In this document: in pieces, positions 1-64,000 of the stretch
How the letters are laid out: the number at the start of each line of letters is the position of its first letter
How positions within the stretch are numbered: position 1 is the stretch's first letter
From: Verrucomicrobiota bacterium
GTDB taxonomy: Bacteria > Verrucomicrobiota > Verrucomicrobiia > Limisphaerales > JACRJY01
Assembly (NCBI GenBank): GCA_016235585.1
Contig: JACRJY010000157.1
Span: forward strand, 1-64,000
Reading direction: 5' to 3'
Length of the DNA stretch: 64,000 nucleotides
Made by a program: the position numbers and the translations under genes
The notes under the pieces: model-generated
Databases searched by the model: none
Seen by the model: the letters and a program-made list of their open reading frames with translations, nothing else
Told to the model about the DNA's origin: nothing

Positions 1-2346
1 GGCCTCGCTGGCGTTCACGATGGTCGCCGCCGGCGTGCCGGCGGTGTCGTGCGTGTGAAAATGAATCGGGATGCCGACCTCGTCGCGCAGCGCCTTGATG
101 AGCTTCTTTGCCGCGAGCGGACGGCAGACGCCCGCCATGTCCTTGATGGCAAGAATGTGCGCGCCCATTTTCTCCAGTTCACGCGCGAGCTTGGCGTAAT
201 ACTTGAGCGAGAACTTGTCGCGCTTCGGGTCGAGAATGTCGCCGGTGTAGCAGACCGCCGCCTCGCAAATCGCGTGCGTGTCCTGCACGGCGTCCATCGC
301 CACGCGGAGGTTCGGGAGATAATTCAGCGAGTCGAAAATGCGGAAGATGTCCATGCCGCTCGCCGCCGCGTGCTTCACGAAGCCGGCGACGACATTCTCC
401 GGATAGTTCGAGTAGCCGACGGCGTTGCTGCCGCGGAAGAGCATCTGGAAACAAATGTTCGGAATCTTCGCGCGCAGTTGCCGCAGGCGCTCCCACGGGT
501 CTTCGTTCAGGAAACGCATCGCGGTGTCGAAGGTCGCGCCGCCCCACATTTCCAATGAGAACAGTCCCGGCGCGCGGTGCGCCAGCGCGTCGGCCACGGC
601 GAGCATGTCGTGCGTGCGCACGCGCGTGGCCATGAGCGACTGGTGCGCGTCGCGGAAAGTCGTGTCGGTGATGAGCAGGCGGCGCTGCTTGCGTGTCCAT
701 TCGGCGAATTTCTTCGGGCCGAGCTTGAGCAGCAGGTCGCGCGTGCCCGGCTTGGGCGTGGCGCGGTGGTCGTAGGCGACGGCCGTGGCGAGTTGGAGCG
801 GTTTTTCGGGCTTGTAGCCTTTCGCGTGCGGGTTGCCATTCACGATGACGTTGCCGAGGAAATTGAGCAGCTTGGTCGCGCGGTCCTTGCGCGATTTGAA
901 GGTGAACAGCTCCGGCGTCGTGTCAATCAGCGCCGTGGTCGCCTGGCCGGTGCGGAACTCCGGGTGCTGGATGACGTTTTCGAGGAACGGGATGTTCGTC
1001 TTCACGCCGCGGATGCGGAACTCGGAGAGCGCGCGGTGCATCCGGTGCATGGCGGCCTCGTAGGTCTGCGCGCTGGCGACGACCTTCACCAGCATCGAGT
1101 CGTAGAACGGCGTGATGACCGCGCCGCCGTAGCCCATGCCGCCGTCGAGCCGGATGCCGAAGCCGCCGGGCGAGCGGTAGGCGAGGATTTTTCCGTAGTC
1201 CGGCATGAACTTGTTCTCCGGGTCCTCGGTCGTGACACGGCACTGGATGGCGTAGCCGTTCCGCGGAATCTGCTTCTGCTCCGGCATCCCGACGAGCGGG
1301 CTGTGCAGCGCGTGGCCCTGCGCGATGAGAATCTGCGCGCGCACAAGGTCGAGGCCGGTGATGACTTCGGTGACCGTGTGCTCGACCTGGATGCGCGGGT
1401 TCATCTCAATGAAAAACCACTCGTGCTTCTCCAAGTCGTAGAGGAATTCGATGGTGCCCGCGTTGTCGTAGCGAATCTCGCGGGCCATGCGCGCGGCGGC
1501 ATCGCACAGTTCCTGGATGACGCTCTCCGGCAGGCCGAAACTCGGCGCGACCTCGACGACCTTCTGGTGCCGACGCTGCACCGAGCAGTCGCGCTCGTGC
1601 AGATGAATCACGTTGCCGTGCTGGTCGCCGAGAATCTGCACCTCGATGTGCTTGGCGCGCGAGATGTATTTCTCCAGGAACACGGCCGCGTTGCCGAACG
1701 CGCGCTCCGCCTCGGTCTGCGCTTCGTCGAGCAGGCTCGCGAGGTCGGATTCCCTTTTCACCACGCGCATCCCGCGTCCGCCGCCGCCGAAGGCCGCCTT
1801 GATGATGAGCGGGAAGCCAATTTCCTTCGCGAGCTTCAACGCTACGTCGCGGTCCGTGATGGCCTCCTCGGTGCCGGGCAGCACGGGCACCTTGATTTTT
1901 TGCGCGAGCGCGCGGGCGGCGGTCTTGTCGCCCATCATGTCGAGCAGCTTGGGACTCGGCCCGACGAAGGTGATGCCCGCCTTGGCGCACGCGCGGGCGA
2001 AGCCGGGATTCTCGGACAGAAATCCATAGCCGGGATGAATCGCGTCCACGCCCTTCTCCTTCGCGACGGCGACGATGCCCTCGATGTCGAGATACGCGGC
2101 GACGGGGCCCTTGCCCTGGCCGATGAGGTAGGCCTCGTCCGCCTTGAAGCGGTGCATGCAGAAGCGGTCCTCCTGGGCATAGACGGCGACGGTGCGGAGA
2201 TTCAGCTCGGTGCCGGCGCGAAAAATGCGGATGGCGATCTCGCTGCGATTCGCGGCCATCAGTTTGCGGAAAGTCTTTGTGACGGGAACGCCCGTGTTCT
2301 CCGTGTTGTCCGTCTGCTTGTCCGTGCTGGCCCGTTTTGAACTCAT
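1..2346 (-). CDS. pyc: Pyruvate carboxylase, N-terminal 782 codons (cut by window edge)
   Basis: ATP- and biotin-dependent carboxylation of pyruvate to oxaloacetate, a cytoplasmic anaplerotic step. The reading frame is open to the left edge, so it is missing from the ORF track; I translated it by hand. Start is the ATG at 2346. Seen in order: biotin-carboxylase N-terminal lobe (KLMAANRSEIAIRIFRAG), the ATP-grasp glycine loop (GGGGRGMR), the catalytic EMNPRIQVEHTVTE segment, the biotin carboxylase C-terminal domain, then the carboxyltransferase start TTFRDAHQSLMATRVRT with FHTHDTAGTPA near the edge. The biotinyl domain must lie outside the window. Having BC and CT on one chain separates it from acetyl-CoA carboxylase subunits. 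Confidence 0.95.
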   Translation of the reverse strand, partial: MSSKRASTDKQTDNTENTGVPVTKTFRKLMAANRSEIAIRIFRAGTELNLRTVAVYAQEDRFCMHRFKADEAYLIGQGKGPVAAYLDIEGIVAVAKEKGVDAIHPGYGFLSENPGFARACAKAGITFVGPSPKLLDMMGDKTAARALAQKIKVPVLPGTEEAITDRDVALKLAKEIGFPLIIKAAFGGGGRGMRVVKRESDLASLLDEAQTEAERAFGNAAVFLEKYISRAKHIEVQILGDQHGNVIHLHERDCSVQRRHQKVVEVAPSFGLPESVIQELCDAAARMAREIRYDNAGTIEFLYDLEKHEWFFIEMNPRIQVEHTVTEVITGLDLVRAQILIAQGHALHSPLVGMPEQKQIPRNGYAIQCRVTTEDPENKFMPDYGKILAYRSPGGFGIRLDGGMGYGGAVITPFYDSMLVKVVASAQTYEAAMHRMHRALSEFRIRGVKTNIPFLENVIQHPEFRTGQATTALIDTTPELFTFKSRKDRATKLLNFLGNVIVNGNPHAKGYKPEKPLQLATAVAYDHRATPKPGTRDLLLKLGPKKFAEWTRKQRRLLITDTTFRDAHQSLMATRVRTHDMLAVADALAHRAPGLFSLEMWGGATFDTAMRFLNEDPWERLRQLRAKIPNICFQMLFRGSNAVGYSNYPENVVAGFVKHAAASGMDIFRIFDSLNYLPNLRVAMDAVQDTHAICEAAVCYTGDILDPKRDKFSLKYYAKLARELEKMGAHILAIKDMAGVCRPLAAKKLIKALRDEVGIPIHFHTHDTAGTPAATIVNASEA

Positions 2347-2477
2347 AAATTGGAGTGACGTTATAGAGTCAGCGGCGGCGAATGGCAAACATTCATCCGG
2401 TTTCCGTGCCGGTTCACGGGAGGAAAAACTGCAACGCTCCCGGCGGCGAAACCGCCGGATTTTTCCGGCTTTGCAGT

Positions 2478-3302
2478 TCAAACCGGCTTTCGGAAGCGTG
2501 CAATAACCGCCACCACCACGAGCATCGCGCCCAGCGCGCAGACGATGGCCGCGCCGGTTGGCAGGTCAAACTGGTAGGACGCCGCCAACCCCACGACGCT
2601 CGCCAGCGTGGCCGTGATCCAGCCGAGGGCGAGCAGCACGCCAAAACGGACGGCCAGGAAGTTCGCGCACACGGCGGGCACGATGAGGTAGGAGAAGACA
2701 AGCAGCACACCACCGATCTGGACGAAGCTCACCACCACGAGGCCGAACAGCGCGTAGAATAGAAAATCCCACAGCCGGATCGAAATGCCCTCGGCTTGCG
2801 CGCGGACGGGATCGAAGGTGACGGCAAAGAATTTCCGGCGGAAGACAAAGTGAATGACGCCGATCACCGTGTAGAGCAGGAAGGTTTTCCAGATTTCGTC
2901 CCACGTGACGGTCAGCACGTCGCCGATGAGCATTTTCTTCAGCTCCTCGTTGCCCTCGGTCGTGCGGCTCAACAGGAGCAGCCCCGCCGCCGCCGCCACG
3001 ACATAGACGATGCCGATGAGCGCCTCCTGCGGCACGCGGTGATGCTCGCGGGCGCGTGTCATTGCGAAGATGAACGCCCCGACGAGCGTGAAACCGACGG
3101 ACCACAGGTGCGTGTGCAGGTCGTGAACGTCGTGCCCGCGCATCAGGCACCACGCGGTGCCGAGCGTCGCCACTTGTGCGAGCGCGAGGTCCACGAAGAT
3201 GACCCCGCGCCGCACGATGTGCAGGCCGAAATAGACAAGCAGGCCCGGCAAAACCAGGCAGGCCAGCAGCGGCCACTTCATGATGTCCCAGGCGATTTCC
3301 AT
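2478..3302 (-). CDS. Metal ABC transporter permease, ABC-3 (ZnuB/MntB-like) family
   Basis: 274-residue integral membrane protein with about eight hydrophobic segments and the ABC-3 family pattern (VDLALAQVATLG near the N-terminus; a SFVQIGGVLLVFSYLIVPA segment near residue 200). It should form the channel of a zinc, manganese or iron importer at the inner membrane. It follows the substrate-binding protein gene with a 27-base gap on the same strand and is the last gene of the metal operon. An ATPase partner is expected, but no such gene adjoins it. The family is clear; the metal is not defined. Confidence 0.9.
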   Translation of the reverse strand: MEIAWDIMKWPLLACLVLPGLLVYFGLHIVRRGVIFVDLALAQVATLGTAWCLMRGHDVHDLHTHLWSVGFTLVGAFIFAMTRAREHHRVPQEALIGIVYVVAAAAGLLLLSRTTEGNEELKKMLIGDVLTVTWDEIWKTFLLYTVIGVIHFVFRRKFFAVTFDPVRAQAEGISIRLWDFLFYALFGLVVVSFVQIGGVLLVFSYLIVPAVCANFLAVRFGVLLALGWITATLASVVGLAASYQFDLPTGAAIVCALGAMLVVVAVIARFRKPV

Positions 3303-3329
3303 AAATGTGTTCCAGTGTTGGTGAACGGC

Positions 3330-4241
3330 CTACTTGTCCGCCAGCGCCTTGGCGAGCGTGTGGACGAGGTAATCCATCATTTGAATGTAGCCGCCCTCGG
3401 TGCCCTTGACGCCGCCGGGAAACTGGCAGGCTTCAACGACGGCGGCTCCGCTGTTGCGCGCCACCGTCTCGGCGATTTTGCGGTTGAGGTGCGGCTCGAC
3501 GAAGATGACGCGGATTTTTTCCTCCTTCATCTTGGCAATGACTCCGGCCAGATGCGACGGCGACGGCGGGATGCCGGGCTTGGGTTCGAGGAACAAATCC
3601 ACCTGCACGCCGAAGCGCTGCGAGAAATACGGCCACGAGTTGTGATACGCGACGACGTGCCGGCCCTTGAACGGCTCCAGCAGCTTCTGCCACTCGGCAA
3701 GCTTGGTTTCCAATGTCGCGGCGAACTTCTTCGCGTTGGCTTGGAAAACTTCCGCCGACTTCGGATCCAGTTGCGCGAAGGCGTCCGCGATGGTCTGCGC
3801 GGCGATCTTCGCGTTCAAAGGATCCATCAGGTAATGCGGGTTGCCGGCGGCGTGGATGTCGCCCTTCGCGCGGTCGAGCGTCGTCGGCACTTCGAGGAGC
3901 TGGACGCCCTGGTTACAACGGACGCGGCCCGGCGCGCCCGGCGCGAGCTTCGCGTTGCGCGCGCCCTCCAGCAGCGGCGGCAGCCAGCCGGTTTCCAATT
4001 CCGCGCCGCCTTCGATTAGCGCGTCGGCACGGTTGAGCTTCACGATGAAGCTGGGCTTGGCGTCCACGAAGTGCGGATCCTCCGTGGGCCGCGCCAGCGT
4101 GGTGACGGAAACTTTGTCGCCGCCGATTTCCGCCGCGAGCGCGCCGAGATCGGGCAGCGTGGCGATGACGTTCAACTTCGCGTGGGCGCTGGTGGCGGAC
4201 AGGCCGAGAGCAACCGCGAGCAGAAAGAATTGTTTTTTCAT
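3330..4241 (-). CDS. Metal ABC transporter substrate-binding protein (ZnuA-like)
   Basis: Periplasmic metal-binding protein of the cluster 9 (ZnuA/TroA) type, 303 residues. A signal peptide follows the ATG (MKKQFFLLAVALGLSATSAHA). Candidate ligand histidines sit in the usual order: TEDPHFVD, AGNPHYLMD, and AYHNSWPY in the middle; a late FVEPHLNRK may complete the site. There is no long His-rich loop of the kind seen in many ZnuA proteins. The track begins at an upstream TTG that overlaps the porin stop; I prefer the ATG at 4241, five bases after that stop. It probably delivers zinc or manganese to the permease encoded downstream. Confidence 0.9.
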   Translation of the reverse strand: MKKQFFLLAVALGLSATSAHAKLNVIATLPDLGALAAEIGGDKVSVTTLARPTEDPHFVDAKPSFIVKLNRADALIEGGAELETGWLPPLLEGARNAKLAPGAPGRVRCNQGVQLLEVPTTLDRAKGDIHAAGNPHYLMDPLNAKIAAQTIADAFAQLDPKSAEVFQANAKKFAATLETKLAEWQKLLEPFKGRHVVAYHNSWPYFSQRFGVQVDLFLEPKPGIPPSPSHLAGVIAKMKEEKIRVIFVEPHLNRKIAETVARNSGAAVVEACQFPGGVKGTEGGYIQMMDYLVHTLAKALADK

Positions 4242-4246
4242 GACGG

Positions 4247-5767
4247 TCAAAATTTATGCGCCGCGTGAGCGCCGAGGAGGAATTCAAACTGGAGCCAGAG
4301 CGAGTGGTCCGTGCCGACGCGATCGCGCCGGTCGTAGTTGTATTGCAGGCGAATTTTCGAGAACTCGCTCGGATACCACGTGAGGTTCGGCGAAACCCGC
4401 CAGCGGGCCAGGCGGTCGGCGTCATCTCCGTAGAGCGCCTCATACACCGCCTGCCTGCTGCGGGTGACGTAATCGCCGCGCAGCCCCGCCACCCAGCCGG
4501 GCCGGAAGCCGTAGCTCAACTGCGAGTAGAACCCGTAGTCCGTGAGCAACTCGCGCGGCAGAATGTCGGCCACGCCGTCGCCGTCGCCGTCCTGCTCGCC
4601 GGGATCGAGGATGCCGTCGGCGTTCAAGTCCCAGTTGAACGCGCCGGCGGAATACTTGCGGAGCATCGCCTCGGTCTGCCACGAGACGAACGGGAAGCCG
4701 CCGCTGTGGTTGGCCGGCTTCCATTTCCAGAAAGCGTCCACGCCGTAGAGTTGCGTGCGCGCGTCCGGACCGGAGCCGTTTTTGCCGAACGCGGCGCTCG
4801 CGCCCAGCAGGAGCGTCTGCGCGTCCGTGAGTTCAAACGACGCGGCGTAGCGTGGCGTGAAGATGAAGTCACCGGGCGAAGTCACGCGATTGACCGTGTG
4901 CAACCGGCCAAGAAACGGCCCGCCTTCGTGGCCGTTGCGGAAGCTGTGCGCCGTCTCGCCGTGGCCGTTCTGCACCGAGAAGAACAGTTCGGAGTAGAAC
5001 GGCGTGGGCAGGAGCCACGACGCGCGCGCGCCGAGGTTCCGCAGGCCGTCGCCGCCGAGAAAACGGCCATTGACCAGCGGCGTGTCCACAAAGCCCCAGG
5101 TGTGCGGGTGCGTGGGGTTGTGGCGGCCAAACTCGGTGAAGTATTGGCCGGCTTTAAGTTGAAGCCTTCCCGGCAGGGACAACGTCTCCAAATAAGCCTC
5201 CTCGGCTTCGATAATTGTCTCGCCGGCGGAGTCAATCTGTAAAACGACATTGGCCTGGCCGCGAAAATACGGATCCACCGCGCCGTCGAAGGTCAGTTCG
5301 AGGTTTTGCAGAGTGAAGCCGCGTTGAGTTGGATCGTGGCCGCCGAGCTGCGTGCCGCCCTCGATGTCGCGCGCCGTGGAGCCGCCCATGGCGAACAGTC
5401 CATCAAAGGAAATGTTCATGTAGCTCTGCTGCCCGCCAAACACGCGGAGCGGATCCGTCGGACGCCATGGTTTTTTTCCCAGCCCGGCGGCGGTGTCCGG
5501 CGGGGCCGCCGCGATGGGGCGCTCCATCATTTGCCGCACTTTCTCCTGCTCGGAACTGGCGGCGGCCTGATTCTTCTGCAACGCCTCGATCTGCTTCCGC
5601 AGCCCCTCGATTTGCTGGCGCTGCAACTCCTGCTGTTTCTCAAACTGCTCCTGCATCTGCCGCAGTTGCTGCTGCAACTGCTCCATTTGCTTTGCTTCCT
5701 GCGCGGACAGTCCAACCGCACTCACGCAGAGCGCGGTGGACAAGACGATAATAGTTTTCAGTTTCAT
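4247..5767 (-). CDS. Porin-like outer membrane beta-barrel protein with N-terminal coiled coil
   Basis: 506 residues. A signal peptide (MKLKTIIVLSTALCVSAVGLSAQ) is followed by a Gln/Glu-rich coiled coil of roughly residues 25-75, then a barrel-like region with alternating aromatic strands and a terminal aromatic residue (HKF). Around residues 370-385 there is an Asp/Gly-rich loop (DLNADGILDPGEQDGDGDG) like calcium-binding EF-hand or thrombospondin-type repeats. The ATG at 5767 has GGAGAA just upstream; the longer ORF start is unlikely. It lies directly before the ZnuA-like gene, which suggests it lets the same metal cross the outer membrane. The coiled coil may tether it to the wall, as in SLH-type porins, but no SLH domain is visible. 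Confidence 0.75.
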   Translation of the reverse strand: MKLKTIIVLSTALCVSAVGLSAQEAKQMEQLQQQLRQMQEQFEKQQELQRQQIEGLRKQIEALQKNQAAASSEQEKVRQMMERPIAAAPPDTAAGLGKKPWRPTDPLRVFGGQQSYMNISFDGLFAMGGSTARDIEGGTQLGGHDPTQRGFTLQNLELTFDGAVDPYFRGQANVVLQIDSAGETIIEAEEAYLETLSLPGRLQLKAGQYFTEFGRHNPTHPHTWGFVDTPLVNGRFLGGDGLRNLGARASWLLPTPFYSELFFSVQNGHGETAHSFRNGHEGGPFLGRLHTVNRVTSPGDFIFTPRYAASFELTDAQTLLLGASAAFGKNGSGPDARTQLYGVDAFWKWKPANHSGGFPFVSWQTEAMLRKYSAGAFNWDLNADGILDPGEQDGDGDGVADILPRELLTDYGFYSQLSYGFRPGWVAGLRGDYVTRSRQAVYEALYGDDADRLARWRVSPNLTWYPSEFSKIRLQYNYDRRDRVGTDHSLWLQFEFLLGAHAAHKF

Positions 5768-5860
5768 TGGCTTCTCCTGGATACGGCGCAGCACACCGTG
5801 CTCGCGCCATTACAATTCACACGGACAGCCAGCCCGCACGGGCCGGCACAACGGGTGGGT

Positions 5861-6202
5861 TCAGGAGAGGACGGGCGGGGCGCGTTCGGGCAGAAGAAGG
5901 AAATCCGCCGCTGGCAGCAGGACGGTGGAGGCGGAGAGGAAAAGGAAAACCGCAACCTCATCGCGGGCGACAAGGCGGGGAGAAAAATCCACCGCGTCCA
6001 TCTGCCCTTTGACAAAGGCGCACACGGCGCAATTCTGCTCCTGCTCCTGCTCATGGTTGCCGCCGCAGTTGTCATGCAGGGAGCGGTGAAACGAGGACGC
6101 CGCCGAGGCGAAGACGATGCCGAGCAGCAGGGCAATGCACGCCCCGGCCAGGGCCGGTTTCAGCCACGACTCGAATCGCCGGATTGTGCGTCGCAAGTGC
6201 AA
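5861..6202 (-). CDS. Small membrane-anchored Cys/His protein, function unknown
   Basis: About 113 residues. One hydrophobic N-terminal segment (ALAGACIALLLGIVFASAAS) is followed by a short stretch rich in possible metal ligands (HRSLHDNCGG, then EQNCAVCAFVKGQ) and a second hydrophobic patch near the end. The ORF-track start at 6421 would overlap the radical SAM gene, so I chose a TTG at 6202 (or 6196); this start is a guess. It sits upstream of the porin and metal-uptake genes on the same strand, so a role in metal sensing or handling is plausible. I do not recognise a named family. Confidence 0.5.
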   Translation of the reverse strand: MHLRRTIRRFESWLKPALAGACIALLLGIVFASAASSFHRSLHDNCGGNHEQEQEQNCAVCAFVKGQMDAVDFSPRLVARDEVAVFLFLSASTVLLPAADFLLLPERAPPVLS

Positions 6203-6303
6203 GTGGCGGGAATGAAGCAGGCGATTCTGAAACGCGCAAGGATTATTTTGGAGCGGAAATCGCAGCCCGCTTGCGGCGCGAACCGGACGGCCGCCGCCGA
6301 AGT

Positions 6304-7479
6304 TCACACCCCGCCGATCCACTTCCGGTCGTCCCACACCGCCTTGAGCGAAGTCAGGTTGCGCGTGTCGAAGACATTTTTCGCCGCCGCGCCGACTTTT
6401 CCTTTTTTCAAATTGTTCCATGCGTCGCTCGTGCTGATGGCGACGAACTGGAGCACGCTCGGGTCGCGGTAGCAGTCAATCATGCAGCGCGTGCAGCCGT
6501 CGCGGATGATCTTCGACTCGTTCCACTCATAGACGTTGCACATCGGCGTCTCCCAAAAGTGGCAGCGGTAGAGGTCGAGCTTCCAGTCGAGGTAGAAATA
6601 CTTGTGGCCGCCGAGGCAGCCGAACTTCTCCTTCTCGCCGCGCAGATGGCGCTGCATCTCGTCGAGCGACTCGGCGGGGTTCACCACCGGATAGCCGCTG
6701 TTCTTCTTCATCCGCTTGATCTTCTCGAACAGCTCGATGAGTTCGACCTTCGAGTAGTTCACCAGCCCGCTGTCGCTGAAGCTCAAATAACTGCTCGCCA
6801 GCGACGTGAGCGGGTAGCTGAACGTGCAGCTCGTGAAACCGAGCGATTCGAGGAACGCCGGCAGCTTCTCGTAGTCGTCAATCAGCCGGCTCGCCGTGAT
6901 GCTCGCGGTCGTCTGGATGCCCGCGCCGTGGAAAAACTCGTTCGCCTTCTTGATCTTCCGGCACACGTCGGGCAGGCCGCGGTTCGTTTCGTGCTTGCCG
7001 ATGTCATGCGCGTCAATGGACATGATCACGCTGCTCAACCCGTCGTCCGCCAGGCCGCGCATATTGGCGTCCGTCCACAGGCCGCCGTTCGTGCAGATCA
7101 TCGGGCGGATGCCGCGTTCCGCCGAGTAGCGCGTCATCGCGCGCAGCTCCTTGTGCACCATCGGCTCGCCGCCGACGAAGAGCAGGTAGCCGATGTGGTT
7201 CTTCACCGCGATGTCCACGACATCCTTCGCCTCCTGGAGCGTGACGCTGCGCCGGGCCTTCGGATCAAACTGGCTCCGCGCAAAGCCGCAGAAGCCGCAG
7301 TCCGCGTTGCAGATGTTCGTGATGGCAAACTGGAGGTAGCCCGGCCCGCCGTGGGCGAGGACTTCCTTGAAAAGCTGGAACGCGCCCTTCTTCGGCGGAA
7401 TGACCGGGCGCGAAAAATCACCGCCGGACGCGGAAGGCGGGGCGGCGGGAGCGGGCTGGTCGGTGGCAACGGTGCTCAT
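6304..7479 (-). CDS. Radical SAM protein with C-terminal cysteine cluster (SPASM-like)
   Basis: 391 residues. The radical SAM cluster motif is CNADCGFC near residue 60, followed by FVGGEPMVHKEL, the usual GGEP S-adenosylmethionine contact. The C-terminal third carries a second cysteine set (FGCLGG, YRCHFW, MCNVYEW, CTRCMIDCYRD), which suggests an auxiliary iron-sulfur cluster as in SPASM proteins. The overall look resembles the HpnH/PqqE branch, but substrate and product cannot be read from sequence and no precursor peptide gene is visible nearby. The start is the ATG at 7479; the track start six bases upstream is a TTG. It stands alone between two unrelated genes. Confidence 0.85.
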   Translation of the reverse strand: MSTVATDQPAPAAPPSASGGDFSRPVIPPKKGAFQLFKEVLAHGGPGYLQFAITNICNADCGFCGFARSQFDPKARRSVTLQEAKDVVDIAVKNHIGYLLFVGGEPMVHKELRAMTRYSAERGIRPMICTNGGLWTDANMRGLADDGLSSVIMSIDAHDIGKHETNRGLPDVCRKIKKANEFFHGAGIQTTASITASRLIDDYEKLPAFLESLGFTSCTFSYPLTSLASSYLSFSDSGLVNYSKVELIELFEKIKRMKKNSGYPVVNPAESLDEMQRHLRGEKEKFGCLGGHKYFYLDWKLDLYRCHFWETPMCNVYEWNESKIIRDGCTRCMIDCYRDPSVLQFVAISTSDAWNNLKKGKVGAAAKNVFDTRNLTSLKAVWDDRKWIGGV

Positions 7480-7571
7480 GCTCAAATCAATCTTTGCATG
7501 ATGTCGTTGCGGCGCGGGAGTGGCAAACTTTCATTTGCGGCGGCGTGACAGCGCGCGCGCGGTAAACCGCG

Positions 7572-10500
7572 CTATTTGCCAAAGGCCTCGCCTCGCCGCC
7601 CGCCGGCCTCGAGAAACGCGGCGAGGTCGAGGATTTCCTCGCGGCTCAAGACATTCACCAGCCCTTCGGGCATCGGCGAGAGCTTCGAGAAAGTGCGCGA
7701 GCGCACGTCCGATTTTTTCACGGTCACGCGGTTGTCCGGCTGGAGCTGGTTAGGCATGAGCACGAGTTCCGTGTCGGTCTCGTCCACGAGCCGGCCCGTC
7801 ACGTCGTCGCCGTCCTGCTTGACGACGGTGGTGTTTTGGAACTGCTCCGAAACCACCTTCGACGGCTCGAGGATGGATTCGAGGATGTCCCGCGACGCGA
7901 AGCGCGCGGCAATGGCCGTCAGCTCCGGCCCCACGCCGCCGCCTTCGTTGCCCATCTTGTGGCAGGCGATGCACTGCGCGTCCACGAACGCCTGCCGGCC
8001 TTTGCCGAAGTCGCGGCCCTTCTTCACCTGGTCGAGCGAGGCCGCGAGGTCGGTCATCTTCCATTCCTGCGCGAACGTCCGCGCCTTCGGCTCCGGGAAG
8101 CTGCCCTTGCCCTCGCCCGCCGGGCCGGCGGCGCGCACGGAAATCAGGCCGGCCAGCTGTGTCCGCTCGGCGGCGCTCAACGTGCCGATGGCGTCGTCGC
8201 GAATCTTGTCGAGCTGCTTGCGGAAGCTGTTGCCGTCGGCGAAGTCGCGGCCCGCGCTGGTGAACCACTCGACGGTGGCGGCCTCGTGCTTCGCCTGCGG
8301 GTTCGGATAGCGGTTCAACGCGGTGAAGTAGTGCTGGCGCTGTTCGAGCGTCCAGCCGCCCGCCAGCGTGCGCAGGTGAAAGAGATACGCGAACTGCTGC
8401 TCCTGCGTCGGCGCGGCCTCGAGGAGCGCGAGCGTTTTCTTCACCGTGCCCGGCGCTTCGAGGAACACGAGCAACTGCACCAGCTCCTGGTTCACATTGA
8501 AACTGCGGGCGGGATATTGCGCGCCCAAGCGCAGGGCGAGGCTCTCGGCCATGCCGGCGGAAGGCTTGCCGTGACGGGCGAAGCTGACTTCGAGGACGCG
8601 CAGTTTTTCGAGCTGCTTGTCCTCGGGCAGCGAAGCGAGCGGCCACTTGTCCAACGCGGTCAGGCAGTCGAGCTGCGACTCCCTGCCGCCGACGCGCGCG
8701 AGCGCCAGCAGCGCCGTGAGTCCCGCAGTCGAATTTCCCTCCGCCATGACGGCGGCCTTCCAGAGGTAAAGCGGCTGCGATTCGAGCGCGAGCCGCGCGG
8801 CGTAGCGGACGGCGCGGTCGCCGCTGCCCAGATGCTTCCACGCGAAGCCCACGGCTCCCGCGACTTCTTTCCCATGAAACGCTTCCAGCTCACGGCGAAG
8901 TTTGCGCGCGTCCGCGCCGCGGCTGTCGATGAGTTTCGCGGGCGCGGTGCCTTCGTTGCCGACGTAAGTCACGCGGTAGAGGCCCGCCTGGGTGTTCCGA
9001 CCGCCGACGGTGAAATACATCGCGCCGTCCGCGCCGATTTCGAGGTCCGTCACGTTGAGCGGTTTTTTCGCCGCGCTGGCGGGATACAGGAGGCCCAAGG
9101 GGCAGATGAAATTCTCCATCGTCGCGCGATAGCTCGCGCCGTTGGGCGTGAGGTGCACCGCGAGAATGCGCCCGTAAGTCCAGTCGAGGATGTAGTAGGC
9201 GCGCTGGTATTTGGCCGGAAACTTCGCGCCGTAGCCGAACTTGGTGCCCGTCGGGCAGCCCACGCCGACATCGAGCACCGGCGGCGTGCCGTCGGGATAG
9301 TAACTCGGCCACTTCGCCGAGCCGGAGCGCCAGCCGACATCCGCGCCGCTCGGCGTGTGATAAACGCGCGTGGGCCGATACCAGTGCGTGCCCCACTCCC
9401 ACTCCATGTCGCTGTCGTAGACGAAAATCTCGCCGTCGGCGTTGAAGCTGAAATCATACTGGTTGCGGAACCCGGCGCAGAACAACTCCCAGTTCTTCCC
9501 CTCGAAATCCGTGCGGTAGATGTGCCCGCCCGGCGCGAGGATGCCCGTGGCGTGGCCGTTGGCATCCCACTGGCGCGGGAGCAGATGGTCTTCCTGATAA
9601 TTCCGGTGCGGTGAACTGGCGGCAACATCGTTCACGAGCTTCGTGTGGTTGCCGGCCATCACGTAGAGCTTTCCATCCGGCCCCGGCTCAACCGCGTGCG
9701 GGCCGTGCTCGCCGCCGCCGGGGATTTCCTTGAGCAACTGGATGTCGTCGAAGGAGCCGTCGCCCTTCGGGTCGCGCAGGCGGTAGAGGCCGCTGGCGAA
9801 CTTGGTCGAGTATTTGTTCACGACCGCGTAAATCGCGCCTTGATGGAACACCAGCCCCTGCGCGTCGTAAAATTTCCTCGCGAACAATTCACGCTTTGTC
9901 ACCTTCCCATCCGGGCCAAGCGTGACGCGCAACAGACCGCGCTCCTTTTCCTCGTCGGCATTTTCCGCCTTGCCCCACTGCGGACTGATGAGGAGCCGGC
10001 CCTGGCTGTCCTTCGCCATGGAAACCCACGAACCCTCCTCCGGCGTGGCCGAGGCGAGCAGTTCCACATGGAAGCCCGGCAGGGCGAACAACGCTTCGGG
10101 GGCCGTGGGCGCGCCCTGCGACGCACCGGGGCGGGGTTTGGCTTGCTTGGCTTGTTTGGCCTTGGCCTGCTTGCCGCCGTCCGCCGGCTGCACCTCGCCG
10201 AGCACCCTGCCCCACGGCTTCACGCCCATTGCGCCGAGGCTTTTGGGTGCGGCCCAGCCGCTGTCGTCGAAACTGGCCATCCGCCAGCCCACGGCTTCGC
10301 TGGCCGACGCCTTCCACGAGGGGTCGGTGACAATGAATTTGCGGCCCGCGTCCGTCACGATTTCCAGCCGCGCAAAGGCACCCGCCGAACTGGAACCACG
10401 GTTGGCGGCGCGGATGGCGAGAATATTTTTCCCGGCGCGAAGTTTCTCCGTGACCACGGCCCGCGCGGGCGAACGCCACTGTTTGTTCTTCAGGACAGAT

Positions 10501-10709
10501 TCGCCGTTGAGGAAGACCTCCATTTCGTCATCGCCGCTCGCGGCCAGCTCGGCCTTGGAAACCTTCCCGGCGACCTCGAACGACTTGCGAAAAAAGCGCA
10601 CGTCCGTGCCGTCGGTCTTTTGGAACCAGAGCCACTCCGGCGTCTGGGCGTCGAGTTGGAAGGCCGCCAGCGCGGCGACGAGGAAAAGGGCGGGTCTGAA
10701 TGATTTCAT
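7572..10709 (-). CDS. Large secreted PVC-type heme-binding dehydrogenase-like protein
   Basis: 1045 residues. A signal peptide (MKSFRPALFLVAALAAFQLDA) is followed by an N-terminal galactose-binding-like beta domain (WLWFQKTDGTDVRFFRKSF, with FLNGESVL), a Lys/Ala/Gln/Pro linker, a beta-propeller-like region typical of PVC membrane-bound dehydrogenases, a helical repeat region, and a C-terminal heme c domain with CIACHKMG and GPELTAIAARF. The track ORF begins 633 bases upstream; the signal peptide ATG at 10709 is the sensible start. It resembles the gene at 58322 throughout. Substrate unknown; probably periplasmic oxidation of a sugar or related compound. Confidence 0.85.
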   Translation of the reverse strand: MKSFRPALFLVAALAAFQLDAQTPEWLWFQKTDGTDVRFFRKSFEVAGKVSKAELAASGDDEMEVFLNGESVLKNKQWRSPARAVVTEKLRAGKNILAIRAANRGSSSAGAFARLEIVTDAGRKFIVTDPSWKASASEAVGWRMASFDDSGWAAPKSLGAMGVKPWGRVLGEVQPADGGKQAKAKQAKQAKPRPGASQGAPTAPEALFALPGFHVELLASATPEEGSWVSMAKDSQGRLLISPQWGKAENADEEKERGLLRVTLGPDGKVTKRELFARKFYDAQGLVFHQGAIYAVVNKYSTKFASGLYRLRDPKGDGSFDDIQLLKEIPGGGEHGPHAVEPGPDGKLYVMAGNHTKLVNDVAASSPHRNYQEDHLLPRQWDANGHATGILAPGGHIYRTDFEGKNWELFCAGFRNQYDFSFNADGEIFVYDSDMEWEWGTHWYRPTRVYHTPSGADVGWRSGSAKWPSYYPDGTPPVLDVGVGCPTGTKFGYGAKFPAKYQRAYYILDWTYGRILAVHLTPNGASYRATMENFICPLGLLYPASAAKKPLNVTDLEIGADGAMYFTVGGRNTQAGLYRVTYVGNEGTAPAKLIDSRGADARKLRRELEAFHGKEVAGAVGFAWKHLGSGDRAVRYAARLALESQPLYLWKAAVMAEGNSTAGLTALLALARVGGRESQLDCLTALDKWPLASLPEDKQLEKLRVLEVSFARHGKPSAGMAESLALRLGAQYPARSFNVNQELVQLLVFLEAPGTVKKTLALLEAAPTQEQQFAYLFHLRTLAGGWTLEQRQHYFTALNRYPNPQAKHEAATVEWFTSAGRDFADGNSFRKQLDKIRDDAIGTLSAAERTQLAGLISVRAAGPAGEGKGSFPEPKARTFAQEWKMTDLAASLDQVKKGRDFGKGRQAFVDAQCIACHKMGNEGGGVGPELTAIAARFASRDILESILEPSKVVSEQFQNTTVVKQDGDDVTGRLVDETDTELVLMPNQLQPDNRVTVKKSDVRSRTFSKLSPMPEGLVNVLSREEILDLAAFLEAGGRRGEAFGK

Positions 10710-10779
10710 GTATCGAGAGTGATTAACGACGGTGGAGGCAAAGGTCAAATTCAGAGAGTTGCGGCTCAATTGCCTTTCT

Positions 10780-10959
10780 GCGGAGCGCCGAGCATTGCTC
10801 GGCTGGCGCGAAACGCGGGATCCATCCGTGCCGAGCAATGCTCGGCGCTCCAGATTGAGCCACGGGCGCATCCGGGCACGGCCCCGGAACGCCGGACTCC
10901 GATCCGGCAGGGATGGAAAAGGGATGGATCCGTGCCGATTCGGAGATCGGCGCTCCGCC
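10780..10959. repeat. Cluster of four GGAGCG-headed palindromic repeats
   Basis: Four imperfect palindromes occupy most of the 341-base gap between 10709 and 11051. Copy A (10780-10803, plus) reads GGAGCGCCGAGCATTGCTCG; copy B (10830-10851, minus) is the same stem inverted; copy C (10886-10915, plus) has the stem GCCGGACTCCGATCCGGC; copy D (10934-10959, minus) has GCCGATTCGGAGATCGGC. B and D are both followed, on their own strand, by the same ACGGATC tail. Fixed head and tail with a changing but self-complementary stem is the pattern of REP-like elements. No gene is seen in the gap apart from these. Confidence 0.75.
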
Positions 10960-11050
10960 GCGCCCGCCAGGTCGGGGACAGCCCGGAGGCACGCTTGAGC
11001 CACTACCGCCGCGATTTGTATTTTGCCCCGCCGCTGTCTATCCTCGATCC

Positions 11051-11773
11051 GTGACCGACACCGCCGGACAACTCGTCGCCGCCGCCCGCACGCTCGCCGC
11101 CGCCGTGGGCCGGCTGAAATTTCGCCCGCCCGTGGCGCACGTCTATAATCCCCTCGACTACGCGTGGCCTGCGCACGAGCAGTATCTGCGGGAGTTCGGC
11201 GGCGGGCAAAGGCGCGTCGTCTTTCTCGGCATGAATCCCGGCCCGTTCGGCATGGCGCAGACCGGCGTGCCGTTCGGCGAAATCGCCGCCGTGCGCGACT
11301 GGATGGGCATCTGCGCGCCCGTCGCACCGCCGAAGCACGCACACCCGAAACGCCCCGTGGAAGGCTTCGGCTGTGCGCGTTCCGAGGTGAGCGGACGGCG
11401 GTTGTGGGGATTGTTCGCCGAACGCTTCGGCGCGCCGGAAAGGTTTTTTGCCGAGCACTTCGTGGCCAACTTCTGCCCGCTGGCCTTCATGGACGAAGGC
11501 GGTCGCAACCTCACACCGGACAAGTTTCCCGGCGCGGAATCGGAAAAACTCTTTGCCGCCTGCGACGAGCACCTGCGCCAGCTTGTCGAAATCCTCCAGC
11601 CGGAATGGCTGATTGGCGTGGGTGACTTCGCGGAGAAACGCGCGCGGCTCGCGCTCGACGGCCGCGGTGTGCGCTTCGGAAAAATTCTTCACCCCAGCCC
11701 CGCCAGCCCCGCCGCCAATCGTGGCTGGGCCGCTGCGGCGACGAAACAGTTGGAGGCGCTCAAGGTCTGGTGA
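11051..11773 (+). CDS. Uracil-DNA glycosylase, SMUG1 type
   Basis: Base-excision repair enzyme that removes uracil and oxidised pyrimidines from DNA. 240 residues from a GTG at 11051. Family 3 motifs are clear: GMNPGPFGMAQTGVPFG at the catalytic pocket (Asn of motif 1) and HPSPASPAANRGW near the C-terminus. The upstream ORF extension runs through the palindromic repeat cluster and is unlikely to be translated. It is a single gene between the repeat cluster and a convergent minus-strand gene; the call is firm. Confidence 0.93.
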   Translation: MTDTAGQLVAAARTLAAAVGRLKFRPPVAHVYNPLDYAWPAHEQYLREFGGGQRRVVFLGMNPGPFGMAQTGVPFGEIAAVRDWMGICAPVAPPKHAHPKRPVEGFGCARSEVSGRRLWGLFAERFGAPERFFAEHFVANFCPLAFMDEGGRNLTPDKFPGAESEKLFAACDEHLRQLVEILQPEWLIGVGDFAEKRARLALDGRGVRFGKILHPSPASPAANRGWAAAATKQLEALKVW

Positions 11774-11799
11774 AACTGCGCGCCACGCCCGCGATTCAA

Positions 11800-12981
11800 T
11801 CAAAGGAGTGCCAGCGGGTTCTGCCGCGTCTTGATCGGAAACGTCACGCGCTGACCACCGAGGCGGTGCGATTCAAGCACGGCACAAATCATTTCTACAG
11901 TCACAGCGCCATCGCGCACGCTGCACAACGGCTCGCGGCCTTCGCGGATCGCCGCAATGAGATCGCGACCGGCAACGACGTGCGCGGACATCAACTTGCC
12001 GAGATGGGCGATGGGTTCCGGCTGGCCGATGCCGGCGGTAGTGACCGGCTCCCACACGCGCGGTTCCTTCATCGGTTGGAACGGATTCCCCGCGCGGAAG
12101 TGCGCGAGCGGCTCCTGATCAATGCGGAAGTCGAACACGCCCTTGGTGCCGATGATCTGAAGCCCAAACCCGGCCGCGCGAACCCCCGCGTTCGCCACCG
12201 AGTCGAAGAACACCGGAAACCCGCGCTCCATCTCGAAGCGCGCATGGACTTCGTTCCCGGCGAGCAGACCAATGCCTTCGTCGCCTTCCTTCACATCAGC
12301 GCGCGTCACGGGCTTGCCGTCCTGCAATACCGTTGCCGAGCACGCGCGCGGCTTGCCCGCGAAGGCCGTGGCGAGATTGAGCAGATGCGAGCCGAGCACC
12401 CAGAGATCGAGCGAGCCGCCACGCTGGTCCTCTTTGCCGCGCGCGCGGATTTCCAGCACGCGACCGATGGCGTCCTCCGCGATGAGCTTTTGCAAAACGG
12501 GCAGCACCGGGTGGTAGCGATTGCGATGCGCGACGGCGAGCCGCACCTTGCGCCGCTCGCACGCGGCCACGAGTTCGTCCGCCTCGGCGGGCGTGCGGCA
12601 AAAAGGCTTCTCGATGTAAATGCCGCGCGCGCCGGACTCGACGGCGGCGAGAATCATGTCGCGATGCTGATCCACATGCCGCGGGCCGATGGCGACGAGG
12701 TCGGGCTTCGTCTCCGCGAGCATCTTGTGGTAGTCGGCGAAGCCTCTGGTCACTTTCATTTTCTTCAGCGCGCCTTCGAGGCCCTTCGCATCGGCGTCGG
12801 CGACGGTGACGATTTCCGTCTCCGGCATCAGCAGCCACATCGTGTCGAGGCCGTGGCCGTAATTGCCGCGCCCCGTGTGGCCGATGACAGCGACGCGGAG
12901 CCGGGCGGAGGAGTCGGCGGCACGGGATTGCAGCGCGAGCGCGCCGAGGGCGGTGGTGGCGAGAAAATGGCGGCGGTTCAT
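11800..12981 (-). CDS. Gfo/Idh/MocA family oxidoreductase, Tat-exported
   Basis: 393 residues. The N-terminus looks like a twin-arginine signal (NRRHFLATTALGALALQSRA). A Rossmann fold follows (LRVAVIGHTGRGNYGHGLD), with the EKPFCRT segment typical of the family's catalytic Lys region and HRNRYHP later. NAD(P)-dependent sugar or cyclitol dehydrogenases are the usual relatives, and Planctomycetes and Verrucomicrobia carry many Tat-exported copies. It is 26 bases from the convergent glycosylase gene. Substrate unknown. Confidence 0.88.
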   Translation of the reverse strand: MNRRHFLATTALGALALQSRAADSSARLRVAVIGHTGRGNYGHGLDTMWLLMPETEIVTVADADAKGLEGALKKMKVTRGFADYHKMLAETKPDLVAIGPRHVDQHRDMILAAVESGARGIYIEKPFCRTPAEADELVAACERRKVRLAVAHRNRYHPVLPVLQKLIAEDAIGRVLEIRARGKEDQRGGSLDLWVLGSHLLNLATAFAGKPRACSATVLQDGKPVTRADVKEGDEGIGLLAGNEVHARFEMERGFPVFFDSVANAGVRAAGFGLQIIGTKGVFDFRIDQEPLAHFRAGNPFQPMKEPRVWEPVTTAGIGQPEPIAHLGKLMSAHVVAGRDLIAAIREGREPLCSVRDGAVTVEMICAVLESHRLGGQRVTFPIKTRQNPLALL

Positions 12982-13030
12982 GTGGGGAGGATAAGAGTTG
13001 TTGGAACGAGTGGGATCAAGTTTGGAAAAA

Positions 13031-13795
13031 TCATTTGGTTATGCCCAGCGCCGCGTGCTGCGCCTTCACCGCGGCCTGGTAGCGGGCGAAGGCTTCCTCG
13101 TCGCGCTGGCAGCTCACGCCGCGGAAGACCATCGCGAACGCGCGGCGATCGCGCGTGGCGGAGCGGTTCGCGCCGGCGAGATGAATGGTATTGCCGTGAT
13201 GCGCCATGAGGTCGCCCGGTTGCAGGCGGATGGGCACCTCGCGCACGGCATCAGCGGGGCCGTAGTCGCTGATGGTCTGCGAGAAACCGAGCACGCCGGA
13301 GCGCGCGTGCGGCCGCGTCGGCAGCAGGTGCGAGCCGGGGACGTAGCGCACGCACGCGTTCTCCTCGTCCACCGCGTCGAGCGCCAGCCACATCGTCACC
13401 ACGTTGCAGGGCTTGAGCGAGAAATAGAAATTGTCCTGGTGCGGCGGCGTGCCTTTCTCGGAGAGCGGCGGCTTGTTGAACCACTCCGCCTCGACCGCCG
13501 CGCCGTCCTGCGCCGGTTCGCCAATGAGCGCCTCGGCCATCGCGAGCCACGCGGGATGCCGCCGATACGCCTCGAAGAAAGCATCCTGGCTCATGCGGTG
13601 AAGCTGCTTCAACGACTCGGGCTTCGATTTGTCCACGTCGTAGAACGCATCACTCGGCGGCAGGTTCGGCACAACGTCGTGGATGTAGCGGTCCAGATTT
13701 TGCGTCAACTCGGCGAACTGCTCCGGCGCGAGAAACTGGCGCGCGACGATGTAGCCGTCGCGGTCATAGGCAGACTTGAGGGCGATGAAGTTCAT
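13031..13795 (-). CDS. Phytanoyl-CoA dioxygenase family protein
   Basis: Fe(II)/2-oxoglutarate-dependent dioxygenase of 254 residues. The iron-binding HxD is seen in PPHQDNFYF and the distal His in MAHHGNTIHLAGANRS, followed by an Arg that would bind 2-oxoglutarate. The start at 13795 overlaps the stop of the ceramidase-like gene by four bases (ATGA), so the two are translationally coupled. Relatives include PhyH and many enzymes of unknown substrate in planctomycetes and verrucomicrobia. The track fused this frame to the ORF ending at 14992; the overlap and clean N-terminus support the shorter gene. Confidence 0.88.
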   Translation of the reverse strand: MNFIALKSAYDRDGYIVARQFLAPEQFAELTQNLDRYIHDVVPNLPPSDAFYDVDKSKPESLKQLHRMSQDAFFEAYRRHPAWLAMAEALIGEPAQDGAAVEAEWFNKPPLSEKGTPPHQDNFYFSLKPCNVVTMWLALDAVDEENACVRYVPGSHLLPTRPHARSGVLGFSQTISDYGPADAVREVPIRLQPGDLMAHHGNTIHLAGANRSATRDRRAFAMVFRGVSCQRDEEAFARYQAAVKAQHAALGITK

Positions 13796-15222
13796 GGTTT
13801 TCCCGGCGTGGCCCACAATGCCTTCATCTCCGCGACCGTGTGTTCCACGAGCGCCTGCCCGCCATTGGGTCCGATGCGGCTGCTCTGAATGACGGCGCTG
13901 TAACCGCCGCCCTTCACCGCGCGTTCGGTCGGGAGATAACCACCGGAGCCGGCGAGCTGGATGACGAAGGTCTGCACCGCCGGACTGCGCGCCTTCATCT
14001 GCACGCCATAATCGGTGAACAGTTCGAACTCGTTCGACGCGATGGCCACGTCGCCGAGGCGCAGGACGTGCAGTTCCATCTTCTGCGTGCCGGGGTCGCT
14101 GGCTTTTTGCAATTCGTAGCGGGTCACGACGGACTGGTTCCAGTTGTAGTTCCAGCGTTGCGCCGGATCCTTGGCAAACTTCTCCGTCTCCTTGCGTGCG
14201 TCCGCGACCTCCGCCTCCGTCACGACGCGCAACGGCAGTTCGAGATCCTTCACACGATGTCCGAACGCGGGGCTGGCGTGCCGGTCGAGTTGCGCGGCGT
14301 CGTAGGCCTCGGTCCAGCCGTTGACGATACGGCGGGCTACCTCGTCGAGGCGCGACAGGCCGCGCAGCTTGCGCATCCGGGTGTCGGCGGCCGTGCCATA
14401 CATCAGGCGCGAGGTCTGATCGCCGCCCGCGCCGTTCCACGCGATCACGTTCAAACCGGCGCCGTGGCGCGCGCGGAGTTGCTCGCGCACCGGGTGCCAG
14501 AAGTCTGCGTGAATGCGCGACTGGCCGCCCACCTCCTGCGCGGGGCATGGGACGTTGATGGCGGTGGCGACGAGCTTGTCCTGCGCGTCCCAGAAAAAAA
14601 GCGCCTCCAGATTGTGATCCTCGTAGCCCTCGATGCCGCGGAACTTGTCCGTGTCCGTCTTGCCATACATCACCGCCGAGCCGTCGGCGAAAACGGAGCG
14701 ACGATTTTGCGCGATGACCGCCTGGCCCTGGCCCCAGCCCACCTTGCCCGGCGCGCGCTTCTGCCACGCTTCGACGATCGCATCCGCCACGCGCGCGGTC
14801 ATCCACTCGGCGTATTCCGCCGGCTGCATGATGTCCTTCGGCAGATTGTAACGGCCCTCCTGCGTCACCGGCGCGGTGTGCGTGTGCGTGGCGGAGAGGA
14901 ACAACTTGCGCACGTCGAAATCCTTCAGGCGCGGCTGCACCTTGGCGCGCACCATTTGAAGAATTCCGTCCCGGATGGCCACGAGGTCGCACGACACGAT
15001 GATGGCCTGATCAACCACCTTGCCGCCCTCGCGTGATTCGAGCGCGAGCGCGGTGGCGCTGATGCGCGTCTCCGGCGATTTCGAGATGCGCGTGTTGCGC
15101 TGGCCATCGAGCGCCACCGGTCGGTCCGGCGTGATGTCCACCGTGGCCGCACCGAAGCGGAACTCCGCGGCGTTCAGCGAAATCGAGACGGCGGCGAGGA
15201 CGAAAATGAGCAAGGCTTTCAT
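13792..15222 (-). CDS. Secreted neutral/alkaline ceramidase-like protein
   Basis: 476 residues. A signal peptide at the ATG of 15222 (MKALLIFVLAAVSISLNAAEF) is followed by FGAATVDITPDRPVAL, the usual opening of the neutral ceramidase N-terminal domain, and by SATHTHTAP, the zinc-ligand motif of that domain. The protein is shorter than true ceramidases (about 650-750 residues), so it may be a relative with another amidase activity. It is coupled by four bases to the dioxygenase gene and lies 41 bases after the sialidase-like gene, so all three may be one transcript. Confidence 0.78.
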   Translation of the reverse strand: MKALLIFVLAAVSISLNAAEFRFGAATVDITPDRPVALDGQRNTRISKSPETRISATALALESREGGKVVDQAIIVSCDLVAIRDGILQMVRAKVQPRLKDFDVRKLFLSATHTHTAPVTQEGRYNLPKDIMQPAEYAEWMTARVADAIVEAWQKRAPGKVGWGQGQAVIAQNRRSVFADGSAVMYGKTDTDKFRGIEGYEDHNLEALFFWDAQDKLVATAINVPCPAQEVGGQSRIHADFWHPVREQLRARHGAGLNVIAWNGAGGDQTSRLMYGTAADTRMRKLRGLSRLDEVARRIVNGWTEAYDAAQLDRHASPAFGHRVKDLELPLRVVTEAEVADARKETEKFAKDPAQRWNYNWNQSVVTRYELQKASDPGTQKMELHVLRLGDVAIASNEFELFTDYGVQMKARSPAVQTFVIQLAGSGGYLPTERAVKGGGYSAVIQSSRIGPNGGQALVEHTVAEMKALWATPGKP

Positions 15223-15263
15223 TGGACGAATTGTGACGCGCGCGGTGCGCCCGGCGAGATTTT

Positions 15264-16496
15264 TCATTTCCGTTTTGGAGGCACGCTTTTGACAGGCGCG
15301 ATCAACGCCGCGCCCGGCATCTTGACCGCGTCAATATCGGCGAGCTTCACCTTCAACACCTCGACCGACTGCTTCCCGCCGGCGAACGCGATGAAGAGAT
15401 GCCCGTCGTGCTCGATGACGTGCGGGTAATCAACGTGCCGCCCGCCGACGAGATAAATCATCTTGGTGAACACCCGCCCGTCCTCGCTGACCGAGAGCAC
15501 GAGCGGATCGCGCCGCTTGGGTTTGGGATTGGACACCAGCACGTAGCGCCCGTCGCTCAATCGCAGGCCGCTGATCTTCGAGGTGGCGTCGGGGAAATTG
15601 GATTTGACCGGCTGGCTCCAGGTGCGGCCGTCGTCGGTGGAGAAGGCGCGATACAGAAAGCCGCTGCCCCGGTTGTCGCGGAACACGGCCATCAGGTTTT
15701 GATCCGGCAGAATCCACCAGTCCGGCTCCTCGGCCTTCAACTCCGACGCGCTGCCGAGCACGGGGAAGGACTCCCACGCATCGAGCGCCTTCACGCCGCC
15801 GACGAGGAAATGCACGCCCGTCGTCTTGTAGTCGTGCGCGCGGCGCGACATCATCCAGTCGCCCGTGCGCAGCTTCAGCGGCGGGAAATTGTTGATGGCG
15901 TCCTTGAAAACCACCCCGGCGTCCTCCCACGACTCATCGGCGGCTTTCAGGCGAAAGGCGCGCAGTTCGAGGCTCGCGCCGAAAAATCCCGCCGCCTCAT
16001 CCAGCGCCGCCAGCGCGAGCAGCTCGCCATCACGCCTCCAAAAGCCGCGCGCGATGTAGCGGAAGCCCTTGCTCGTGCGCGTTCCGTAGTGCGGCGACTC
16101 CGGCCCCGAATGCGGCGGCACGGGCGTGAGGAACCGCGGCGCGCTCCACTTCAAACCATCCGGACTGGTGGCGAACTTCACCCGCTGGCCCACGCGGTCC
16201 TCGATGCCGGGGCCATCGCTCCACATCGCCCAAAACTTCCCGTCGTGATGCGCGAGGTAGTTGTGCTGGTTCACGCCGCCCTTTTGCTTGTCGAGAGTCG
16301 TGGGAGAACTGGCCGGGGCGTGGACATCACTGACCACCGTGTGCTGGCTCGGCACGCGCGGCAGCCTGTCGAAATCCAAACGGTGCGGATCATCCGGCAC
16401 CCACGCTCCCGCGAGCATGGGCGACGGCGCGGGCGCGGCGGCTCGGGCCGAGACCGCCAGCAGGACGAGGCAAATCAGGAGCAGCGCGGGATTCAT
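15264..16496 (-). CDS. Secreted sialidase-like (BNR/Asp-box) protein
   Basis: 410 residues with a signal peptide at the ATG of 16496 (MNPALLLICLVLLAVSARAAA). An Asp-box is visible (STDDGRTWS), plus a weaker one (SPDGLKWSAP), as in six-bladed sialidase-fold propellers. A catalytic Arg triad cannot be placed by eye, so enzyme activity is uncertain; many verrucomicrobial relatives are annotated only as exo-alpha-sialidase. The track start is 51 bases further upstream, before the signal peptide. First gene of a likely three-gene minus-strand operon. Confidence 0.75.
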   Translation of the reverse strand: MNPALLLICLVLLAVSARAAAPAPSPMLAGAWVPDDPHRLDFDRLPRVPSQHTVVSDVHAPASSPTTLDKQKGGVNQHNYLAHHDGKFWAMWSDGPGIEDRVGQRVKFATSPDGLKWSAPRFLTPVPPHSGPESPHYGTRTSKGFRYIARGFWRRDGELLALAALDEAAGFFGASLELRAFRLKAADESWEDAGVVFKDAINNFPPLKLRTGDWMMSRRAHDYKTTGVHFLVGGVKALDAWESFPVLGSASELKAEEPDWWILPDQNLMAVFRDNRGSGFLYRAFSTDDGRTWSQPVKSNFPDATSKISGLRLSDGRYVLVSNPKPKRRDPLVLSVSEDGRVFTKMIYLVGGRHVDYPHVIEHDGHLFIAFAGGKQSVEVLKVKLADIDAVKMPGAALIAPVKSVPPKRK

Positions 16497-16705
16497 CGGG
16501 CCGCAGGATAACCACAACCAGACCGGCAGGGAAACCGCAATAGACAATCCCGATCTTTAGCCTCCCAAATTTTAGGCGCAAGCGGTCAAACCGTGTCTTT
16601 GCCTGTCGCGACGGCTCGCGAGGAAAAAGTGGATAAAAGCGTTGCTGCCGTTGGCGAAATCCGCATTCTGACACCACCTGTCACGGGTGGGCAAAATTAT
16701 AGAAA

Positions 16706-16782
16706 TGGCGGGAGCGGCGGGGCTCGAACCCGTAACCTCTGCCGTGACAGGGCAGCGCTCTAACCAATTGAGCTACGCCCCC
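16706..16782 (-). tRNA. tRNA-Asp (anticodon GTC)
   Basis: Read on the minus strand it folds as a full cloverleaf: 7-bp acceptor GGGGGCG with CGCTCCC (one G-T pair), TA, a GCTC/GAGC D stem, anticodon stem CTGCC/GGCAG around the loop CTGTCAC (anticodon GTC), a T arm with TTCGAGC, discriminator G and an encoded CCA. The first T-stem pair is A-C, otherwise all stems pair. A 28-base copy of its 3' end lies at 38295-38322. Confidence 0.95.
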
Positions 16783-16795
16783 GCGCGGGGACAGG

Positions 16796-16824
16796 AAAGT
16801 AGGCAAGGCTTCCGCTCAAGTCAA
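16796..16824 (-). promoter_or_regulatory. Promoter of tRNA-Asp
   Basis: On the minus strand TTGACT and TACTTT are separated by exactly 17 bases, and the -10 hexamer ends 13 bases before the tRNA 5' end. The -35 overlaps the stop codon of the upstream CocE-type gene by a few bases. The spacing and the match to the sigma-70 consensus are good. Confidence 0.65.
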
Positions 16825-18563
16825 CGCCCATTTGGATTGGCGGAAATCACCGGGGCAATCACGCGCGAAGCCTGGTTCCGCTGGTGGAAAACCGTGTTCG
16901 TCGCCAAGACGGCATTGACGGGAAACTCGATGGCCAGCGGTTCGCCGGTCTGCGGGTTGGGTTCGTAAAACGGCGCGCCCGTGCTCGCCACCGTGATGCG
17001 GATGCGATGACCGGCATTGAAAATCTGGCTCAACGAGCCAATGTCGAACGCGACGCGATAAATTTTCCCCGGCGTCATCAGCACCTCCCGCTCGAAGCCC
17101 TCGCGATACCGCGCCCGTCGCACGTAATCCGCGATGAGGATGCTCCGCCCGTCGGGATACACGTCGCTCACGCGCACGATGAAGTCGGTGTCGCGCGCGG
17201 TGGAGGAGACAAAAAGCTCCGCACGCAGCTTGCCGGTCCACTCGACGGGCGCGGCGAGCGGCGCGGTGGTGAAGGTGCGGACTTCCTTCTGCGCCTCGAA
17301 CTTCCGCGCGTCCGTCGCGCCGGGAAAGGCGGTGAACGGAATTTCCATCGGATGCTTCGGATCACTCACGTAGCTCGTCGCGGGCGGAGCGGCGACACTC
17401 TTGTCGCCGCCGTTGTCCAAATGGAAGGACGAGGGCGACAAGAGTGTCGCCCCTCCGCGCTCCGTGCTCAACCCGCCGCCGCCGTGGAGATAATAGGAGG
17501 TCTCCTTCGCCGACACGGGCCAGTCCTTCGCCATGCGCCATTCGTTGCCGGGAGCGCCGGGTTCGCCCACGGCGCCCATGACGTAGTAGCGCACGGGCGG
17601 CTCCTTCTCCACGCCGTTGTTCACGCCCTTCAGGAAATGGTCGAACCAGCGGAGCATATGCGCCTGCGTGTCGAACTTCGCATTCTCCGGATAAACCATC
17701 TCGCCAATCTTGTTCGACTTGGGATTGCCGCCATGCAGCCACGGGCCGACGAGAAGCTGCTGCTGCCCGCGCGAATTTTTGCCGCCGTGATGCTGCCGGC
17801 CCACGAAGCTCGCGAGGCTGCCCTGGCTCATGAAGTCATACCAACTGCCGATGGTAAAGCACGGGACGTTCATCTTGCCGAAGTGCAGCGAGCAATCCTC
17901 GGCGCGCCAGTAGTCGTCGTAGGTCTGGTGACGATACCACTCGGCCATGAGCGCACGGTTGTCGGCGGCATCGCGCGCGACCGTGTCCATTTTCTTGAAC
18001 CGCTCCGGCTTCGCCATGCCGCCGAGCCGGTAGCCCTCCTGAAAAAGACTGAGGCCCGTGTCCGTCATGTATTGGCAGACGAGGTGCGGCGGCGCGGTCA
18101 CGGCGAGGAAGTTTTGCGCGAAGCCGCCCTGCGAACCGCCGAACGTGCCGACCTTGCCGGTGCTCCACGACTGCGCGGCGAACCATTCGCAAAGGTCGTA
18201 GCCGTCGCGCAACTCGCCCCACGCCAGCGCGCGGTAGCCGACCCATCTGCCCTCGCTCAACTGCGCGCCGCGAAAGTTCACCCGCGCCGCCACGTAGCCG
18301 TGCGCCGCGAGCGCGGCGAGTTCCTTGCGCGAGGGCGCGGCGTTGATGACCGCGTAGCGCTGCTCAAAAATGGTCGGCCACGGCCCCGCGCCCGGCGGAA
18401 AATAAACGTAGGCGGAAAGGCGCGTGCCGTCGCGCATCGGAATCATCAGGTGCTCCTCGCGCACGTTGCCGAGGTCGAGCTTGGGCAGGGGCTTCTCGGC
18501 GGCGGGCACTAAAAATCCTGACAACAGGAGAACAATGCAGGCAAGGCGTTGAATCATAGTCAT
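16821..18563 (-). CDS. CocE/NonD family hydrolase (X-Pro dipeptidyl-peptidase S15 type)
   Basis: About 580 residues, alpha/beta hydrolase with a C-terminal jelly-roll domain. A signal peptide follows the chosen ATG at 18563 (an ATG at 18557 is equally possible). The nucleophile is in FGGSQGGF; IPMRDGTRLSAYVYFPPG opens the S15 domain and RVSDVYPDGRSILIADYVRRARYREG marks the C-terminal domain. It should hydrolyse peptide or ester bonds in the periplasm. Around residues 370-395 the frame runs through a pair of inverted palindromic repeats (17391-17451), giving GGATLLSPSSF and GGDKSVAAPPA, an apparent insertion in a surface loop. Confidence 0.88.
   Translation of the reverse strand: MTMIQRLACIVLLLSGFLVPAAEKPLPKLDLGNVREEHLMIPMRDGTRLSAYVYFPPGAGPWPTIFEQRYAVINAAPSRKELAALAAHGYVAARVNFRGAQLSEGRWVGYRALAWGELRDGYDLCEWFAAQSWSTGKVGTFGGSQGGFAQNFLAVTAPPHLVCQYMTDTGLSLFQEGYRLGGMAKPERFKKMDTVARDAADNRALMAEWYRHQTYDDYWRAEDCSLHFGKMNVPCFTIGSWYDFMSQGSLASFVGRQHHGGKNSRGQQQLLVGPWLHGGNPKSNKIGEMVYPENAKFDTQAHMLRWFDHFLKGVNNGVEKEPPVRYYVMGAVGEPGAPGNEWRMAKDWPVSAKETSYYLHGGGGLSTERGGATLLSPSSFHLDNGGDKSVAAPPATSYVSDPKHPMEIPFTAFPGATDARKFEAQKEVRTFTTAPLAAPVEWTGKLRAELFVSSTARDTDFIVRVSDVYPDGRSILIADYVRRARYREGFEREVLMTPGKIYRVAFDIGSLSQIFNAGHRIRITVASTGAPFYEPNPQTGEPLAIEFPVNAVLATNTVFHQRNQASRVIAPVISANPNGR
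17391..17451. repeat. Inverted pair of palindromic repeats inside a coding sequence
   Basis: GGCGACACTCTTGTCGCC at 17391-17408 and its exact reverse complement at 17434-17451, 25 bases apart. Each arm is itself nearly palindromic, and each carries a GCGGAG-type head on its outer side, so the layout matches a REPIN (two REP elements head-out). It lies in frame within the CocE-type gene with no stop codon. Confidence 0.75.
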
Positions 18564-18609
18564 AAAAGCTACGGGCAACGTGCTGATTCGCCTCCCCTTG
18601 CGTTGCTCT

Positions 18610-18670
18610 GCGGAATCCTCTGCGTCCTCTGCGTTAATTTTTTCAACGCAAAGGCCGCAGAGGATTTCGC
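18610..18670. repeat. Inverted repeat with 15-base arms
   Basis: GCGGAATCCTCTGCG at 18610-18624 pairs with CGCAGAGGATTTCGC at 18656-18670 (14 of 15), with an inner GCGTT/AACGC pair around a T run. It is built from CTCTGCG units of a kind dispersed in many bacterial genomes. It fills most of the 192-base gap between 18563 and 18756; nothing else is seen there. It could also act as a terminator for the HMA-like gene. Confidence 0.55.
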
Positions 18671-18755
18671 AGGGGTCGCAGAGGTGATTTCAAAGCAAGA
18701 CACCATTTTCAAAGTGATTCCCGCGCCGGCGCATTCCACAGCACGCCGCGCAACC

Positions 18756-19352
18756 TCACTTCTTCTTCGCCGCCGGGGCGGGCTGGCCTTCGCGCTTGAC
18801 GAGCAGCTTCAGCCCCAGCCCCTTCGGCGCGGGGTCGCCGACGGGATGGCCGAACTTGCCGGCGTTCCAGCCCTGCGGGCCTTCCTTGGCCGCGTCCACC
18901 TTGAGCGGGAGAAACTGGATTTCAAACTCGCCCTTCTCGCGATTCTTCGCGATGACCTTCACCTGGTCTTTGCTCTTGGCGAAGACGGCGTCCACCTTCG
19001 CCGCGTTGTCGCCCTTTGCGTAGTCCGGCACGGACATCCGCAGCGTGGGCACGTATTTGTCCCCGTGCACCGGCGCGGCCTCGGCGATGGCTTGCGCGAT
19101 TTGATGGTAGCTGGAGACGTGTGTGTCGAACGAAATCTGCGCGTAGCCGTCGCCGGGCTGCATCTTCACGTCCGTCGCACTCTTGACACGCTTCACCGAC
19201 TCGGCGACGGCGTCCACGCAACTGCCGCACTGCACATTGCTGATGTAAAACGTGGCGGTGACGGGGTGCGGGACGAAGGCTTTCTTTTCGGCGGCGGTCG
19301 CGGTGAAGACGAGGGTTGGGGCAAGGAGCAATGCAGGAAGGATTCGTTTCAT
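18756..19352 (-). CDS. Secreted protein with heavy-metal-associated-like domain
   Basis: 198 residues. Signal peptide (MKRILPALLLAPTLVFTATAA), then a ferredoxin-like region with ISNVQCGSCVDAV, which fits the CxxC metal site of HMA domains (usual form GMxCxxC; here QCGSC). The remaining 100 residues are lysine-rich and not recognised. Family knowledge suggests copper or other soft-metal binding; a role as a periplasmic chaperone is inference. It is not in an obvious operon with transport genes. Confidence 0.65.
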   Translation of the reverse strand: MKRILPALLLAPTLVFTATAAEKKAFVPHPVTATFYISNVQCGSCVDAVAESVKRVKSATDVKMQPGDGYAQISFDTHVSSYHQIAQAIAEAAPVHGDKYVPTLRMSVPDYAKGDNAAKVDAVFAKSKDQVKVIAKNREKGEFEIQFLPLKVDAAKEGPQGWNAGKFGHPVGDPAPKGLGLKLLVKREGQPAPAAKKK

Positions 19353-19409
19353 GTTTTGATTTGGTTGAATTCGTGGAATTCGACTTGGCGCAGGCGGAGG
19401 AAATTCAGC

Positions 19410-20045
19410 TTATGAAAACCGGTCGTCCGTCCACGGGTCGGCGGTGTTCGAGTAGCCGCGCACCTCCCAGAAGCCGAGGATGTCGCGGTCGAGGAAGGTG
19501 ATTTCGCGGATGAACTTCGCGCCCTTCCACGCGTAACGCTTCGGGATGATGACCCGCGCCGGGCCGCCGTGCGCCTTCGAGATCGGCTGGCCGTTCCACG
19601 AATGCGCCACGAGCACGTCGTCGTCCATGCACACGTCCAGCGGGTTGTTCGTCGAGTAGCCGTCGTAGCTCTTGAAGAAGACGTGCGTGGCCGAGGGCTT
19701 CGGCTTCACGAGATCGGCGAGGGTGAAGAACGCCACGCCGGTGAACTTCATGTCGAACTGGCTCCACGTCGTGACGCAATGGAAGTCGCTCGTGTCGGTG
19801 AACTGCGGCAGCGCCGTGAACTGCGCCCAGTTGATCGTGACGGGATTCTCGACGTGGCCGTGGATTTTCAGTTCCCACTTGTCGAGCTGCACGTCCGGCT
19901 GGAGGCCGAGATCGAGAATGGGAAAGTTATGCACCTCGCGCTGGCCGGGCGGCAGGCGGTTGGTCGAGCGCACGAGTGGCTCTTTCTTCCCGGCCATCTT
20001 GCGCGCCCAGCGTTCCTTGCGGACGATGTAGTCTTCTTTCAACAC
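19410..20045 (-). CDS. Sulfite oxidase-like molybdopterin oxidoreductase
   Basis: 211 residues from a GTG start at 20045. It is the short, cytoplasmic version of the sulfite oxidase fold (YuiH-like): only the Mo-cofactor domain is present, with the cysteine ligand in DFHCVTTWS and HGGPARVIIPKRYAWKGAKF near the end. No heme domain and no signal peptide are seen. Substrate unknown; relatives are annotated as sulfite oxidase-like without biochemical proof. The gene lies 57 bases upstream of the HMA-like gene on the same strand. Confidence 0.9.
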   Translation of the reverse strand: MLKEDYIVRKERWARKMAGKKEPLVRSTNRLPPGQREVHNFPILDLGLQPDVQLDKWELKIHGHVENPVTINWAQFTALPQFTDTSDFHCVTTWSQFDMKFTGVAFFTLADLVKPKPSATHVFFKSYDGYSTNNPLDVCMDDDVLVAHSWNGQPISKAHGGPARVIIPKRYAWKGAKFIREITFLDRDILGFWEVRGYSNTADPWTDDRFS

Positions 20046-20057
20046 GGCCCGATTAAA

Positions 20058-21644
20058 TCACGGCTGGCGCAGCCGGTAAAACTTCATCGCGCGATCAATG
20101 GGAACCGAGAAGGCGATGGCGTCGCCGACCACTTCGGGCGTGGTCGTCTCGGCCTCCCACGCTTGGAAGGGCGTGAGCGCGTCGCACGACTCCAGCACAT
20201 AGCCGGTGAATTCCTTGGGCCAGTAGAGAATGAGATAATCGCCGTAAAGAATCATGTTCAGCGACGGCGGCGAAGCGGAAGTGCTGGCGGAGGTGGAAGG
20301 CGCGGAACTTTTGCGGGCATTGGCGACATTGGCGGCGTTCAGCGCTGCCGTCAACGCGGCCAAATTCAACCGAGGTTTGGAAGCGGTGGCGCTGATTGAG
20401 TGTTTGGCACTGCGGATTTGGGTCAGGTTCACGCCGTTGTCCTCGACGCTCAAGACGTTGTTGAACTGAAAATCGTCGAGGAGAAACTGGCGAACCCACA
20501 AAAGTTTTCCGTCCGGGTCGTATTTCGCATGGAAATAATGCCCGGCGGCGGGTGTTTTTTGAAAAACTGTGATGTCTCCGTATTGCCAAGGCCCATTAAT
20601 ACCGTCAAAAACGCCCACCAAATGAGGGTTCCCTTTGTTATCCACTGACACCTGCCATCCATTTCTCGTCCCTGGAAGGCCGGGAGACATATTCCAAAGC
20701 AAATTTCCATCGCGGTCATATTTCCATAAGAAGGCGTCTTTAACCCCGTTGGGATCCCAGTTCCACGCATGCTCACTTACCTTTTTGAGAGCCACAATGT
20801 GTCCGGCTACATACAGATGATCTTCCGCATCTACGTCACACCCACGCGGATAGATTGAAATTCTTCCACTGGAGTTTTGACCGTTAGTTGGGATTGCAGA
20901 ACCACCATCTTTGACCCAGATAAGCTTTCCGTCTTGACTACACTTGGCGACAAATGGTGTCGAATCCGCTCCGAATCTAACCATTCTCGTGCCACTGATG
21001 TAACATTCCCCAGCCTTATTAACAGCCACACAAAAAGCCGATGCCGAAATGGTGCCGGGAGTAATTGTCAATGCCCACAATAAGTTTCCATCAGGATCAA
21101 ATTTCGCAAGCGATGCTGAATTAATACGTTTGTTAGTCTGAATCGCGTTGGTGTTGGTAATATTTCCTGAAAACCTCCCGACCAAAAAAACTGCCTTGCT
21201 TTCGTGCGTTACGACTCGCCGCGGATACGAATTGGGAAAGGTCTTCACTCAAATCAAGTTCAGCTTACGGTCGTATTTTGCCAAATAGCCAACGGTGGAG
21301 CCGGTGTTGAGCGTTCCAGTTTCATTAATTTCACGAGGACCTGGAGAACAGTAGATGATGTTTGTTCCGAATCTTGCTGATTCTTGAAATTTTCCGCATA
21401 TGTAGTAAGCGTCTCCGTCAGGTGAAATGTCCAATTGCAGATCGATTGGAGGTTGAGGATTATCGAGAACTTTTTTGAGTTTCAAATCCACATTCGGATT
21501 GGATTCAAAAGCTAAGGACATTGGGATAAAATTGAAGGTGCTTTTTGCTCCCGCTGCGGGTTTTGAATTTGAACTTGAAGCGGTTTGAGACATCGCCAAG
21601 GGAACGAAGATAAGCAGCAGACTCAAACAGGCGATTGGTTTCAT
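20058..21644 (-). pseudogene. Surface beta-propeller repeat protein split by an in-frame TGA
   Basis: One frame of 529 codons is interrupted once, by TGA at 21251-21249. Upstream part: signal peptide (MKPIACLSLLLIFVPLAMSQ) to KYDRKLNLI; downstream part continues in the same frame with VKTFPNSYPRRVV. The repeats elsewhere in the protein read DGKLIWVK, DGNLLWN and DGKLLWVR, so a TGG Trp is expected exactly where TGA stands. The ORF track treats the halves as two genes, the second with a GTG start directly after the stop. The middle of the gene is clearly poorer in G+C than its neighbours, a sign of transfer. The end (YVLESCDALTPFQAW) is a verrucomicrobial-type C-terminal domain. Confidence 0.8.
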
Positions 21645-21712
21645 GCCGCCTCTCTACGCCCGCCGCCTTGGTTTGTCAGCCTCAAAATCCACCTTGGCCG
21701 GTGGGCGCGCGG

Positions 21713-22030
21713 TCAAATGACCTCAATCGGGTGCGTGGTCAGCCAGATTTCGAGCTGCTGGAAGCGGCTCTTGAGGCGCTCCTTGAACTCGACGAAGAAC
21801 TGCCGGTTCTCGGCAGTGTCCGCCACGTCCACAAAGACTCGCAGCAGCCGGTCGCGGAACAGTTCGCCCTCCTGCTGCCAGAGGCCGTGGATGACTTGCG
21901 TCTCGCAGGACACCGCGCTGAATTTCTGCTCCAATTCCAGCAGGGTTTCCGTCAGCAGCTTGTCCGGCACGGGACGGCCGTCGTTAAACTGCGACGGGAT
22001 GAGAATCTCGTAGCGGCGAAAAGTGCTCAT
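21713..22030 (-). CDS. Conserved-looking hypothetical protein, partner of the next gene
   Basis: 105 residues from the ATG at 22030 (MSTFRRYEILIPSQFNDGRPVP). It is soluble and mixed alpha/beta with a compact acidic-aromatic core (FVDVADTAENRQFFVEFKERL) and ends in LTTHPIEVI. No signal or membrane segment. The start lies 47 bases inside the previous gene, so the two are translationally coupled. I do not recognise a named domain. The pair resembles small two-gene units of toxin-antitoxin kind in layout only. Confidence 0.7.
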   Translation of the reverse strand: MSTFRRYEILIPSQFNDGRPVPDKLLTETLLELEQKFSAVSCETQVIHGLWQQEGELFRDRLLRVFVDVADTAENRQFFVEFKERLKSRFQQLEIWLTTHPIEVI

Positions 22031-22202
22031 ACTTGGCCGGCCCCTCGACTTCAAACCGCACGCCCTGCACGGCCAGATACGGCAGCGCCTGTTCGGGCAG
22101 CATCATCTCCCCGGTGGCCCAGCTCTTGAAGGAAAAGCGCCCGGCCAGATAGCCCAAGGCGCGCCGCTTGGCCTCGTCGTCGGAGAAACGGATGATAATC
22201 AT
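21984..22202 (-). CDS. Hypothetical 72-residue protein, overlapping the downstream gene
   Basis: Starts at the ATG of 22202 (MIIIRFSDDEAKRRALGYLAGRF). Sequence is a short basic-amphipathic N-terminus followed by FKSWATGEMMLPEQALPYLAVQGVRFEVEGPAKYE. It overlaps the 105-residue gene by 47 bases in another frame. Function unknown; the tight overlap suggests that the two products act together. Confidence 0.65.
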   Translation of the reverse strand: MIIIRFSDDEAKRRALGYLAGRFSFKSWATGEMMLPEQALPYLAVQGVRFEVEGPAKYEHFSPLRDSHPVAV

Positions 22203-22255
22203 GGACGAACCCTAACCGGCGATTGCATGAATGGCAAGCGCCGCGAAGCCGCCAC

Positions 22256-23431
22256 TTACTTCTTCAACCCCTGCACGAACCTCTCCATCCGCGTGAGGCC
22301 CTTCTCGATGTTGGCCATGCCGGTCGCGTAGCTCATGCGGATGTAGTCGTCCGCGCCGAAGGCGATGCCGGGCACCATGGCGACTTTTTCCTGTTCGAGC
22401 AGCCGCGCGCAGAACTCGGTGGACTTGAGGCCGGTGCCGCTGATGTTCGGGAAGAGGTAGAACGCGCCCTTGGCGTTCGCGCAGGTGATGCCGGGCATGG
22501 AGTTGAGCTTCTTCCACGCGAAGGTGCGGCGTTGCGTGAATTCGCCGAGCCAGCCGCGCAGATGATCCTGCGGGCCGTTGAGCGCGACGACCGCGCCCTT
22601 CTGCGCGAAGCTCGTGGGGTTGCTCGTGCTGTGCCCCTGGATGGCGTCAATGGCCTTGGCAATCGGCTCCGGCGCGGCGCACCAGCCCAGCCGCCAGCCG
22701 GTCATGCTCCACGCCTTCGCAAAGCCGTGGACGATGATGGTGTGCTCGTAGTGCGCGGGCGAAAAACTGGCGACGCTCTTGTGAACCGCGCCATCGTAGA
22801 GCAGGTGCTCGTAAATCTCGTCGCTCAAGATGAGCACGCCCTTTTCCACGCACACGTCGCCGAGCGCCTTGATTTCGTCCGGCGTATAGACCGAGCCGGT
22901 GGGGTTGCTCGGCGAATTCAGGATGAACAGCCGCGTGCGCGGCGTGATGGCTGCGCGAAGCTGTGCCGGCGTGATTTTGAAATCCGTCTTGTCCGAAGTC
23001 GGCAGGATGACCGGCGTGGCGGCGGCGAGCTTCACCATTTCGGGGTAGCTCAACCAATACGGCGCGGGGATGATGACCTCGTCGCCCTCCTCGCACGTGG
23101 CCATGATGATGTTGTAGCACGAGTGCTTGCCGCCGCAGGAGACGATGATTTGCGAGGGCTTGTAGGTGAGGCCGTTCTCGCGCTGGTGCTTGTCGGCGAT
23201 GGCCTGGCGCAGCTCGGGAATGCCGGCGGCGGGCGTGTATTTGGTGAAGCCGGCGGCGAGCGCGGCGGCACAGGCTTCCTTGATGTGCTGCGGGGTGTCG
23301 AAATCCGGCTCGCCCGCGCCGAAGCCGACGACATCAATGCCCTCGGCCTTCATCGCCTTGGCCTTGGAATCAATGGCCAGCGTGAGCGAGGGCGAGAGTT
23401 TGGCGGCGCGCTGGGCAATCTTGTAATTCAT
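22256..23431 (-). CDS. Aspartate aminotransferase family, PLP-dependent
   Basis: 391 residues, class I/II aminotransferase. The track ORF is extended upstream by 178 codons; the ATG at 23431 (MNYKIAQRAAKLSPSLTLAIDSKAKAM) is the family start. Seen: FGAGEPDFDTP, the NSPSNPTGSVY pocket, LSDEIYEHLLYDG with the PLP-binding Asp, and the PLP lysine in VHGFAKAWSMTGWRLGW. The end of the protein is normal. It probably makes aspartate or a related amino acid (AspB type). It stands alone, divergent from the ExbB-like gene. Confidence 0.93.
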   Translation of the reverse strand: MNYKIAQRAAKLSPSLTLAIDSKAKAMKAEGIDVVGFGAGEPDFDTPQHIKEACAAALAAGFTKYTPAAGIPELRQAIADKHQRENGLTYKPSQIIVSCGGKHSCYNIIMATCEEGDEVIIPAPYWLSYPEMVKLAAATPVILPTSDKTDFKITPAQLRAAITPRTRLFILNSPSNPTGSVYTPDEIKALGDVCVEKGVLILSDEIYEHLLYDGAVHKSVASFSPAHYEHTIIVHGFAKAWSMTGWRLGWCAAPEPIAKAIDAIQGHSTSNPTSFAQKGAVVALNGPQDHLRGWLGEFTQRRTFAWKKLNSMPGITCANAKGAFYLFPNISGTGLKSTEFCARLLEQEKVAMVPGIAFGADDYIRMSYATGMANIEKGLTRMERFVQGLKK

Positions 23432-23518
23432 AGCAGCGCGGAGGATTAACGCCGCCGCCGCGAATCGCAAGCGATTTTGCCCTTTGCCCTTTTGCGCGCC
23501 GCCCCGTATAACGGCTTG

Positions 23519-24145
23519 ATGCTGCTGCCTAAAATTCTTGCCGACGGCGGGCCCGTGATCTGGCTGCTGCTGCTCGCCAGCGCGACGGCTGCCGCCGTGT
23601 TCATCGAGCGTCTGCTGCACTACCACCGCGCGCAGATCAACTCCACGGAGTTCCTCCTCGGCGTGCGCAACGTGCTCAAGCGCGACAATGTCGTCGAGGC
23701 GCTCTCCATCTGCGACGCCACGCCGGGACCGGTCGCCAGCCTCGTCAAGGCCGCCATCCTCAACCGCGACCGGGGCCGCGACGGGGTGCGCGAGGCGCTG
23801 GAGGAGGCCGGGATGCAGGAGGTGCCGCGCCTGGAGAGCCGGCTGAACGTCCTCGCCACGCTCGCGCAGATTGCGCCGCTGCTCGGCCTGCTCGGCACGG
23901 TGCTGGGCTTCATGGATGTCTTTCGCGGCCTCGAGGCGCAGGGGGTATTCGCGCACGCGGCGCAACTGACCGGCGGCGTCTGGAAGTCGCTCATCTGCGC
24001 GGCGGCGGGCATCGCCGTCTCGATTCCCTGCTACGTCGGTTACAACTATCTCGTGAGCCGCGTGAACGACATTGTCCTCGACATGGAGAAAACCTCCGGC
24101 GAAGTCCTGCGCCTCCTCGCCGACTCGCAGAACTTGAAGTCCTGA
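23519..24145 (+). CDS. MotA/TolQ/ExbB proton channel family protein
   Basis: 208 residues from the ATG at 23519 (MLLPKILADGGPVIWLLLLASATAAAVFIERLLHY). Three transmembrane segments in the ExbB layout; the family core LATLAQIAPLLGLLGTVLGFMDVF is clear. With the next gene it should form a proton-driven motor at the inner membrane that energises a TonB- or Tol-type partner. Its stop overlaps the next start by one base (TGATG). Confidence 0.93.
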   Translation: MLLPKILADGGPVIWLLLLASATAAAVFIERLLHYHRAQINSTEFLLGVRNVLKRDNVVEALSICDATPGPVASLVKAAILNRDRGRDGVREALEEAGMQEVPRLESRLNVLATLAQIAPLLGLLGTVLGFMDVFRGLEAQGVFAHAAQLTGGVWKSLICAAAGIAVSIPCYVGYNYLVSRVNDIVLDMEKTSGEVLRLLADSQNLKS

Positions 24146-24582
24146 TGAAATTCCAGCGTCACGCCAAAATTTTCCGCGGGCAGCTCGACGTGGCGCCGTT
24201 TGCGGCGGTGTTCTTTTGCCTGCTGCTCCTGCTCACGTTGAAATCCTCGTTCGTGTTCACACCCGGTGTGAGTGTCGAACTGCCCGTGGCCGACGGCCTG
24301 CCCGGTGTCGCCGGCCCGACGGCGGTGGTGACGGTGGATCGCAGCGGCCAGTTTTTCTGGGAGAACCAGGTGGTGGACGCGCGCGGGCTGCGGGCGCGGC
24401 TGGAAACGGCGGCGCGAAATCCCGCCGCGCGCTCCGAGGGTGTCACGCTCATCATCCAGGCCGACCGCGCCGTGGCCTACGAGTCCATCGTGAACCTCGC
24501 CCTGCTCGCGCGCGAGGCGGGCATCCGCCGCGTGGTGCAGGCGATGCGCCCGGCGTATTTTCCGAGCAACGGCACGCGGTAA
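24145..24582 (+). CDS. ExbD/TolR family biopolymer transport protein
   Basis: 145 residues with one N-terminal transmembrane segment (PFAAVFFCLLLLLTL) preceded by LDVAPF. The usual ExbD motif has Asp within the membrane (NLVDVMLVLLIFFM); here that Asp is not obvious, the nearest acidic residue being in QLDVAPF. The periplasmic part has VTLIIQADRAVAYESIVNLALLAREAGI, typical of the family. It follows the ExbB-like gene with a one-base overlap. Confidence 0.85.
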   Translation: MKFQRHAKIFRGQLDVAPFAAVFFCLLLLLTLKSSFVFTPGVSVELPVADGLPGVAGPTAVVTVDRSGQFFWENQVVDARGLRARLETAARNPAARSEGVTLIIQADRAVAYESIVNLALLAREAGIRRVVQAMRPAYFPSNGTR

Positions 24583-24588
24583 CTTTGC

Positions 24589-25401
24589 ATGACCGCCCCG
24601 GACGAAATGAAGCCTGCTCACCCGGCGTTGCCGCGCGGCAACGCCGGGGTTGTTTGGATTGCAGCCATCTTCGCCGTGCAGGCTGGCTTCATCTGGGCGC
24701 TCTCCGGGCCGGGGCCGGCGGTTCGCCCGGTGCCCGCCGCCACGGCGGACGCGCTGGTGAGCGGTTCGACCGCGCCGGAAAATCTTCCGTTCAATGATCC
24801 CGCCCTGTTCGCGCTCTCCTCGCCGCAGGGTTTTTCCGGCCCGGCCTGGCTGGCGCTGCCACGTTCCGCTGCCGGAGTGGCGGACTGGAATGAACCCGAA
24901 GCGTGGATGAACACGGGCGCGACCAACTGGGGCGGCGCGTTCCTCGCGGCGGGGCGAGGACTGACGGTGGCACCGCCGATGAGCGCCGCCAAGCCCGACG
25001 CCCGTCTGCTGGACATTCCCTTGCCGCCGCCGGCCCCGCCGCTCTCCACGCTTCACGTGTCCGGCGGGCTGGCCGGGCGCAGGCTCCTCGCGCCCATCCG
25101 CCCGCGCGCCTGGCCGCACGAGGACGTGCTGGCGGACACCGTGGTGCGGCTCACGGTGAATGCGGACGGGGCCGTCCAGTCCGCCGCCGTGATTTCCCAC
25201 ACCGGCGTGCGTGACGCCGCGCAGGCGCGCGCGGACAGCCACGCGCTGGAACTGGCGCGCACGGCGCGGTTCGCGCCGCTGGCTTCGGGCATCGCTGGAG
25301 AAGAACCGGTGGTGTTCGGCACATTCATTTTCCAATGGAGCGTGGTTCCGCTGGCCAGCCCGGAATCGCCGGATGCCGGGCCGCCGCCGGGGCGATATTG
25401 A
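24589..25401 (+). CDS. TonB-like energy transducer
   Basis: 270 residues: an N-terminal membrane anchor (VVWIAAIFAVQAGFIWAL), a long Pro/Ala-rich periplasmic stretch, and a TonB C-terminal-type domain (VVRLTVNADGAVQSAAVISHTGV, ending ARTARFAPL and FGTFIFQWSV). It is six bases after the ExbD-like gene, so the three make a complete ExbB-ExbD-TonB set. The 5' end of the frame spans a perfect 28-base palindrome (24621-24648) encoding HPALPRGNAGVV, which is unusual for a coding region. Confidence 0.82.
   Translation: MTAPDEMKPAHPALPRGNAGVVWIAAIFAVQAGFIWALSGPGPAVRPVPAATADALVSGSTAPENLPFNDPALFALSSPQGFSGPAWLALPRSAAGVADWNEPEAWMNTGATNWGGAFLAAGRGLTVAPPMSAAKPDARLLDIPLPPPAPPLSTLHVSGGLAGRRLLAPIRPRAWPHEDVLADTVVRLTVNADGAVQSAAVISHTGVRDAAQARADSHALELARTARFAPLASGIAGEEPVVFGTFIFQWSVVPLASPESPDAGPPPGRY
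24621..24648. repeat. Perfect 28-base palindrome in the TonB-like coding sequence
   Basis: CCCGGCGTTGCCGC is followed directly by its reverse complement, with no loop, near codons 12-20 of the TonB-like gene. It resembles the stems of the intergenic palindromes in this window. Confidence 0.8.
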
Positions 25402-25497
25402 AGGCGGGGCGCGGATCAGGCGAATTCGCTTCTTTTCAAAATAACAGTTGTCGCGGCGCGGGCCTTTAAGTAGAGAATGCCCTGTGCAACCCAAACC

Positions 25498-25875
25498 ATG
25501 AACGCAATCACGTTTCGTGACAAATACTGCGAGCGCTTCGGCTGCCCGCCGGAAGCGTTCGCTGAAAGCGTCTTCTGGCAGTGCTTCTACCCCCGGTGCA
25601 AATCGTTTGCCCGGCTCCTGCGGTGGTTCAATCCGGATTTCTTCAGGGACGATTTGGAGTTCATCCGCAGCGTCGCCGACACGGCGAGCTTTGACGAGAT
25701 GCAGACCGAGATCGCGGATTTCCGCATCAATCACACTCCCCGGGGGTTTTTGCGCACGCGGATGCTCTGCCGTATGTCCGGACAGAAGCTCACCAACCTC
25801 GGCTCCAAACTTTTCAATAACCACGACGGCGGCCCGGTGACGAACGGCGGGACGGACTTCACGCCCCGCGTTTGA
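25498..25875 (+). CDS. Hypothetical protein (125 residues)
   Basis: Starts at the ATG of 25498 (MNAITFRDKYCERFGCPPEAF). A soluble protein rich in aromatic and charged residues (FAESVFWQCFYPRCKSFARLL, then NPDFFRDDLEFIRSVADT) with three cysteines near the N-terminus, two of which could bind a metal. No signal or membrane segment. It ends 32 bases before mnmE on the same strand. No named domain recognised. Confidence 0.65.
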   Translation: MNAITFRDKYCERFGCPPEAFAESVFWQCFYPRCKSFARLLRWFNPDFFRDDLEFIRSVADTASFDEMQTEIADFRINHTPRGFLRTRMLCRMSGQKLTNLGSKLFNNHDGGPVTNGGTDFTPRV

Positions 25876-25907
25876 CTCGCCCGCGCGGGCTGCTAACGTC
25901 CCGCCCC

Positions 25908-27278
25908 ATGCTGGACGACACCATCGCCGCCATCGCCACGCCGCTCGGCGAGGGCGGGCTTGCTGTCATCCGGCTTTCCGGGCCGCAGGCGCTGGCCGTG
26001 GCCGATCAATGTTTTCTTCCTGCTGGAAAAACCGCGCCCAAACCTTCCACCGCGACGAGCCACACGCTGCATTACGGGAAAATCCACCACGCGGGCCGCG
26101 CCGTGGATGAAGTGATGCTGGCCGTGATGCGCGCCCCGCGCTCCTTCACCCGCGAGCACGTCGTGGAAATCTCCTGCCACGGCGGCCTGCTTGCGGCCCG
26201 CGCGGTTCTGGAAGCCGCGCTCGCGTCCGGCGCGCGGCTCGCCGAGCCGGGCGAGTTCACCAAGCGCGCCTTCCTCAACGGCCGCCTCGATCTCGCGCAG
26301 GCCGAAGCCGTGGCCGACTTGATTCACGCGCGCACCGAACTTGCCCTCGCCGCCGCCGGCGAGCAGCTCGCCGGCAAGCTCTCGCAACGCATCCACCAAC
26401 TGCGCGACGACCTGATGCGGACGCTCGCGCACGTCGAGGCGCACATTGATTTCCCCGACGAGGACATCGCGCCCGACACGCGCGGGCAATTGATTGATCG
26501 GCTGGAACAGGCCGTGACGTTCATGGAGGAACTGCTCCGCACCGCGCGCGAAGGGCAGATTCTCCGGCGCGGCATCCGCGCGGCCATCGTCGGCCGGCCC
26601 AACGCGGGCAAATCCAGCCTGCTCAACCAGCTCCTCGGCCACGACCGCGCCATTGTTTCGCCCGTCGCCGGCACGACACGCGACACCATCGAGGAGACAG
26701 CGGACATCCGCGGGCTGCCCGTCATTTTCGTGGACACCGCCGGGCTGCGCGAATCCGCCGACGACATTGAGCGCGAAGGCGTCCGCCGCAGCCACGAGGC
26801 GCTCGCGCGGGCCGACTTGATTCTGCACGTGCTCGACGCCGCCGCGCCACTCACCGCCGCCGATGAAAATTATTTCGCCCAGTTCTCCGGCAAGAAACGA
26901 ATCCTCGTGCTCAACAAAATGGATTTGCCGCGCAAGCTCGCGCTGCCCGCGGAAACGAAATCGCCCGCCGTGGAAGTCTGCTGCCTGACCCGGCAGGGCA
27001 TCGAAGCGTTGAAGGACGCCCTCAAAGAACTCGTCTGGGCCGGCGAGATCCGCGCCGAGATGCTCCAGGTGATGATCAACGCCCGCCATCAGGACGCGCT
27101 CCAGCGGGCACGGCACGCCACGATCCAGACCGTCGGCGCGCTGCGCGACAACCTGACCCTGGAGATCGCCGCGATGGAACTCCGCATCGCCGCCAACGCC
27201 GCCGGCGAGATCGTGGGCGCGACCTCCACGGAGGATTTGCTCGACTCCATCTTCAGCCAGTTCTGCCTTGGCAAATAA
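25908..27278 (+). CDS. mnmE: tRNA uridine-5-carboxymethylaminomethyl(34) synthesis GTPase MnmE
   Basis: 456 residues. With MnmG it modifies the wobble uridine of several tRNAs. Seen: N-terminal folate-binding domain (DDTIAAIATPLGEGGLAVIRLSG), helical domain, G domain with GRPNAGKSSLL (P loop), DTAGLRES and NKMDL, and the C-terminal FCLGK, whose Cys is functionally required. The start is the ATG at 25908, not the upstream ORF start. It is followed 47 bases later by pgsA. Confidence 0.97.
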   Translation: MLDDTIAAIATPLGEGGLAVIRLSGPQALAVADQCFLPAGKTAPKPSTATSHTLHYGKIHHAGRAVDEVMLAVMRAPRSFTREHVVEISCHGGLLAARAVLEAALASGARLAEPGEFTKRAFLNGRLDLAQAEAVADLIHARTELALAAAGEQLAGKLSQRIHQLRDDLMRTLAHVEAHIDFPDEDIAPDTRGQLIDRLEQAVTFMEELLRTAREGQILRRGIRAAIVGRPNAGKSSLLNQLLGHDRAIVSPVAGTTRDTIEETADIRGLPVIFVDTAGLRESADDIEREGVRRSHEALARADLILHVLDAAAPLTAADENYFAQFSGKKRILVLNKMDLPRKLALPAETKSPAVEVCCLTRQGIEALKDALKELVWAGEIRAEMLQVMINARHQDALQRARHATIQTVGALRDNLTLEIAAMELRIAANAAGEIVGATSTEDLLDSIFSQFCLGK

Positions 27279-27325
27279 TTTTGCCGCTTTGCCTCCGCGC
27301 GGCTTTGCGCTACAACTCGCGGCGG

Positions 27326-27934
27326 ATGAACCTGCCGAACAAACTGACCGTCTCGCGCTTTGTGCTGACGGGGCTTTTTCTGGCGGCGGTGTTCTCGCGG
27401 TCGCCGGTCAACGACACCATTGCGCTCGTGCTGTTTTGCGTCGCCGGCCTGACGGATTACTTTGACGGCAAGATCGCCCGCGAGCGGAACCTCATCACCA
27501 GCTTCGGCACGCTGATGGATCCGCTGGCCGACAAAATCCTCACCTGCTCGGCGTTCATCGCGCTGGTCGAGCGGAGCAAATTCAACCCCGGCTCCGGGGC
27601 GCTGCCCACCGTCGGCGTCGAGGCGTGGATGGTCGTCATCATCGTCGCGCGCGAGCTGGCCATCACCGGCCTGCGCCTGCTCGCGGCCTCGAAGGGCGTG
27701 ACGCTGGCGGCGGAAAAATACGGCAAGCACAAGACCATCTCGCAGATCGTGGCCGTCATCGCGCTGCTCGTCCTCGAAGCCTACGTGGAATGGTGGCCGC
27801 AACTGCAAGGCGTCTTCAAGCCGTGGCTGACGGGGTTCACGCGGCTTGCACTCTGGGTGACGGTGGTGCTGACGCTCACCTCCGGCCTGATTTACCTGTG
27901 GCGAAACAGGCGGCTGTATCTGGACGACGTGTGA
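27326..27934 (+). CDS. pgsA: CDP-diacylglycerol--glycerol-3-phosphate 3-phosphatidyltransferase
   Basis: 202-residue membrane enzyme that makes phosphatidylglycerol phosphate. The CDP-alcohol phosphatidyltransferase signature is complete (DYFDGKIAR, eight residues, G, then DPLADK). Several transmembrane segments follow. The start is the ATG at 27326 (MNLPNKLTVSRFVLTG). The next gene carries the phosphatase for its product, so the two adjacent steps of phosphatidylglycerol synthesis lie together. Confidence 0.94.
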   Translation: MNLPNKLTVSRFVLTGLFLAAVFSRSPVNDTIALVLFCVAGLTDYFDGKIARERNLITSFGTLMDPLADKILTCSAFIALVERSKFNPGSGALPTVGVEAWMVVIIVARELAITGLRLLAASKGVTLAAEKYGKHKTISQIVAVIALLVLEAYVEWWPQLQGVFKPWLTGFTRLALWVTVVLTLTSGLIYLWRNRRLYLDDV

Positions 27935-27964
27935 TTCAGGCGAAGGTTCTTGGTTCAAATCAAT

Positions 27965-28765
27965 ATGAACTTGGAGTCAGTCCAACAATTCGCGGTGCTC
28001 GGACTAGGCGTCGGCGAGTTGATTCTCATCGCGGTGGTTGCGTTGGTCTTGTTCGGGGCAAATAAAATTCCGCCATTCATGCGCGGCCTAAAACAAGGCG
28101 TGGACGAATTTAAGCACGCGTCTGAAAACCTTCAGGATTCATCCAAGCCCAAAATTTACCGGCCCGTTGGCGAAGCGCTGACCACCAACAATCAAACCGT
28201 CGAAGACACCAGCCTGCCCGCGCCGGAGGAGGAAGATAATCTCGGCAACGCCATGACACTGTGGATTGCCCAAGGCTTCGGCATTGGGCGGATTCCCTTT
28301 GCCCCCGGCACGTTTGGTTCCGTGCTAGGATTGGGCTGGTTCGCGCTGCTGCTCTGGCCGGGCGACTTTGGATTTTACTGCGCCAACGTCGCCGCGAGCA
28401 TCGCCGCGTCGGTTTGGTTTTGCGGCCGGGCGGAAATCATCCTCAAGCGCACCGATCCGCCGTCCGTGGTGCTGGATGAAATCAGCGCCATCCCGGTTTG
28501 TTTCGCCGGCTGGGTCGCGTTTCTCTTTTTCAAGACCGGCCGGATGCCCGCGCCGGAATATTTCTTCTCGTCCGAGAACTGGCTGTGGACGCTCGGCGTG
28601 TTTGTGCTGTTCCGCGTGTTCGACATCGCCAAGCCGTGGCCGGTGCGCCAGAGCCAGCGCCTGCCCGGCGGCTGGGGCGTCACGGTGGACGACATTCTGG
28701 CGGCGCTTTACGTCAACCTCGTCGTCGGCGCGGTCGCGCTGGCACGGGGATGGCTGGCCGCTTGA
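27965..28765 (+). CDS. TatA-PgpA fusion: Tat translocase subunit joined to phosphatidylglycerophosphatase A
   Basis: One frame of 266 residues. Residues 1-55 look like TatA/E: GVGELILIAVVALVLFGANK, a short membrane helix ending in FG, then an amphipathic helix (RGLKQGVDEFKHA). Residues 56-95 are a polar, acidic linker. Residues 97-266 are a full-length PgpA: IPFAPGTFGSV, VLDEISAIPV, FRVFDIAKPWPV and GVTVDDILAAL. An internal ATG at 28253 could start PgpA alone, but its nearest SD-like GGAGGA is about 18 bases away. The gene follows pgsA by 30 bases. Both domains are recognisable; the fusion itself I do not know from the literature. Confidence 0.85.
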   Translation: MNLESVQQFAVLGLGVGELILIAVVALVLFGANKIPPFMRGLKQGVDEFKHASENLQDSSKPKIYRPVGEALTTNNQTVEDTSLPAPEEEDNLGNAMTLWIAQGFGIGRIPFAPGTFGSVLGLGWFALLLWPGDFGFYCANVAASIAASVWFCGRAEIILKRTDPPSVVLDEISAIPVCFAGWVAFLFFKTGRMPAPEYFFSSENWLWTLGVFVLFRVFDIAKPWPVRQSQRLPGGWGVTVDDILAALYVNLVVGAVALARGWLAA

Positions 28766-28851
28766 GCCGGGATTTTTCGGAAACGCCACTTGAAAAATTC
28801 CGTCCGTCCGGCAAGCATCGCCGCCAGACCAAACACCGACAACGCTGACTT

Positions 28852-29334
28852 ATGAGCCAGAAAGCCAAACCCATCCCCGACCGCTACCCCGGTGCGACGC
28901 CCTACTTGAGCTGTGCGGGCGCGGCGCGGGCCATTGAGTTTTACCAGCGGGCCTTCGGTGCCACCGAAGAAATGCGGATGCCCGGCCCCGACGGCAAAAT
29001 CGGCCACGCGGAGATTCGCATCAGCCGCGCGATTGTCATGCTGGCGGATGAGTTTCCCGAAATGGGCTTCCGCAGCCCGCTCGCGCTCGGCGGCTCGCCC
29101 GTGAACATCATGATTTACGTCGAGGACGTGGACGCCTTCGCCGCGCGCGCCATCGCCGCCGGCGCGAAGGTGCTGCGCCCGGTGGCCGACCAGTTTTATG
29201 GCGACCGGAGTTGCACGCTGGCCGACCCGTCCGGCCACACGTGGACATTCGCGACGCACAAGGAAGACGTGCCGCCGGACGAACTGGCCCGCCGCGCCGC
29301 CGCGATGTGCGGGAAAGCCCCGCCGTCCGCGTGA
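28852..29334 (+). CDS. VOC family protein (PhnB-like glyoxalase/dioxygenase fold)
   Basis: 160 residues in a paired beta-alpha-beta-beta-beta fold: PYLSCAGAARAIEFYQRAFGA, then MIYVEDVDAFAARAIAAGA and DPSGHTWTFATH. This is the PhnB-like branch; it has lost some usual metal ligands, so enzyme function is uncertain. The start is the ATG at 28852. It stands alone between the fusion gene and pyrH. Confidence 0.85.
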   Translation: MSQKAKPIPDRYPGATPYLSCAGAARAIEFYQRAFGATEEMRMPGPDGKIGHAEIRISRAIVMLADEFPEMGFRSPLALGGSPVNIMIYVEDVDAFAARAIAAGAKVLRPVADQFYGDRSCTLADPSGHTWTFATHKEDVPPDELARRAAAMCGKAPPSA

Positions 29335-29353
29335 AGTTTTTCTGCCGCCTTAA

Positions 29354-30145
<792 letters not shown>

Positions 30146-30179
30146 TTTTTCGTCCTCCTCCTCGTCCTCGAATCCGCCC

Positions 30180-30752
30180 ATGCTCCTCTGGCGCGAAAAA
30201 ATCCCCGCCGACTGGCTGCCGCGCGTGCTCGGCCAGCTCCCCGCCGTGCTGGTGGATCACGCGCACCTCGAGCGCAAGGCCGCCACCACCGCCATCACGC
30301 TGGAGAAATACCGCGAGCTGTTCGCGCGCGTGGACGAATTGAATGCCATCGCCATCGAGGAGCTGCAGCACTTCCAACTCGTGCTCGCGCTGCTCAAACG
30401 GCGCGGCATCCCGTTCAGCCAGCCGTGCCGCAGCCCGTGGATCACCGGCTTGATGCACAGCGTCCGCAACGGCTCCCGCGCGCAGGTGATGGACCACCTC
30501 CTCTGCTGCGCGTTCATCGAGGGCCGAAGCTGCGAAAAATTTCAAATCCTCGGCAAGGAGCTTCAGGGCCGCGACGACGAACTGGCCGCCTTCTACGCCA
30601 GCCTCGTCGAATCCGAGGGCAACCACTACGCCACCTACATCCTCATGGCGCGGGCGATTGACGACGCGGAGACCGGGCGGCGGCTGGACTTCTATCTCGA
30701 CCTCGACGCGAAACTCATCCGCGAGCCGCACGCGCTGCCGATTTTGCATTGA
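30180..30752 (+). CDS. tRNA-(ms[2]io[6]A)-hydroxylase, MiaE-like
   Basis: 190 residues, ferritin-like diiron fold. Paired Glu/His positions expected for the diiron site are visible: DHAHLERKAA, ELQHFQLVL, AFIEGRSCEKF and ESEGNHYATYI. It would hydroxylate the modified adenosine 37 of tRNA. The start is the ATG at 30180; the upstream Ser-rich ORF extension is not plausible. Confidence 0.9.
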   Translation: MLLWREKIPADWLPRVLGQLPAVLVDHAHLERKAATTAITLEKYRELFARVDELNAIAIEELQHFQLVLALLKRRGIPFSQPCRSPWITGLMHSVRNGSRAQVMDHLLCCAFIEGRSCEKFQILGKELQGRDDELAAFYASLVESEGNHYATYILMARAIDDAETGRRLDFYLDLDAKLIREPHALPILH

Positions 30753-30814
30753 GGCTGCCCGGCGAAATTCTCGTCGTTGAAAACAAACTTCGTTTCAGTC
30801 AAATTGGTGCCGAT

Positions 30815-31465
30815 ATGAGACTGTCCGCTTTGGCAAATTACGCTTCGCCGCGAGGCTTGGCACTCGCGTTGATTGTTCTTTTGAACTTCATTTCCACCAC
30901 CCCGCCCATGAATGCCGCGCCTGAACCCAAACCAACCCCGCCCGCCAAAACCCAGCTCGCCACGTTCGGCGGCGGATGCTTCTGGTGCCTCGAAGCGCTG
31001 TTCGAGACGTTCGAGGGCGTCAAGGCCGTGACCTCCGGTTATTCCGCCGGCAAGGTTCCCAATCCCACTTACCAGCAGGTTTGCGGCGGCGACACCGGCC
31101 ACGCCGAGGTGGTGCAGATCGAGTTCGATCCGGCGAAGATTTCCTACGAGCAGTTGCTCGCCATCTTCTGGGACATCCACGACCCCACGACCCTTAACCG
31201 CCAGGGCGCGGACGTGGGCACGCAGTATCGCTCCATCATCCTCACGCACGACGACGCGCAGAAAACCGCCGCCGAGAAGTCGAAGCAGGCGGCGGGCGCG
31301 AAGTTCAAGACGCCCATCACCACGGAAATTGCGCCGCTGGTGAAGTATTATCTGGCGGAGGATTATCATCAGGATTATTTCCGCAAGAACCCGAACGTGC
31401 CCTATTGCGCCTACGTCATCAGCCCCAAGCTGCAAAAGCTCCAGAAGAGCAAATACGGGAAGTGA
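30815..31465 (+). CDS. msrA: Peptide-methionine (S)-S-oxide reductase, probably exported
   Basis: 216 residues. Repairs oxidised methionine. The catalytic motif is GGGCFWCLE; VTSGYSAGKVPNPTYQQVCGGDTGHAEVV and AEDYHQDYF are standard. About 45 N-terminal residues precede the catalytic domain, with a hydrophobic stretch (LALALIVLLNFIS) that looks like a signal peptide, so the enzyme probably works in the periplasm. A cytoplasmic start at a later ATG (30908) is possible. Its stop overlaps the yacG start. Confidence 0.93.
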   Translation: MRLSALANYASPRGLALALIVLLNFISTTPPMNAAPEPKPTPPAKTQLATFGGGCFWCLEALFETFEGVKAVTSGYSAGKVPNPTYQQVCGGDTGHAEVVQIEFDPAKISYEQLLAIFWDIHDPTTLNRQGADVGTQYRSIILTHDDAQKTAAEKSKQAAGAKFKTPITTEIAPLVKYYLAEDYHQDYFRKNPNVPYCAYVISPKLQKLQKSKYGK

Positions 31466-31686
31466 GCCAGCCGGCCAATGTGAAGTGCCCCGCGTGCGGG
31501 CGGCGCGGCGACTGGTTTGCGGGCCAATACGGCCCGTTCTGCTCGCACCGCTGCAAGCTGGTGGACTTGGGGAAGTGGTTCAGCGGGGAGAACAAGATTT
31601 CCGAGCCGCTCAAGCCGGAGCACTTCGCCGAGTTTGAGGAACTGCCGCCCGGCAAAAATCCCGACGCGCCGGACGCGGAGGAATGA
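31462..31686 (+). CDS. yacG: DNA gyrase inhibitor YacG (zinc-binding)
   Basis: 74 residues from a GTG at 31462 that overlaps the msrA stop (GTGA). The four-Cys zinc site is complete: CPACGRRGDW, then FCSHRCKLVDLGKW. The C-terminal acidic tail is typical. The ORF track lists a longer start; the overlap and the family length support the GTG. It ends two bases before the stop of the convergent peptidase gene. Confidence 0.9.
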   Translation: MSQPANVKCPACGRRGDWFAGQYGPFCSHRCKLVDLGKWFSGENKISEPLKPEHFAEFEELPPGKNPDAPDAEE

Positions 31687-31687
31687 T

Positions 31688-32575
31688 TCAAAGGCTGGTG
31701 AATTTCCTCACCGCCGCATTGGTCGCCGCCACGAGCGCGTTCACCCGCGTTGCCAACGAGAAATCCGATGGCGCTTCTAGCGTGTAGGAGAGCCGCGTTT
31801 TGTTCTGAAGCAGGTAAAACGCCTCCGGCCATTCCGGGCGCGTGAGTGGATCCGCGCTAGGCCGGATGACGCCGCCCGCCGCGGCCCGGCCTTCGATGAC
31901 TTCCGAGTTGTCCACCGGGCAGACGGCGGAAACTTTTTCCATCATCGCCCCGGCCAGCGAAGGCAGATTGTCGAGGTTCAACTCGTAGAGGTAAAAGCCG
32001 TGCGCCTCCCAGTCCTCGTGCAGGCACAGACAGAGGTCGAAGCGCGGCTGCCGCGCCAGCCAGGCGACGTGTGCGCGGGACTCGACGGCGCGCGGCGCGT
32101 GATACTGGCGGTTGAGGTCGAGGCCGTCGGCGTTCTCGCGGCGGCCCAGCGCGAACCCGCCGGGATTCAGGCACGGGCAGAGCCACAGCGCGGCGTTGTC
32201 CGGCCACGCGTTGTCGCGCAGCAACCGCCGCACGGCCAGCGGCCCCGCCGGCTCGTCGCCGTGAATGCCGGCGCTGATGTAAATGTTGAGATTGGAGATT
32301 GGAGATTGGAGATTGGAAATCGCCGGGCGGGTGAAGGCGTGGAGGTTGAAATCTTTCCCGGTGAAAAACTCCTCGACGGCCCAGCCATTTTCCCGCGCGG
32401 TGGCGGCGCACTCGCGCGCAACGGCGCGGATGTCAATCGCCTCGCCGAAGTAGCCGCCGTGATTTTTGCCCAGCCGTTGCACGGCTGATTCGTAACCGCC
32501 GCGCCAAGCCGCGCAAAGCGCAAAGTCGCTTCTGCTTGCCGCCTCCGGCGCTTGCCCGTAGCGTTTGTGGCGCAT
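31688..32575 (-). CDS. M14-type zinc carboxypeptidase/deacylase-like protein
   Basis: About 295 residues. Zinc ligands HxxE in SAGIHGDEPAGP and a late His in CLHEDWEAHGFYLY; NADGLDLNR and TLEAPSDFS are also M14-like. The branch includes succinylglutamate desuccinylases and murein-tripeptide amidases. No signal peptide. The ATG at 32575 shares CATG with the start of the divergent pyrophosphatase gene; a later start is possible. A 7-base tandem repeat (32288-32322) interrupts the frame just before the HxxE motif and encodes ISNLQSPISNL. Confidence 0.75.
   Translation of the reverse strand: MRHKRYGQAPEAASRSDFALCAAWRGGYESAVQRLGKNHGGYFGEAIDIRAVARECAATARENGWAVEEFFTGKDFNLHAFTRPAISNLQSPISNLNIYISAGIHGDEPAGPLAVRRLLRDNAWPDNAALWLCPCLNPGGFALGRRENADGLDLNRQYHAPRAVESRAHVAWLARQPRFDLCLCLHEDWEAHGFYLYELNLDNLPSLAGAMMEKVSAVCPVDNSEVIEGRAAAGGVIRPSADPLTRPEWPEAFYLLQNKTRLSYTLEAPSDFSLATRVNALVAATNAAVRKFTSL
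32288..32322. repeat. Tandem heptamer GAGATTG, four perfect copies plus one variant
   Basis: GAGATTG repeats head to tail from 32288 to 32315, followed by GAAATCG. It lies inside the M14-type gene. A seven-base unit is not a multiple of three, so gain or loss of one copy would shift the frame. Confidence 0.85.
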
Positions 32576-34226
32576 GAGTGAAGTTCTCGTCATCGGCCAC
32601 CGCAATCCCGACACCGACGCCATCTGTTCGGCCATCGGCTACGCGGAGTTCAAGCGCCGCACCGGCATGGCCAACGCCGTGGCGGCGCGCTGCGGCGACA
32701 CGAATGACCGCATTGACTTCGTGCTGCGGACGTTTTTCGTGCCGCCGCCCCGGTTCGTCACCGACGTTTCGCCGAAGGTGCGCGACGTGATGCAGGCGCA
32801 CGTCGTCAGCGTGCCGCCGCAGGCCACGGTGGCGGAGGCGATGGCCGTGATGGACGACCGCAACATCCGCGTGCTGCCGGTGCTCGACCACGACCGCACC
32901 TGCGCGGGGTTGCTCTCGCTTTTCAAGATGAGCAAATTCTTCTTTCCGGCGGCCAACCGCATCTTCGACTCGCGGCGCGTCGTGTCCTCGATCAGCAACC
33001 TGGCCCGCACGCTGAACGCCAAAACTTTTTTCGCCACCAACCCCGACCACGAGGAGGATTTGATTCTCATGGTCGGCGCGATGACGCTGGAATCATTTTC
33101 GCAGCGGCTTCAAAGCTATTCCCGCGAACGTCTCCTCGTCGTGGTGGGCGACCGCTGGGACATCCAGAACATGGCCATCCGCGAGCGCGTGCGCGTGGTG
33201 GTGGTGACGGGCGGGCTGCCGATTGAAAAAGCGACCATCGAGGCCGCCGAGCGGAACGGCGTGAGCCTGCTGCTCTCGCCGCACGACTCGGCCACGACGG
33301 CGCTGCTCTGCCGCGCGGCCATCACGGTGAAGCACATGATTCACGAGCATTTTCTGTCCTTCCACGAGGACGAGCCGCTTTCCACCGTGCAGCCGCTTGC
33401 GTCGGAATCGTCCTTCCAGGCCTTCCCCGTGCTCGACAGCGAGAAGCGCACGGTGGGAATCCTGTCGAAGTCCGACTTCCTGAAAAAAGTGGAGCGCCAG
33501 CTCATCCTCGTGGATCACAACGAGCTTTCGCAGGCCGTCCACGGCGCGGACAAGGTGGAGATTCTGGAGGTGATTGACCACCACCGCATCGGCGCGCTCA
33601 CCACGCAGCAGCCGATTCTCTTCCGCAACGAGCCGGTCGGCTCCACGAGCACCATCGTGGCGGACTGCTTCTTCCGCTACCGCGTGGAACTGCCCAAGCC
33701 CATCGCCGGCCTGCTGCTGGCGGGGCTGGTTTCCGACACGTTGAACCTCACTTCACCGACGACCACGGCGCGTGACGCGGAAATTCTCGCCGAGCTGGAA
33801 AAAATCTCCGGCGTCAACGCGACGGAGTTCACCGAGAAGCTTTTCTCCTCCGGCTCGCTGCTCATCAGCAAACCCGCCGCGCAGGCCATCGCCACGGACT
33901 GCAAGGAATACACCGAGGATGGGCGTGTGTTCAGCGTCGCGCAGATCGAGGAGATTGGCTTCGACCAGTTCCGCAAGCGCAAGGACGAGGTGCTGGCCGC
34001 GCTCGACGCGCACCGCGCACAGAAGAATTATTTCTTCGCGACGCTGCTGGTGACGGACGTGGTGACGCAGACCTCGCTGCTGCTGGTGTCCGGCGCGGAG
34101 TCGTTTCTCCGGCACATTGACTATCCGAAAGTCGAGCGCGGCATCTACGAGCTGGAAGGCGTCGTGTCGCGCAAGAAGCAGCTGCTGCCGTATCTCACGC
34201 ACTGCCTGGCGAAGGTGCAGGAGTGA
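32574..34226 (+). CDS. ppaC: Manganese-dependent inorganic pyrophosphatase with CBS and DRTGG domains
   Basis: 550 residues, family II pyrophosphatase. N-terminal DHH core (GHRNPDTDAICSAIGYAEF), then a CBS domain (VSVPPQATVAEAMAVMDDRNIRVLPV), a DRTGG domain, a second CBS domain (VGILSKSDFLKKV), and the remaining DHH/DHHA2 part with ILVDHNE, EVIDHHRIG and GLVSDTLNLTSPTTT. CBS domains make such enzymes responsive to adenine nucleotides. It starts at the ATG of 32574, overlapping the start of the divergent gene on CATG. Confidence 0.95.
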   Translation: MSEVLVIGHRNPDTDAICSAIGYAEFKRRTGMANAVAARCGDTNDRIDFVLRTFFVPPPRFVTDVSPKVRDVMQAHVVSVPPQATVAEAMAVMDDRNIRVLPVLDHDRTCAGLLSLFKMSKFFFPAANRIFDSRRVVSSISNLARTLNAKTFFATNPDHEEDLILMVGAMTLESFSQRLQSYSRERLLVVVGDRWDIQNMAIRERVRVVVVTGGLPIEKATIEAAERNGVSLLLSPHDSATTALLCRAAITVKHMIHEHFLSFHEDEPLSTVQPLASESSFQAFPVLDSEKRTVGILSKSDFLKKVERQLILVDHNELSQAVHGADKVEILEVIDHHRIGALTTQQPILFRNEPVGSTSTIVADCFFRYRVELPKPIAGLLLAGLVSDTLNLTSPTTTARDAEILAELEKISGVNATEFTEKLFSSGSLLISKPAAQAIATDCKEYTEDGRVFSVAQIEEIGFDQFRKRKDEVLAALDAHRAQKNYFFATLLVTDVVTQTSLLLVSGAESFLRHIDYPKVERGIYELEGVVSRKKQLLPYLTHCLAKVQE

Positions 34227-34263
34227 GGAAGCCGTTCCCAAAAACTGCCGAAATGAAAACAAA

Positions 34264-34291
34264 CGCGGGATTTCCGTGAGGAAATCCCGCG
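34264..34291 (-). terminator. Rho-independent terminator between convergent genes
   Basis: A 12-bp perfect stem (CGCGGGATTTCC with its complement) and a 4-base loop. Read on the minus strand it follows the stop of the EF-hand gene and is followed by a T-rich run (TTTGTTTT), so it fits best as that gene's terminator. It may also stop transcription from the pyrophosphatase gene. Confidence 0.8.
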
Positions 34292-34323
34292 CTGCGAGTT
34301 TGCGGTGAACGGTTGTGCGAAAA

Positions 34324-34848
34324 TTATTCGCTCTTCGGGCGTTCGCGCTTCTGCGGTTCGTCGCCACCGGGGCGACGGCCTTGCGGGCCGCCATCGGGGC
34401 CGCCCTGACCATCCGGGCGACGGCGGCCTTCGCCACCCACGCCAGGGCCGCCCGGCCCACCAGGGCCACCCGCGCCCTGCGGACGCGGCGGCATCAGCTC
34501 GTCCATCGTCAGCTTGCCGTCGCCGTTTTTGTCGAGCTTCTTCAGCGCGGCGGCGGCGTTGGCGATTTCACTTTCGTCCACCACGCCGTCGTTGTTCGCG
34601 TCGAGCGCGGCCATGACGGGCGGGCGCATCCGTTCGCCGCCGCCGGGGCCGCCGGGGCCACCGGGGCCGCCCTGACCGCGACGGAATTCGCCGGGAGGCC
34701 CGTCGGACGGACGGCCTTCGCGCGGTGCGCCGTCGGGCCGCTGGCCGTCTCGCGGCGGGCGGTTGGGCTGGTTTTGGTCTTGAGCTGCGGTGGTCCACAC
34801 GGTCGCGCCCAGCGCGAGTGCAGCCAGCAGAGTGGAGGTGGTCTTCAT
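34324..34848 (-). CDS. Secreted EF-hand protein with Gly/Pro/Arg-rich tails
   Basis: 174 residues from the ATG at 34848 (MKTTSTLLAALALGATVWTTAAQ, signal peptide). Two canonical EF-hand loops lie in the middle (DANNDGVVDESE and DKNGDGKLTMDE), flanked by GGPGGPGG and RRPDGQGGPDGG tracts. It should bind calcium outside the cytoplasm. It is divergent from the CpxR/CpxA-like pair and shares the Gly/Pro/Arg-rich composition of that kinase's sensor region. The layout recalls cpxP next to cpxRA, but there is no CpxP-type LTxxQ motif. Confidence 0.85.
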   Translation of the reverse strand: MKTTSTLLAALALGATVWTTAAQDQNQPNRPPRDGQRPDGAPREGRPSDGPPGEFRRGQGGPGGPGGPGGGERMRPPVMAALDANNDGVVDESEIANAAAALKKLDKNGDGKLTMDELMPPRPQGAGGPGGPGGPGVGGEGRRRPDGQGGPDGGPQGRRPGGDEPQKRERPKSE

Positions 34849-35067
34849 GATGTTGCCTTTCGTTTTGTGGTGGAACCGCCCGCCGCGCCCGCCGCGCACC
34901 GGCCACGGCGCGCAGATGATTTCAACGGGTTCGCCGGACGGTTCCGAAACTTCGCAGCCCGCCGCCACCGGAGTTTTTCCGATGTTGTTGTGCGTCGTGC
35001 CGCTGGTCTTCATGCCTGTAGAAGACGCGGGGCGTGTTAAGCTCGTATTGGCCGCGCGGGGAAAATT

Positions 35068-35083
35068 GTAAAGTTACGGTAAA
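35068..35083 (+). promoter_or_regulatory. Candidate CpxR-type box: two GTAAA sites, 6 bases apart
   Basis: GTAAA at 35068-35072 and again at 35079-35083, within the 288-base gap between the EF-hand gene and the response regulator, about 54 bases before the regulator start. Known CpxR boxes are GTAAA repeats with a spacer of about 5. The two GTAAA sites belong to a nearly repeated unit GTAAAGTTACG / GTAAAAGTTGCG. I see no other gene in this gap. Confidence 0.45.
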
Positions 35084-35136
35084 AGTTGCGGAGTTTTCGC
35101 GGAACGGGCGTTATTCTCGCCACACAATCAAAGCTC

Positions 35137-35886
35137 ATGAACGCGCGCCTTCCCATCAATTCCCCGGCGGCCTCCGCCGGGCGCACGCGCGTGCTCGTCA
35201 TTGACGATGACAAGAAGCTCTGCCGGCTCATCCGGGATTACCTCGACCCGATGGGCTACGAAGTCACCGCCGCGCACACCGGCCCCGACGGCGTGGAGGC
35301 TGCAACCGCCGAGGGTGCCACGTGGCACGCTGTGCTGCTCGACGTGATGCTGCCGGGCATGGACGGCTTCGAGGTGTTGAAAAACATCCGCAAGAAATCC
35401 GACGTGCCCGTGCTCATGCTCACCGCGCGCGGCGAGGAGGCCGACCGCATCGTGGGCCTCGAAATCGGCGCGGATGATTATCTGCCCAAGACTTTTTCCA
35501 CGCGCGAGCTGCTCGCCCGCCTGCGTGCCGTCACGCGCCGTGCGGCGAAAGTGGTGGTGAATGACGACGCGCCGGAGGAAATCATCGTCGGGCCGTTGCG
35601 CGTGAACACCGGCGCGCGCACCGCCGTGCTCGGCGACCAGCCGCTCACGCTCACGCCGGTCGAATACGACATGCTCGCCAGCCTCGCGCGCGCCAAGGGC
35701 CGGGTGAAGTCGCGCGAGTCGCTGCTCGACGAGTGCCGCGACCGCAACTACGACGTGTTCGACCGCAGCATTGACGTCCACATCTCCGCGCTGCGGAAAA
35801 AACTCGGCGACGACGCAAAGAATCCGCGCTGGATTCGCACCGTGCGGAGCGCGGGATATCTGCTCATCAACCCGGAGGCGGAATAA
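35137..35886 (+). CDS. OmpR-family response regulator (CpxR-like)
   Basis: 249 residues. Receiver domain with RVLVIDDDKKLCRLI, phosphoacceptor Asp69 in LLDVMLPGMDG and Lys in DYLPKTF (the usual DYLPKPF has Pro; here Thr). A C-terminal winged helix follows (LTPVEYDMLASLARAKGRVKSRESLL, then RSIDVHISALRKKLGD and RTVRSAGYLL). The ATG at 35137 is preceded by a candidate GTAAA double box. The cognate kinase lies downstream after a 139-base AT-richer spacer. Confidence 0.93.
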   Translation: MNARLPINSPAASAGRTRVLVIDDDKKLCRLIRDYLDPMGYEVTAAHTGPDGVEAATAEGATWHAVLLDVMLPGMDGFEVLKNIRKKSDVPVLMLTARGEEADRIVGLEIGADDYLPKTFSTRELLARLRAVTRRAAKVVVNDDAPEEIIVGPLRVNTGARTAVLGDQPLTLTPVEYDMLASLARAKGRVKSRESLLDECRDRNYDVFDRSIDVHISALRKKLGDDAKNPRWIRTVRSAGYLLINPEAE

Positions 35887-36025
35887 GAAAATTACGAATG
35901 ACGAATTTCAAATGACGAAGGAAACCCGAATCCCAAATGGCGAATGGCGCGCGTCTGCTGCGGTTGAGCGTTTGTGCTGTTCTCCGTATTCATCCTTCAT
36001 AATTCATCCTTCATAAATTCTTCCC
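35887..36025. repeat. AT-richer spacer with short direct repeats between regulator and kinase
   Basis: The 139 bases between the response regulator stop and the kinase GTG are clearly richer in A+T than the flanks. They hold two repeated motifs: AATGACGAA-like units near 35900-35920 and the tandem ATTCATCCTTCATA (two copies) near 35993-36020. This type of short repeat is often found between genes. No ORF is supported. Confidence 0.55.
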
Positions 36026-37792
36026 GTGCGCTTCCCCCTCTACGCCAAAATCCTTCTCTGGTTCTTCCTGAACCTCGTGCTGCTCGTCGGCGGTGTGTGG
36101 CTGTTCGCGCGCGCGCAGATTCACCTGGGACTGGATTCCATCATCGCGGGCAGCGCGAGCGAGCGCGTGCAGGCCGTGGCCGACGTGATGGCGGCGGAGC
36201 TGAAGGAGGCCAAGCGCGAGGAATGGAGCGCCGTGCTTGACCGTTTCAGCCAAGCCTACCGGCTGCAATTTTATCTGTTCCGCGCGGACGGCGCACAGGT
36301 TGGCGGTGAATCGGTCACGCTGCCGGCGGCAGTCGGGGAGAAAGTCCGCGACCCGCGCACGCTCGGCGGACGCCGACCGGGGGAGAATTTCCCGAGCCAA
36401 GGGAAGCCATTGCCCGACCCGCGCCGGGGAAATTTCCGCCCCGAAGACAACCGTGCCGAGCCGGGCCAGCCCGGTGGCCCGCGCCCGGATGAGAAATTTC
36501 GCGCCGACGGCGCGCCGCGCTCCGAAGCGCGTCCACGCAACGAACCGCCGTCGAACAATCCGCGCCCGCAAAACCGCCCGCCGGGCACGGTGCCGCCGCC
36601 CGGCGGTTCAGGTGAAGGCGAAGGTTTTCGTCCCGGCGGGCCGTTCGGCGGCGATGGCAGCCCGCGTCCGGAGCAACGCATGGGCGACGGCGCGCGGGGC
36701 GGGGCGGAGCCGAGATTCGGCGGCGGGACGCGTTCCTTCGGCCCGCCCACTGTGCCCAGCGCCAAGTTCATGGTGCGAGCCGGCGAGCCGGAGCTTTACT
36801 GGGTGGGCGTGCGTTTGCAGGTCGGCGACCGCGATGCGGCGCGCCCGCTGCCGCTCACGCTGCTTGCCGCGTCGGAGTCGTTCGCGGGCGGCGGATTGTT
36901 CATGGATTTCACGCCATGGATCGTGCTGGGCGCGGGCGCGCTCATGGTGTCGGTGCTGTTCTGGCTGCCGCTCGTGCGCGGCATCACGCGCAGCGTCTCG
37001 CAGATGACCGTGGCGACGGAGCGCATCGCGGAGGGCAACTTCGACGCGCGCGTGGCAGCGGCCCGCAGCGATGAACTCGGCTCGCTCGCCAGCGCGATCA
37101 ACCGCATGGCCGCGCGGCTTGCGGGCTTCGTCACCGGCCAGAAGCGCTTCACCGGCGACATCGCGCACGAACTGTGCGCGCCCATCGCCCGCATCCAGAT
37201 GGCGCTCGGCATCCTCGAACAGCGCGCGGACGAAAAGCAGAAAGCCTATGTGGACGATCTGCGCGAGGAAGTGCAGCACATGAGCAGCCTCGTGAACGAG
37301 CTGCTGTCGTTCTCGAAGGCGGGCCTGCGTCAAAAGGAACTTCAACTTGAGGCGGTTGAACTCGCGCCGCTCATCCAGCGTGTCGTTGCCCGCGAAACGG
37401 CGGCGGGCGGCGAGGTGCGCGTGGAAATTCCCGCCGAACACAAGGCGCTCGCCGAGCCGGAGCTGCTCGCGCGCGCGGTGGCGAATCTCGTCCGCAACGC
37501 GCTGCGCCACGCCGGTGCCGCCGGCCCCATTGTCGTGTCCGCCGCCGGGGAGAATGGCCGCGTCACGCTCTCCGTCGCCGATTCCGGCCCCGGCGTGCCG
37601 GAGGAATCGCTCCAGCAAATCTTCGACCCGTTCTTCCGGCTCGACGCCTCGCGCACGCGCGACACCGGCGGCGCGGGCCTCGGCCTCGCGATTGTGAAGA
37701 CGTGCGTCGAGGCGTGCCAGGGCACCGTCACCGCGCACAACCGCCAGCCGGCCGGGTTGCAGGTGGACATCGTGCTGCGGGCGGCGGGTTGA
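36026..37792 (+). CDS. Sensor histidine kinase (CpxA-like) with long Pro/Gly/Arg-rich sensor region
   Basis: 588 residues from a GTG at 36026. First transmembrane helix at residues 8-28, an extracytoplasmic region of about 250 residues of which roughly 110-240 is Pro/Gly/Arg-rich and low complexity, second transmembrane helix near 295-315, HAMP, then HisKA with the phospho-accepting His381 (GDIAHELCAPIARIQMALGIL), and HATPase (N box NLVRNALRHAG, DSGPGVPEE, GGAGLGLAIVK). The disordered periplasmic insert is much longer than in ordinary CpxA. It probably works with the upstream regulator and senses envelope state or calcium; the signal is inference. Confidence 0.93.
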   Translation: MRFPLYAKILLWFFLNLVLLVGGVWLFARAQIHLGLDSIIAGSASERVQAVADVMAAELKEAKREEWSAVLDRFSQAYRLQFYLFRADGAQVGGESVTLPAAVGEKVRDPRTLGGRRPGENFPSQGKPLPDPRRGNFRPEDNRAEPGQPGGPRPDEKFRADGAPRSEARPRNEPPSNNPRPQNRPPGTVPPPGGSGEGEGFRPGGPFGGDGSPRPEQRMGDGARGGAEPRFGGGTRSFGPPTVPSAKFMVRAGEPELYWVGVRLQVGDRDAARPLPLTLLAASESFAGGGLFMDFTPWIVLGAGALMVSVLFWLPLVRGITRSVSQMTVATERIAEGNFDARVAAARSDELGSLASAINRMAARLAGFVTGQKRFTGDIAHELCAPIARIQMALGILEQRADEKQKAYVDDLREEVQHMSSLVNELLSFSKAGLRQKELQLEAVELAPLIQRVVARETAAGGEVRVEIPAEHKALAEPELLARAVANLVRNALRHAGAAGPIVVSAAGENGRVTLSVADSGPGVPEESLQQIFDPFFRLDASRTRDTGGAGLGLAIVKTCVEACQGTVTAHNRQPAGLQVDIVLRAAG

Positions 37793-37818
37793 GAATTCCC
37801 CCGCGGCAATTCGGAGGG

Positions 37819-37844
37819 TTGACAAACGCCCGCTGGAACATAAT
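37819..37844 (+). promoter_or_regulatory. Possible promoter of tRNA-Lys
   Basis: TTGACA at 37819 and CATAAT at 37839, 14 bases apart, just upstream of the tRNA. The spacing is shorter than ideal; an alternative -10 further downstream is weaker. Confidence 0.4.
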
Positions 37845-37861
37845 TGTTTCCGCCCTTGGTT

Positions 37862-37937
37862 GCCTCGGTAGCTCAGTTGGTAGAGCAGCAGACTCTTAAT
37901 CTGTTTGTCCTAGGTTCGACCCCTAGCCGGGGCACCA
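37862..37937 (+). tRNA. tRNA-Lys (anticodon CTT)
   Basis: Acceptor GCCTCGG pairs with CCGGGGC (one T-G), D arm GCTC/GAGC, anticodon stem around CTCTTAA (anticodon CTT), T arm CTAGG/CCTAG with TTCGACC, discriminator A and encoded CCA. All stems pair. Confidence 0.95.
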
Positions 37938-38294
37938 TTTTGTCGCCAACAAACACCTGATAAATTCAGGGTTTCTTTGATTTATACCCCTTGTCTCATC
38001 TTTCGCCGTTTTCAGCGATTCAATCGTTTTGAGCTAAAATTCGTGTCACTCGTTTGTCACCCAGCTTCTATTGCCTTGCCGGAATCGCCATTGTTTCTGT
38101 GAAGCCTGCCATCGTTCGTCCTCCTTTGAAGCGGTTGACGAATTGACGATGGCGAGAATTGCGGCCTTGAGCGGGGAGGCGAGTTTGCCCCACGCAGCGA
38201 CCACTCCTGACAGGCCGTGACCCGGTGCGACTGGTTTTTTGGAGGCTATTGGGGAGGGCGGAGCACATTCAGCCCCGTCGTTATCGGATTTGTC
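37938..38294. other. Putative scar of an integrated element, no intact gene
   Basis: About 350 bases of lower G+C directly after tRNA-Lys. On the minus strand a very good SD (AAAGGAGG) precedes ATG at 38112 and a 14-codon frame (MAGFTETMAIPARQ) that stops at once; nothing longer is plausible. The region ends in a tRNA-Asp 3' fragment. It looks like what remains after deletion of an element that used a tRNA attachment site. Confidence 0.45.
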
Positions 38295-38322
38295 ACGGGT
38301 TCGAGTCCCGCCGCTCCCGCCA
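38295..38322 (+). other. tRNA-Asp 3' fragment (possible attachment-site remnant)
   Basis: 28 bases match the 3' end of the tRNA-Asp at 16706-16782, from the T stem through the encoded CCA, with a single T-for-C change. No D arm or anticodon arm precedes it, so it is not a functional tRNA. It points in the opposite direction to the intact gene. Direct duplication of a tRNA end is the usual trace of integration by a tyrosine recombinase. Confidence 0.7.
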
Positions 38323-38367
38323 TGCTTTTTGCCCCGCCTGCCCCGCTGTTTTGCGACGGGCGGACTT

Positions 38368-41300
38368 TCACTTGGCCGCTGGCGAAACCTTGCCCGTGCC
38401 GTCCTTCAAAGTTTCCAGATAGGCAATCAGGTCGGCGAACTGCGGAGCCGTCAGGCCCAGGTGCAGCCCGTCGGGCATCAGCGAGAGCGGGCTTGAGCGC
38501 GTGCTTTGAACCTCGGATTTTTGCAGCGTGACTATTTTCCCCTCCGTGTCCACCAGCGTGAGTTCGGTCGCGGTTTCCTGCCGCACGATGCCGGTTTTCA
38601 AATCGTCGCCGCGCAGCACGACCATCGTCTGCCGGTAGCCGTCCAGCACGCTGCGCGAGGGAAACGTCACCTCCTCGATCAGCTGCGCGCGGCTGTATTT
38701 CAGGCCGATGCCCGACAAGTCCGGCCCCGCGTCGCCGCCCTCGCCCGCCACGCGGTGGCATTTGATGCACGCCACGCCGGCCCGGTCGTTGAAAATCATC
38801 CGGCCCCCCGTCGCGTCGCCGGGATTGGCGAGCGCGAAATCCTCGTGCTTCATCTGCACCTTGCCCGGGGAAGTGCCGGAGAAGATCGGCCCCCGGCGCG
38901 CCGTGACGTTGCCGCCGTAAATCCCCCGCAGCTCGCTCAAGACCGCCGCCGGCAGGCGCGTGGCGCGGACGTGCGCCTCGATCTTCGGCAGCGCCTCGGC
39001 CTGGATGCGGCGGATCGCGTTGGCGCTGTGCGAATGCACCTTGACGTTCGGGCTTTGCAGCCCCTCCAGATAGACATGGACGGCGCGCACGTCCGGCATC
39101 GCGGCCAGCGCCAGCGCCGCCTCGTCGCGCGTGACGGGATCGGCGTAGGCGTGGAGCAGCGGTTCGACGGCGCTCTTCAGCTTCATCTGTCCGAGCAGTT
39201 CCACCGCCTGCTTGCGCGCCTCGGCATCGGCGGCGGGAGGGCTTGGCTCGGTGGGCGGGACCACGCGCGTCGCGCGGGTCAGCACCGGAGTGAGCGTGGC
39301 GGCGACCGGTTCGCCGCCAATTTTCGCGAGCGAGCCGCCCGCCGCCTGCCGGTCGCTCGCGTTCGGGCTGGAAAGCTGGCCGGTGAGCAGCGCGATGGCA
39401 TTGGTCGCGCGCGCCGCGCCGAGGGCTTCGAGCGCCTTGGTTTTGAAAATCGGCGGTGGCGAGCCTTGGGCGACGCGCAGAATCAGTTCGATCATGTTTG
39501 TCCCGCCGATGCGCCCCGCCGTCACGAGGGCTTCGGGCGTGAGCTCCGAGTTCGCCGCCGTGTCGTTGAGGATGGCGGTCACGATGGCCTCGCTCTGCGG
39601 CACGGCCTTGATGTCGCGCAGCGTTTCCAAAACCGTCTTTTTCAACGAAGTGTCGGTTTCGCGGGCGAACAATTCCCCCAAGTCCGCGCCCGCCCCGGAG
39701 TCGTCTGCCGTGCGGATGCCGTCCACGGCTGCGCGTCGGACAGCGGCGCTTCCGTCGTGCAGCGCGGCGCGCAGCGCCTCGAACGCGAGCGGCGTGCCGC
39801 TCCACTCGTTCGTGTCGCGCGGGCGCGGCGATCCGGCGGGCGTGGTGCTCCACCACGAGCCGTCCCACGGCGCGGGCGCACGGGCCAGCCCGGCGACGAA
39901 CGCGAGCGCGAACTGGCGCGTTTCAATCAGCGCGGCTTTCTTTGCCGCGAAGTTGGAAAGCGCCTGCACCACCGGCTCAAAATAACTTTCACGCAGCGCG
40001 AAGAACGTGCCTTCGCGCACGGCGGGCTTTTTGTGCTCCAACCCCTTCGTGATGGCCGCCCACGCGCGCGGTTCCGCGCGCCCGATGCGGTTCAGCGCGG
40101 TGAACACCGCGTAGCGCGCGAACAAATCTTTTTCATCCAGCACTTCGAGCAGCGCCGGCACGCTCGCCGGATCACCGATGCGCCCCAACGCCGTGGCCGA
40201 CTGGAAACGGACCGCCGCGTTCGGGTGGGCGAGCATTTTTTCCAGCGGCTTGCGGGCGTCCTTCACCCCGCGCCCGCCGGCCTGGCGGATGGCCTGCGCG
40301 CGGACGGACAGATCGGCGTCATTCAAAGTGGCGAGCAGTTCGCGCCGCGCGGCCTTGCCGCCGTCCAGCGCATCTAGTGCCCAAATCGCGTGCCAGCGCG
40401 CGGCGGGCGGGGCCTTGCGGTCGGTGAGCAGTGATTTCAGCGGGCGAATCGCGTCTTTGCGCTCGGCGAGACGGCGCTGGGCGACGAGCCGCACGGCTTG
40501 TGCGGAATGGCGCAGGCCTTGGATCAACTTCGCCGTGCTGACGCCCTCGGCACGGCCCATCGCGGCGCTGACGAACCAGTCGGGCCGGGGCGCGGCCTGG
40601 CTCGGGCCAGTGTAGGTGAACTTCAACAGCCGCCCCTTCTCCGAGTTTTCCTTCCAGTGATGATGATGCCAGTCCGCGACGACGAGGCTCAAGCCGTCCG
40701 GCGTGAACGTGATTCCGACGGGACGGAAATCTTTTTCGCCCACGCTGAAAAAATTCTCATTGGTCAGCACGCGAAAGCTCGCGCCGTCGCGCTCGACGCG
40801 GACGCGGCTGATTTGCCGCTTCGACCACTCGCCGAAGAACAGGTTGCCGCGATACTCGGCGGGCAGCGCGTCCTCGTTGTAGGCCGCCGCGCCCGTCGGG
40901 CCGCCACCGCCGTAGTCCGCCATCATCCAGAGCGTGTGGGGCTGGCGTGTCTTGTAATCGTAAGGGTAGCCGTAGTCGCCGCCGTCCACCATGTGCGAGA
41001 GGCGCGTCCACCAGCCCTGGCCGTCATCCGAGTTGTCGAGCGTGAACATCTCGTCCTCGGCGGTCATGGCGGTGTCGAGGAAGTTGCGCGTGCCGCGCGA
41101 GAAAACTTCCGCGCCCGTCGCGTCGGGGCGCATCCGCATGATGCCGCCGCGCAGATCCACTTTCCGCCCGTCCGGGCCGGTCATGCCGTGGATGCCCTTG
41201 TCGCCGGTGCAGAGGTAAAAATAACCGTCCATCGCGAGGCGGAAGCCGGACGGGATGTGGTCGTTCAGGCTCGGCAGCCACGGCTTGGAATTCGTGCAAT

Positions 41301-41709
41301 GAAACAAATCCTTCCGGTTCGCACCGACGCCATTGTGGTCGTCGAACACGGAGAACTTCGGCGCGTGATGGACGAACAGTTTGCCGTCGAGATACTGCAG
41401 GCCGAACACCGCGTAGAGATCCTCGGCGAACACCGTCACCGTGCCGTCGGGATGGAAGCAGAGCACGCGGTCAATCGGCGTCTCGCCGCCGGTGTTCTTG
41501 CCGTCCATGTAATCCTCGCCGACGAAGATGCGCCCGTCGGGCGCGCAGCAGACGACCGAGGGATAGCGCACCACGGGGCTTTCGGCGATGAGTTCGACCT
41601 TCCAGTCCGGCGGGCACTTCGGCAGGCCGGGGCCGGCGTCGGCGGCGCGCAGCGGCGCGCAGAGGACGCCGAGCGCGGTGAGGAGGGTGAGGCGGAGGAT
41701 TGTTTGCAC
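38368..41709 (-). CDS. Large secreted PVC-type membrane-bound dehydrogenase with heme c
   Basis: 1113 residues from a likely GTG at 41709; a signal peptide follows (LRLTLLTALGVLCAPLRAADA). The track start at 41754 adds 15 residues that do not look natural. Propeller-type region (DWKVELIAESPVVRYPSVVCCAPDGRIFVGED, GGDYGYPYD), a long HEAT-like helical section (residues about 400-850), and the C-terminal cytochrome domain with CIKCHRVAGEGGDAGPDLSGIG. Unlike the genes at 7572 and 58322 it lacks their N-terminal domain. Substrate unknown; probably a periplasmic oxidase of carbohydrates or alcohols. Confidence 0.85.
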   Translation of the reverse strand: MQTILRLTLLTALGVLCAPLRAADAGPGLPKCPPDWKVELIAESPVVRYPSVVCCAPDGRIFVGEDYMDGKNTGGETPIDRVLCFHPDGTVTVFAEDLYAVFGLQYLDGKLFVHHAPKFSVFDDHNGVGANRKDLFHCTNSKPWLPSLNDHIPSGFRLAMDGYFYLCTGDKGIHGMTGPDGRKVDLRGGIMRMRPDATGAEVFSRGTRNFLDTAMTAEDEMFTLDNSDDGQGWWTRLSHMVDGGDYGYPYDYKTRQPHTLWMMADYGGGGPTGAAAYNEDALPAEYRGNLFFGEWSKRQISRVRVERDGASFRVLTNENFFSVGEKDFRPVGITFTPDGLSLVVADWHHHHWKENSEKGRLLKFTYTGPSQAAPRPDWFVSAAMGRAEGVSTAKLIQGLRHSAQAVRLVAQRRLAERKDAIRPLKSLLTDRKAPPAARWHAIWALDALDGGKAARRELLATLNDADLSVRAQAIRQAGGRGVKDARKPLEKMLAHPNAAVRFQSATALGRIGDPASVPALLEVLDEKDLFARYAVFTALNRIGRAEPRAWAAITKGLEHKKPAVREGTFFALRESYFEPVVQALSNFAAKKAALIETRQFALAFVAGLARAPAPWDGSWWSTTPAGSPRPRDTNEWSGTPLAFEALRAALHDGSAAVRRAAVDGIRTADDSGAGADLGELFARETDTSLKKTVLETLRDIKAVPQSEAIVTAILNDTAANSELTPEALVTAGRIGGTNMIELILRVAQGSPPPIFKTKALEALGAARATNAIALLTGQLSSPNASDRQAAGGSLAKIGGEPVAATLTPVLTRATRVVPPTEPSPPAADAEARKQAVELLGQMKLKSAVEPLLHAYADPVTRDEAALALAAMPDVRAVHVYLEGLQSPNVKVHSHSANAIRRIQAEALPKIEAHVRATRLPAAVLSELRGIYGGNVTARRGPIFSGTSPGKVQMKHEDFALANPGDATGGRMIFNDRAGVACIKCHRVAGEGGDAGPDLSGIGLKYSRAQLIEEVTFPSRSVLDGYRQTMVVLRGDDLKTGIVRQETATELTLVDTEGKIVTLQKSEVQSTRSSPLSLMPDGLHLGLTAPQFADLIAYLETLKDGTGKVSPAAK

Positions 41710-41835
41710 GCGGCGCGTCGTCGTTTCGCCTGAAGCTAGAAACTCGGCGCGCAAGAGTCGAAGGAATTATTCACCACGCCGGAGCGGGCATGAGTGGCGC
41801 AGGCGGGGCACAGCCTCGCTTTGCTTCCAATAAGT

Positions 41836-41853
41836 GGAGCGGGCGGCGCCGCC
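41836..41853. repeat. GGAGCG-headed palindrome upstream of the membrane-protein operon
   Basis: GGAGCG followed by the perfect palindrome GGCGGCGCCGCC. It shares the head of the repeat cluster at 10780. It lies in the 246-base gap between 41709 and 41956, which otherwise holds the operator and promoter. Confidence 0.4.
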
Positions 41854-41920
41854 GGTTCCAAACCTCGGCCCCGTGTCGTGTTCATCCGAAAGGGTGCCGA
41901 TGGGAGCAACTCATGAAGGC

Positions 41921-41950
41921 TTGACAGCTTGGCTTTGCAATGCAAAGTAT
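41921..41950 (+). promoter_or_regulatory. Promoter with 15-bp operator CTTTGCAATGCAAAG
   Basis: A consensus -35 TTGACA at 41921 and a -10-like AAGTAT at 41945, spaced 18. The perfect palindrome CTTTGCAATGCAAAG (41933-41947) fills the spacer, so a bound repressor would block polymerase. A nearly identical palindrome lies upstream of the next operon at 42932. The nearby winged-helix gene is the natural candidate regulator. Confidence 0.75.
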
Positions 41951-41955
41951 CCGTC

Positions 41956-42582
41956 ATGGACACCAACGCCGCCGCTGAAAACCTCCAGGTCATCCGCACG
42001 CTTATGGAACGCTCGGCGCTCTACCGCCGCGCGCTCGCGCCGGTGATGACTTTCGCCGGGGCGACCGGCCTCGTGGCGGCGGCGCTCGGCTGGCTGCTCA
42101 AGATCGGGCAGCCGCGCGCGTTCACGCTGTATTGGCTGGCCGTGAGCGTCGTCGCGCTGGCCGGGGTTTTTCTCATTTCGCGGCAGCAGGCGCTGAAAGA
42201 CAAAGAACCGTTCTGGTCGCCGCCCGCGCGGCGGGTGACGCAGGCGATTTTGCCGCCGCTGTTCCTTGGACTCATGGCGGCTTTGATGCTCGGCCTGCCG
42301 TCCGGAAACAGTCCGGTTCCCGCCTGGTGGCTGCCGCCGGGCTGGATGGCGCTCTACGGCTGCGCGCTGCACGCCGCCGGATTTTTCACCGCACGCGGGA
42401 TGCGCTGGCTCGGCTGGGCCTTCATTCTGGCTGGCAGCGCCTGTTTTTTCGCACTTGGACAATTGAGCATAGCCCCGTCACCTTTTCAGGCGCACGCGCT
42501 CATGGGCGGCGCTTTTGGCGGCCTGCACCTCGCGGCGGGACTTTACCTGTATGCCACCGAGCGAAATGGGAAAACGGCGTGA
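41956..42582 (+). CDS. Hypothetical six-helix membrane protein
   Basis: 208 residues from the ATG at 41956 (MDTNAAAENLQVIRTLMERSALYRRALAPVMTFAG). Six hydrophobic segments in three pairs, no signal peptide, no recognisable catalytic motif. First gene after the CTTTG operator and coupled by a GTGA overlap to the winged-helix regulator, so it is probably the target or partner of that regulator. Similar membrane-protein plus winged-helix pairs occur in other bacteria, but I cannot name the family. Confidence 0.75.
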   Translation: MDTNAAAENLQVIRTLMERSALYRRALAPVMTFAGATGLVAAALGWLLKIGQPRAFTLYWLAVSVVALAGVFLISRQQALKDKEPFWSPPARRVTQAILPPLFLGLMAALMLGLPSGNSPVPAWWLPPGWMALYGCALHAAGFFTARGMRWLGWAFILAGSACFFALGQLSIAPSPFQAHALMGGAFGGLHLAAGLYLYATERNGKTA

Positions 42583-42887
42583 ACCCCGAACCGTTCCTCA
42601 ACCTCGACCGGGTCATCCACGAGAAGGGGCGGCTGGCTATCATGTCGCTCCTCGCCGCGTCGGACGGGCTTTCTTTCACTGAAATGCGCGACACGCTTCA
42701 AATGACCGACGGCAACGTGACCGCCCATCTGCGGACCCTCCACGACGCCGGCTACGTGGCTTTCACCAAGTCGCTGGAGGGCGCGCGCCCGCTCACCACC
42801 TCCACGCTTACCGCCAAGGGTCGCAAGGCCTTCGCCGAATACGTTGACCTGCTGGATCAAATCGTCCGGCAGACGAAGGGAAAATAA
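42579..42887 (+). CDS. Small winged-helix transcriptional regulator (HTH_34-like)
   Basis: 102 residues from a GTG at 42579 that overlaps the previous stop. A single winged-helix domain: LDRVIHEKGRLAIMSLLAA, then LSFTEMRDTLQMTDGNVTAHLRTLHDAGYV (recognition helix region) and a C-terminal dimerisation helix. It has no ligand-binding domain. It most likely binds the CTTTG palindromes upstream of its own operon and the ispH operon. Confidence 0.88.
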   Translation: MNPEPFLNLDRVIHEKGRLAIMSLLAASDGLSFTEMRDTLQMTDGNVTAHLRTLHDAGYVAFTKSLEGARPLTTSTLTAKGRKAFAEYVDLLDQIVRQTKGK

Positions 42888-42920
42888 TATCTCCGAAAGT
42901 TTGAACGAATTGAAACCGCC

Positions 42921-42949
42921 TTGGTCTTTAGCTTTGTAATGCAAAGTGA
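42921..42949 (+). promoter_or_regulatory. Second copy of the operator, upstream of ispH operon
   Basis: CTTTGTAATGCAAAG (42932-42946), one base different from the first operator. It begins 11 bases after a TTGGTC that stands where the first site has its TTGACA. The first ispH codon is at 42979. Placement matches the first site within one base. Confidence 0.65.
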
Positions 42950-42978
42950 AAGAAACTGGCAACCCGCCAACTGACAGC

Positions 42979-43866
42979 ATGAAAATCCTTCGCGCCACCC
43001 ATCTCGGAATGTGCTTCGGCGTCCGCGACGCCATTGCGCTCGCCCGGCAGCAGGCCGCCGCCGGGCCGCTGACCATCCTCGGCGACCTCGTCCACAACGA
43101 AACCGTGCTCGCCGACCTGCGTTCGCGCGGCATCCGCATCGAGCGCGACGCGGCGGGCATCACCACGCCCACGGTGATGATCACCGCGCATGGTGCGTCG
43201 GACGCCGCCATGGCGCGGGTGCGGACGCGCGGCCTGAACGTCGTCGAGGCAACGTGCCCGCTCGTCCACTTCGCGCACCGCGAGCTGCGGCGGCTGGTGA
43301 AGGAGGGATTTCACCCCGTCATCATCGGCCAGCGCGACCATGTCGAGGTGCGCGGCATGACGGAGGATTTGGCGGAGTTCGACGTGGTGCTCACGCCGGT
43401 GGAGGTGGGGCAGTTGAGCGGGCGGCGGCGCTTCGGCGTCGTCGCCCAGACCACCCAGCCCATTACCCGTGTGCGCGAGCTGGTCACGCTCCTCCAGCGA
43501 CGCTTTCCCAATTCAGAAGTTCGCTTCGCCGACACGGTCTGCCAGCCGACCAAGCAGCGTCAGGCCGCCGCCGAGGAACTCGCGCGGCAGTGCGACGTGG
43601 TCGTCGTCATCGGGGGCGCGCACAGCAACAACACGCGCGAACTCGCCGCCACTTGCGCGCGTTTCTGCCCGCGCGTGCATCATGTGCATGGCGCGGCGGA
43701 TCTGCGCGGCGAGTGGTTCACCGGCGCGGAAACCGTCGGCCTCACCGCCGGCACGAGCACGCCGGACGCGGTGGTTGCGGGTGTGGAAGCTGCGCTCCGC
43801 CGCATCGCTGAATCTGAATTTCACCTGGATCCGCATACCATGGAATTGGCGTCACAAGCTGCCTGA
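42979..43866 (+). CDS. ispH: 4-hydroxy-3-methylbut-2-enyl diphosphate reductase (IspH/LytB)
   Basis: 295 residues, last step of the MEP isoprenoid pathway, 4Fe-4S enzyme. The three cluster cysteines are in GMCFGV, EATCPLV and DTVCQPTKQRQ. Pocket residues are present but in altered words: RDHVEVRG where the family has HPEV, QTTQPITRV where it has QTTLS, GGAHSNNTRE, and GLTAGTSTPD. The protein is thus a somewhat divergent IspH. It is the first gene of an operon of membrane proteins under the second CTTTG operator, an unusual context. Confidence 0.88.
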   Translation: MKILRATHLGMCFGVRDAIALARQQAAAGPLTILGDLVHNETVLADLRSRGIRIERDAAGITTPTVMITAHGASDAAMARVRTRGLNVVEATCPLVHFAHRELRRLVKEGFHPVIIGQRDHVEVRGMTEDLAEFDVVLTPVEVGQLSGRRRFGVVAQTTQPITRVRELVTLLQRRFPNSEVRFADTVCQPTKQRQAAAEELARQCDVVVVIGGAHSNNTRELAATCARFCPRVHHVHGAADLRGEWFTGAETVGLTAGTSTPDAVVAGVEAALRRIAESEFHLDPHTMELASQAA

Positions 43867-43883
43867 TTGACGCGACCTCACTC

Positions 43884-44612
43884 ATGAATACTGCCGTTCA
43901 AGTTACGCAAATCCCCGTCCTCCTGCGCGGTGAGACAAAGTCGGTCGTTGCTTGGATTCGCCAATGGGACTGGTCGCGCGTGCGCGCCTGGGTGGCCGTC
44001 ACGGTGCTGGGCGCGGCGCTCTTCGGCGCGGCCATCGGCTGGTGGCGCGCGCCGCTGCAGGCGTTCTACACGGCGGCCAAGTTTCCTCTCGTGCTCCTGC
44101 TCACCGCGCTCGGCAATGCCGTGCTCAACGCCATGCTTGCGCCGCTGCTGGGCGTGAACATGGGCCTGCGCCAGTCGCTGCTCGCGGTGCTGATGAGCTT
44201 CACCATCGCGGCGGCGATTCTCGGGGCGTTTGCCCCGCTCCAGTTCTTCGTCGCGTGGAATGTCCCTTCGTTCAACCTCGAACTGCGCTCGGCGTTTCTG
44301 GGCTACCGGTTCATGCAGTTTGCCACCGTGTCGTTCATCGCGTTTGCCGGCGTGATGGCGAACGTGCGGCTGCTGCCGCTGCTGCGCGCCCACGCGGAGA
44401 CGGACGCGGCGGCGCTGCGCGTCCTGTTTGCCTGGCTGGCGGGCAATCTTTTTCTGGGCAGTCAAATCTGCTGGGTGCTTCGCCCGTTTGTCGGCCTGCC
44501 GCAAGCCCCGGTTGAGTTTCTTGGGCCAGGTTTGTTTCAGGGCAGTTTTTACGAAGAGGTCTTTCAAGCCTTGCGTGCAGTGCTGCTCCAGCAGGCGGAG
44601 GTCGGATTGTGA
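43884..44612 (+). CDS. Membrane protein, first of a tandem paralogue set
   Basis: 242 residues, about six transmembrane helices. Begins MNTAVQVTQIPVLLRGETKSVV. It shares GWWRAPLQAFYTAAKFPLV, ALGNAVLNAMLAPLLGVN and LRQSLLAVLMSFTIAAAILGA with the next gene, and LRPFVG near the end. No signal peptide, no catalytic motif recognised. It follows ispH by 17 bases; its stop overlaps the next start (GTGA). Function unknown. Confidence 0.75.
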   Translation: MNTAVQVTQIPVLLRGETKSVVAWIRQWDWSRVRAWVAVTVLGAALFGAAIGWWRAPLQAFYTAAKFPLVLLLTALGNAVLNAMLAPLLGVNMGLRQSLLAVLMSFTIAAAILGAFAPLQFFVAWNVPSFNLELRSAFLGYRFMQFATVSFIAFAGVMANVRLLPLLRAHAETDAAALRVLFAWLAGNLFLGSQICWVLRPFVGLPQAPVEFLGPGLFQGSFYEEVFQALRAVLLQQAEVGL

Positions 44613-45319
44613 GCGTGGCAGTCACCGAACTGCGACAGGTTCCGGCGTTGCTTCGGGGCGAGGCGGAGTCCGCCGCAGTCTGGACGGAGACGTGCGATGC
44701 GCCCCGCGTGGCGATGTGGCTGGCAGTGACAATTGGCGGCTCGGCGGCTTTTGGCGCGGCGATGGGCTGGTGGCGCGCGCCGGAACAGGCACTTTACACA
44801 GCGGTGAAGTTTCCGCTGGTCATCCTGCTCACCGCGCTGGGCAATGCGGTGCTGAACGCCATGCTCGCACCGCTGCTGGGGGTAAACATCGGCCTGCGGC
44901 AGTCGCTGCTCGCCGTGCTGATGAGCTTCACCATCGCGGCGGCAATCCTCGGCGCGGCCAGCCCGCTGCTGGCCTTTGTCGTCTGGAATACACCGCCGCT
45001 GGCGGAGCGCGCGAGCGCCGGCGGGGCGCACGCCTTCCTGCTGCTGACCATCGTGGTCATCATCGCCTTCGCGGGCGTGGCGGCGAATCTGCGCCTCCTC
45101 CAAATGCTGCGCCGCCTCGGCGGCGGCGCGGGCGCGGCCCGGCGCGTGTTGTTCGCCTGGCTGGCGGGCAACCTGTTCCTCGGCAGCCAGCTTTCCTGGA
45201 TGCTGCGGCCGTTCATCGGCTCACCGGGGCTTTCCGTGCAGTTCCTCCGCGACGATCCGCTCAAGGGAAGTTTCTACGAGGCGGTTTTCCATGCCATCCG
45301 GCGGCTCTTTCTCGACTGA
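44609..45319 (+). CDS. Membrane protein, second tandem paralogue
   Basis: 236 residues from a GTG at 44609 overlapping the previous stop. Very similar to the preceding protein in its middle 100 residues (WWRAPEQALYTAVKFPLV, ALGNAVLNAMLAPLLGVN) and with LRPFIGSPG at the end. The N-termini (TELRQVPALLRGEAESAAVW) also match the first copy. The pair are a clear tandem duplication with later divergence. Confidence 0.75.
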   Translation: MSVAVTELRQVPALLRGEAESAAVWTETCDAPRVAMWLAVTIGGSAAFGAAMGWWRAPEQALYTAVKFPLVILLTALGNAVLNAMLAPLLGVNIGLRQSLLAVLMSFTIAAAILGAASPLLAFVVWNTPPLAERASAGGAHAFLLLTIVVIIAFAGVAANLRLLQMLRRLGGGAGAARRVLFAWLAGNLFLGSQLSWMLRPFIGSPGLSVQFLRDDPLKGSFYEAVFHAIRRLFLD

Positions 45320-45340
45320 ACCATCAACACAATAACAAAC

Positions 45341-46147
45341 ATGAGCGACATGAACAACACTCCACCTCTCCCGCCTCAACCCAGCAATTCCGAACCGGCT
45401 TCAACCCCCACGCCACCGCCCGCCGCGCCCGGCGCAGTGCCGCCGCTGTTTGGCGCGCCGGGAACCGATCCGGCGGATCGAGTTCCCATCACAAATATGT
45501 TTGGCGCCAGCGAAGCGTTGCTGCGCCATCCACGACGGATTTGGTTCCAACTCACGCAGTCCGGCCAGTTGCATCTGACGCTGGCGCTGCTCGGCATCGC
45601 CCTCGGCTGCGCGCTGGTCTACGGCTTTGTCGTGGGAACTTTTTCCGGGCAGGATCAACTTTGGGCCGCGCCGGTGAAGATTGCCGCCGGGCTGCTCATC
45701 TCCGGCCTCATCTGTCTGCCGAGCCTCTACATCTTCTCGTGCCTCGGCGGCGCGAACACCCGGCTGCTGGAAGTCTGCGGCCTCGTCGCCGGCCTGCTCG
45801 CGCTGCTGGCGGTGCTGCTCATCGGGTTTGCGCCAGTAGCGTGGATTTTCTCTCAAAGCACCGAGTCGGTCGCCGCCATGGGCGCGCTGCACCTGGCCTT
45901 TGCCGCCATTGCGACGGGTTTCGGCCTTAAGTTTCTCGCGCTCGGCTTTCGCGAACTCAACGCGCGGTTCAGTGGCGGCCTGCGCGTGTGGGCGGCCGTC
46001 TTCGTGCTCGTGCTCCTGCAAATGACCACGGCGCTCCGCCCGCTGATCGGCACCAGCGACTCGTTCCTGCCGTCCGAGAAGAAGTTCTTTCTCGCTCACT
46101 GGTTTGATACGCTGGACAAAGACAGCCGCACGGGAAACCCGCGCTGA
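45341..46147 (+). CDS. Membrane protein, third and most diverged paralogue
   Basis: 268 residues with a Pro/Ala-rich soluble N-terminus (PPPAAPGAVPPLFGAPG) and about six transmembrane helices. It keeps the plan of the two upstream genes: KIAAGLLISGLICLPSLYIFSCLGGAN where they have KFPLVLLLTALGNAVLNAML, and LRPLIGTSDSF where they have LRPFVG or LRPFIG. The family is recognisable only by alignment with the two copies upstream; function unknown. Confidence 0.72.
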   Translation: MSDMNNTPPLPPQPSNSEPASTPTPPPAAPGAVPPLFGAPGTDPADRVPITNMFGASEALLRHPRRIWFQLTQSGQLHLTLALLGIALGCALVYGFVVGTFSGQDQLWAAPVKIAAGLLISGLICLPSLYIFSCLGGANTRLLEVCGLVAGLLALLAVLLIGFAPVAWIFSQSTESVAAMGALHLAFAAIATGFGLKFLALGFRELNARFSGGLRVWAAVFVLVLLQMTTALRPLIGTSDSFLPSEKKFFLAHWFDTLDKDSRTGNPR

Positions 46148-46149
46148 CC

Positions 46150-46674
46150 ATGACTGACCGCGAACGCCAACTCCTCCTCCGCCTCCGCGCGTGGACGCTC
46201 CTGTTCATCCTCGGCCTCGTGTTGAGCGGCGCGACGGCGATTCCGCTGGAGACGGAACTCCACTGGCTCGTGAAATGGACAGGCGCGGAATCGTTGGTGA
46301 AATCGCCCGCATCCACGGACGCGCCGGGCTGGGCAGTGTGGCTCGTGCGCGTGCGCGACGCCTTGGTGGAAACCGGCGCGAAGCATCCGTTCCTCGCCTA
46401 CGGCTACGACTGGCTGGCGTTCGGGCATTTCGTCATCGCGCTGGCCTTCGTCGGTGCATGGCGCGACCCGGTGCGGAACATATGGCTGTTCGACTTCGGC
46501 CTCATGGCGTGCGCGCTGGTGATTCCATTCGCGCTCATTTTCGGCGGCGCACGCGGCATTCCGCTTTACTGGCGGTTGATTGACTGCTCGTTCGGCGTCA
46601 TCGGCGCAATCCCGTTGTGGTTGTGCCGGAGGTGGACGCTGGAATTGGAGAAGCTCGCCGTGTCCGCCAAATGA
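46150..46674 (+). CDS. Hypothetical membrane protein (174 residues)
   Basis: Starts two bases after the previous stop (MTDRERQLLLRLRAWTLLFILGLVLSG). Four or five transmembrane segments; WRDPVRNIWLFDFGLMACALVIPFALIFGGARGIPLYWRLIDCSFG in the middle. Not obviously a paralogue of the three genes before it. It ends the operon that begins with ispH. Confidence 0.72.
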   Translation: MTDRERQLLLRLRAWTLLFILGLVLSGATAIPLETELHWLVKWTGAESLVKSPASTDAPGWAVWLVRVRDALVETGAKHPFLAYGYDWLAFGHFVIALAFVGAWRDPVRNIWLFDFGLMACALVIPFALIFGGARGIPLYWRLIDCSFGVIGAIPLWLCRRWTLELEKLAVSAK

Positions 46675-46773
46675 TTTTCGCCTGCACAGTTTTGCTTCCA
46701 CGCTGAATCCCCTTGCCACGCGCGGGGGCATTCGTTACCCCAAGGCACGCGCCGCGTTCACTCGCGCCGCACC

Positions 46774-47631
46774 ATGAGCGAGAGCCGTTCCCAAGCCCCG
46801 TGGCAGCCGCTGACTTTCGGCGGCGTGGCGGCGTTTGCGCGCGCGCCGTTGGGACGGCTGCTGCTGGTGGAGTCGTTCTTCGCCGCGCTCGCCGCCGCCG
46901 CCGTGATGGTCGTGATTCACGCGGGCTGGAGTTCCGTGGTGGAACAGGCCATCAACGGCCTGCCCGACCAAGGCATCCTCTCCGCCGGGAAACTGGACTG
47001 GAGCGGCGGCTCGCCCGCCGTGCTCGCGGAAAACCCTCTGCTCGCGCTGGTCGTGGATTTGGAACACGACGGCGGCACGGGCCAGGTGGCGGATTTGCAA
47101 ATCGAATTCGGGCGGACGGATTTCCGCCTCGCGTCCTCGGCGGGCTACTACGTCGCGATGTCGTATCCCGACGCGTGGGGCACGCCCTTCAACCGCCGTG
47201 CGCTGGAACCGTGGTGGGGCGCGTGGAAGCCCGTGATTCTCGTCGGCGCGGGCGTGGCGGTGTATCTCTGGCTCATGCTCACGTGGGCGGGGCTGGGGCT
47301 GATCTATTCCTTCGCCGTGCGGGGCATCGCGTTCTATTCGGATCGCGAAGCGGGACGGGCGCGGGCCTGGCGCGTGGGCGCGGCGGCGCTGATGCCGGGC
47401 TGCCTGCTCATCAGTGCGGCGCTCCTGCTCTACGGCCTGCAACAACTGCCGCTGCTCGGCCTGCTGCTGGCCTTCGCGCTGCATCTGGTTCTTGGCTGGG
47501 TCTATGTGGTGGGCGCGGCGTTCTGCCTGCCGAAGATTCAGGTGAAGGAAAAGCTGGCGGGAAACCCCTTCGCGCAATCCGGCGACACGCCTTCCGCCCC
47601 GGAGAAGAAAAAGAATCCGTTCACCTCGTAG
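46774..47631 (+). CDS. Hypothetical membrane protein (285 residues)
   Basis: ATG at 46774 after a 99-base gap, so it may have its own promoter. Three or four transmembrane helices: one near residue 40, two or three near 150-250; a large soluble loop of about 90 residues lies between them. Ends in a Lys/Pro-rich tail. No named family recognised. It is convergent with the epimerase gene, nine bases apart. Confidence 0.7.
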   Translation: MSESRSQAPWQPLTFGGVAAFARAPLGRLLLVESFFAALAAAAVMVVIHAGWSSVVEQAINGLPDQGILSAGKLDWSGGSPAVLAENPLLALVVDLEHDGGTGQVADLQIEFGRTDFRLASSAGYYVAMSYPDAWGTPFNRRALEPWWGAWKPVILVGAGVAVYLWLMLTWAGLGLIYSFAVRGIAFYSDREAGRARAWRVGAAALMPGCLLISAALLLYGLQQLPLLGLLLAFALHLVLGWVYVVGAAFCLPKIQVKEKLAGNPFAQSGDTPSAPEKKKNPFTS

Positions 47632-47640
47632 CAGACCTTC

Positions 47641-48600
47641 CTATTTCGCCGACAGGTCTTTCACCGCTTCGGCGAAGGTCGGGAATTGAAATTGAAATCC
47701 CGACGCCAGCAGTTTGCCCGGCGCGACGCGGCGGCTTTTCAAAATCAGCTCCGTCTCCGTCCGCAGGAAGAACGCGCCCACTTCGAGCAGCCAGCGCGCG
47801 GCGGGCAGGCCGAACGGCGCGCCGACCAGTTCGCGCATCACGCGCATCATCTCCGCGTTCGGCAGCGGATTCGGCGCGGCGAGATTCACCGGGCCGCTCA
47901 ACTCGTCGTGCGCGATGACCCACTCGACCGCACGGCAGAAGTCCTCCACGTGCATCCACGAAACGAACTGCCTGCCGTCGCCCATTTTCCCGCCGAGGCC
48001 CAGCCGCGCGAGCCGCCGCAGCACGGGGAAGACGCTGTTCCGCGCGTGGCCCAGCGCCATCGTCATGCGGAGCGCGACCTTGCGGGTTTTCGGTTCCGCG
48101 TTTCGCGTTCCGTGTTCCGCGTTTAGTTCCTTTTCCCACGCGTGGATGACTTCGAGCGAGAACTCATCCTTCACCTCCGGCGTCGCCGCGAAATCCGTGG
48201 CTGATTCGTCCCACGCGGGGCCGAACGTGTGGCGGTAAATCGTGGCTGAACTGGCGTTGAGCCACACGCGCGGTGGTTGCGCGCACCGGGCAATGGCCTC
48301 GCCCAAAACGCGCGTCGAGTTCACCCGCGAGTCGAGAATCTCGCGCCGGTTCGCCGCCGTGTAGCGGCAGTCCACCGAGCGCCCGCAGAGATTGATGACC
48401 GCCAGCGCGCCGTCGAGTTCCTTGGCCCAGTCGCCGAGCGTGCGCCCGTCCCAAAATCGCTCGCGGGCGATGCCGCCTTCCGCGCGCGGCTGGCGCGTGA
48501 GCACGACCACATCGTGGCCTTTGCCAGTGAAGTGCCGCGCCAGCTCCTGGCCGAGAAAGCCGCTGCCGCCCGCGAGGATGATGGAATTTTGTGAGGTCAT
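47641..48600 (-). CDS. TIGR01777-family NAD-dependent epimerase/dehydratase (YfcH-like)
   Basis: 319 residues from the ATG at 48600. Short-chain dehydrogenase fold: ILAGGSGFLGQELARHF (Rossmann glycine loop), VINLCGRSVDCRY, ASSATIYRHTFG with the Tyr of the active site region. C-terminal SDR-like domain with FGLPAARWLLEVGAFFLRTETELILKSRRV. Middle of the gene carries an inserted-looking NAEHGTRNAEPKTRK peptide, encoded by a repeat shared with the hairpin at 56162. Relatives are often near DCC and DUF2071 genes, as here. Confidence 0.9.
   Translation of the reverse strand: MTSQNSIILAGGSGFLGQELARHFTGKGHDVVVLTRQPRAEGGIARERFWDGRTLGDWAKELDGALAVINLCGRSVDCRYTAANRREILDSRVNSTRVLGEAIARCAQPPRVWLNASSATIYRHTFGPAWDESATDFAATPEVKDEFSLEVIHAWEKELNAEHGTRNAEPKTRKVALRMTMALGHARNSVFPVLRRLARLGLGGKMGDGRQFVSWMHVEDFCRAVEWVIAHDELSGPVNLAAPNPLPNAEMMRVMRELVGAPFGLPAARWLLEVGAFFLRTETELILKSRRVAPGKLLASGFQFQFPTFAEAVKDLSAK
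48094..48124. repeat. GTTCCGCG-type repeat in the epimerase gene
   Basis: Three loose copies of a TTCCGCG/TTCGCG unit within 31 bases, in frame, encoding LNAEHGTRNAEPK on the minus strand. The same unit builds the 31-base arms of the hairpin at 56162-56247. Confidence 0.55.
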
Positions 48601-48617
48601 GACGCGAAGTGGATTGG

Positions 48618-49022
48618 TCAGAACTGATGACAAAAGGCCGTAATGTAAACTCCGGCCAGAAACGTCCACAACGCCGCAAAGAGAATGTGGGCGAGCGTGT
48701 TCAGGCTGTTGCCACGCCAGAGTTCAGGACGATAAACGAAGAACTGGCAATACCAGCGTGCGATCCAAAAGACCGACAGCCCGCCGAGCACAGCGCGGGC
48801 GAGTGGGCTGTGCATGAGCAAATCGTCAGCACAAAGCAAGCTTACGCCACCAAAGCCCGCCAGCACGAGCATCAGGAAGCCAGTATGCACCCAAAAGATT
48901 TGGCGGGTGAGCAGCGAAACGCGTTGCAGTTCCTCGTGCCAGCCAAACCGGCGGGCGAAATCGAAGTGAGCGAGCGACAAGGCGATTTGCAGGACGCCGG
49001 CGATTTGCAGACAAGTCTTCAT
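48618..49022 (-). CDS. Hypothetical membrane protein (134 residues)
   Basis: Starts at 49022 (MKTCLQIAGVLQIALSLAHFDFARRFGWHEELQRVS) with a four-base overlap with the methyltransferase stop. Four transmembrane helices; WIARWYCQFFVYRPELWRGN in the last part. Function unknown; position suggests that it belongs to the GbsR-controlled operon. Confidence 0.75.
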   Translation of the reverse strand: MKTCLQIAGVLQIALSLAHFDFARRFGWHEELQRVSLLTRQIFWVHTGFLMLVLAGFGGVSLLCADDLLMHSPLARAVLGGLSVFWIARWYCQFFVYRPELWRGNSLNTLAHILFAALWTFLAGVYITAFCHQF

Positions 49023-49795
49023 GGTGCTCTCCTTAACAGAATGATTTTTATGAACGGCGTCATGCGTCTCTCCATCGCAATTTCCAGTCTGGCAATCTTC
49101 GCAAGCCGTTTCCATTCGTTGCCCGGCGTGAAATGAAGAAAGCCAGGGCCGAAGGCGGCGAAGTTGGCCAAGTCCCGGATATGTTCGACAAGCAGGATCG
49201 TTCCTGATGGAGCAAGCACGCGGTGAATTTCGCGAAAGAATGCCTCCCGGCTCGCCGCCCGCTGCAGTTCGTGCGCCGCGAACAGGACGAATGTCGTGTC
49301 GAAGCTGTGATCGGCGAAGGGAAACTCGCAGTGGCGGATTGGTTCGGCTGGAGGCGCGGCTCGTTCCGCCCGCGCGCGTTGAATGCTCGGCTCGGACATT
49401 TCGGCGGCATCAAAGAAATCACAAGCCCGTCCGGTGCTGTCTGGGAACAACTGGCGGAGCGCCGCCGAGCTTTCATCCAGCCCGGCGTGAAGATTTAACC
49501 AGTGCCGGGGTTTCGCGGGCAGCACCGAAGGAATCCATGTCCACCGATAAAGTTCCGACACGTCGTAAATCCAATGCGAGGCGGCGAGTGAGGCAACACT
49601 CCACCAAGTGGCGAGCAGCGCGACGGCCAAGGCTGCCACTCGCAGCCAGCCGGGGCTTGTCTTGCCAAACCAAAACCATCCGCCAGCCACCAGAATGACC
49701 GCAACGCCGCCGACATATTGCGGCCAGTTGTAGCGCGCGATTTGCAGCAAGCCGGTGAAACGGTGGCGGGGTTGATCGGGTGTGAAAGTGTTCAT
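49019..49795 (-). CDS. Membrane-anchored class I methyltransferase
   Basis: 258 residues from the ATG at 49795. Two N-terminal transmembrane helices (about 25-65), then a SAM-binding region that is degenerate at its start (HWLNLHAGLDESSAAL) but has EFPFADHSFDTTFVLFAAHEL and FREIHRVLAPSGTILLVEH, the usual post-motif I and motif III words. The lipid or small-molecule substrate is unknown. Coupled by four bases to its neighbours on both sides. Confidence 0.8.
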   Translation of the reverse strand: MNTFTPDQPRHRFTGLLQIARYNWPQYVGGVAVILVAGGWFWFGKTSPGWLRVAALAVALLATWWSVASLAASHWIYDVSELYRWTWIPSVLPAKPRHWLNLHAGLDESSAALRQLFPDSTGRACDFFDAAEMSEPSIQRARAERAAPPAEPIRHCEFPFADHSFDTTFVLFAAHELQRAASREAFFREIHRVLAPSGTILLVEHIRDLANFAAFGPGFLHFTPGNEWKRLAKIARLEIAMERRMTPFIKIILLRRAP

Positions 49796-50553
49796 GGCAT
49801 TGCGGGAAGTGGATGGCGCACGCCGCGTTTCCATTCGCAGGAAATGTCCCGGACATAAAATGCGTTGGCAAGAACCGTGTGCGTCCGGTTGAACGGCGGA
49901 TGATCGAGGAACGAAAGCCGACGAACTTCAACCGGCACAGGCACGGGTTTCCAGTTCTCGCGAACCCCTTCGATGGCGATGATGGAGTTGGTTTCCTTTT
50001 CGTAGTCAAAAGTGAACGGCAACGGGCCGGCGAACAGCCGGGCTTGATGCAAGTAGTGAAATGGCGAGCCGGCGGGCGGTTCGGTCATCGGAGCATCAAA
50101 CCGAGCGATAACTTCAACATCCGCTTCTGCTTGCGGGGTTGTGATCACGATTCTCAACGACTCCGCTGTTTCGCTGACGGCAACTTTGGCGAGCCGATAT
50201 TGATAATGAGTCAGCAAATTTCCACCCCATACCATTTTGCGCCTGTCCGTGTCGCTGCGAAGGATGCGCAAGCCCCGCAGCAGTCTTCCTTCGGCGGTGC
50301 GCAGGCGTGTGAAAACACGGTAGCCCGTGAGAAAGAAATCCTGCCCGAATGCGCGCGGCAAGAATGCTGGACGCAAGTTGCATGTCTGCACCATCGCCAC
50401 GGCAACGAAACCAAACCCCTCAAACGTGTCCAAAATCAACCCCGGAAGCAGCAAAGACGTCAACAACTCCGCTGGCACTGCGTAGGTCAACACCAGCGAG
50501 TGGCGAAACCACGCTTTCATCGGCAAGGGATGGCGTTGGAGCAAATAGCGCAT
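49792..50553 (-). CDS. DUF2071 (YqjF-like) family protein
   Basis: 253 residues from the ATG at 50553 (MRYLLQRHPLPMKAWFRHSLVLTYAVP). FVAVAMVQTCNLRPAFLPRAFGQDFFLTGYRVFTRL is characteristic of the family; YFHL-type strands follow. Soluble, function unknown; relatives occur next to DCC and epimerase genes in many bacteria. A more upstream ATG at 50586 would overlap the DCC gene by 26 bases and is less likely. Confidence 0.8.
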   Translation of the reverse strand: MRYLLQRHPLPMKAWFRHSLVLTYAVPAELLTSLLLPGLILDTFEGFGFVAVAMVQTCNLRPAFLPRAFGQDFFLTGYRVFTRLRTAEGRLLRGLRILRSDTDRRKMVWGGNLLTHYQYRLAKVAVSETAESLRIVITTPQAEADVEVIARFDAPMTEPPAGSPFHYLHQARLFAGPLPFTFDYEKETNSIIAIEGVRENWKPVPVPVEVRRLSFLDHPPFNRTHTVLANAFYVRDISCEWKRGVRHPLPAMP

Positions 50554-50560
50554 GGCAAAT

Positions 50561-51004
50561 CTAGGGCATTTCAAAAAATGCGGCATGACGGTGATGGGTG
50601 GAATTGTGTCCCCGAACTTTGCACATCTTTGAAAACCAGCAGCGGTGTCTGACAATCCAGCGATACGAGTAACATCCAAGCCAGTGAATGCCCGGCATCT
50701 CTAAAAAGCAACCCATCGGCCACAGCCACCAGACCGAGCGCAGCAGCGCAGCCAGGGCGTCCGCGCCGCCCGCCACGCGGCCATCGGCGCGGAGCAGCTT
50801 CATTTCCTCCCGCAGCACGGCTTCGCTCATGCCGAGCCGCGCGGCGGTGCCGGGCGTTTGCAGCGGCAGCCACGCAAATCCGCGCCGGGCAAAGATTCCG
50901 CCGAAACGCGCCACGCTGCCGACGCAGACCGGGCACTCGCCGTCGTAAAAGACCCAGCCGCGGGTTGCGTTGCAGTCTTTTATTTTTGTAATTTCTGTAT
51001 TCAC
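50561..51004 (-). CDS. DCC-family thiol-disulfide oxidoreductase (DUF393)
   Basis: 147 residues from a GTG at 51004. The active motif DGECPVC lies in WVFYDGECPVCVGSVARF, and the rest (RGFAWLPLQTPGTAARLG, then WPMGCFLEMPGIHWLG) follows the family. No signal peptide. The GTG sits inside the second GbsR-type operator, so binding there would also block initiation. It is 24 bases after the regulator gene and should be co-transcribed. Confidence 0.85.
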   Translation of the reverse strand: MNTEITKIKDCNATRGWVFYDGECPVCVGSVARFGGIFARRGFAWLPLQTPGTAARLGMSEAVLREEMKLLRADGRVAGGADALAALLRSVWWLWPMGCFLEMPGIHWLGCYSYRWIVRHRCWFSKMCKVRGHNSTHHRHAAFFEMP

Positions 51005-51011
51005 AGAATCA
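50990..51011 (-). promoter_or_regulatory. Operator-like palindrome over the DCC gene start
   Basis: AATTTCTGT, four bases, ACAGAATCA: a near match to the palindrome upstream of the regulator (51574-51595). It overlaps the GTG start of the DCC gene. Confidence 0.6.
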
Positions 51012-51027
51012 TGTCTCCAAAAAAATT

Positions 51028-51564
51028 TCAGCCGCCGCCCAGCCCAAGCACCTTGCGAATCTTGTCGCCGAGTTTCACGAACTTCGTGAGCGCGCTGGTG
51101 GGCCAGGTGCGGATCTGCCCATACCACGCCGTCGTCGTCTCAAAGAAGGCGGCCAGCTCGCGGAGCCGCTGCTCGGTGTATTCGTCGGTCTCCTTGTCCT
51201 TCTCGGCCTCGACGATGCACTCGCGCAGCACGGCCAGCGTGGGGTCAATCTCGCGCTTCTTCCGCTCGTCGAGCACCACGCGGAACATCTCCCACACGTC
51301 CTTCATGCTCTCGAAATGGTCGCGCTGGTCGCCCATCACGTGGACGCGCCGCACGATGCCCCAGCCCTGGAGCTCCTTGAGGCTGGTGCTGACGTTCGAG
51401 CGGGCGACGCCGAGCGTCTCCACGATGTCGTCGGCGTGGAGCGGCTTGGGCGACATGAAGAGCAGCGCGTGAATCTGCGCCACGGTGCGGTTGATGCCCC
51501 ACTTGGTTCCCATCTCGCCCCAGTGGAGGATGAACTTCTGCTGGACTGGGCTTAACTTTGACAT
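51028..51564 (-). CDS. GbsR/MarR-family transcriptional regulator
   Basis: 178 residues. Winged-helix domain with WGINRTVAQIHALLFMSPKPLHADDIVETLGVARSNVSTSLKELQGWGIV, then VMGDQRDHFESMKDVWEMFRVVLDERKKREIDPT, the GbsR-specific part. The start is the ATG at 51564. The promoter region carries AATTTCTGT-CTAA-ACAGAAATT, the natural site for autoregulation. Heads a five-gene minus-strand unit. Confidence 0.92.
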   Translation of the reverse strand: MSKLSPVQQKFILHWGEMGTKWGINRTVAQIHALLFMSPKPLHADDIVETLGVARSNVSTSLKELQGWGIVRRVHVMGDQRDHFESMKDVWEMFRVVLDERKKREIDPTLAVLRECIVEAEKDKETDEYTEQRLRELAAFFETTTAWYGQIRTWPTSALTKFVKLGDKIRKVLGLGGG

Positions 51565-51573
51565 AACTTCTTA

Positions 51574-51595
51574 AATTTCTGTCTAAACAGAAATT
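51574..51595 (-). promoter_or_regulatory. Operator of the GbsR/MarR regulator
   Basis: A perfect inverted repeat: AATTTCTGT and ACAGAAATT around CTAA, 10 bases before the ATG of the regulator gene. The surrounding sequence is AT-rich. Confidence 0.75.
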
Positions 51596-51671
51596 AACGA
51601 AACGACAGCCGTTGGCAAGCGGAATTTTTGAAAATCTTCATCAGGCGCATCCCGGCTGCCCGCGCGCGTAG

Positions 51672-51753
51672 CGCCGCCGTCCTCGGCGGCGAGTTCGCGG
51701 GGCGTCCGCGCCCCGTGGATAGGGCCTGGCCGCGAGACGCGGCCTGAACTCGC
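51672..51753. repeat. Three adjacent GC-rich hairpins nested in an outer stem
   Basis: Stems CGCCGCCG/CGGCGGCG (51672-51691), CGGGGCG/CGCCCCG (51698-51715) and GGCCGCG/CGCGGCC (51728-51744), with GCGAGTTC (51689) pairing with GAACTCGC (51746-51753) around the last two. They fill most of the 195-base gap between the operator and dusB; nothing else is seen there. Confidence 0.7.
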
Positions 51754-51791
51754 AGGCGGGGACGCACTGCGTTACCGGGGCTGCGCCTCGT

Positions 51792-52898
51792 TCACCACAC
51801 CTCGACCGGGCCTTTGGGCACGGGGATGTTGGCGCGCTGCGCCGCCGCCGGCTCCGGCGACATGAACGAGGCCGCCATCGGTGGCGGGCGGTATTGCGGC
51901 TTCAGTTCGCCGCTCTCGTCAAGAAACTGCCGCCGCCAGCGGAGGTAGTTGTCCAGTATCTCATGGAACTCCGCGTGGCTGGCGACCTGCACCACGCGCT
52001 TGTTGAAGTCGTTCGCCGGCCCGAAGCGCTTGGAATACCACGGGGCGACCTTGCGGAACATCCGGCAGCCATGTTCCTCGCCGAACACCTCGACCATCAA
52101 GTCGAGGTGGCGGCACATGACCCGGATGCGTTCCTCGAAGCGCGGTTCGGCAGGAACCGCGCCCGTGTCGAGGAATTGCCGCGTCTGCAGAAAAATCCAC
52201 GGGTTGTAGAACGCGCCGCGCCCGATGCTCACGCCGGCGCAGCCCGTCTCGTCGAACATCATCTTCGCCGCCTCGGGCGTGGTCACGTCGCCATTGCCGA
52301 TGACGGGGATTTTCACGGCCTGCGCCACGGCGCGGATGCCGGCGAGGTTCACGCGCCCGCCGAAACCCTGTTCGCGCGTGCGGCCATGCACGAAGATGGC
52401 GGCGACGCCCACGGCTTCGAGCGCCTTCGCCAAGTCCGGCGCGGTGAGGTTTTGGTCGTCCCAGCCGAGGCGCATCTTGGCGGTGACGGGGATTTTCACG
52501 GCGTCCACCATGCCCTTGACGAGCGCGGCGGTCTGGTCGAGCTCGGTCATCATCGCGGAACCGCCGCCGACCTTGCAGACTTTTTTCACGGGGCAGCCCA
52601 TGTTGATGTCCACGCTGGCGATGCCGATGGATTCGAGATACAGCGCGGCGTCGCGCATTTCGCCCGGCACGGAGCCGAAGAGCTGCACGGCGAGCGGACG
52701 GTCGGCGGGGCAGGTCTCGATGAGCTTGAACGCCTTGGGATTTTTCTCGATGAGCGAGCGGGCGTTGACCAGGTCGGTGGTGGCGAGGTCGAGGCCGCCC
52801 AGCTCGCGCAGCGTGAGGCGGAAGGGCAGGTTCGTGTAGCCCGCCAGCGGCGAGAGGAACAAATTCGACTTCAGCGTCAGCGAACCAAGCTGCAACAT
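51792..52898 (-). CDS. dusB: tRNA-dihydrouridine synthase
   Basis: 368 residues, TIM barrel flavoenzyme that reduces uridines in tRNA. Seen: FLSPLAGYTNLPFRLTLRELGG, the catalytic-Cys word INMGCPVKKVCKVGGGSAMM, VTAKMRLGWDD, VHGRTREQGF and IGNGDVTTPEAA. It is longer than usual by a Pro/Ala-rich C-terminal tail (about 40 residues). The start is the ATG at 52898. Confidence 0.95.
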   Translation of the reverse strand: MLQLGSLTLKSNLFLSPLAGYTNLPFRLTLRELGGLDLATTDLVNARSLIEKNPKAFKLIETCPADRPLAVQLFGSVPGEMRDAALYLESIGIASVDINMGCPVKKVCKVGGGSAMMTELDQTAALVKGMVDAVKIPVTAKMRLGWDDQNLTAPDLAKALEAVGVAAIFVHGRTREQGFGGRVNLAGIRAVAQAVKIPVIGNGDVTTPEAAKMMFDETGCAGVSIGRGAFYNPWIFLQTRQFLDTGAVPAEPRFEERIRVMCRHLDLMVEVFGEEHGCRMFRKVAPWYSKRFGPANDFNKRVVQVASHAEFHEILDNYLRWRRQFLDESGELKPQYRPPPMAASFMSPEPAAAQRANIPVPKGPVEVW

Positions 52899-53017
52899 AC
52901 CAGTGGAACATCCGGCAAATCACTACTCCGGCAAAGGTTAAAGTGCGGTGGCATCATTCACCGGCTTCGTTCACAAGCGGGCTTGCCACAAATCCGGCTC
53001 CGGCCTAGAGTGCCAGC

Positions 53018-53239
53018 GTGACCTCGACCACGATCATTGAGGAAATCCGCCATCTGTCCCCCGCCGGACAAGCGGAGGTGATCCGCTTCACGCTGCAACT
53101 CGCCCGCGAGCGCGCCCTGACGCCCGACGAACTGACCGGGCTGGCGCGGCGCATGGTGGAGTCCAATGATCCGGCGGAGGTCGAGCGGCTCAAGAGCGCG
53201 ATTACTGGCGGCTTTTACGGAGACGCGGCTCATGCCTGA
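53018..53239 (+). CDS. Small antitoxin-like hypothetical protein
   Basis: 73 residues from a GTG at 53018. Two amphipathic helices: TIIEEIRHLSPAGQAEVIRFTLQLARER and TPDELTGLARRMVESNDPAEVERLKSAI. In size and helix pattern it resembles antitoxins of type II modules, which begin with such a linker-and-helix unit. It overlaps the next gene by eight bases. No domain is named with confidence. Confidence 0.6.
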   Translation: MTSTTIIEEIRHLSPAGQAEVIRFTLQLARERALTPDELTGLARRMVESNDPAEVERLKSAITGGFYGDAAHA

Positions 53240-53474
53240 AATCCGCCGCGTCAATCTGCCTCCGGCGCTGCTGGCCCATCTCCTCGACCGCATCAAACAA
53301 CGGCAAATCTCCGCCGAACAGCTCGGCTTGCTGGCCGCGTGGCTCGACACGCATCCCGAAGTGCCGCCGGGCAAATGGTTCAAGCGCTTTCCCGGCATGA
53401 TTGCCTGCGGCGAAGGCGAACTGATAAAAACTTTCCTGCTGCCGGGCCAGTTGCCAGAAGGGCGGGAGCTGTAG
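53232..53474 (+). CDS. Small hypothetical protein, partner of the preceding gene
   Basis: 80 residues from the ATG at 53232 (MPEIRRVNLPPALLAHLLDRIKQRQISAEQLGLLAAWLDTHP). Rich in helices, then a short strand-rich end (GEGELIKTFLLPGQLP). The eight-base overlap with the upstream gene indicates coupled translation and joint function. Could be the toxin, or another DNA-binding partner, but no active-site motif is visible. Confidence 0.6.
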   Translation: MPEIRRVNLPPALLAHLLDRIKQRQISAEQLGLLAAWLDTHPEVPPGKWFKRFPGMIACGEGELIKTFLLPGQLPEGREL

Positions 53475-53484
53475 AAGCGGCGCG

Positions 53485-53949
53485 TTACGCCGTGACTTCA
53501 AAAATCGCCTCAATCTCCACTGCAACATTGCTCGGCAGCGTGCCCATGCCCACCGCGCTGCGCGCACCGACGCCGTGGTCCGCGCCGAAGACGTCGGCCA
53601 TCAGCTCGCTGTAGCCGTTGATGACCTGCGGGTGCTGCGTGAAGTCGGGCGCGGCGTTGACCATGCCGAGCGATTTGACGAGGCGCTTGACGCGGTTGAG
53701 CGTGCCCAGCTCGTGCTGGAGCGCGGCGAGAATCGCGAGGCCGACCTGGCGCGCGGCGTCCCGGCCCTGTTCCAGCGTCAAGTCTCCGCCCACTCGCCCG
53801 GTGATGAGCTGGCCGTCGGCACCGCGCGAGACGTGGCCAGACACGTAGGCCATGCCGCCCGCGACGACGACGGGCTTGTAGACGCCGCCGGGCTTGGGAA
53901 TCGGCGGCAGGTGAAGGTTGAGTTCAGCGAGGCGTTCGGCAGGTTTCAT
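53485..53949 (-). CDS. RidA family protein (YjgF/YER057c/UK114)
   Basis: 154 residues from the ATG at 53949; typical RidA is about 130. MAYVSGHVSRGADGQLITGRVGGDLTLEQGRDAARQVGLAILAALQHELG and VGARSAVGMGTLPSNVAVEIEAIFEV are the family words; the Arg that binds the imine is expected in GARSAVG. It hydrolyses reactive enamines. This is the longer subfamily with a Lys/Pro N-terminus (YKPVVVAGG). Confidence 0.93.
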   Translation of the reverse strand: MKPAERLAELNLHLPPIPKPGGVYKPVVVAGGMAYVSGHVSRGADGQLITGRVGGDLTLEQGRDAARQVGLAILAALQHELGTLNRVKRLVKSLGMVNAAPDFTQHPQVINGYSELMADVFGADHGVGARSAVGMGTLPSNVAVEIEAIFEVTA

Positions 53950-54089
53950 AAGGTTTGGCTGGTTGGAATTATTGTGCCGCCAGCATTGGTCGCACCCGTG
54001 GTTGCGTGCAAGAATTTTTCCGCGCGACAAATGATTCGCCTGCAATCCCGTCACGGGCTAAAACCCTCCCGCAACTTTTCCGCGCATTG

Positions 54090-54905
54090 ATGAAAGCCCG
54101 CCAACACCCGCCCGTGCTCGACGTGAGCCGCCTGACAATTTATCGCGGCGACACGGTGATTCTCGACGACGTGTCGTGGCGCGTCGGGCGCGGCCAGCAT
54201 TGGGTGATGCTCGGCGCGAACGGTTCCGGCAAGACCTCGCTGTTGAGCGCGCTCACCGGCTACCTCACGCCGAGCGCGGGCGAGATGGCGGTGTTTGGCG
54301 AGCGCTTCGGACAGACGGACTGGCGGGAACTCCGCAAGGCCGTCGGCCTCGTCAGCTCCTCGATCCGCCAGTTGATGGCCGACCATGAAGCGGCGCTCGA
54401 CACAGTCGTCACCGGCAAATACGCGATGATTGATTTCTGGGGCACACCCAGCGCCGCCGACCGGCGCGCGGCGCGGCGCATCCTCCAGCAAATCGAGTGC
54501 GAACACCTCGCGGAACGCCCGTGGCTCGTGCTCTCGCAGGGCGAACGCCAGCGCATCCTGATTGGCCGCGCGCTCATGGCCCGGCCCCGGCTGATGATTC
54601 TCGACGAACCCTGCGCGGGTCTCGACCCTGCCGCACGCGAGCATTTTCTCCGGTTTCTCGAACGCCTTGGCCGCCAGCCCGGCGCGCCGACGCTCGTCCT
54701 GGTGACGCATCACGTCGAGGAAATCATGCCGGTGTTCACGCACCTGCTCGCGCTCAAGGGCGGGCGCGTGCTCGCCGCCGGGCCGAAGCGGAAGCTGCTC
54801 AACTCCGCGCTGCTCTCCGAGGCGTTCGCCACGCCGATGCGCCTGCGCCGCGCGAAGAACCGCTATTCGCTCTCCGTCGCGGCGAGCGCGCGGGTGGTGA
54901 TTTGA
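54090..54905 (+). CDS. ABC transporter ATP-binding protein, stand-alone
   Basis: 271 residues. Walker A GANGSGKTS, signature LSQGERQRILIGRAL, Walker B LMILDEPCAGLD and switch His in LVTHHVEEIMP. It is a soluble ATPase with no permease or binding-protein gene beside it. The sequence is of the YlmA/ModF-like kind used alone in many bacteria. It is not the missing partner of the metal permease at 2478: the distance is large and the family differs. Confidence 0.9.
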   Translation: MKARQHPPVLDVSRLTIYRGDTVILDDVSWRVGRGQHWVMLGANGSGKTSLLSALTGYLTPSAGEMAVFGERFGQTDWRELRKAVGLVSSSIRQLMADHEAALDTVVTGKYAMIDFWGTPSAADRRAARRILQQIECEHLAERPWLVLSQGERQRILIGRALMARPRLMILDEPCAGLDPAAREHFLRFLERLGRQPGAPTLVLVTHHVEEIMPVFTHLLALKGGRVLAAGPKRKLLNSALLSEAFATPMRLRRAKNRYSLSVAASARVVI

Positions 54906-54924
54906 GTTTTCAGGCGAAGTTTGT

Positions 54925-55662
54925 TTGAACGCCACCCCGGCGGATTGGTTCCAACCCGCCGTGAACATCCACTCTCTCCGCGACTGGTTCCGCCGCCAAT
55001 GGCGGCAGGAAATCAAACCGCTCCTCATCATGGCCCTGGTGCTCTTCGCCTTCCGTTCCGCCGTCGCGGACTGGTATGTGGTGCCCACCGGCTCGATGAA
55101 GCCCACCATTGTCGAGGGCGACCGCATCTTCGTGAACAAGCTTGCCTACGATTTGAAGATCCCCTTCACCACCGTGCGGCTCGCGCAATGGGACGACCCG
55201 CAGCGCGGTGAAGTCGTCACGTTCAAGTCGCCGGCGGACGGCACGCTGATGGTGAAGCGCGTGGTCGGCCTGCCCGGCGACCGCATCGAGTTGCGCGCCA
55301 GCCGGCTCTTGGTGAACGGCGAGCCGGTCGCGTATGAAACGCTGGCGGAAAAGTTCATCAACGTAATTCCCGCAGCGCAACGGGCGGAGCATCAGTTCGC
55401 CAGTGAATCACTCGCGGCCCACGCGCATCCGGTGATGCACACGCCGCAACGGCAGGCCATCCGCAGCTTCGCGCCGTTCACCGTCCCCGCCGGCCAATAC
55501 TTCATGATGGGCGACAATCGCGACAACAGTTTCGACTCGCGGTATTTCGGCGGCGTGGAGCGCGGGCGCATCACGGGCCGCGCCACGGCGGTGGTGCTCT
55601 CGCTCGACCGCGAGCATTGGCATCTGCCGCGCTGGCACCGTTCGTTCACCGCGCTGCCGTGA
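54925..55662 (+). CDS. lepB: Signal peptidase I
   Basis: 245 residues. Catalytic Ser in PTGSMKPTI and catalytic Lys in LMVKRVVGLPGDR; GDNRDNSFDSRYFG is the usual box E. One N-terminal transmembrane helix (LLIMALVLFAFRSAVADW). The start is a TTG at 54925; a GTG at 54961 would also give a complete protein. It cleaves the exported proteins seen in this window. Confidence 0.93.
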   Translation: MNATPADWFQPAVNIHSLRDWFRRQWRQEIKPLLIMALVLFAFRSAVADWYVVPTGSMKPTIVEGDRIFVNKLAYDLKIPFTTVRLAQWDDPQRGEVVTFKSPADGTLMVKRVVGLPGDRIELRASRLLVNGEPVAYETLAEKFINVIPAAQRAEHQFASESLAAHAHPVMHTPQRQAIRSFAPFTVPAGQYFMMGDNRDNSFDSRYFGGVERGRITGRATAVVLSLDREHWHLPRWHRSFTALP

Positions 55663-55715
55663 CGGCGGCAGATTGCTTTTGACCCCTTGGCCGCGCGGCG
55701 TAGAGTGCGCGCGGC

Positions 55716-56213
55716 ATGGCGCACATCCACGAGAAGATTGATTTCACGGTCGCGATTTTTGTCGTTCACGACGGCAGGGTGCTGCTCATCCATCACCGCA
55801 AGCTGGACAAATGGCTGCCGCTCGGCGGGCACATCGAACTCGACGAAGACCCCGAGCAGGCCGCGCTTCGCGAGGCGAAGGAGGAGAGCGGCCTCGATGT
55901 GGAACTTCTCGGCGAACGCCCGCCCACGACCGAGCCGGGCACCCGCGCGCTCATCGGGCCGCGCTTCCTCGACATCCACCGCATCAACGACACGCACGAG
56001 CACATCGGCCTGATTTACTGGGCGCGACCGAAGGGCGGCGACGTCGCGCTCGCCGTCGAGGAGCACCACGACATCCGCTGGGCTGGCGCGACGGAACTCG
56101 ATTCGCTGCAACCGCCGATGAGCAACGCCGTGAAGTGGTATTGCCGCAAAGCCCTTGAAGAAACGCGGAACGCGGAAGCCGGAACGCGGAAATCCGGCGC
56201 GTCCGAATCATAG
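55716..56213 (+). CDS. NUDIX hydrolase
   Basis: 165 residues. Nudix box GGHIELDEDPEQAALREAKEESGL is complete. Substrate unknown. The last 15 codons are built from the repeat arm at 56162-56192 (RNAEAGTRKS), so the natural C-terminus probably was shorter before the repeat arose. Confidence 0.9.
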   Translation: MAHIHEKIDFTVAIFVVHDGRVLLIHHRKLDKWLPLGGHIELDEDPEQAALREAKEESGLDVELLGERPPTTEPGTRALIGPRFLDIHRINDTHEHIGLIYWARPKGGDVALAVEEHHDIRWAGATELDSLQPPMSNAVKWYCRKALEETRNAEAGTRKSGASES

Positions 56214-56247
56214 CTCTTTCCGCGTTCCGACTTCCGCGCTCCGCGTT
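56162..56247. repeat. Inverted repeat with 31-base arms between NUDIX and MFS genes
   Basis: Arms at 56162-56192 and 56217-56247 pair at 29 of 31 positions around a 24-base loop that contains the NUDIX stop codon. Each arm consists of ACGCGGA-type units. The second arm ends three bases before the MFS start codon, so it would hide that ribosome-binding region when folded. Confidence 0.85.
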
Positions 56248-56250
56248 CAT

Positions 56251-57435
56251 ATGTCCCGCCGCAAACAAATCGGATTTCTGCTCACCGCGCTGAACCAGGT
56301 CGGCTGCGCCTATTTCGGCAACTACATTTTTTTTCTGCTGCGCCAGCAATACGGCTTCGGCAACACCGAGAACCTGCTCGTCGGCGCGCTGCACGGCCTC
56401 GTCTATGTGCCGGCGGCGATCTGGGGCGGGCGCTTCGCCGAGCGGCGCGGGCTGACGGCGGCGATGCGCACCGGCTTCCTCGGCATGGCCCTGACGATGA
56501 TGGTTGGCGCACTATGGCCGTCGGTCATCGGCACGCTCGCCACGCTCGTGGCCTGGACGGTGGCGATGTGCCTCACCTGGCCCGCGCTCGAAGCCCACGC
56601 GATGCTCGGCGAGAACGGGCGCGGGATGCAGCGCATGGTCGGCTTTTACAATGTCACGTGGGCCGGCGGCAGCGCGCTGATGTATTTCGTGGGTGGAGCG
56701 ATTTTTGAACGCCTCGGCCCACGAAGCCTGTTCTGGATTCCGGCGGGTCTCTACGTGCTGCAACTGGCCGTGACGTGGTGGCTGGAAAGTCTGCCGGTGG
56801 ACGCTCCAGTGGCAGAGCTGAACAATGCTGCCGAGCCGCACCATCCCGAAGCCGCCGCCTATCAGCAGCCCGTGCCGCCGAAAATCTTTCTCCAGATGGC
56901 GTGGCTGGCGAATCCCTTCGCCTACATCGCCATCAACACCGTCCTCGCGGTCATCCCACAACTCGCCGCCAATCTCAAGCTCACCGCCGCGCAGACCGGG
57001 ATGTTCTGCTCGCTCTGGTTTTTCGCGCGGCTCGCGGCGTTCGTGCTGCTCTGGCAATGGAGCGGCTGGCACTACCGCTTCCGCTGGCTGCTCGCGGCGT
57101 TCATCGGCCTCATCGCCGGGTTTGCGACGCTGCTGCTGGCGGGGCAGTTCTGGCTGCTCCTCGTGGCGCAGCTCGTCTTCGGCCTGTCCGCCGGGCTGAT
57201 TTATTACTCGTCGCTGTTCTACTCGATGGACGTGGGCGAGACGAAGAGCGAGCACGGCGGCCTCCACGAGGCGGCCATTGGTGCGGGCATCTGCGTCGGC
57301 CCGGCGGTGGGCGCGGCGGCGCTGCACTTCGCGCCCGGCCATCCGAATGCAGGGACGTTCGCCGTTGCCGCGCTGCTCGCGGCGGGGCTGGTGGGGTTGA
57401 TTGTGCTGCGCGTGAAGGCGCGTGTGCGCCGTTGA
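56251..57435 (+). CDS. MFS transporter, twelve-helix type
   Basis: 394 residues from the ATG at 56251 (MSRRKQIGFLLTALNQVGCAYFGNYIFFLLRQQYG). About twelve transmembrane helices in two halves, with the linker around residue 200 (VAELNNAAEPHHPEAAAYQQPV). GGRFAERRGLTAAMRTGF is the MFS motif A region. Substrate unknown. Confidence 0.85.
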   Translation: MSRRKQIGFLLTALNQVGCAYFGNYIFFLLRQQYGFGNTENLLVGALHGLVYVPAAIWGGRFAERRGLTAAMRTGFLGMALTMMVGALWPSVIGTLATLVAWTVAMCLTWPALEAHAMLGENGRGMQRMVGFYNVTWAGGSALMYFVGGAIFERLGPRSLFWIPAGLYVLQLAVTWWLESLPVDAPVAELNNAAEPHHPEAAAYQQPVPPKIFLQMAWLANPFAYIAINTVLAVIPQLAANLKLTAAQTGMFCSLWFFARLAAFVLLWQWSGWHYRFRWLLAAFIGLIAGFATLLLAGQFWLLLVAQLVFGLSAGLIYYSSLFYSMDVGETKSEHGGLHEAAIGAGICVGPAVGAAALHFAPGHPNAGTFAVAALLAAGLVGLIVLRVKARVRR

Positions 57436-57500
57436 AGTTCCGCGCTTGCCGCGCGCCACAAATCTCCGCAAGCTGGATGGCAAACAACGAAAGGCAACTC

Positions 57501-58271
57501 ATGTCATCACTCGCGGGAAAACTCGGAATCGTCTTCGGCGTCGCCAACAAACGCTCCATCGCCTGGGCCATCGCGCAGGCGTGGCACAAGGCCGGCGCGC
57601 GGCTCGCCTTCACCTACCAGGGCGAGCGCCTCAAGGAAAACGTGGAGGAGCTCGCCGGCACCTTCGGCGCGGACACGCTCATCATGCCTTGCGACGTGAC
57701 CAAGGACGAGGACATCGCCCGCGTCTTCGCCGACGTGGGCGCGAAATTCGGCAAGCTGCACCTGCTGCTGCACTCCGTGGCGTTTGCGCCGAAGGAGGCG
57801 CTCGAAGGCGAGTTCGTGAACACCAGCCGTGAAGCCTTCCGCGTGGCGCACGACGTGAGCGCCTATTCGCTCGTCGCGCTGGCCCGCGCCGCCGCGCCGC
57901 TGATGACCGACGGCGGCAGCATCGTGGCGATGAGCTACTACGGCGCGGAGAAGGTCGTGCCGCATTACAACGTGATGGGCGTGGCCAAGGCCGCGCTCGA
58001 AGCCAGCACGCGCTATCTCGCCTACGACCTCGGCCCGAAGAAAATTCGCGTGAACTGCATCAGTGCCGGCCCGATGAACACGCTCGCTGCGCGCGGCATC
58101 GCGGGCTTCGGCGAGATGCTCAAGCACTACGAGGCGCACGCGCCGCTCAAGCGCAACGTGCTGCCCGAGGAACTCGGCGCGACCGGCGCGTTCCTCGCCA
58201 GCGACGGCGCGGCGGCCATCACCGGCCAGGTCATCTACGTGGACAGCGGGTATCAAATCATGGGGATGTGA
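57501..58271 (+). CDS. fabI: Enoyl-[acyl-carrier-protein] reductase FabI
   Basis: 256 residues. Reduces the enoyl-ACP double bond with NADH in fatty acid synthesis. GIVFGVANKRSIAWAIA, LHSVAFAPKEALEGEF, and Tyr-x6-Lys in HYNVMGVAKAALEASTRYLA are diagnostic. The ATG at 57501 has AAAGG eight bases upstream; the earlier in-frame ATG at 57477 does not. It follows the MFS gene by 65 bases. Confidence 0.95.
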   Translation: MSSLAGKLGIVFGVANKRSIAWAIAQAWHKAGARLAFTYQGERLKENVEELAGTFGADTLIMPCDVTKDEDIARVFADVGAKFGKLHLLLHSVAFAPKEALEGEFVNTSREAFRVAHDVSAYSLVALARAAAPLMTDGGSIVAMSYYGAEKVVPHYNVMGVAKAALEASTRYLAYDLGPKKIRVNCISAGPMNTLAARGIAGFGEMLKHYEAHAPLKRNVLPEELGATGAFLASDGAAAITGQVIYVDSGYQIMGM

Positions 58272-58321
58272 CAGGCGGCTCTTTGGCGAATAGCAGCATG
58301 AAGCATTGAGTCCGATTCTTC

Positions 58322-61306
58322 ATGAAATTCCCGAGCGCATTCACCGGGGCTTGCATTGCGGCGTTTGTTCTTTTCGCCACATCGCTTCACGCCGCGCCGC
58401 CGCTACCGGAGTGGATTTGGCACGAGCATCAAATTGGCGAGGCCGCACCGCGTTCCGGGCAGAGCGAAGTGGTTTTCCTCCGCAAAAACTTCACCGTGCC
58501 GAGCGCACCGGGCCGGGCGGAGTTGAAAATTTGCGGTGATGATGAGGCGACGGTGTTCCTCAACGGCAGACAAATCATCGTCGCCCGCCAGCGGCCCGCC
58601 GGCTGGACGAACGCGAATTACTCCGCGTCCGCCGTGTCCGTCGCCGACGCGCTCAAGCCGGGCACCAACACGCTCGCCATCATGGGCCGCAATGCGGGCG
58701 GGCCGTTCGGCGTCATCGCGCGGCTGGAGATGTCGCCCGGCTACAACCAGACGCAGTGGCTCATCTCCGACACGAGCTGGCTCACGACGCTCAAGAGCAA
58801 CGCGGGCTGGGAACTGCCCGGCGCGTCCACGGCGGGCTGGCGTCCGGCGCGGCGCATGGGCGTCGAGGGCGACAACCCGTGGTTCGAGGTGATGAACCCG
58901 CCCACGACCGCGAGCGAACTGACGCTGCCGCCGGGTTTCAAATCGGAAATCGTCCGCATGGCCAAGCCGGGCGAGGGCAGCTGGATTTCCATGGCGAAGG
59001 ACGACAAGGGCCGCATCATCGTCTCGGCGCAGCAGCTCGTCTCGTCGAACTGGGGCGGGATGTGGCGCTTCACGCTCGGCGCGGACGGGCGCATCACGAA
59101 GGAGGAGAAAATCGAGCTGCCCATCGGCGCAGCGCAGGGCTTGTGCTACGCGCACGGCGCGCTCTTCGTGAACGGACTTGGCCCCAATGGACTCGGCTTC
59201 TACCGCGTGCGCGACTCGGATGGCGACGACGCGTTCGATCATATTGAATTTATTTCCAAGCTCTACAATCGCGGCGGTTCGCACGGCCCGCACGGCATCG
59301 AGCTTGGCCCCGATGGCGCGCTCTATCACGTCAGCGGCGATTATTCGCAGCCAGTGGACGCGACGGCGGCGGATTCGCCGCACAAGAATTATCAGGAAGA
59401 CCTGCTGCTCCCGCGCAGTTGGGACGCCAGCGGTCACGCGCGCGGCATCACCGCGCCGATGGGCACGGTGCAGCGTTACGATCCGAAGACCGGCGCGTGG
59501 AAATTGTTCGCCGCCGGCCTGCGCAATCCCTACGGCATCGCCTTCAACGCGAAGGGCGAGGCATTCACCTACGACGCCGACATGGAATACGACACCGGCC
59601 TGCCGTGGTATCGCCCGACGCGCGTCTATCACCTTGTCAGCGGCGGCGAATACGGCCACCGCGAGGGCACTGGCAAGTGGCCCTACTATTATCCCGACAG
59701 CCTGCCGCCCGCCGTGGACATCGGCCTCGGCTCGCCGGTCGGGCTGAAGTTCGGCACGGAGAGCCATTTTCCAGCGAAGTATCAGCGCGCGCTCTTCATG
59801 GGCGACTGGGCGTGGGGAAACATCTATGCCGTCCACTTCACGCGAGAAGGACCGAGCTACGCGGGGACGTTTGAGAAATTCGCCGTGGGCCGCCCGCTCA
59901 ACGTGGTGGATTTGCTCTTCGGTCCCGACGGCGCGATGTATTTCATCACCGGCGGCAACGACACGCGGTCGGGGCTGTATCGCGTGAGCTACGTTGAGCC
60001 GCAGGCGAAGATAGGCATTGAATTTGATACCGCTCACGACAGTTTTCTCGTGCTGCGCCGCCGGCTTGAGGCCTTTCACGGCAAAAAAGATTCCAAGGCG
60101 ATTGACGTTGCCTGGCCGTTTCTTTCCGCCGGCGGCCGCTTCTTTCGCTACGCCGCGCGCATCGCCCTCGAGTGGCAGGAGCCGCAGCTCTGGCACGCCC
60201 GCGCGCTGGCCGAAAAGAACACGCGGGCTTCGTTGACCGCGCTGCTCGCCGTCGCGCGCACGGGCAACGCCGAGGTGAAGCCGCAGTTGCTCACCGCGTT
60301 GCGCCGGCTGGAGTGGAAGCAGTTGAGCGAGGCGGAACAGTTGGAGTTGCTCCGCATCTACGGCGTGGCGTTCGCGCGCCTCGGCGGTCCCGCGACAGAG
60401 ACACGCCGCGAACTGGTGAAGCTGTTCGACCCGCTTTACCCCGCCAAGAGCGACGCGCTGAACCGCGAGCTGTGCATGATGCTCGTGTTCCTCGAAGACG
60501 CCGCCGTGGTGCCGAAGACGATGAAGCTCCTCGCCGCGCAGCCCGCGCAGGAGCAGCAGGTGCATTACATCTACTACATCCGCACGATGCCGGTCGGGTG
60601 GACGCCGGAGCTGCGCCGCGCCTACTTCGAGTGGTTCAACATGGCAGCGGGCAAGTTTCGCGGCGGCGTGAGCTTCACGAAATTTCTCGCCAACTTCAAA
60701 CGCGACGCCATCGCCGCGCTCACCGAGGCCGAGAAGAAGCAGCTCGCCGACGTGCTCGCGGACGCCGCGCCCGCGCCCACGGTCGCCGTGAAGCCACGCC
60801 CTTTCGTGCGCGAGTGGAAGCTGGAGGAAATTCTGCCGGCACTGGACAAGCCGCTCACCGGGCGGAATTTTGCGAAAGGCAAGGCCGCCTACGAAGCCGC
60901 GCAATGCTTCGCGTGCCACCGCCTCGGCTTCGACGGCGGCACGGTCGGCCCCGACCTCACGGCGGTGGGCAGCCGCTTCAGCCGGAAGGATATTTTGGAA
61001 TCCATCCTCACGCCGTCGAAGGTCGTGATGGAACAATACCAGCAGACCACCGTTTTCAAAAAGGACGGCGACGACGTGACGGGCCGGCTCGTGGACGAGG
61101 ACGACAGCAAGCTGGTGCTCATCACCAACCCGATCACTGGCGACCGCGCCGAGGTGTCGAAGAAAGATTTCGCGAGCCGCCGGCCGTCGGTGATTTCGCC
61201 GATGCCCGAAGGCCTGGTGAACGTGCTGACCAAGGACGAACTGCTCGACCTCGTCGCCTATCTGGAATCCGGCGGCGTGGCCACGCACGTCGCGTTCAAA
61301 AAATAA
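58322..61306 (+). CDS. Large secreted PVC-type heme-binding dehydrogenase-like protein, paralogue of 7572
   Basis: 994 residues with signal peptide (MKFPSAFTGACIAAFVLFATSLHA). N-terminal domain PEWIWHEHQIGEAAPRSG ... FLNGRQIIVARQ matches the gene at 7572, as do the propeller and helical parts. The C-terminal heme domain has CFACHRLGFDGGTVGPDLTAVG and KKDGDDVTGRLVDEDDSKL. Periplasmic; substrate unknown. It is followed nine bases later by tag, so the two may be co-transcribed. Confidence 0.87.
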   Translation: MKFPSAFTGACIAAFVLFATSLHAAPPLPEWIWHEHQIGEAAPRSGQSEVVFLRKNFTVPSAPGRAELKICGDDEATVFLNGRQIIVARQRPAGWTNANYSASAVSVADALKPGTNTLAIMGRNAGGPFGVIARLEMSPGYNQTQWLISDTSWLTTLKSNAGWELPGASTAGWRPARRMGVEGDNPWFEVMNPPTTASELTLPPGFKSEIVRMAKPGEGSWISMAKDDKGRIIVSAQQLVSSNWGGMWRFTLGADGRITKEEKIELPIGAAQGLCYAHGALFVNGLGPNGLGFYRVRDSDGDDAFDHIEFISKLYNRGGSHGPHGIELGPDGALYHVSGDYSQPVDATAADSPHKNYQEDLLLPRSWDASGHARGITAPMGTVQRYDPKTGAWKLFAAGLRNPYGIAFNAKGEAFTYDADMEYDTGLPWYRPTRVYHLVSGGEYGHREGTGKWPYYYPDSLPPAVDIGLGSPVGLKFGTESHFPAKYQRALFMGDWAWGNIYAVHFTREGPSYAGTFEKFAVGRPLNVVDLLFGPDGAMYFITGGNDTRSGLYRVSYVEPQAKIGIEFDTAHDSFLVLRRRLEAFHGKKDSKAIDVAWPFLSAGGRFFRYAARIALEWQEPQLWHARALAEKNTRASLTALLAVARTGNAEVKPQLLTALRRLEWKQLSEAEQLELLRIYGVAFARLGGPATETRRELVKLFDPLYPAKSDALNRELCMMLVFLEDAAVVPKTMKLLAAQPAQEQQVHYIYYIRTMPVGWTPELRRAYFEWFNMAAGKFRGGVSFTKFLANFKRDAIAALTEAEKKQLADVLADAAPAPTVAVKPRPFVREWKLEEILPALDKPLTGRNFAKGKAAYEAAQCFACHRLGFDGGTVGPDLTAVGSRFSRKDILESILTPSKVVMEQYQQTTVFKKDGDDVTGRLVDEDDSKLVLITNPITGDRAEVSKKDFASRRPSVISPMPEGLVNVLTKDELLDLVAYLESGGVATHVAFKK

Positions 61307-61315
61307 CAAACACCA

Positions 61316-61897
61316 ATGCCCCGCTGCCCCTGGCCGAAGACTGAACTGGACATCGCCTATCACGACACCGAGTGGGGCGTGCCGCTGCACGACGACCGCG
61401 CGCTGTTCGAGCTGCTCATCCTCGAAGGCGCGCAGGCGGGCTTGAGCTGGAGCACCGTGCTGAAGAAGCGCGGGAACTACCGCGCGGCGTTCGACAATTT
61501 CGACGCAAAGAAAATCGCGCGCTACGACGCGGCCAAGGTGGCGGAGCTGCTCGCCAATCCCGGCATCATCCGCAACCGGCTGAAAGTTGCCGCGACGATT
61601 CAGAACGCGCAGGCGTTTCTGGCGGTGCAAAAGGAGTGCGGCAGCTTCGACGCATACCTCTGGCGCTTCGTGGGTGGCAAACCAATCCAAAACGCGCGGC
61701 GAGAAATGAAGGACGTTCCCGCGCGCACGCCGGAGTCGGACGCGATGAGCAAGGATTTGCTGAAGCGCGGCTTCAAGTTCGCCGGCTCGACGATTTGCTA
61801 CGCCTTCATGCAGGCCAGCGGGATGGTGAACGACCATCTGACGGACTGCCCCCGGCACCGGGAACTGGCGCCGGTTGAATCGCGCCGCCAAGCTTGA
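61316..61897 (+). CDS. tag: DNA-3-methyladenine glycosylase I
   Basis: 193 residues. Removes 3-methyladenine from DNA. RCPWPKTELDIAYHDTEWGVP at the start, LFELLILEGAQAGLSWSTVLKKR around the active site, and TDCPRHREL at the end; the Cys and His of the first and last segments bind zinc. Complete and ordinary. Confidence 0.94.
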   Translation: MPRCPWPKTELDIAYHDTEWGVPLHDDRALFELLILEGAQAGLSWSTVLKKRGNYRAAFDNFDAKKIARYDAAKVAELLANPGIIRNRLKVAATIQNAQAFLAVQKECGSFDAYLWRFVGGKPIQNARREMKDVPARTPESDAMSKDLLKRGFKFAGSTICYAFMQASGMVNDHLTDCPRHRELAPVESRRQA

Positions 61898-61961
61898 CGC
61901 TGCCCCGCGTGCCTCGCACAATCCGGCGCAATTTCCGTGCTGGGAACACCAGATTGATTTG

Positions 61962-63464
61962 ATGAGCAACACGCCGCTTCACCACTCCGCCGCGCGCCGC
62001 TGGCGCGCGTGGGGGCTTTTGCTGGCATCCGGTGCGCTGCTGGTCGTCAACGCCGCCGCGCAGAGCACGCTTTCCGACTGGATCGGCAAGCCGCTCGACG
62101 AAATCCGCGCGGCGGCGGAGAAGGGCGACCCGATTCCCCAGCGCATCCTTGCCGACGCGCACTTGAGCGGCGAGGGCGTCGCCAAAGACCCCGCCGAGGC
62201 CGCCAAGTGGCTGCGCCGCGCGGCGGAGCAGAAGGACGCGCTTTCGCAATACACGATCGGCCTGCTCTACGACGTGGGCGAGGGCGTGACGCAGGACAAG
62301 CGCGAGGCCGTGCGCTGGTATCGGCTCGCGGCGGATCAGAATCTGCCCGAGGCGCAATACAATCTGGGCGCGGCCTACGCCGCCGGCTCCGGGCTGGATC
62401 AGGATTTTCACGAGGCGGTGCGGTGGTTTCAAAAGGCCGCCGAGCAGGGCGACCTGCAGGCGCAGACCGCGCTGGGCCTGGCGTTGCGCGAGGGCAAGGG
62501 CGCGGAGAAAAACCCCGCCGAGGCCGCGAAGTGGTTCCGCCGCGCCGGCTACGAGGGCGATCCGGTGGCGCAGTTCTACCTCGGCCTCATGCACCATGAC
62601 GGCGAGGGGGTGACCAAGGATTACGAGGACGCGGCCAAGTGGTTCCGCCGCTCCGCCGAACAGGGCCACGCGGGCGCGCAGTATTATTATGGCACCGCCT
62701 GCATGCTGGGCGAGGGCGTGCCGCAGTCCCCGGCGGAGGCCGCCGCGTGGTTTGAAAAGGCCGCCACGCAGGGCCACGCGCTCGCGCAGTATCAACTGGG
62801 AAAATCCCAGTTGAGCGGCACGGGCACGAACGCCAGCCCCGCCGCCGCCTTCAAGTGGTTTGAAAAAGCCGCCGCGCAGGGCGAGCCAAACGCGCAGTTC
62901 CAGGTCGGCCTGGCCTATCAGACCGGGCGCGGCGTGGAGCCGGATCGCATGGCGTCGTTGAAGTGGCTGCGGCTCGCCGCCGCGCAGGGCAGCGCCGCCG
63001 CGCAGGACATCCTGCTCAATGACACCAACCTCCCGCCCTTCGAGGCCATCGCGCGGCCCGACCCGGAGCCGGCATCCGAGCCGAAAAAAACCGTTGAAGT
63101 AAAACCCGCGCCGCCCGCCGCCGTGGCTCCGCCGGCACCGATGCCGGGGCCAGATCGCCTGCCCACGGCGCTCGCGGTGTTCGCCGCGATCACCGCGCTG
63201 CTCGTGGCGCTGTTCGGCGCGCTGGCGATTTACTTCCTCAAGAGCCGGCTCTCCGGCCTTGAACACGAGCTGCGCGAGACCAAGCGCGAGCTGGCCCGCA
63301 CCAACACGCATCTCAACACCATGATCAACTACGTCGAGTCGCGCATGATTGCCGCCGGGCCGGCGGATCCAAAAGTCCTCGCGTCGCCCGCCGCCCCGCA
63401 GATCAGCGGGCCGGCCTCCGAAATCGCCGCCTTCAAGGCCCATCGCCCGCGTTCGGCAAAGTGA
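61962..63464 (+). CDS. Sel1-repeat protein with C-terminal membrane helix
   Basis: 500 residues. Hydrophobic N-terminus after the ATG at 61962 (WRAWGLLLASGALLVVNAAAQ), then about nine Sel1-type repeats of 36 residues (YTIGLLYDVGEGVTQDKREAVRWYRLAADQNLPEA and similar). After a Pro/Ala linker a transmembrane helix (TALAVFAAITALLVALFGALAIYFL) and a coiled coil follow. Sel1 repeats bind proteins; partner unknown. The ORF track start is further upstream and lacks support. Confidence 0.88.
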   Translation: MSNTPLHHSAARRWRAWGLLLASGALLVVNAAAQSTLSDWIGKPLDEIRAAAEKGDPIPQRILADAHLSGEGVAKDPAEAAKWLRRAAEQKDALSQYTIGLLYDVGEGVTQDKREAVRWYRLAADQNLPEAQYNLGAAYAAGSGLDQDFHEAVRWFQKAAEQGDLQAQTALGLALREGKGAEKNPAEAAKWFRRAGYEGDPVAQFYLGLMHHDGEGVTKDYEDAAKWFRRSAEQGHAGAQYYYGTACMLGEGVPQSPAEAAAWFEKAATQGHALAQYQLGKSQLSGTGTNASPAAAFKWFEKAAAQGEPNAQFQVGLAYQTGRGVEPDRMASLKWLRLAAAQGSAAAQDILLNDTNLPPFEAIARPDPEPASEPKKTVEVKPAPPAAVAPPAPMPGPDRLPTALAVFAAITALLVALFGALAIYFLKSRLSGLEHELRETKRELARTNTHLNTMINYVESRMIAAGPADPKVLASPAAPQISGPASEIAAFKAHRPRSAK

Positions 63465-63488
63465 TCCTCACCGGCACCGCCCGTTTCC

Positions 63489-63505
63489 GCCGGGCATCTC
63501 CCGGC
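63489..63505 (+). terminator. Weak terminator-like hairpin after the Sel1 gene
   Basis: GCCGGG and CCCGGC around CATCT, with no T run after it. It could end transcription before tRNA-Gly. Confidence 0.35.
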
Positions 63506-63529
63506 CATTGAGGCGGCGGAAAACAGGGC

Positions 63530-63558
63530 TTGCAATCAGGGGCGGATTACTTATTTTA
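63530..63558 (+). promoter_or_regulatory. Promoter of tRNA-Gly
   Basis: TTGCAA at 63530 and TATTTT at 63552, 16 bases apart, 16 bases before the tRNA. The local sequence around the -10 is AT-rich. Confidence 0.5.
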
Positions 63559-63573
63559 TCCGCGCTTCTGGAC

Positions 63574-63650
63574 GCGAGCGTAGCTCAGCCTGGTAGAGCA
63601 TCACGTTGCCAACGTGAGTGTCGAGGGTTCGAATCCCTTCGCTCGCTCCA
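63574..63650 (+). tRNA. tRNA-Gly (anticodon GCC)
   Basis: Acceptor GCGAGCG/CGCTCGC fully paired, D arm GCTC/GAGC, anticodon stem TCACG/CGTGA around TTGCCAA (anticodon GCC), T loop TTCGAAT, discriminator T, encoded CCA. Confidence 0.96.
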
Positions 63651-63920
63651 TTTTTCCATTCAAGGACTTGCGCGACCCGGCCAGATTTGGTCAGGCAAAA
63701 TGCCCGTCCGCTTTGAGGCCACCCGGGCTCGCACCGTGTTTCATCCGCGGCTGGAAAATCATGCCGCTGTGGCGTGCGCCGCCGGCGGGTGCCGGCAGCC
63801 GAATTCATCTTTGACAGCGTCACAGCCGGTTGGCAGTGTTCGGCTCCATTTGCGGGGAGAATGGGGCGTTTTTCCGCAGATGTCCGTCACCTTCGCCTCT
63901 TGAACCTGAATTGTTGAACT
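63651..63920. other. 270-base gap without a supported gene
   Basis: Several ORFs cross this gap but none shows a family pattern or good start; they look like shadows of GC-rich sequence. TTGACA at 63811 could be a -35 for the phosphofructokinase gene, but no convincing -10 follows. Confidence 0.4.
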
Positions 63921-64000
63921 ATGTCCGAACCGCTTGTTGGAAACCTGCTCGTCGCCCAGTCGGGCGGCCCCACCGCCGTCATTAACGCCAGCATCGCCGG
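63921..64000 (+). CDS. Phosphofructokinase family, N-terminal 26 codons (cut by window edge)
   Basis: MSEPLVGNLLVAQSGGPTAVINASIAG is the usual start of 6-phosphofructokinases of the pyrophosphate-dependent group (SGGPTAVINAS). The window ends within the glycine-rich loop, so whether it uses PPi or ATP cannot be told here. It continues beyond the right edge. Confidence 0.85.
   Translation, partial: MSEPLVGNLLVAQSGGPTAVINASIA

What the first reader, a model, noticed from the sequence alone, without database searches (positions are those of the whole stretch)
41921..46674. Undescribed membrane-protein regulon under a twin CTTTG-palindrome operator
Two operons in a row share a 15-bp palindrome in the promoter zone (CTTTGCAATGCAAAG and CTTTGTAATGCAAAG). 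Operon one encodes a membrane protein and a small winged-helix regulator; operon two encodes an IspH homologue and four membrane proteins. The first palindrome fills the spacer between TTGACA and a -10-like AAGTAT, and the second sits within one base of the same place after TTGGTC, so repression is the simplest reading. I know of no described system of this makeup; a link between isoprenoid supply and a membrane assembly is speculation.
Basis: partly seen in the sequence, partly recalled or inferred. Interest (0 to 1): 0.75.

Follow-up and report, generated by a model that had tools for sequence, protein, structure and literature searches.

The report
Membrane-linked repressor of isoprenoid supply
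A small DNA-binding protein, always encoded with a membrane protein, appears to control a spare copy of an isoprenoid-making enzyme through a pair of near-identical DNA switches; the same protein pair and switch sit next to other isoprenoid genes in distant bacteria, which points to an undescribed control system for this essential pathway.

Summary
The palindromes at 41933-41947 and 42932-42946 are the only exact copies in the 4.6-Mb genome. An unbiased scan of 5-bp inverted repeats puts CTTTG-N5-CAAAG first at both positions across about 140 related loci (110/143, 97/141). The order membrane protein, HTH_34 regulator, operator, ispH is kept in 27 of 29 genomes of the order, and the operator follows ispH where it has moved. 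This ispH is a second isozyme: all 9 genomes without the regulator have one IspH. Elsewhere in the phylum the regulator precedes HMG-CoA synthase in 11 genomes lacking IspH; in Aureimonas the identical 15-mer precedes uppS.

One correction: in this order promoter 2 looks ECF-type (GAAC-N17-GTC, 57/89 loci), not a TTGGTC -35.

Repression fits the geometry. Binding, direction of control, and a sensing or tethering role for the membrane protein are inferred. The downstream membrane proteins vary and their function stays open. No description was found in the papers searched.

The parts
41921..41926 (+). -35-like TTGACA of promoter 1
   Evidence: TTGAC-like block conserved 12 nt before the palindrome in 26 loci of the order; weaker in 96 loci; absent as a block outside the order
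41933..41947 (.). Operator 1, CTTTGCAATGCAAAG, between the -35 and the start codon of the membrane-protein/regulator operon
   Evidence: (78/78 loci with at most 1 mismatch)
41956..42582 (+). MemA (local name), 208-aa six-helix membrane protein; proposed sensor/tether of the regulator
   Evidence: start codon 7-9 nt after operator in 75/77 loci; model pLDDT 91.6; N-terminal helix most conserved
42579..42887 (+). REG (local name), 102-aa HTH_34 winged-helix regulator, proposed autorepressor
   Evidence: PF13601 85.9 bits vs cut-off 27; orthologues in 29/38 genomes of the order and 49/279 of the phylum
42900..42926 (+). ECF-type promoter element of operon 2, TTTGAAC-N16-GGTC
   Evidence: GAAC-N17-GTC at exactly this spacing in 57/89 loci of the order, next spacing 7; retained at the relocated ispH of G010 with a spacing about one base longer
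42932..42946 (.). Operator 2, CTTTGTAATGCAAAG, over the expected transcription start of operon 2
   Evidence: (70/77 loci with at most 1 mismatch); found upstream of relocated ispH in G010 and G035
42979..43866 (+). ispH, second (short) isozyme of HMBPP reductase
   Evidence: TIGR00216 239.9 bits vs cut-off 187.85; cluster cysteines C12, C93, C188 and catalytic residues kept in the locus copies; long paralogue at G000:C66:9052-10083
43884..44612 (+). Membrane protein mem1, 242 aa, function unknown
   Evidence: Recurs in 35 of 146 related loci (mem1/mem2 query); model pLDDT 85.6, no PDB fold match
44609..45319 (+). Membrane protein mem2, paralogue of mem1 (61% identical)
45341..46147 (+). Membrane protein mem3, 268 aa, function unknown
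   Evidence: Recurs in 35 of 146 loci; directly follows REG in some genomes of other classes
46150..46674 (+). Membrane protein mem4, 174 aa, function unknown
   Evidence: Recurs in 13 of 146 loci

Best explanation
MemA and REG form an autoregulated membrane protein-repressor pair that sets isoprenoid precursor supply. A REG dimer binds ACTTTG-N5-CAAAGT palindromes. At operator 1 it covers the region between the -35 and the start codon of its own operon; at operator 2 it covers the transcription start of an ECF-type promoter that drives a second IspH isozyme and membrane proteins. When MemA meets a membrane-related cue, most likely linked to isoprenoid or polyprenyl lipid status, REG leaves the DNA, perhaps held at the membrane by MemA's conserved N-terminal helix. 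This derepresses ispH, adding IPP/DMAPP capacity, and memA-reg, which resets the switch. Shown by sequence: the parts, their positions, their conservation, and the linkage to ispH, HMG-CoA synthase or uppS. Inferred: that REG is the binder, that it represses, the sequestration step, the signal, and the need for an ECF sigma factor.
For: Operator: only two exact copies in the genome; top motif in an unbiased scan at both sites; matches in 38 genomes fall almost all at this locus. REG as binder: the only DNA-binding protein encoded; the motif accompanies REG orthologues across the phylum and in Aureimonas and Thermomicrobium. Repression: ArsR/MarR-like fold; site geometry at both promoters. Isoprenoid role: memA-REG-operator-ispH in 27/29 genomes; operator travels with relocated ispH; REG presence matches the second IspH; HMG-CoA synthase next to REG in 11 genomes without IspH (equivalog TIGR01835); uppS next to REG with the identical 15-mer in Aureimonas. 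MemA as partner: co-encoded with start/stop overlap, conserved N-terminal helix.
Against: No binding or expression data. The -10 of promoter 1 is poor, so an activator is not excluded. Several MemA/REG pairs have no isoprenoid neighbour, so the isoprenoid role may be lineage-specific. About 7 of 18 mevalonate users have HMG-CoA synthase elsewhere. Seven of 77 loci lack a recognisable operator 2. The ECF-like element is absent in about a third of the order's loci and outside the order.
Confidence: 0.62

Rival explanations
1. REG is an activator: bound between -35 and start at promoter 1 it reshapes a poor promoter in the manner of MerR-type regulators, so the operons are switched on by bound REG.
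For: Weak -10 at promoter 1 and no sigma-70 consensus hit; operator placed between -35 and -10.
Against: At operator 2 the palindrome lies downstream of the conserved promoter element, over the expected start site, where activators rarely work; HTH_34/ArsR-like proteins are mostly repressors (general knowledge).
Confidence: 0.15
2. The module is primarily an envelope or oxidative stress switch; ispH is one of several cargo genes because the [4Fe-4S] enzyme is oxygen-sensitive and needs a spare copy under stress, and isoprenoid status is not what is sensed.
For: ECF-type promoter at operon 2; diiron ferritin-like protein, CreD, DUF4153 and other membrane proteins in the operons; spare isozyme pattern.
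Against: HMG-CoA synthase has no Fe-S cluster and is not a spare copy in most mevalonate users, and uppS is a prenyl transferase; their recurrence fits isoprenoid supply better than oxygen damage.
Confidence: 0.25
3. MemA is only a regulated cargo protein (for example a transporter) and does not control REG; REG responds to a soluble ligand or is a constitutive autorepressor.
For: No interaction evidence; many small winged-helix repressors bind small ligands (general knowledge); no fold relative of MemA to suggest a sensor.
Against: REG is only 102 aa with no room for a separate ligand domain; MemA is present with REG in all 80 loci and in the plasmid pairs read; its cytoplasm-facing N-terminal helix is its best conserved part.
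Confidence: 0.3
4. The palindromes are chance, a dispersed repeat or an RNA hairpin rather than an operator.
For: Short inverted repeats are common in general.
Against: Two exact copies per genome at fixed places in dozens of genomes; flanking columns random; positions next to the core vary independently with C..A as frequent as expected, which an RNA stem would not allow.
Confidence: 0.02

Closest known systems
SdpR/SdpI of Bacillus subtilis (autorepressor plus membrane protein)
   Same: ArsR-like small repressor co-encoded with a membrane protein and controlling its own operon; sdpRI encodes its own repressor and an integral membrane protein (PMC6818787). Capture of SdpR at the membrane by SdpI is from general knowledge.
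   Different: REG scores 18.4 bits against the SdpR cut-off of 100; MemA has no SdpI match; no toxin genes here; the controlled genes are isoprenoid genes.
ArsR/SmtB metalloregulators
   Same: Winged-helix fold and small size; HTH_5 match.
   Different: 33.3 bits against a cut-off of 55; REG has no cysteine, and a membrane protein is always co-encoded.
RmaH of Lactococcus lactis (MarR family)
   Same: Winged-helix regulator that acts directly on mevalonate genes hmgA and mvk (PMC13277315).
   Different: Global regulator acting as activator on these genes with a different AT-rich motif; no co-encoded membrane partner was seen in the passages read.
LytB1/LytB2 of Mycobacterium tuberculosis
   Same: Two IspH homologues in one genome that are not interchangeable (PMC4550268).
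   Different: The abstract reports no regulator or shared operator; here the second copy is tied to a regulator and operator in nearly every genome.
PH1061 / Rv2887 (solved winged-helix proteins)
   Same: Nearest solved sequences to REG.
   Different: E-values near 5e-4 only; not orthologues.

Membership tests
HTH_34 winged-helix DNA-binding domain (PF13601) | Score above the curated cut-off over the domain | tested here: met
   85.9 bits vs 27, residues 18-96, profile 2-80 of 80
ArsR/SmtB metalloregulator (NF033788) | Score above the curated cut-off | tested here: not met
   33.3 bits vs 55
ArsR/SmtB metalloregulator (NF033788) | Cysteine-based metal site | tested here: not met
   No cysteine in the 102-aa sequence
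SdpR/SdpI | REG scores as SdpR (NF033789) | tested here: not met
   18.4 bits vs cut-off 100
SdpI | MemA matches an SdpI family | tested here: not met
   No such match in Pfam or NCBIfam
SdpR/SdpI | Membrane partner captures the repressor | not testable with these tools
   Only indirect: conserved N-terminal helix of MemA
IspH / HMBPP reductase (TIGR00216) | Score above the equivalog cut-off | tested here: met
   239.9 bits vs 187.85
IspH / HMBPP reductase (TIGR00216) | Three cluster cysteines and catalytic His/Glu/Thr/Asn/Ser | tested here: met
   C12, C93, C188, H39, H71, H121, E123, T159, N218, S260 present and kept in the locus copies; role of these residues from general knowledge of E. 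coli IspH
ECF-sigma-type promoter (operon 2) | -35 with AAC and -10 with GTC at a fixed spacing | tested here: met
   GAAC-N17-GTC in 57 of 89 loci of the order and in the window
ECF-sigma-type promoter (operon 2) | Dependence on an identified ECF sigma factor | not tested
   No sigma factor was assigned; outside this locus the pattern occurs near control frequency
Palindromic operator of a dimeric regulator | Symmetric, position-fixed, locus-specific and conserved motif at promoters | tested here: met
Palindromic operator of a dimeric regulator | Bound by the encoded regulator | not testable with these tools
   Needs a gel shift or footprint

The most novel reading that the evidence does not exclude
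MemA/HTH_34 is a widespread bacterial membrane-coupled feedback sensor of isoprenoid or polyprenyl status: one operator (ACTTTG-N5-CAAAGT) is kept across phyla, and whichever isoprenoid gene the lineage uses is placed under it (ispH, HMG-CoA synthase, uppS, possibly lipid kinases). In logic this would be a bacterial counterpart of sterol feedback control in eukaryotes.
Probability: 0.3. Interest if true: 0.88.

Novelty: new variant of a known kind. Interest (0 to 1): 0.72.

Why it matters
Dedicated transcriptional control of isoprenoid precursor supply in bacteria is poorly known; the recent review opened here contains neither 'transcriptional regulat' nor 'repressor' (PMC13001223). A compact module with a sharply defined operator, found with both the MEP and the mevalonate pathway, makes the question of what signal bacteria read to set isoprenoid supply directly testable. 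It also gives an operator and a candidate pathway to a regulator family (HTH_34) for which no paper was found, and to its unnamed membrane partner, and it predicts regulon members in many uncultured genomes. MEP enzymes are drug and bioengineering targets, so a native switch for a spare IspH is of practical interest too.

Tried and rejected
Chance or genome-wide repeat: rejected. RNA hairpin or attenuator: rejected, since the bases next to the core vary independently, C..A included, and no T-run follows. TTGGTC as the -35 of promoter 2: replaced by TTTGAAC-N16-GGTC, conserved while the surrounding columns are not. A wider ECF regulon: the pattern outside this locus occurs at about control frequency, so none is claimed. 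Fold search of MemA and mem1 against the PDB gave nothing usable (best E 0.3 and 0.25). Literature searches for the motif, HTH_34/PF13601 and regulators of isoprenoid genes found no description; the library is open-access only. Searching relatives of the Aureimonas record was not possible. P0008 (46774-47631) was considered as a further gene of operon 2 but starts 99 nt on and was not recovered with the module in relatives.
Full report
WHAT IS THERE. The window holds two consecutive operons on the + strand. Operon 1 is a 208-aa membrane protein (41956-42582, called MemA here) and a 102-aa winged-helix protein (42579-42887, called REG), whose GTG start overlaps the end of MemA. Operon 2 is ispH (42979-43866) and four membrane proteins up to 46674. 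REG belongs to Pfam HTH_34 (85.9 bits, cut-off 27) and IspH to TIGR00216 (239.9 bits, cut-off 187.85); the membrane proteins match no family. CTTTGCAATGCAAAG (41933-41947) and CTTTGTAATGCAAAG (42932-42946) stand in front of the two operons, 999 bp apart.

IS IT MORE THAN CHANCE. These are the only two exact matches in 4.6 Mb. REG has orthologues in 29 of 38 genomes of the same order, each from a different family. In those, CTTTG-N5-CAAAG sits at the same two places in almost all. Over the 38 genomes nearly every match of CTTTGYANTRCAAAG falls at this locus, while the reversed control pattern occurs in only two genomes. In 80 further loci from public genomes, mostly Verrucomicrobia subdivision 3/Limisphaerales by title, site 1 is present with at most one mismatch in 78 of 78 and site 2 in 70 of 77; a few of these repeat genomes of the first set. 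A scan over all 1024 five-base half-sites and spacers 0-10, without assuming the motif, puts CTTTG-N5-CAAAG first in both places: 110 of 143 and 97 of 141 loci. Most columns around the sites are close to random, so the conservation reflects selection and not mere relatedness. The bases next to the core vary independently on the two sides, with C..A as common as expected (34 vs 32), which fits a DNA site for a symmetric dimer and not an RNA stem.

PROMOTERS. At site 1 a TTGAC-like block stands 12 bases before the palindrome and the start codon follows 7-9 nt after it in 75 of 77 loci. If the weak -10 overlaps the right arm, the transcript would begin at or next to the start codon (inference; one search finds no consensus sigma-70 promoter). 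At site 2 the conserved block is TTTGAAC-N16-GGTC, ending about 5 nt before the palindrome. GAAC-N17-GTC occurs at exactly that spacing in 57 of 89 loci of the order, the next most common spacing in 7. It is a feature of this order; loci outside it do not show it as a block. A repressor bound at site 2 would cover the start site.

WHAT IS REGULATED. MemA-REG-ispH is kept in 27 of 29 genomes of the order, nearly always with operator 2 between REG and ispH. In the two exceptions, G010 and G035, ispH lies on another contig and carries the palindrome upstream; in G010 a TTGAAC..GGTC element is there too, with a spacing about one base longer. The ispH is a second isozyme: nearly every genome of the order has an IspH in a long reading frame (about 415 codons or more), and the short locus copy is present only where REG is. 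All 9 genomes without REG have one IspH; those with REG have two, apart from one incomplete genome that shows only the locus copy and two with extra fragments. The locus copies keep the cluster cysteines and catalytic residues. One unlinked extra target, G018:C106, has the same promoter type and operator in front of a ferritin-like protein that belongs to the operon in other genomes. Further genes after ispH vary: mem1, mem3, mem4, CreD, DUF1361, a B12/radical-SAM protein related to HpnJ/HpnR, and others.

BEYOND THE ORDER. REG-type proteins occur in 49 of 279 genomes drawn from the phylum, and most of the 45 loci read carry the palindrome before MemA, after REG, or both. In genomes of the same class the next gene is often ispH followed by the diiron protein. 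In other classes it is often HMG-CoA synthase, the first committed enzyme of the mevalonate pathway: 8 loci read here, plus G052, G194 and G227 whose synthase lies directly beside REG by coordinates. All 11 of these genomes lack IspH altogether, and HMG-CoA synthase is not found in the IspH users apart from weak matches in G201 and G266. One locus has a DAGK_prokar kinase next to REG. On an Aureimonas plasmid (Alphaproteobacteria) the order is membrane protein, REG, ACTTTGCAATGCAAAGC, uppS. Thermomicrobium has ACTTTGTATAACAAAGT before its membrane protein-REG pair but an ABC transporter after it. Other plasmid-borne pairs have no isoprenoid neighbour. So the pair is wider than its isoprenoid role, but the isoprenoid link appears in at least three settings.

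MECHANISM. Best reading: REG is an autorepressor that also holds down an isoprenoid operon; MemA, co-encoded throughout, is the likely input. A confident model (pLDDT 91.6, 56 sequences) shows six helices with a long first helix whose N-terminal part is the best conserved stretch of the protein (0.84 against 0.50-0.66 in the other helices), a plausible docking point for REG. No fold relative was found. The signal is unknown; isoprenoid or polyprenyl status is inferred from the targets. Not shown: binding, sign of control, MemA-REG contact, sigma factor.

COMPARISON. It is laid out like SdpR/SdpI, but the membership scores fail. It is not an ArsR metalloregulator (no cysteine). RmaH of Lactococcus acts on hmgA and mvk, but as a global activator with another motif (PMC13277315). 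Two IspH copies are known in M. tuberculosis (PMC4550268). No paper found names HTH_34/PF13601 or the motif in this role.

VERDICT. Observation confirmed; interpretation partly supported and improved. A new variant of a known kind (winged-helix autorepressor with a membrane partner), with a pathway assignment that is well supported by comparative evidence and easy to test.

Noticed in passing
L237 (G281), L232 (G253), L240 (G292) next to REG; G216 and G289 elsewhere in the genome: A diverged LytB/IspH-like protein (89-100 bits to PF02401 instead of about 240); in L237 the cysteine motifs of IspH are gone. It may be a non-catalytic IspH relative kept under the same operator.
   Followed up: partly
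L072 5048-5062 (G018:C106:21047): Unlinked operator with the TTTTGAAC..GGTC element in front of a ferritin-like protein gene, a second regulon member of the same makeup.
   Followed up: partly
L073 4925-4939 (G007:C87:41924): TTGACA, palindrome and a start codon a few bases later in front of a small membrane protein unrelated to MemA: the site 1 architecture at another gene.
   Followed up: no
L070 5139-5177 (G030:C214): Two palindromes 24 bp apart in front of a lipoprotein-like, ankyrin-like gene, in a genome (78% complete) where REG itself was not found.
   Followed up: no
L018 557-777 (G004:C204): A tandem run of imperfect CTTTG..AAAG inverted repeats (with TCAGGA) upstream of operator 1, which looks like a separate intergenic repeat array.
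   Followed up: no
window 46774-47631: A further + strand membrane protein (285 aa, no family) starts 99 nt after the operon; not recovered with the module in relatives.
   Followed up: partly
L113, L117, L148, L170, L182: Public records titled Methylacidimicrobium, Akkermansia muciniphila, Acidobacteria or Klebsiella pneumoniae carry this subdivision 3 locus; the titles of these metagenome bins are probably wrong.
   Followed up: no
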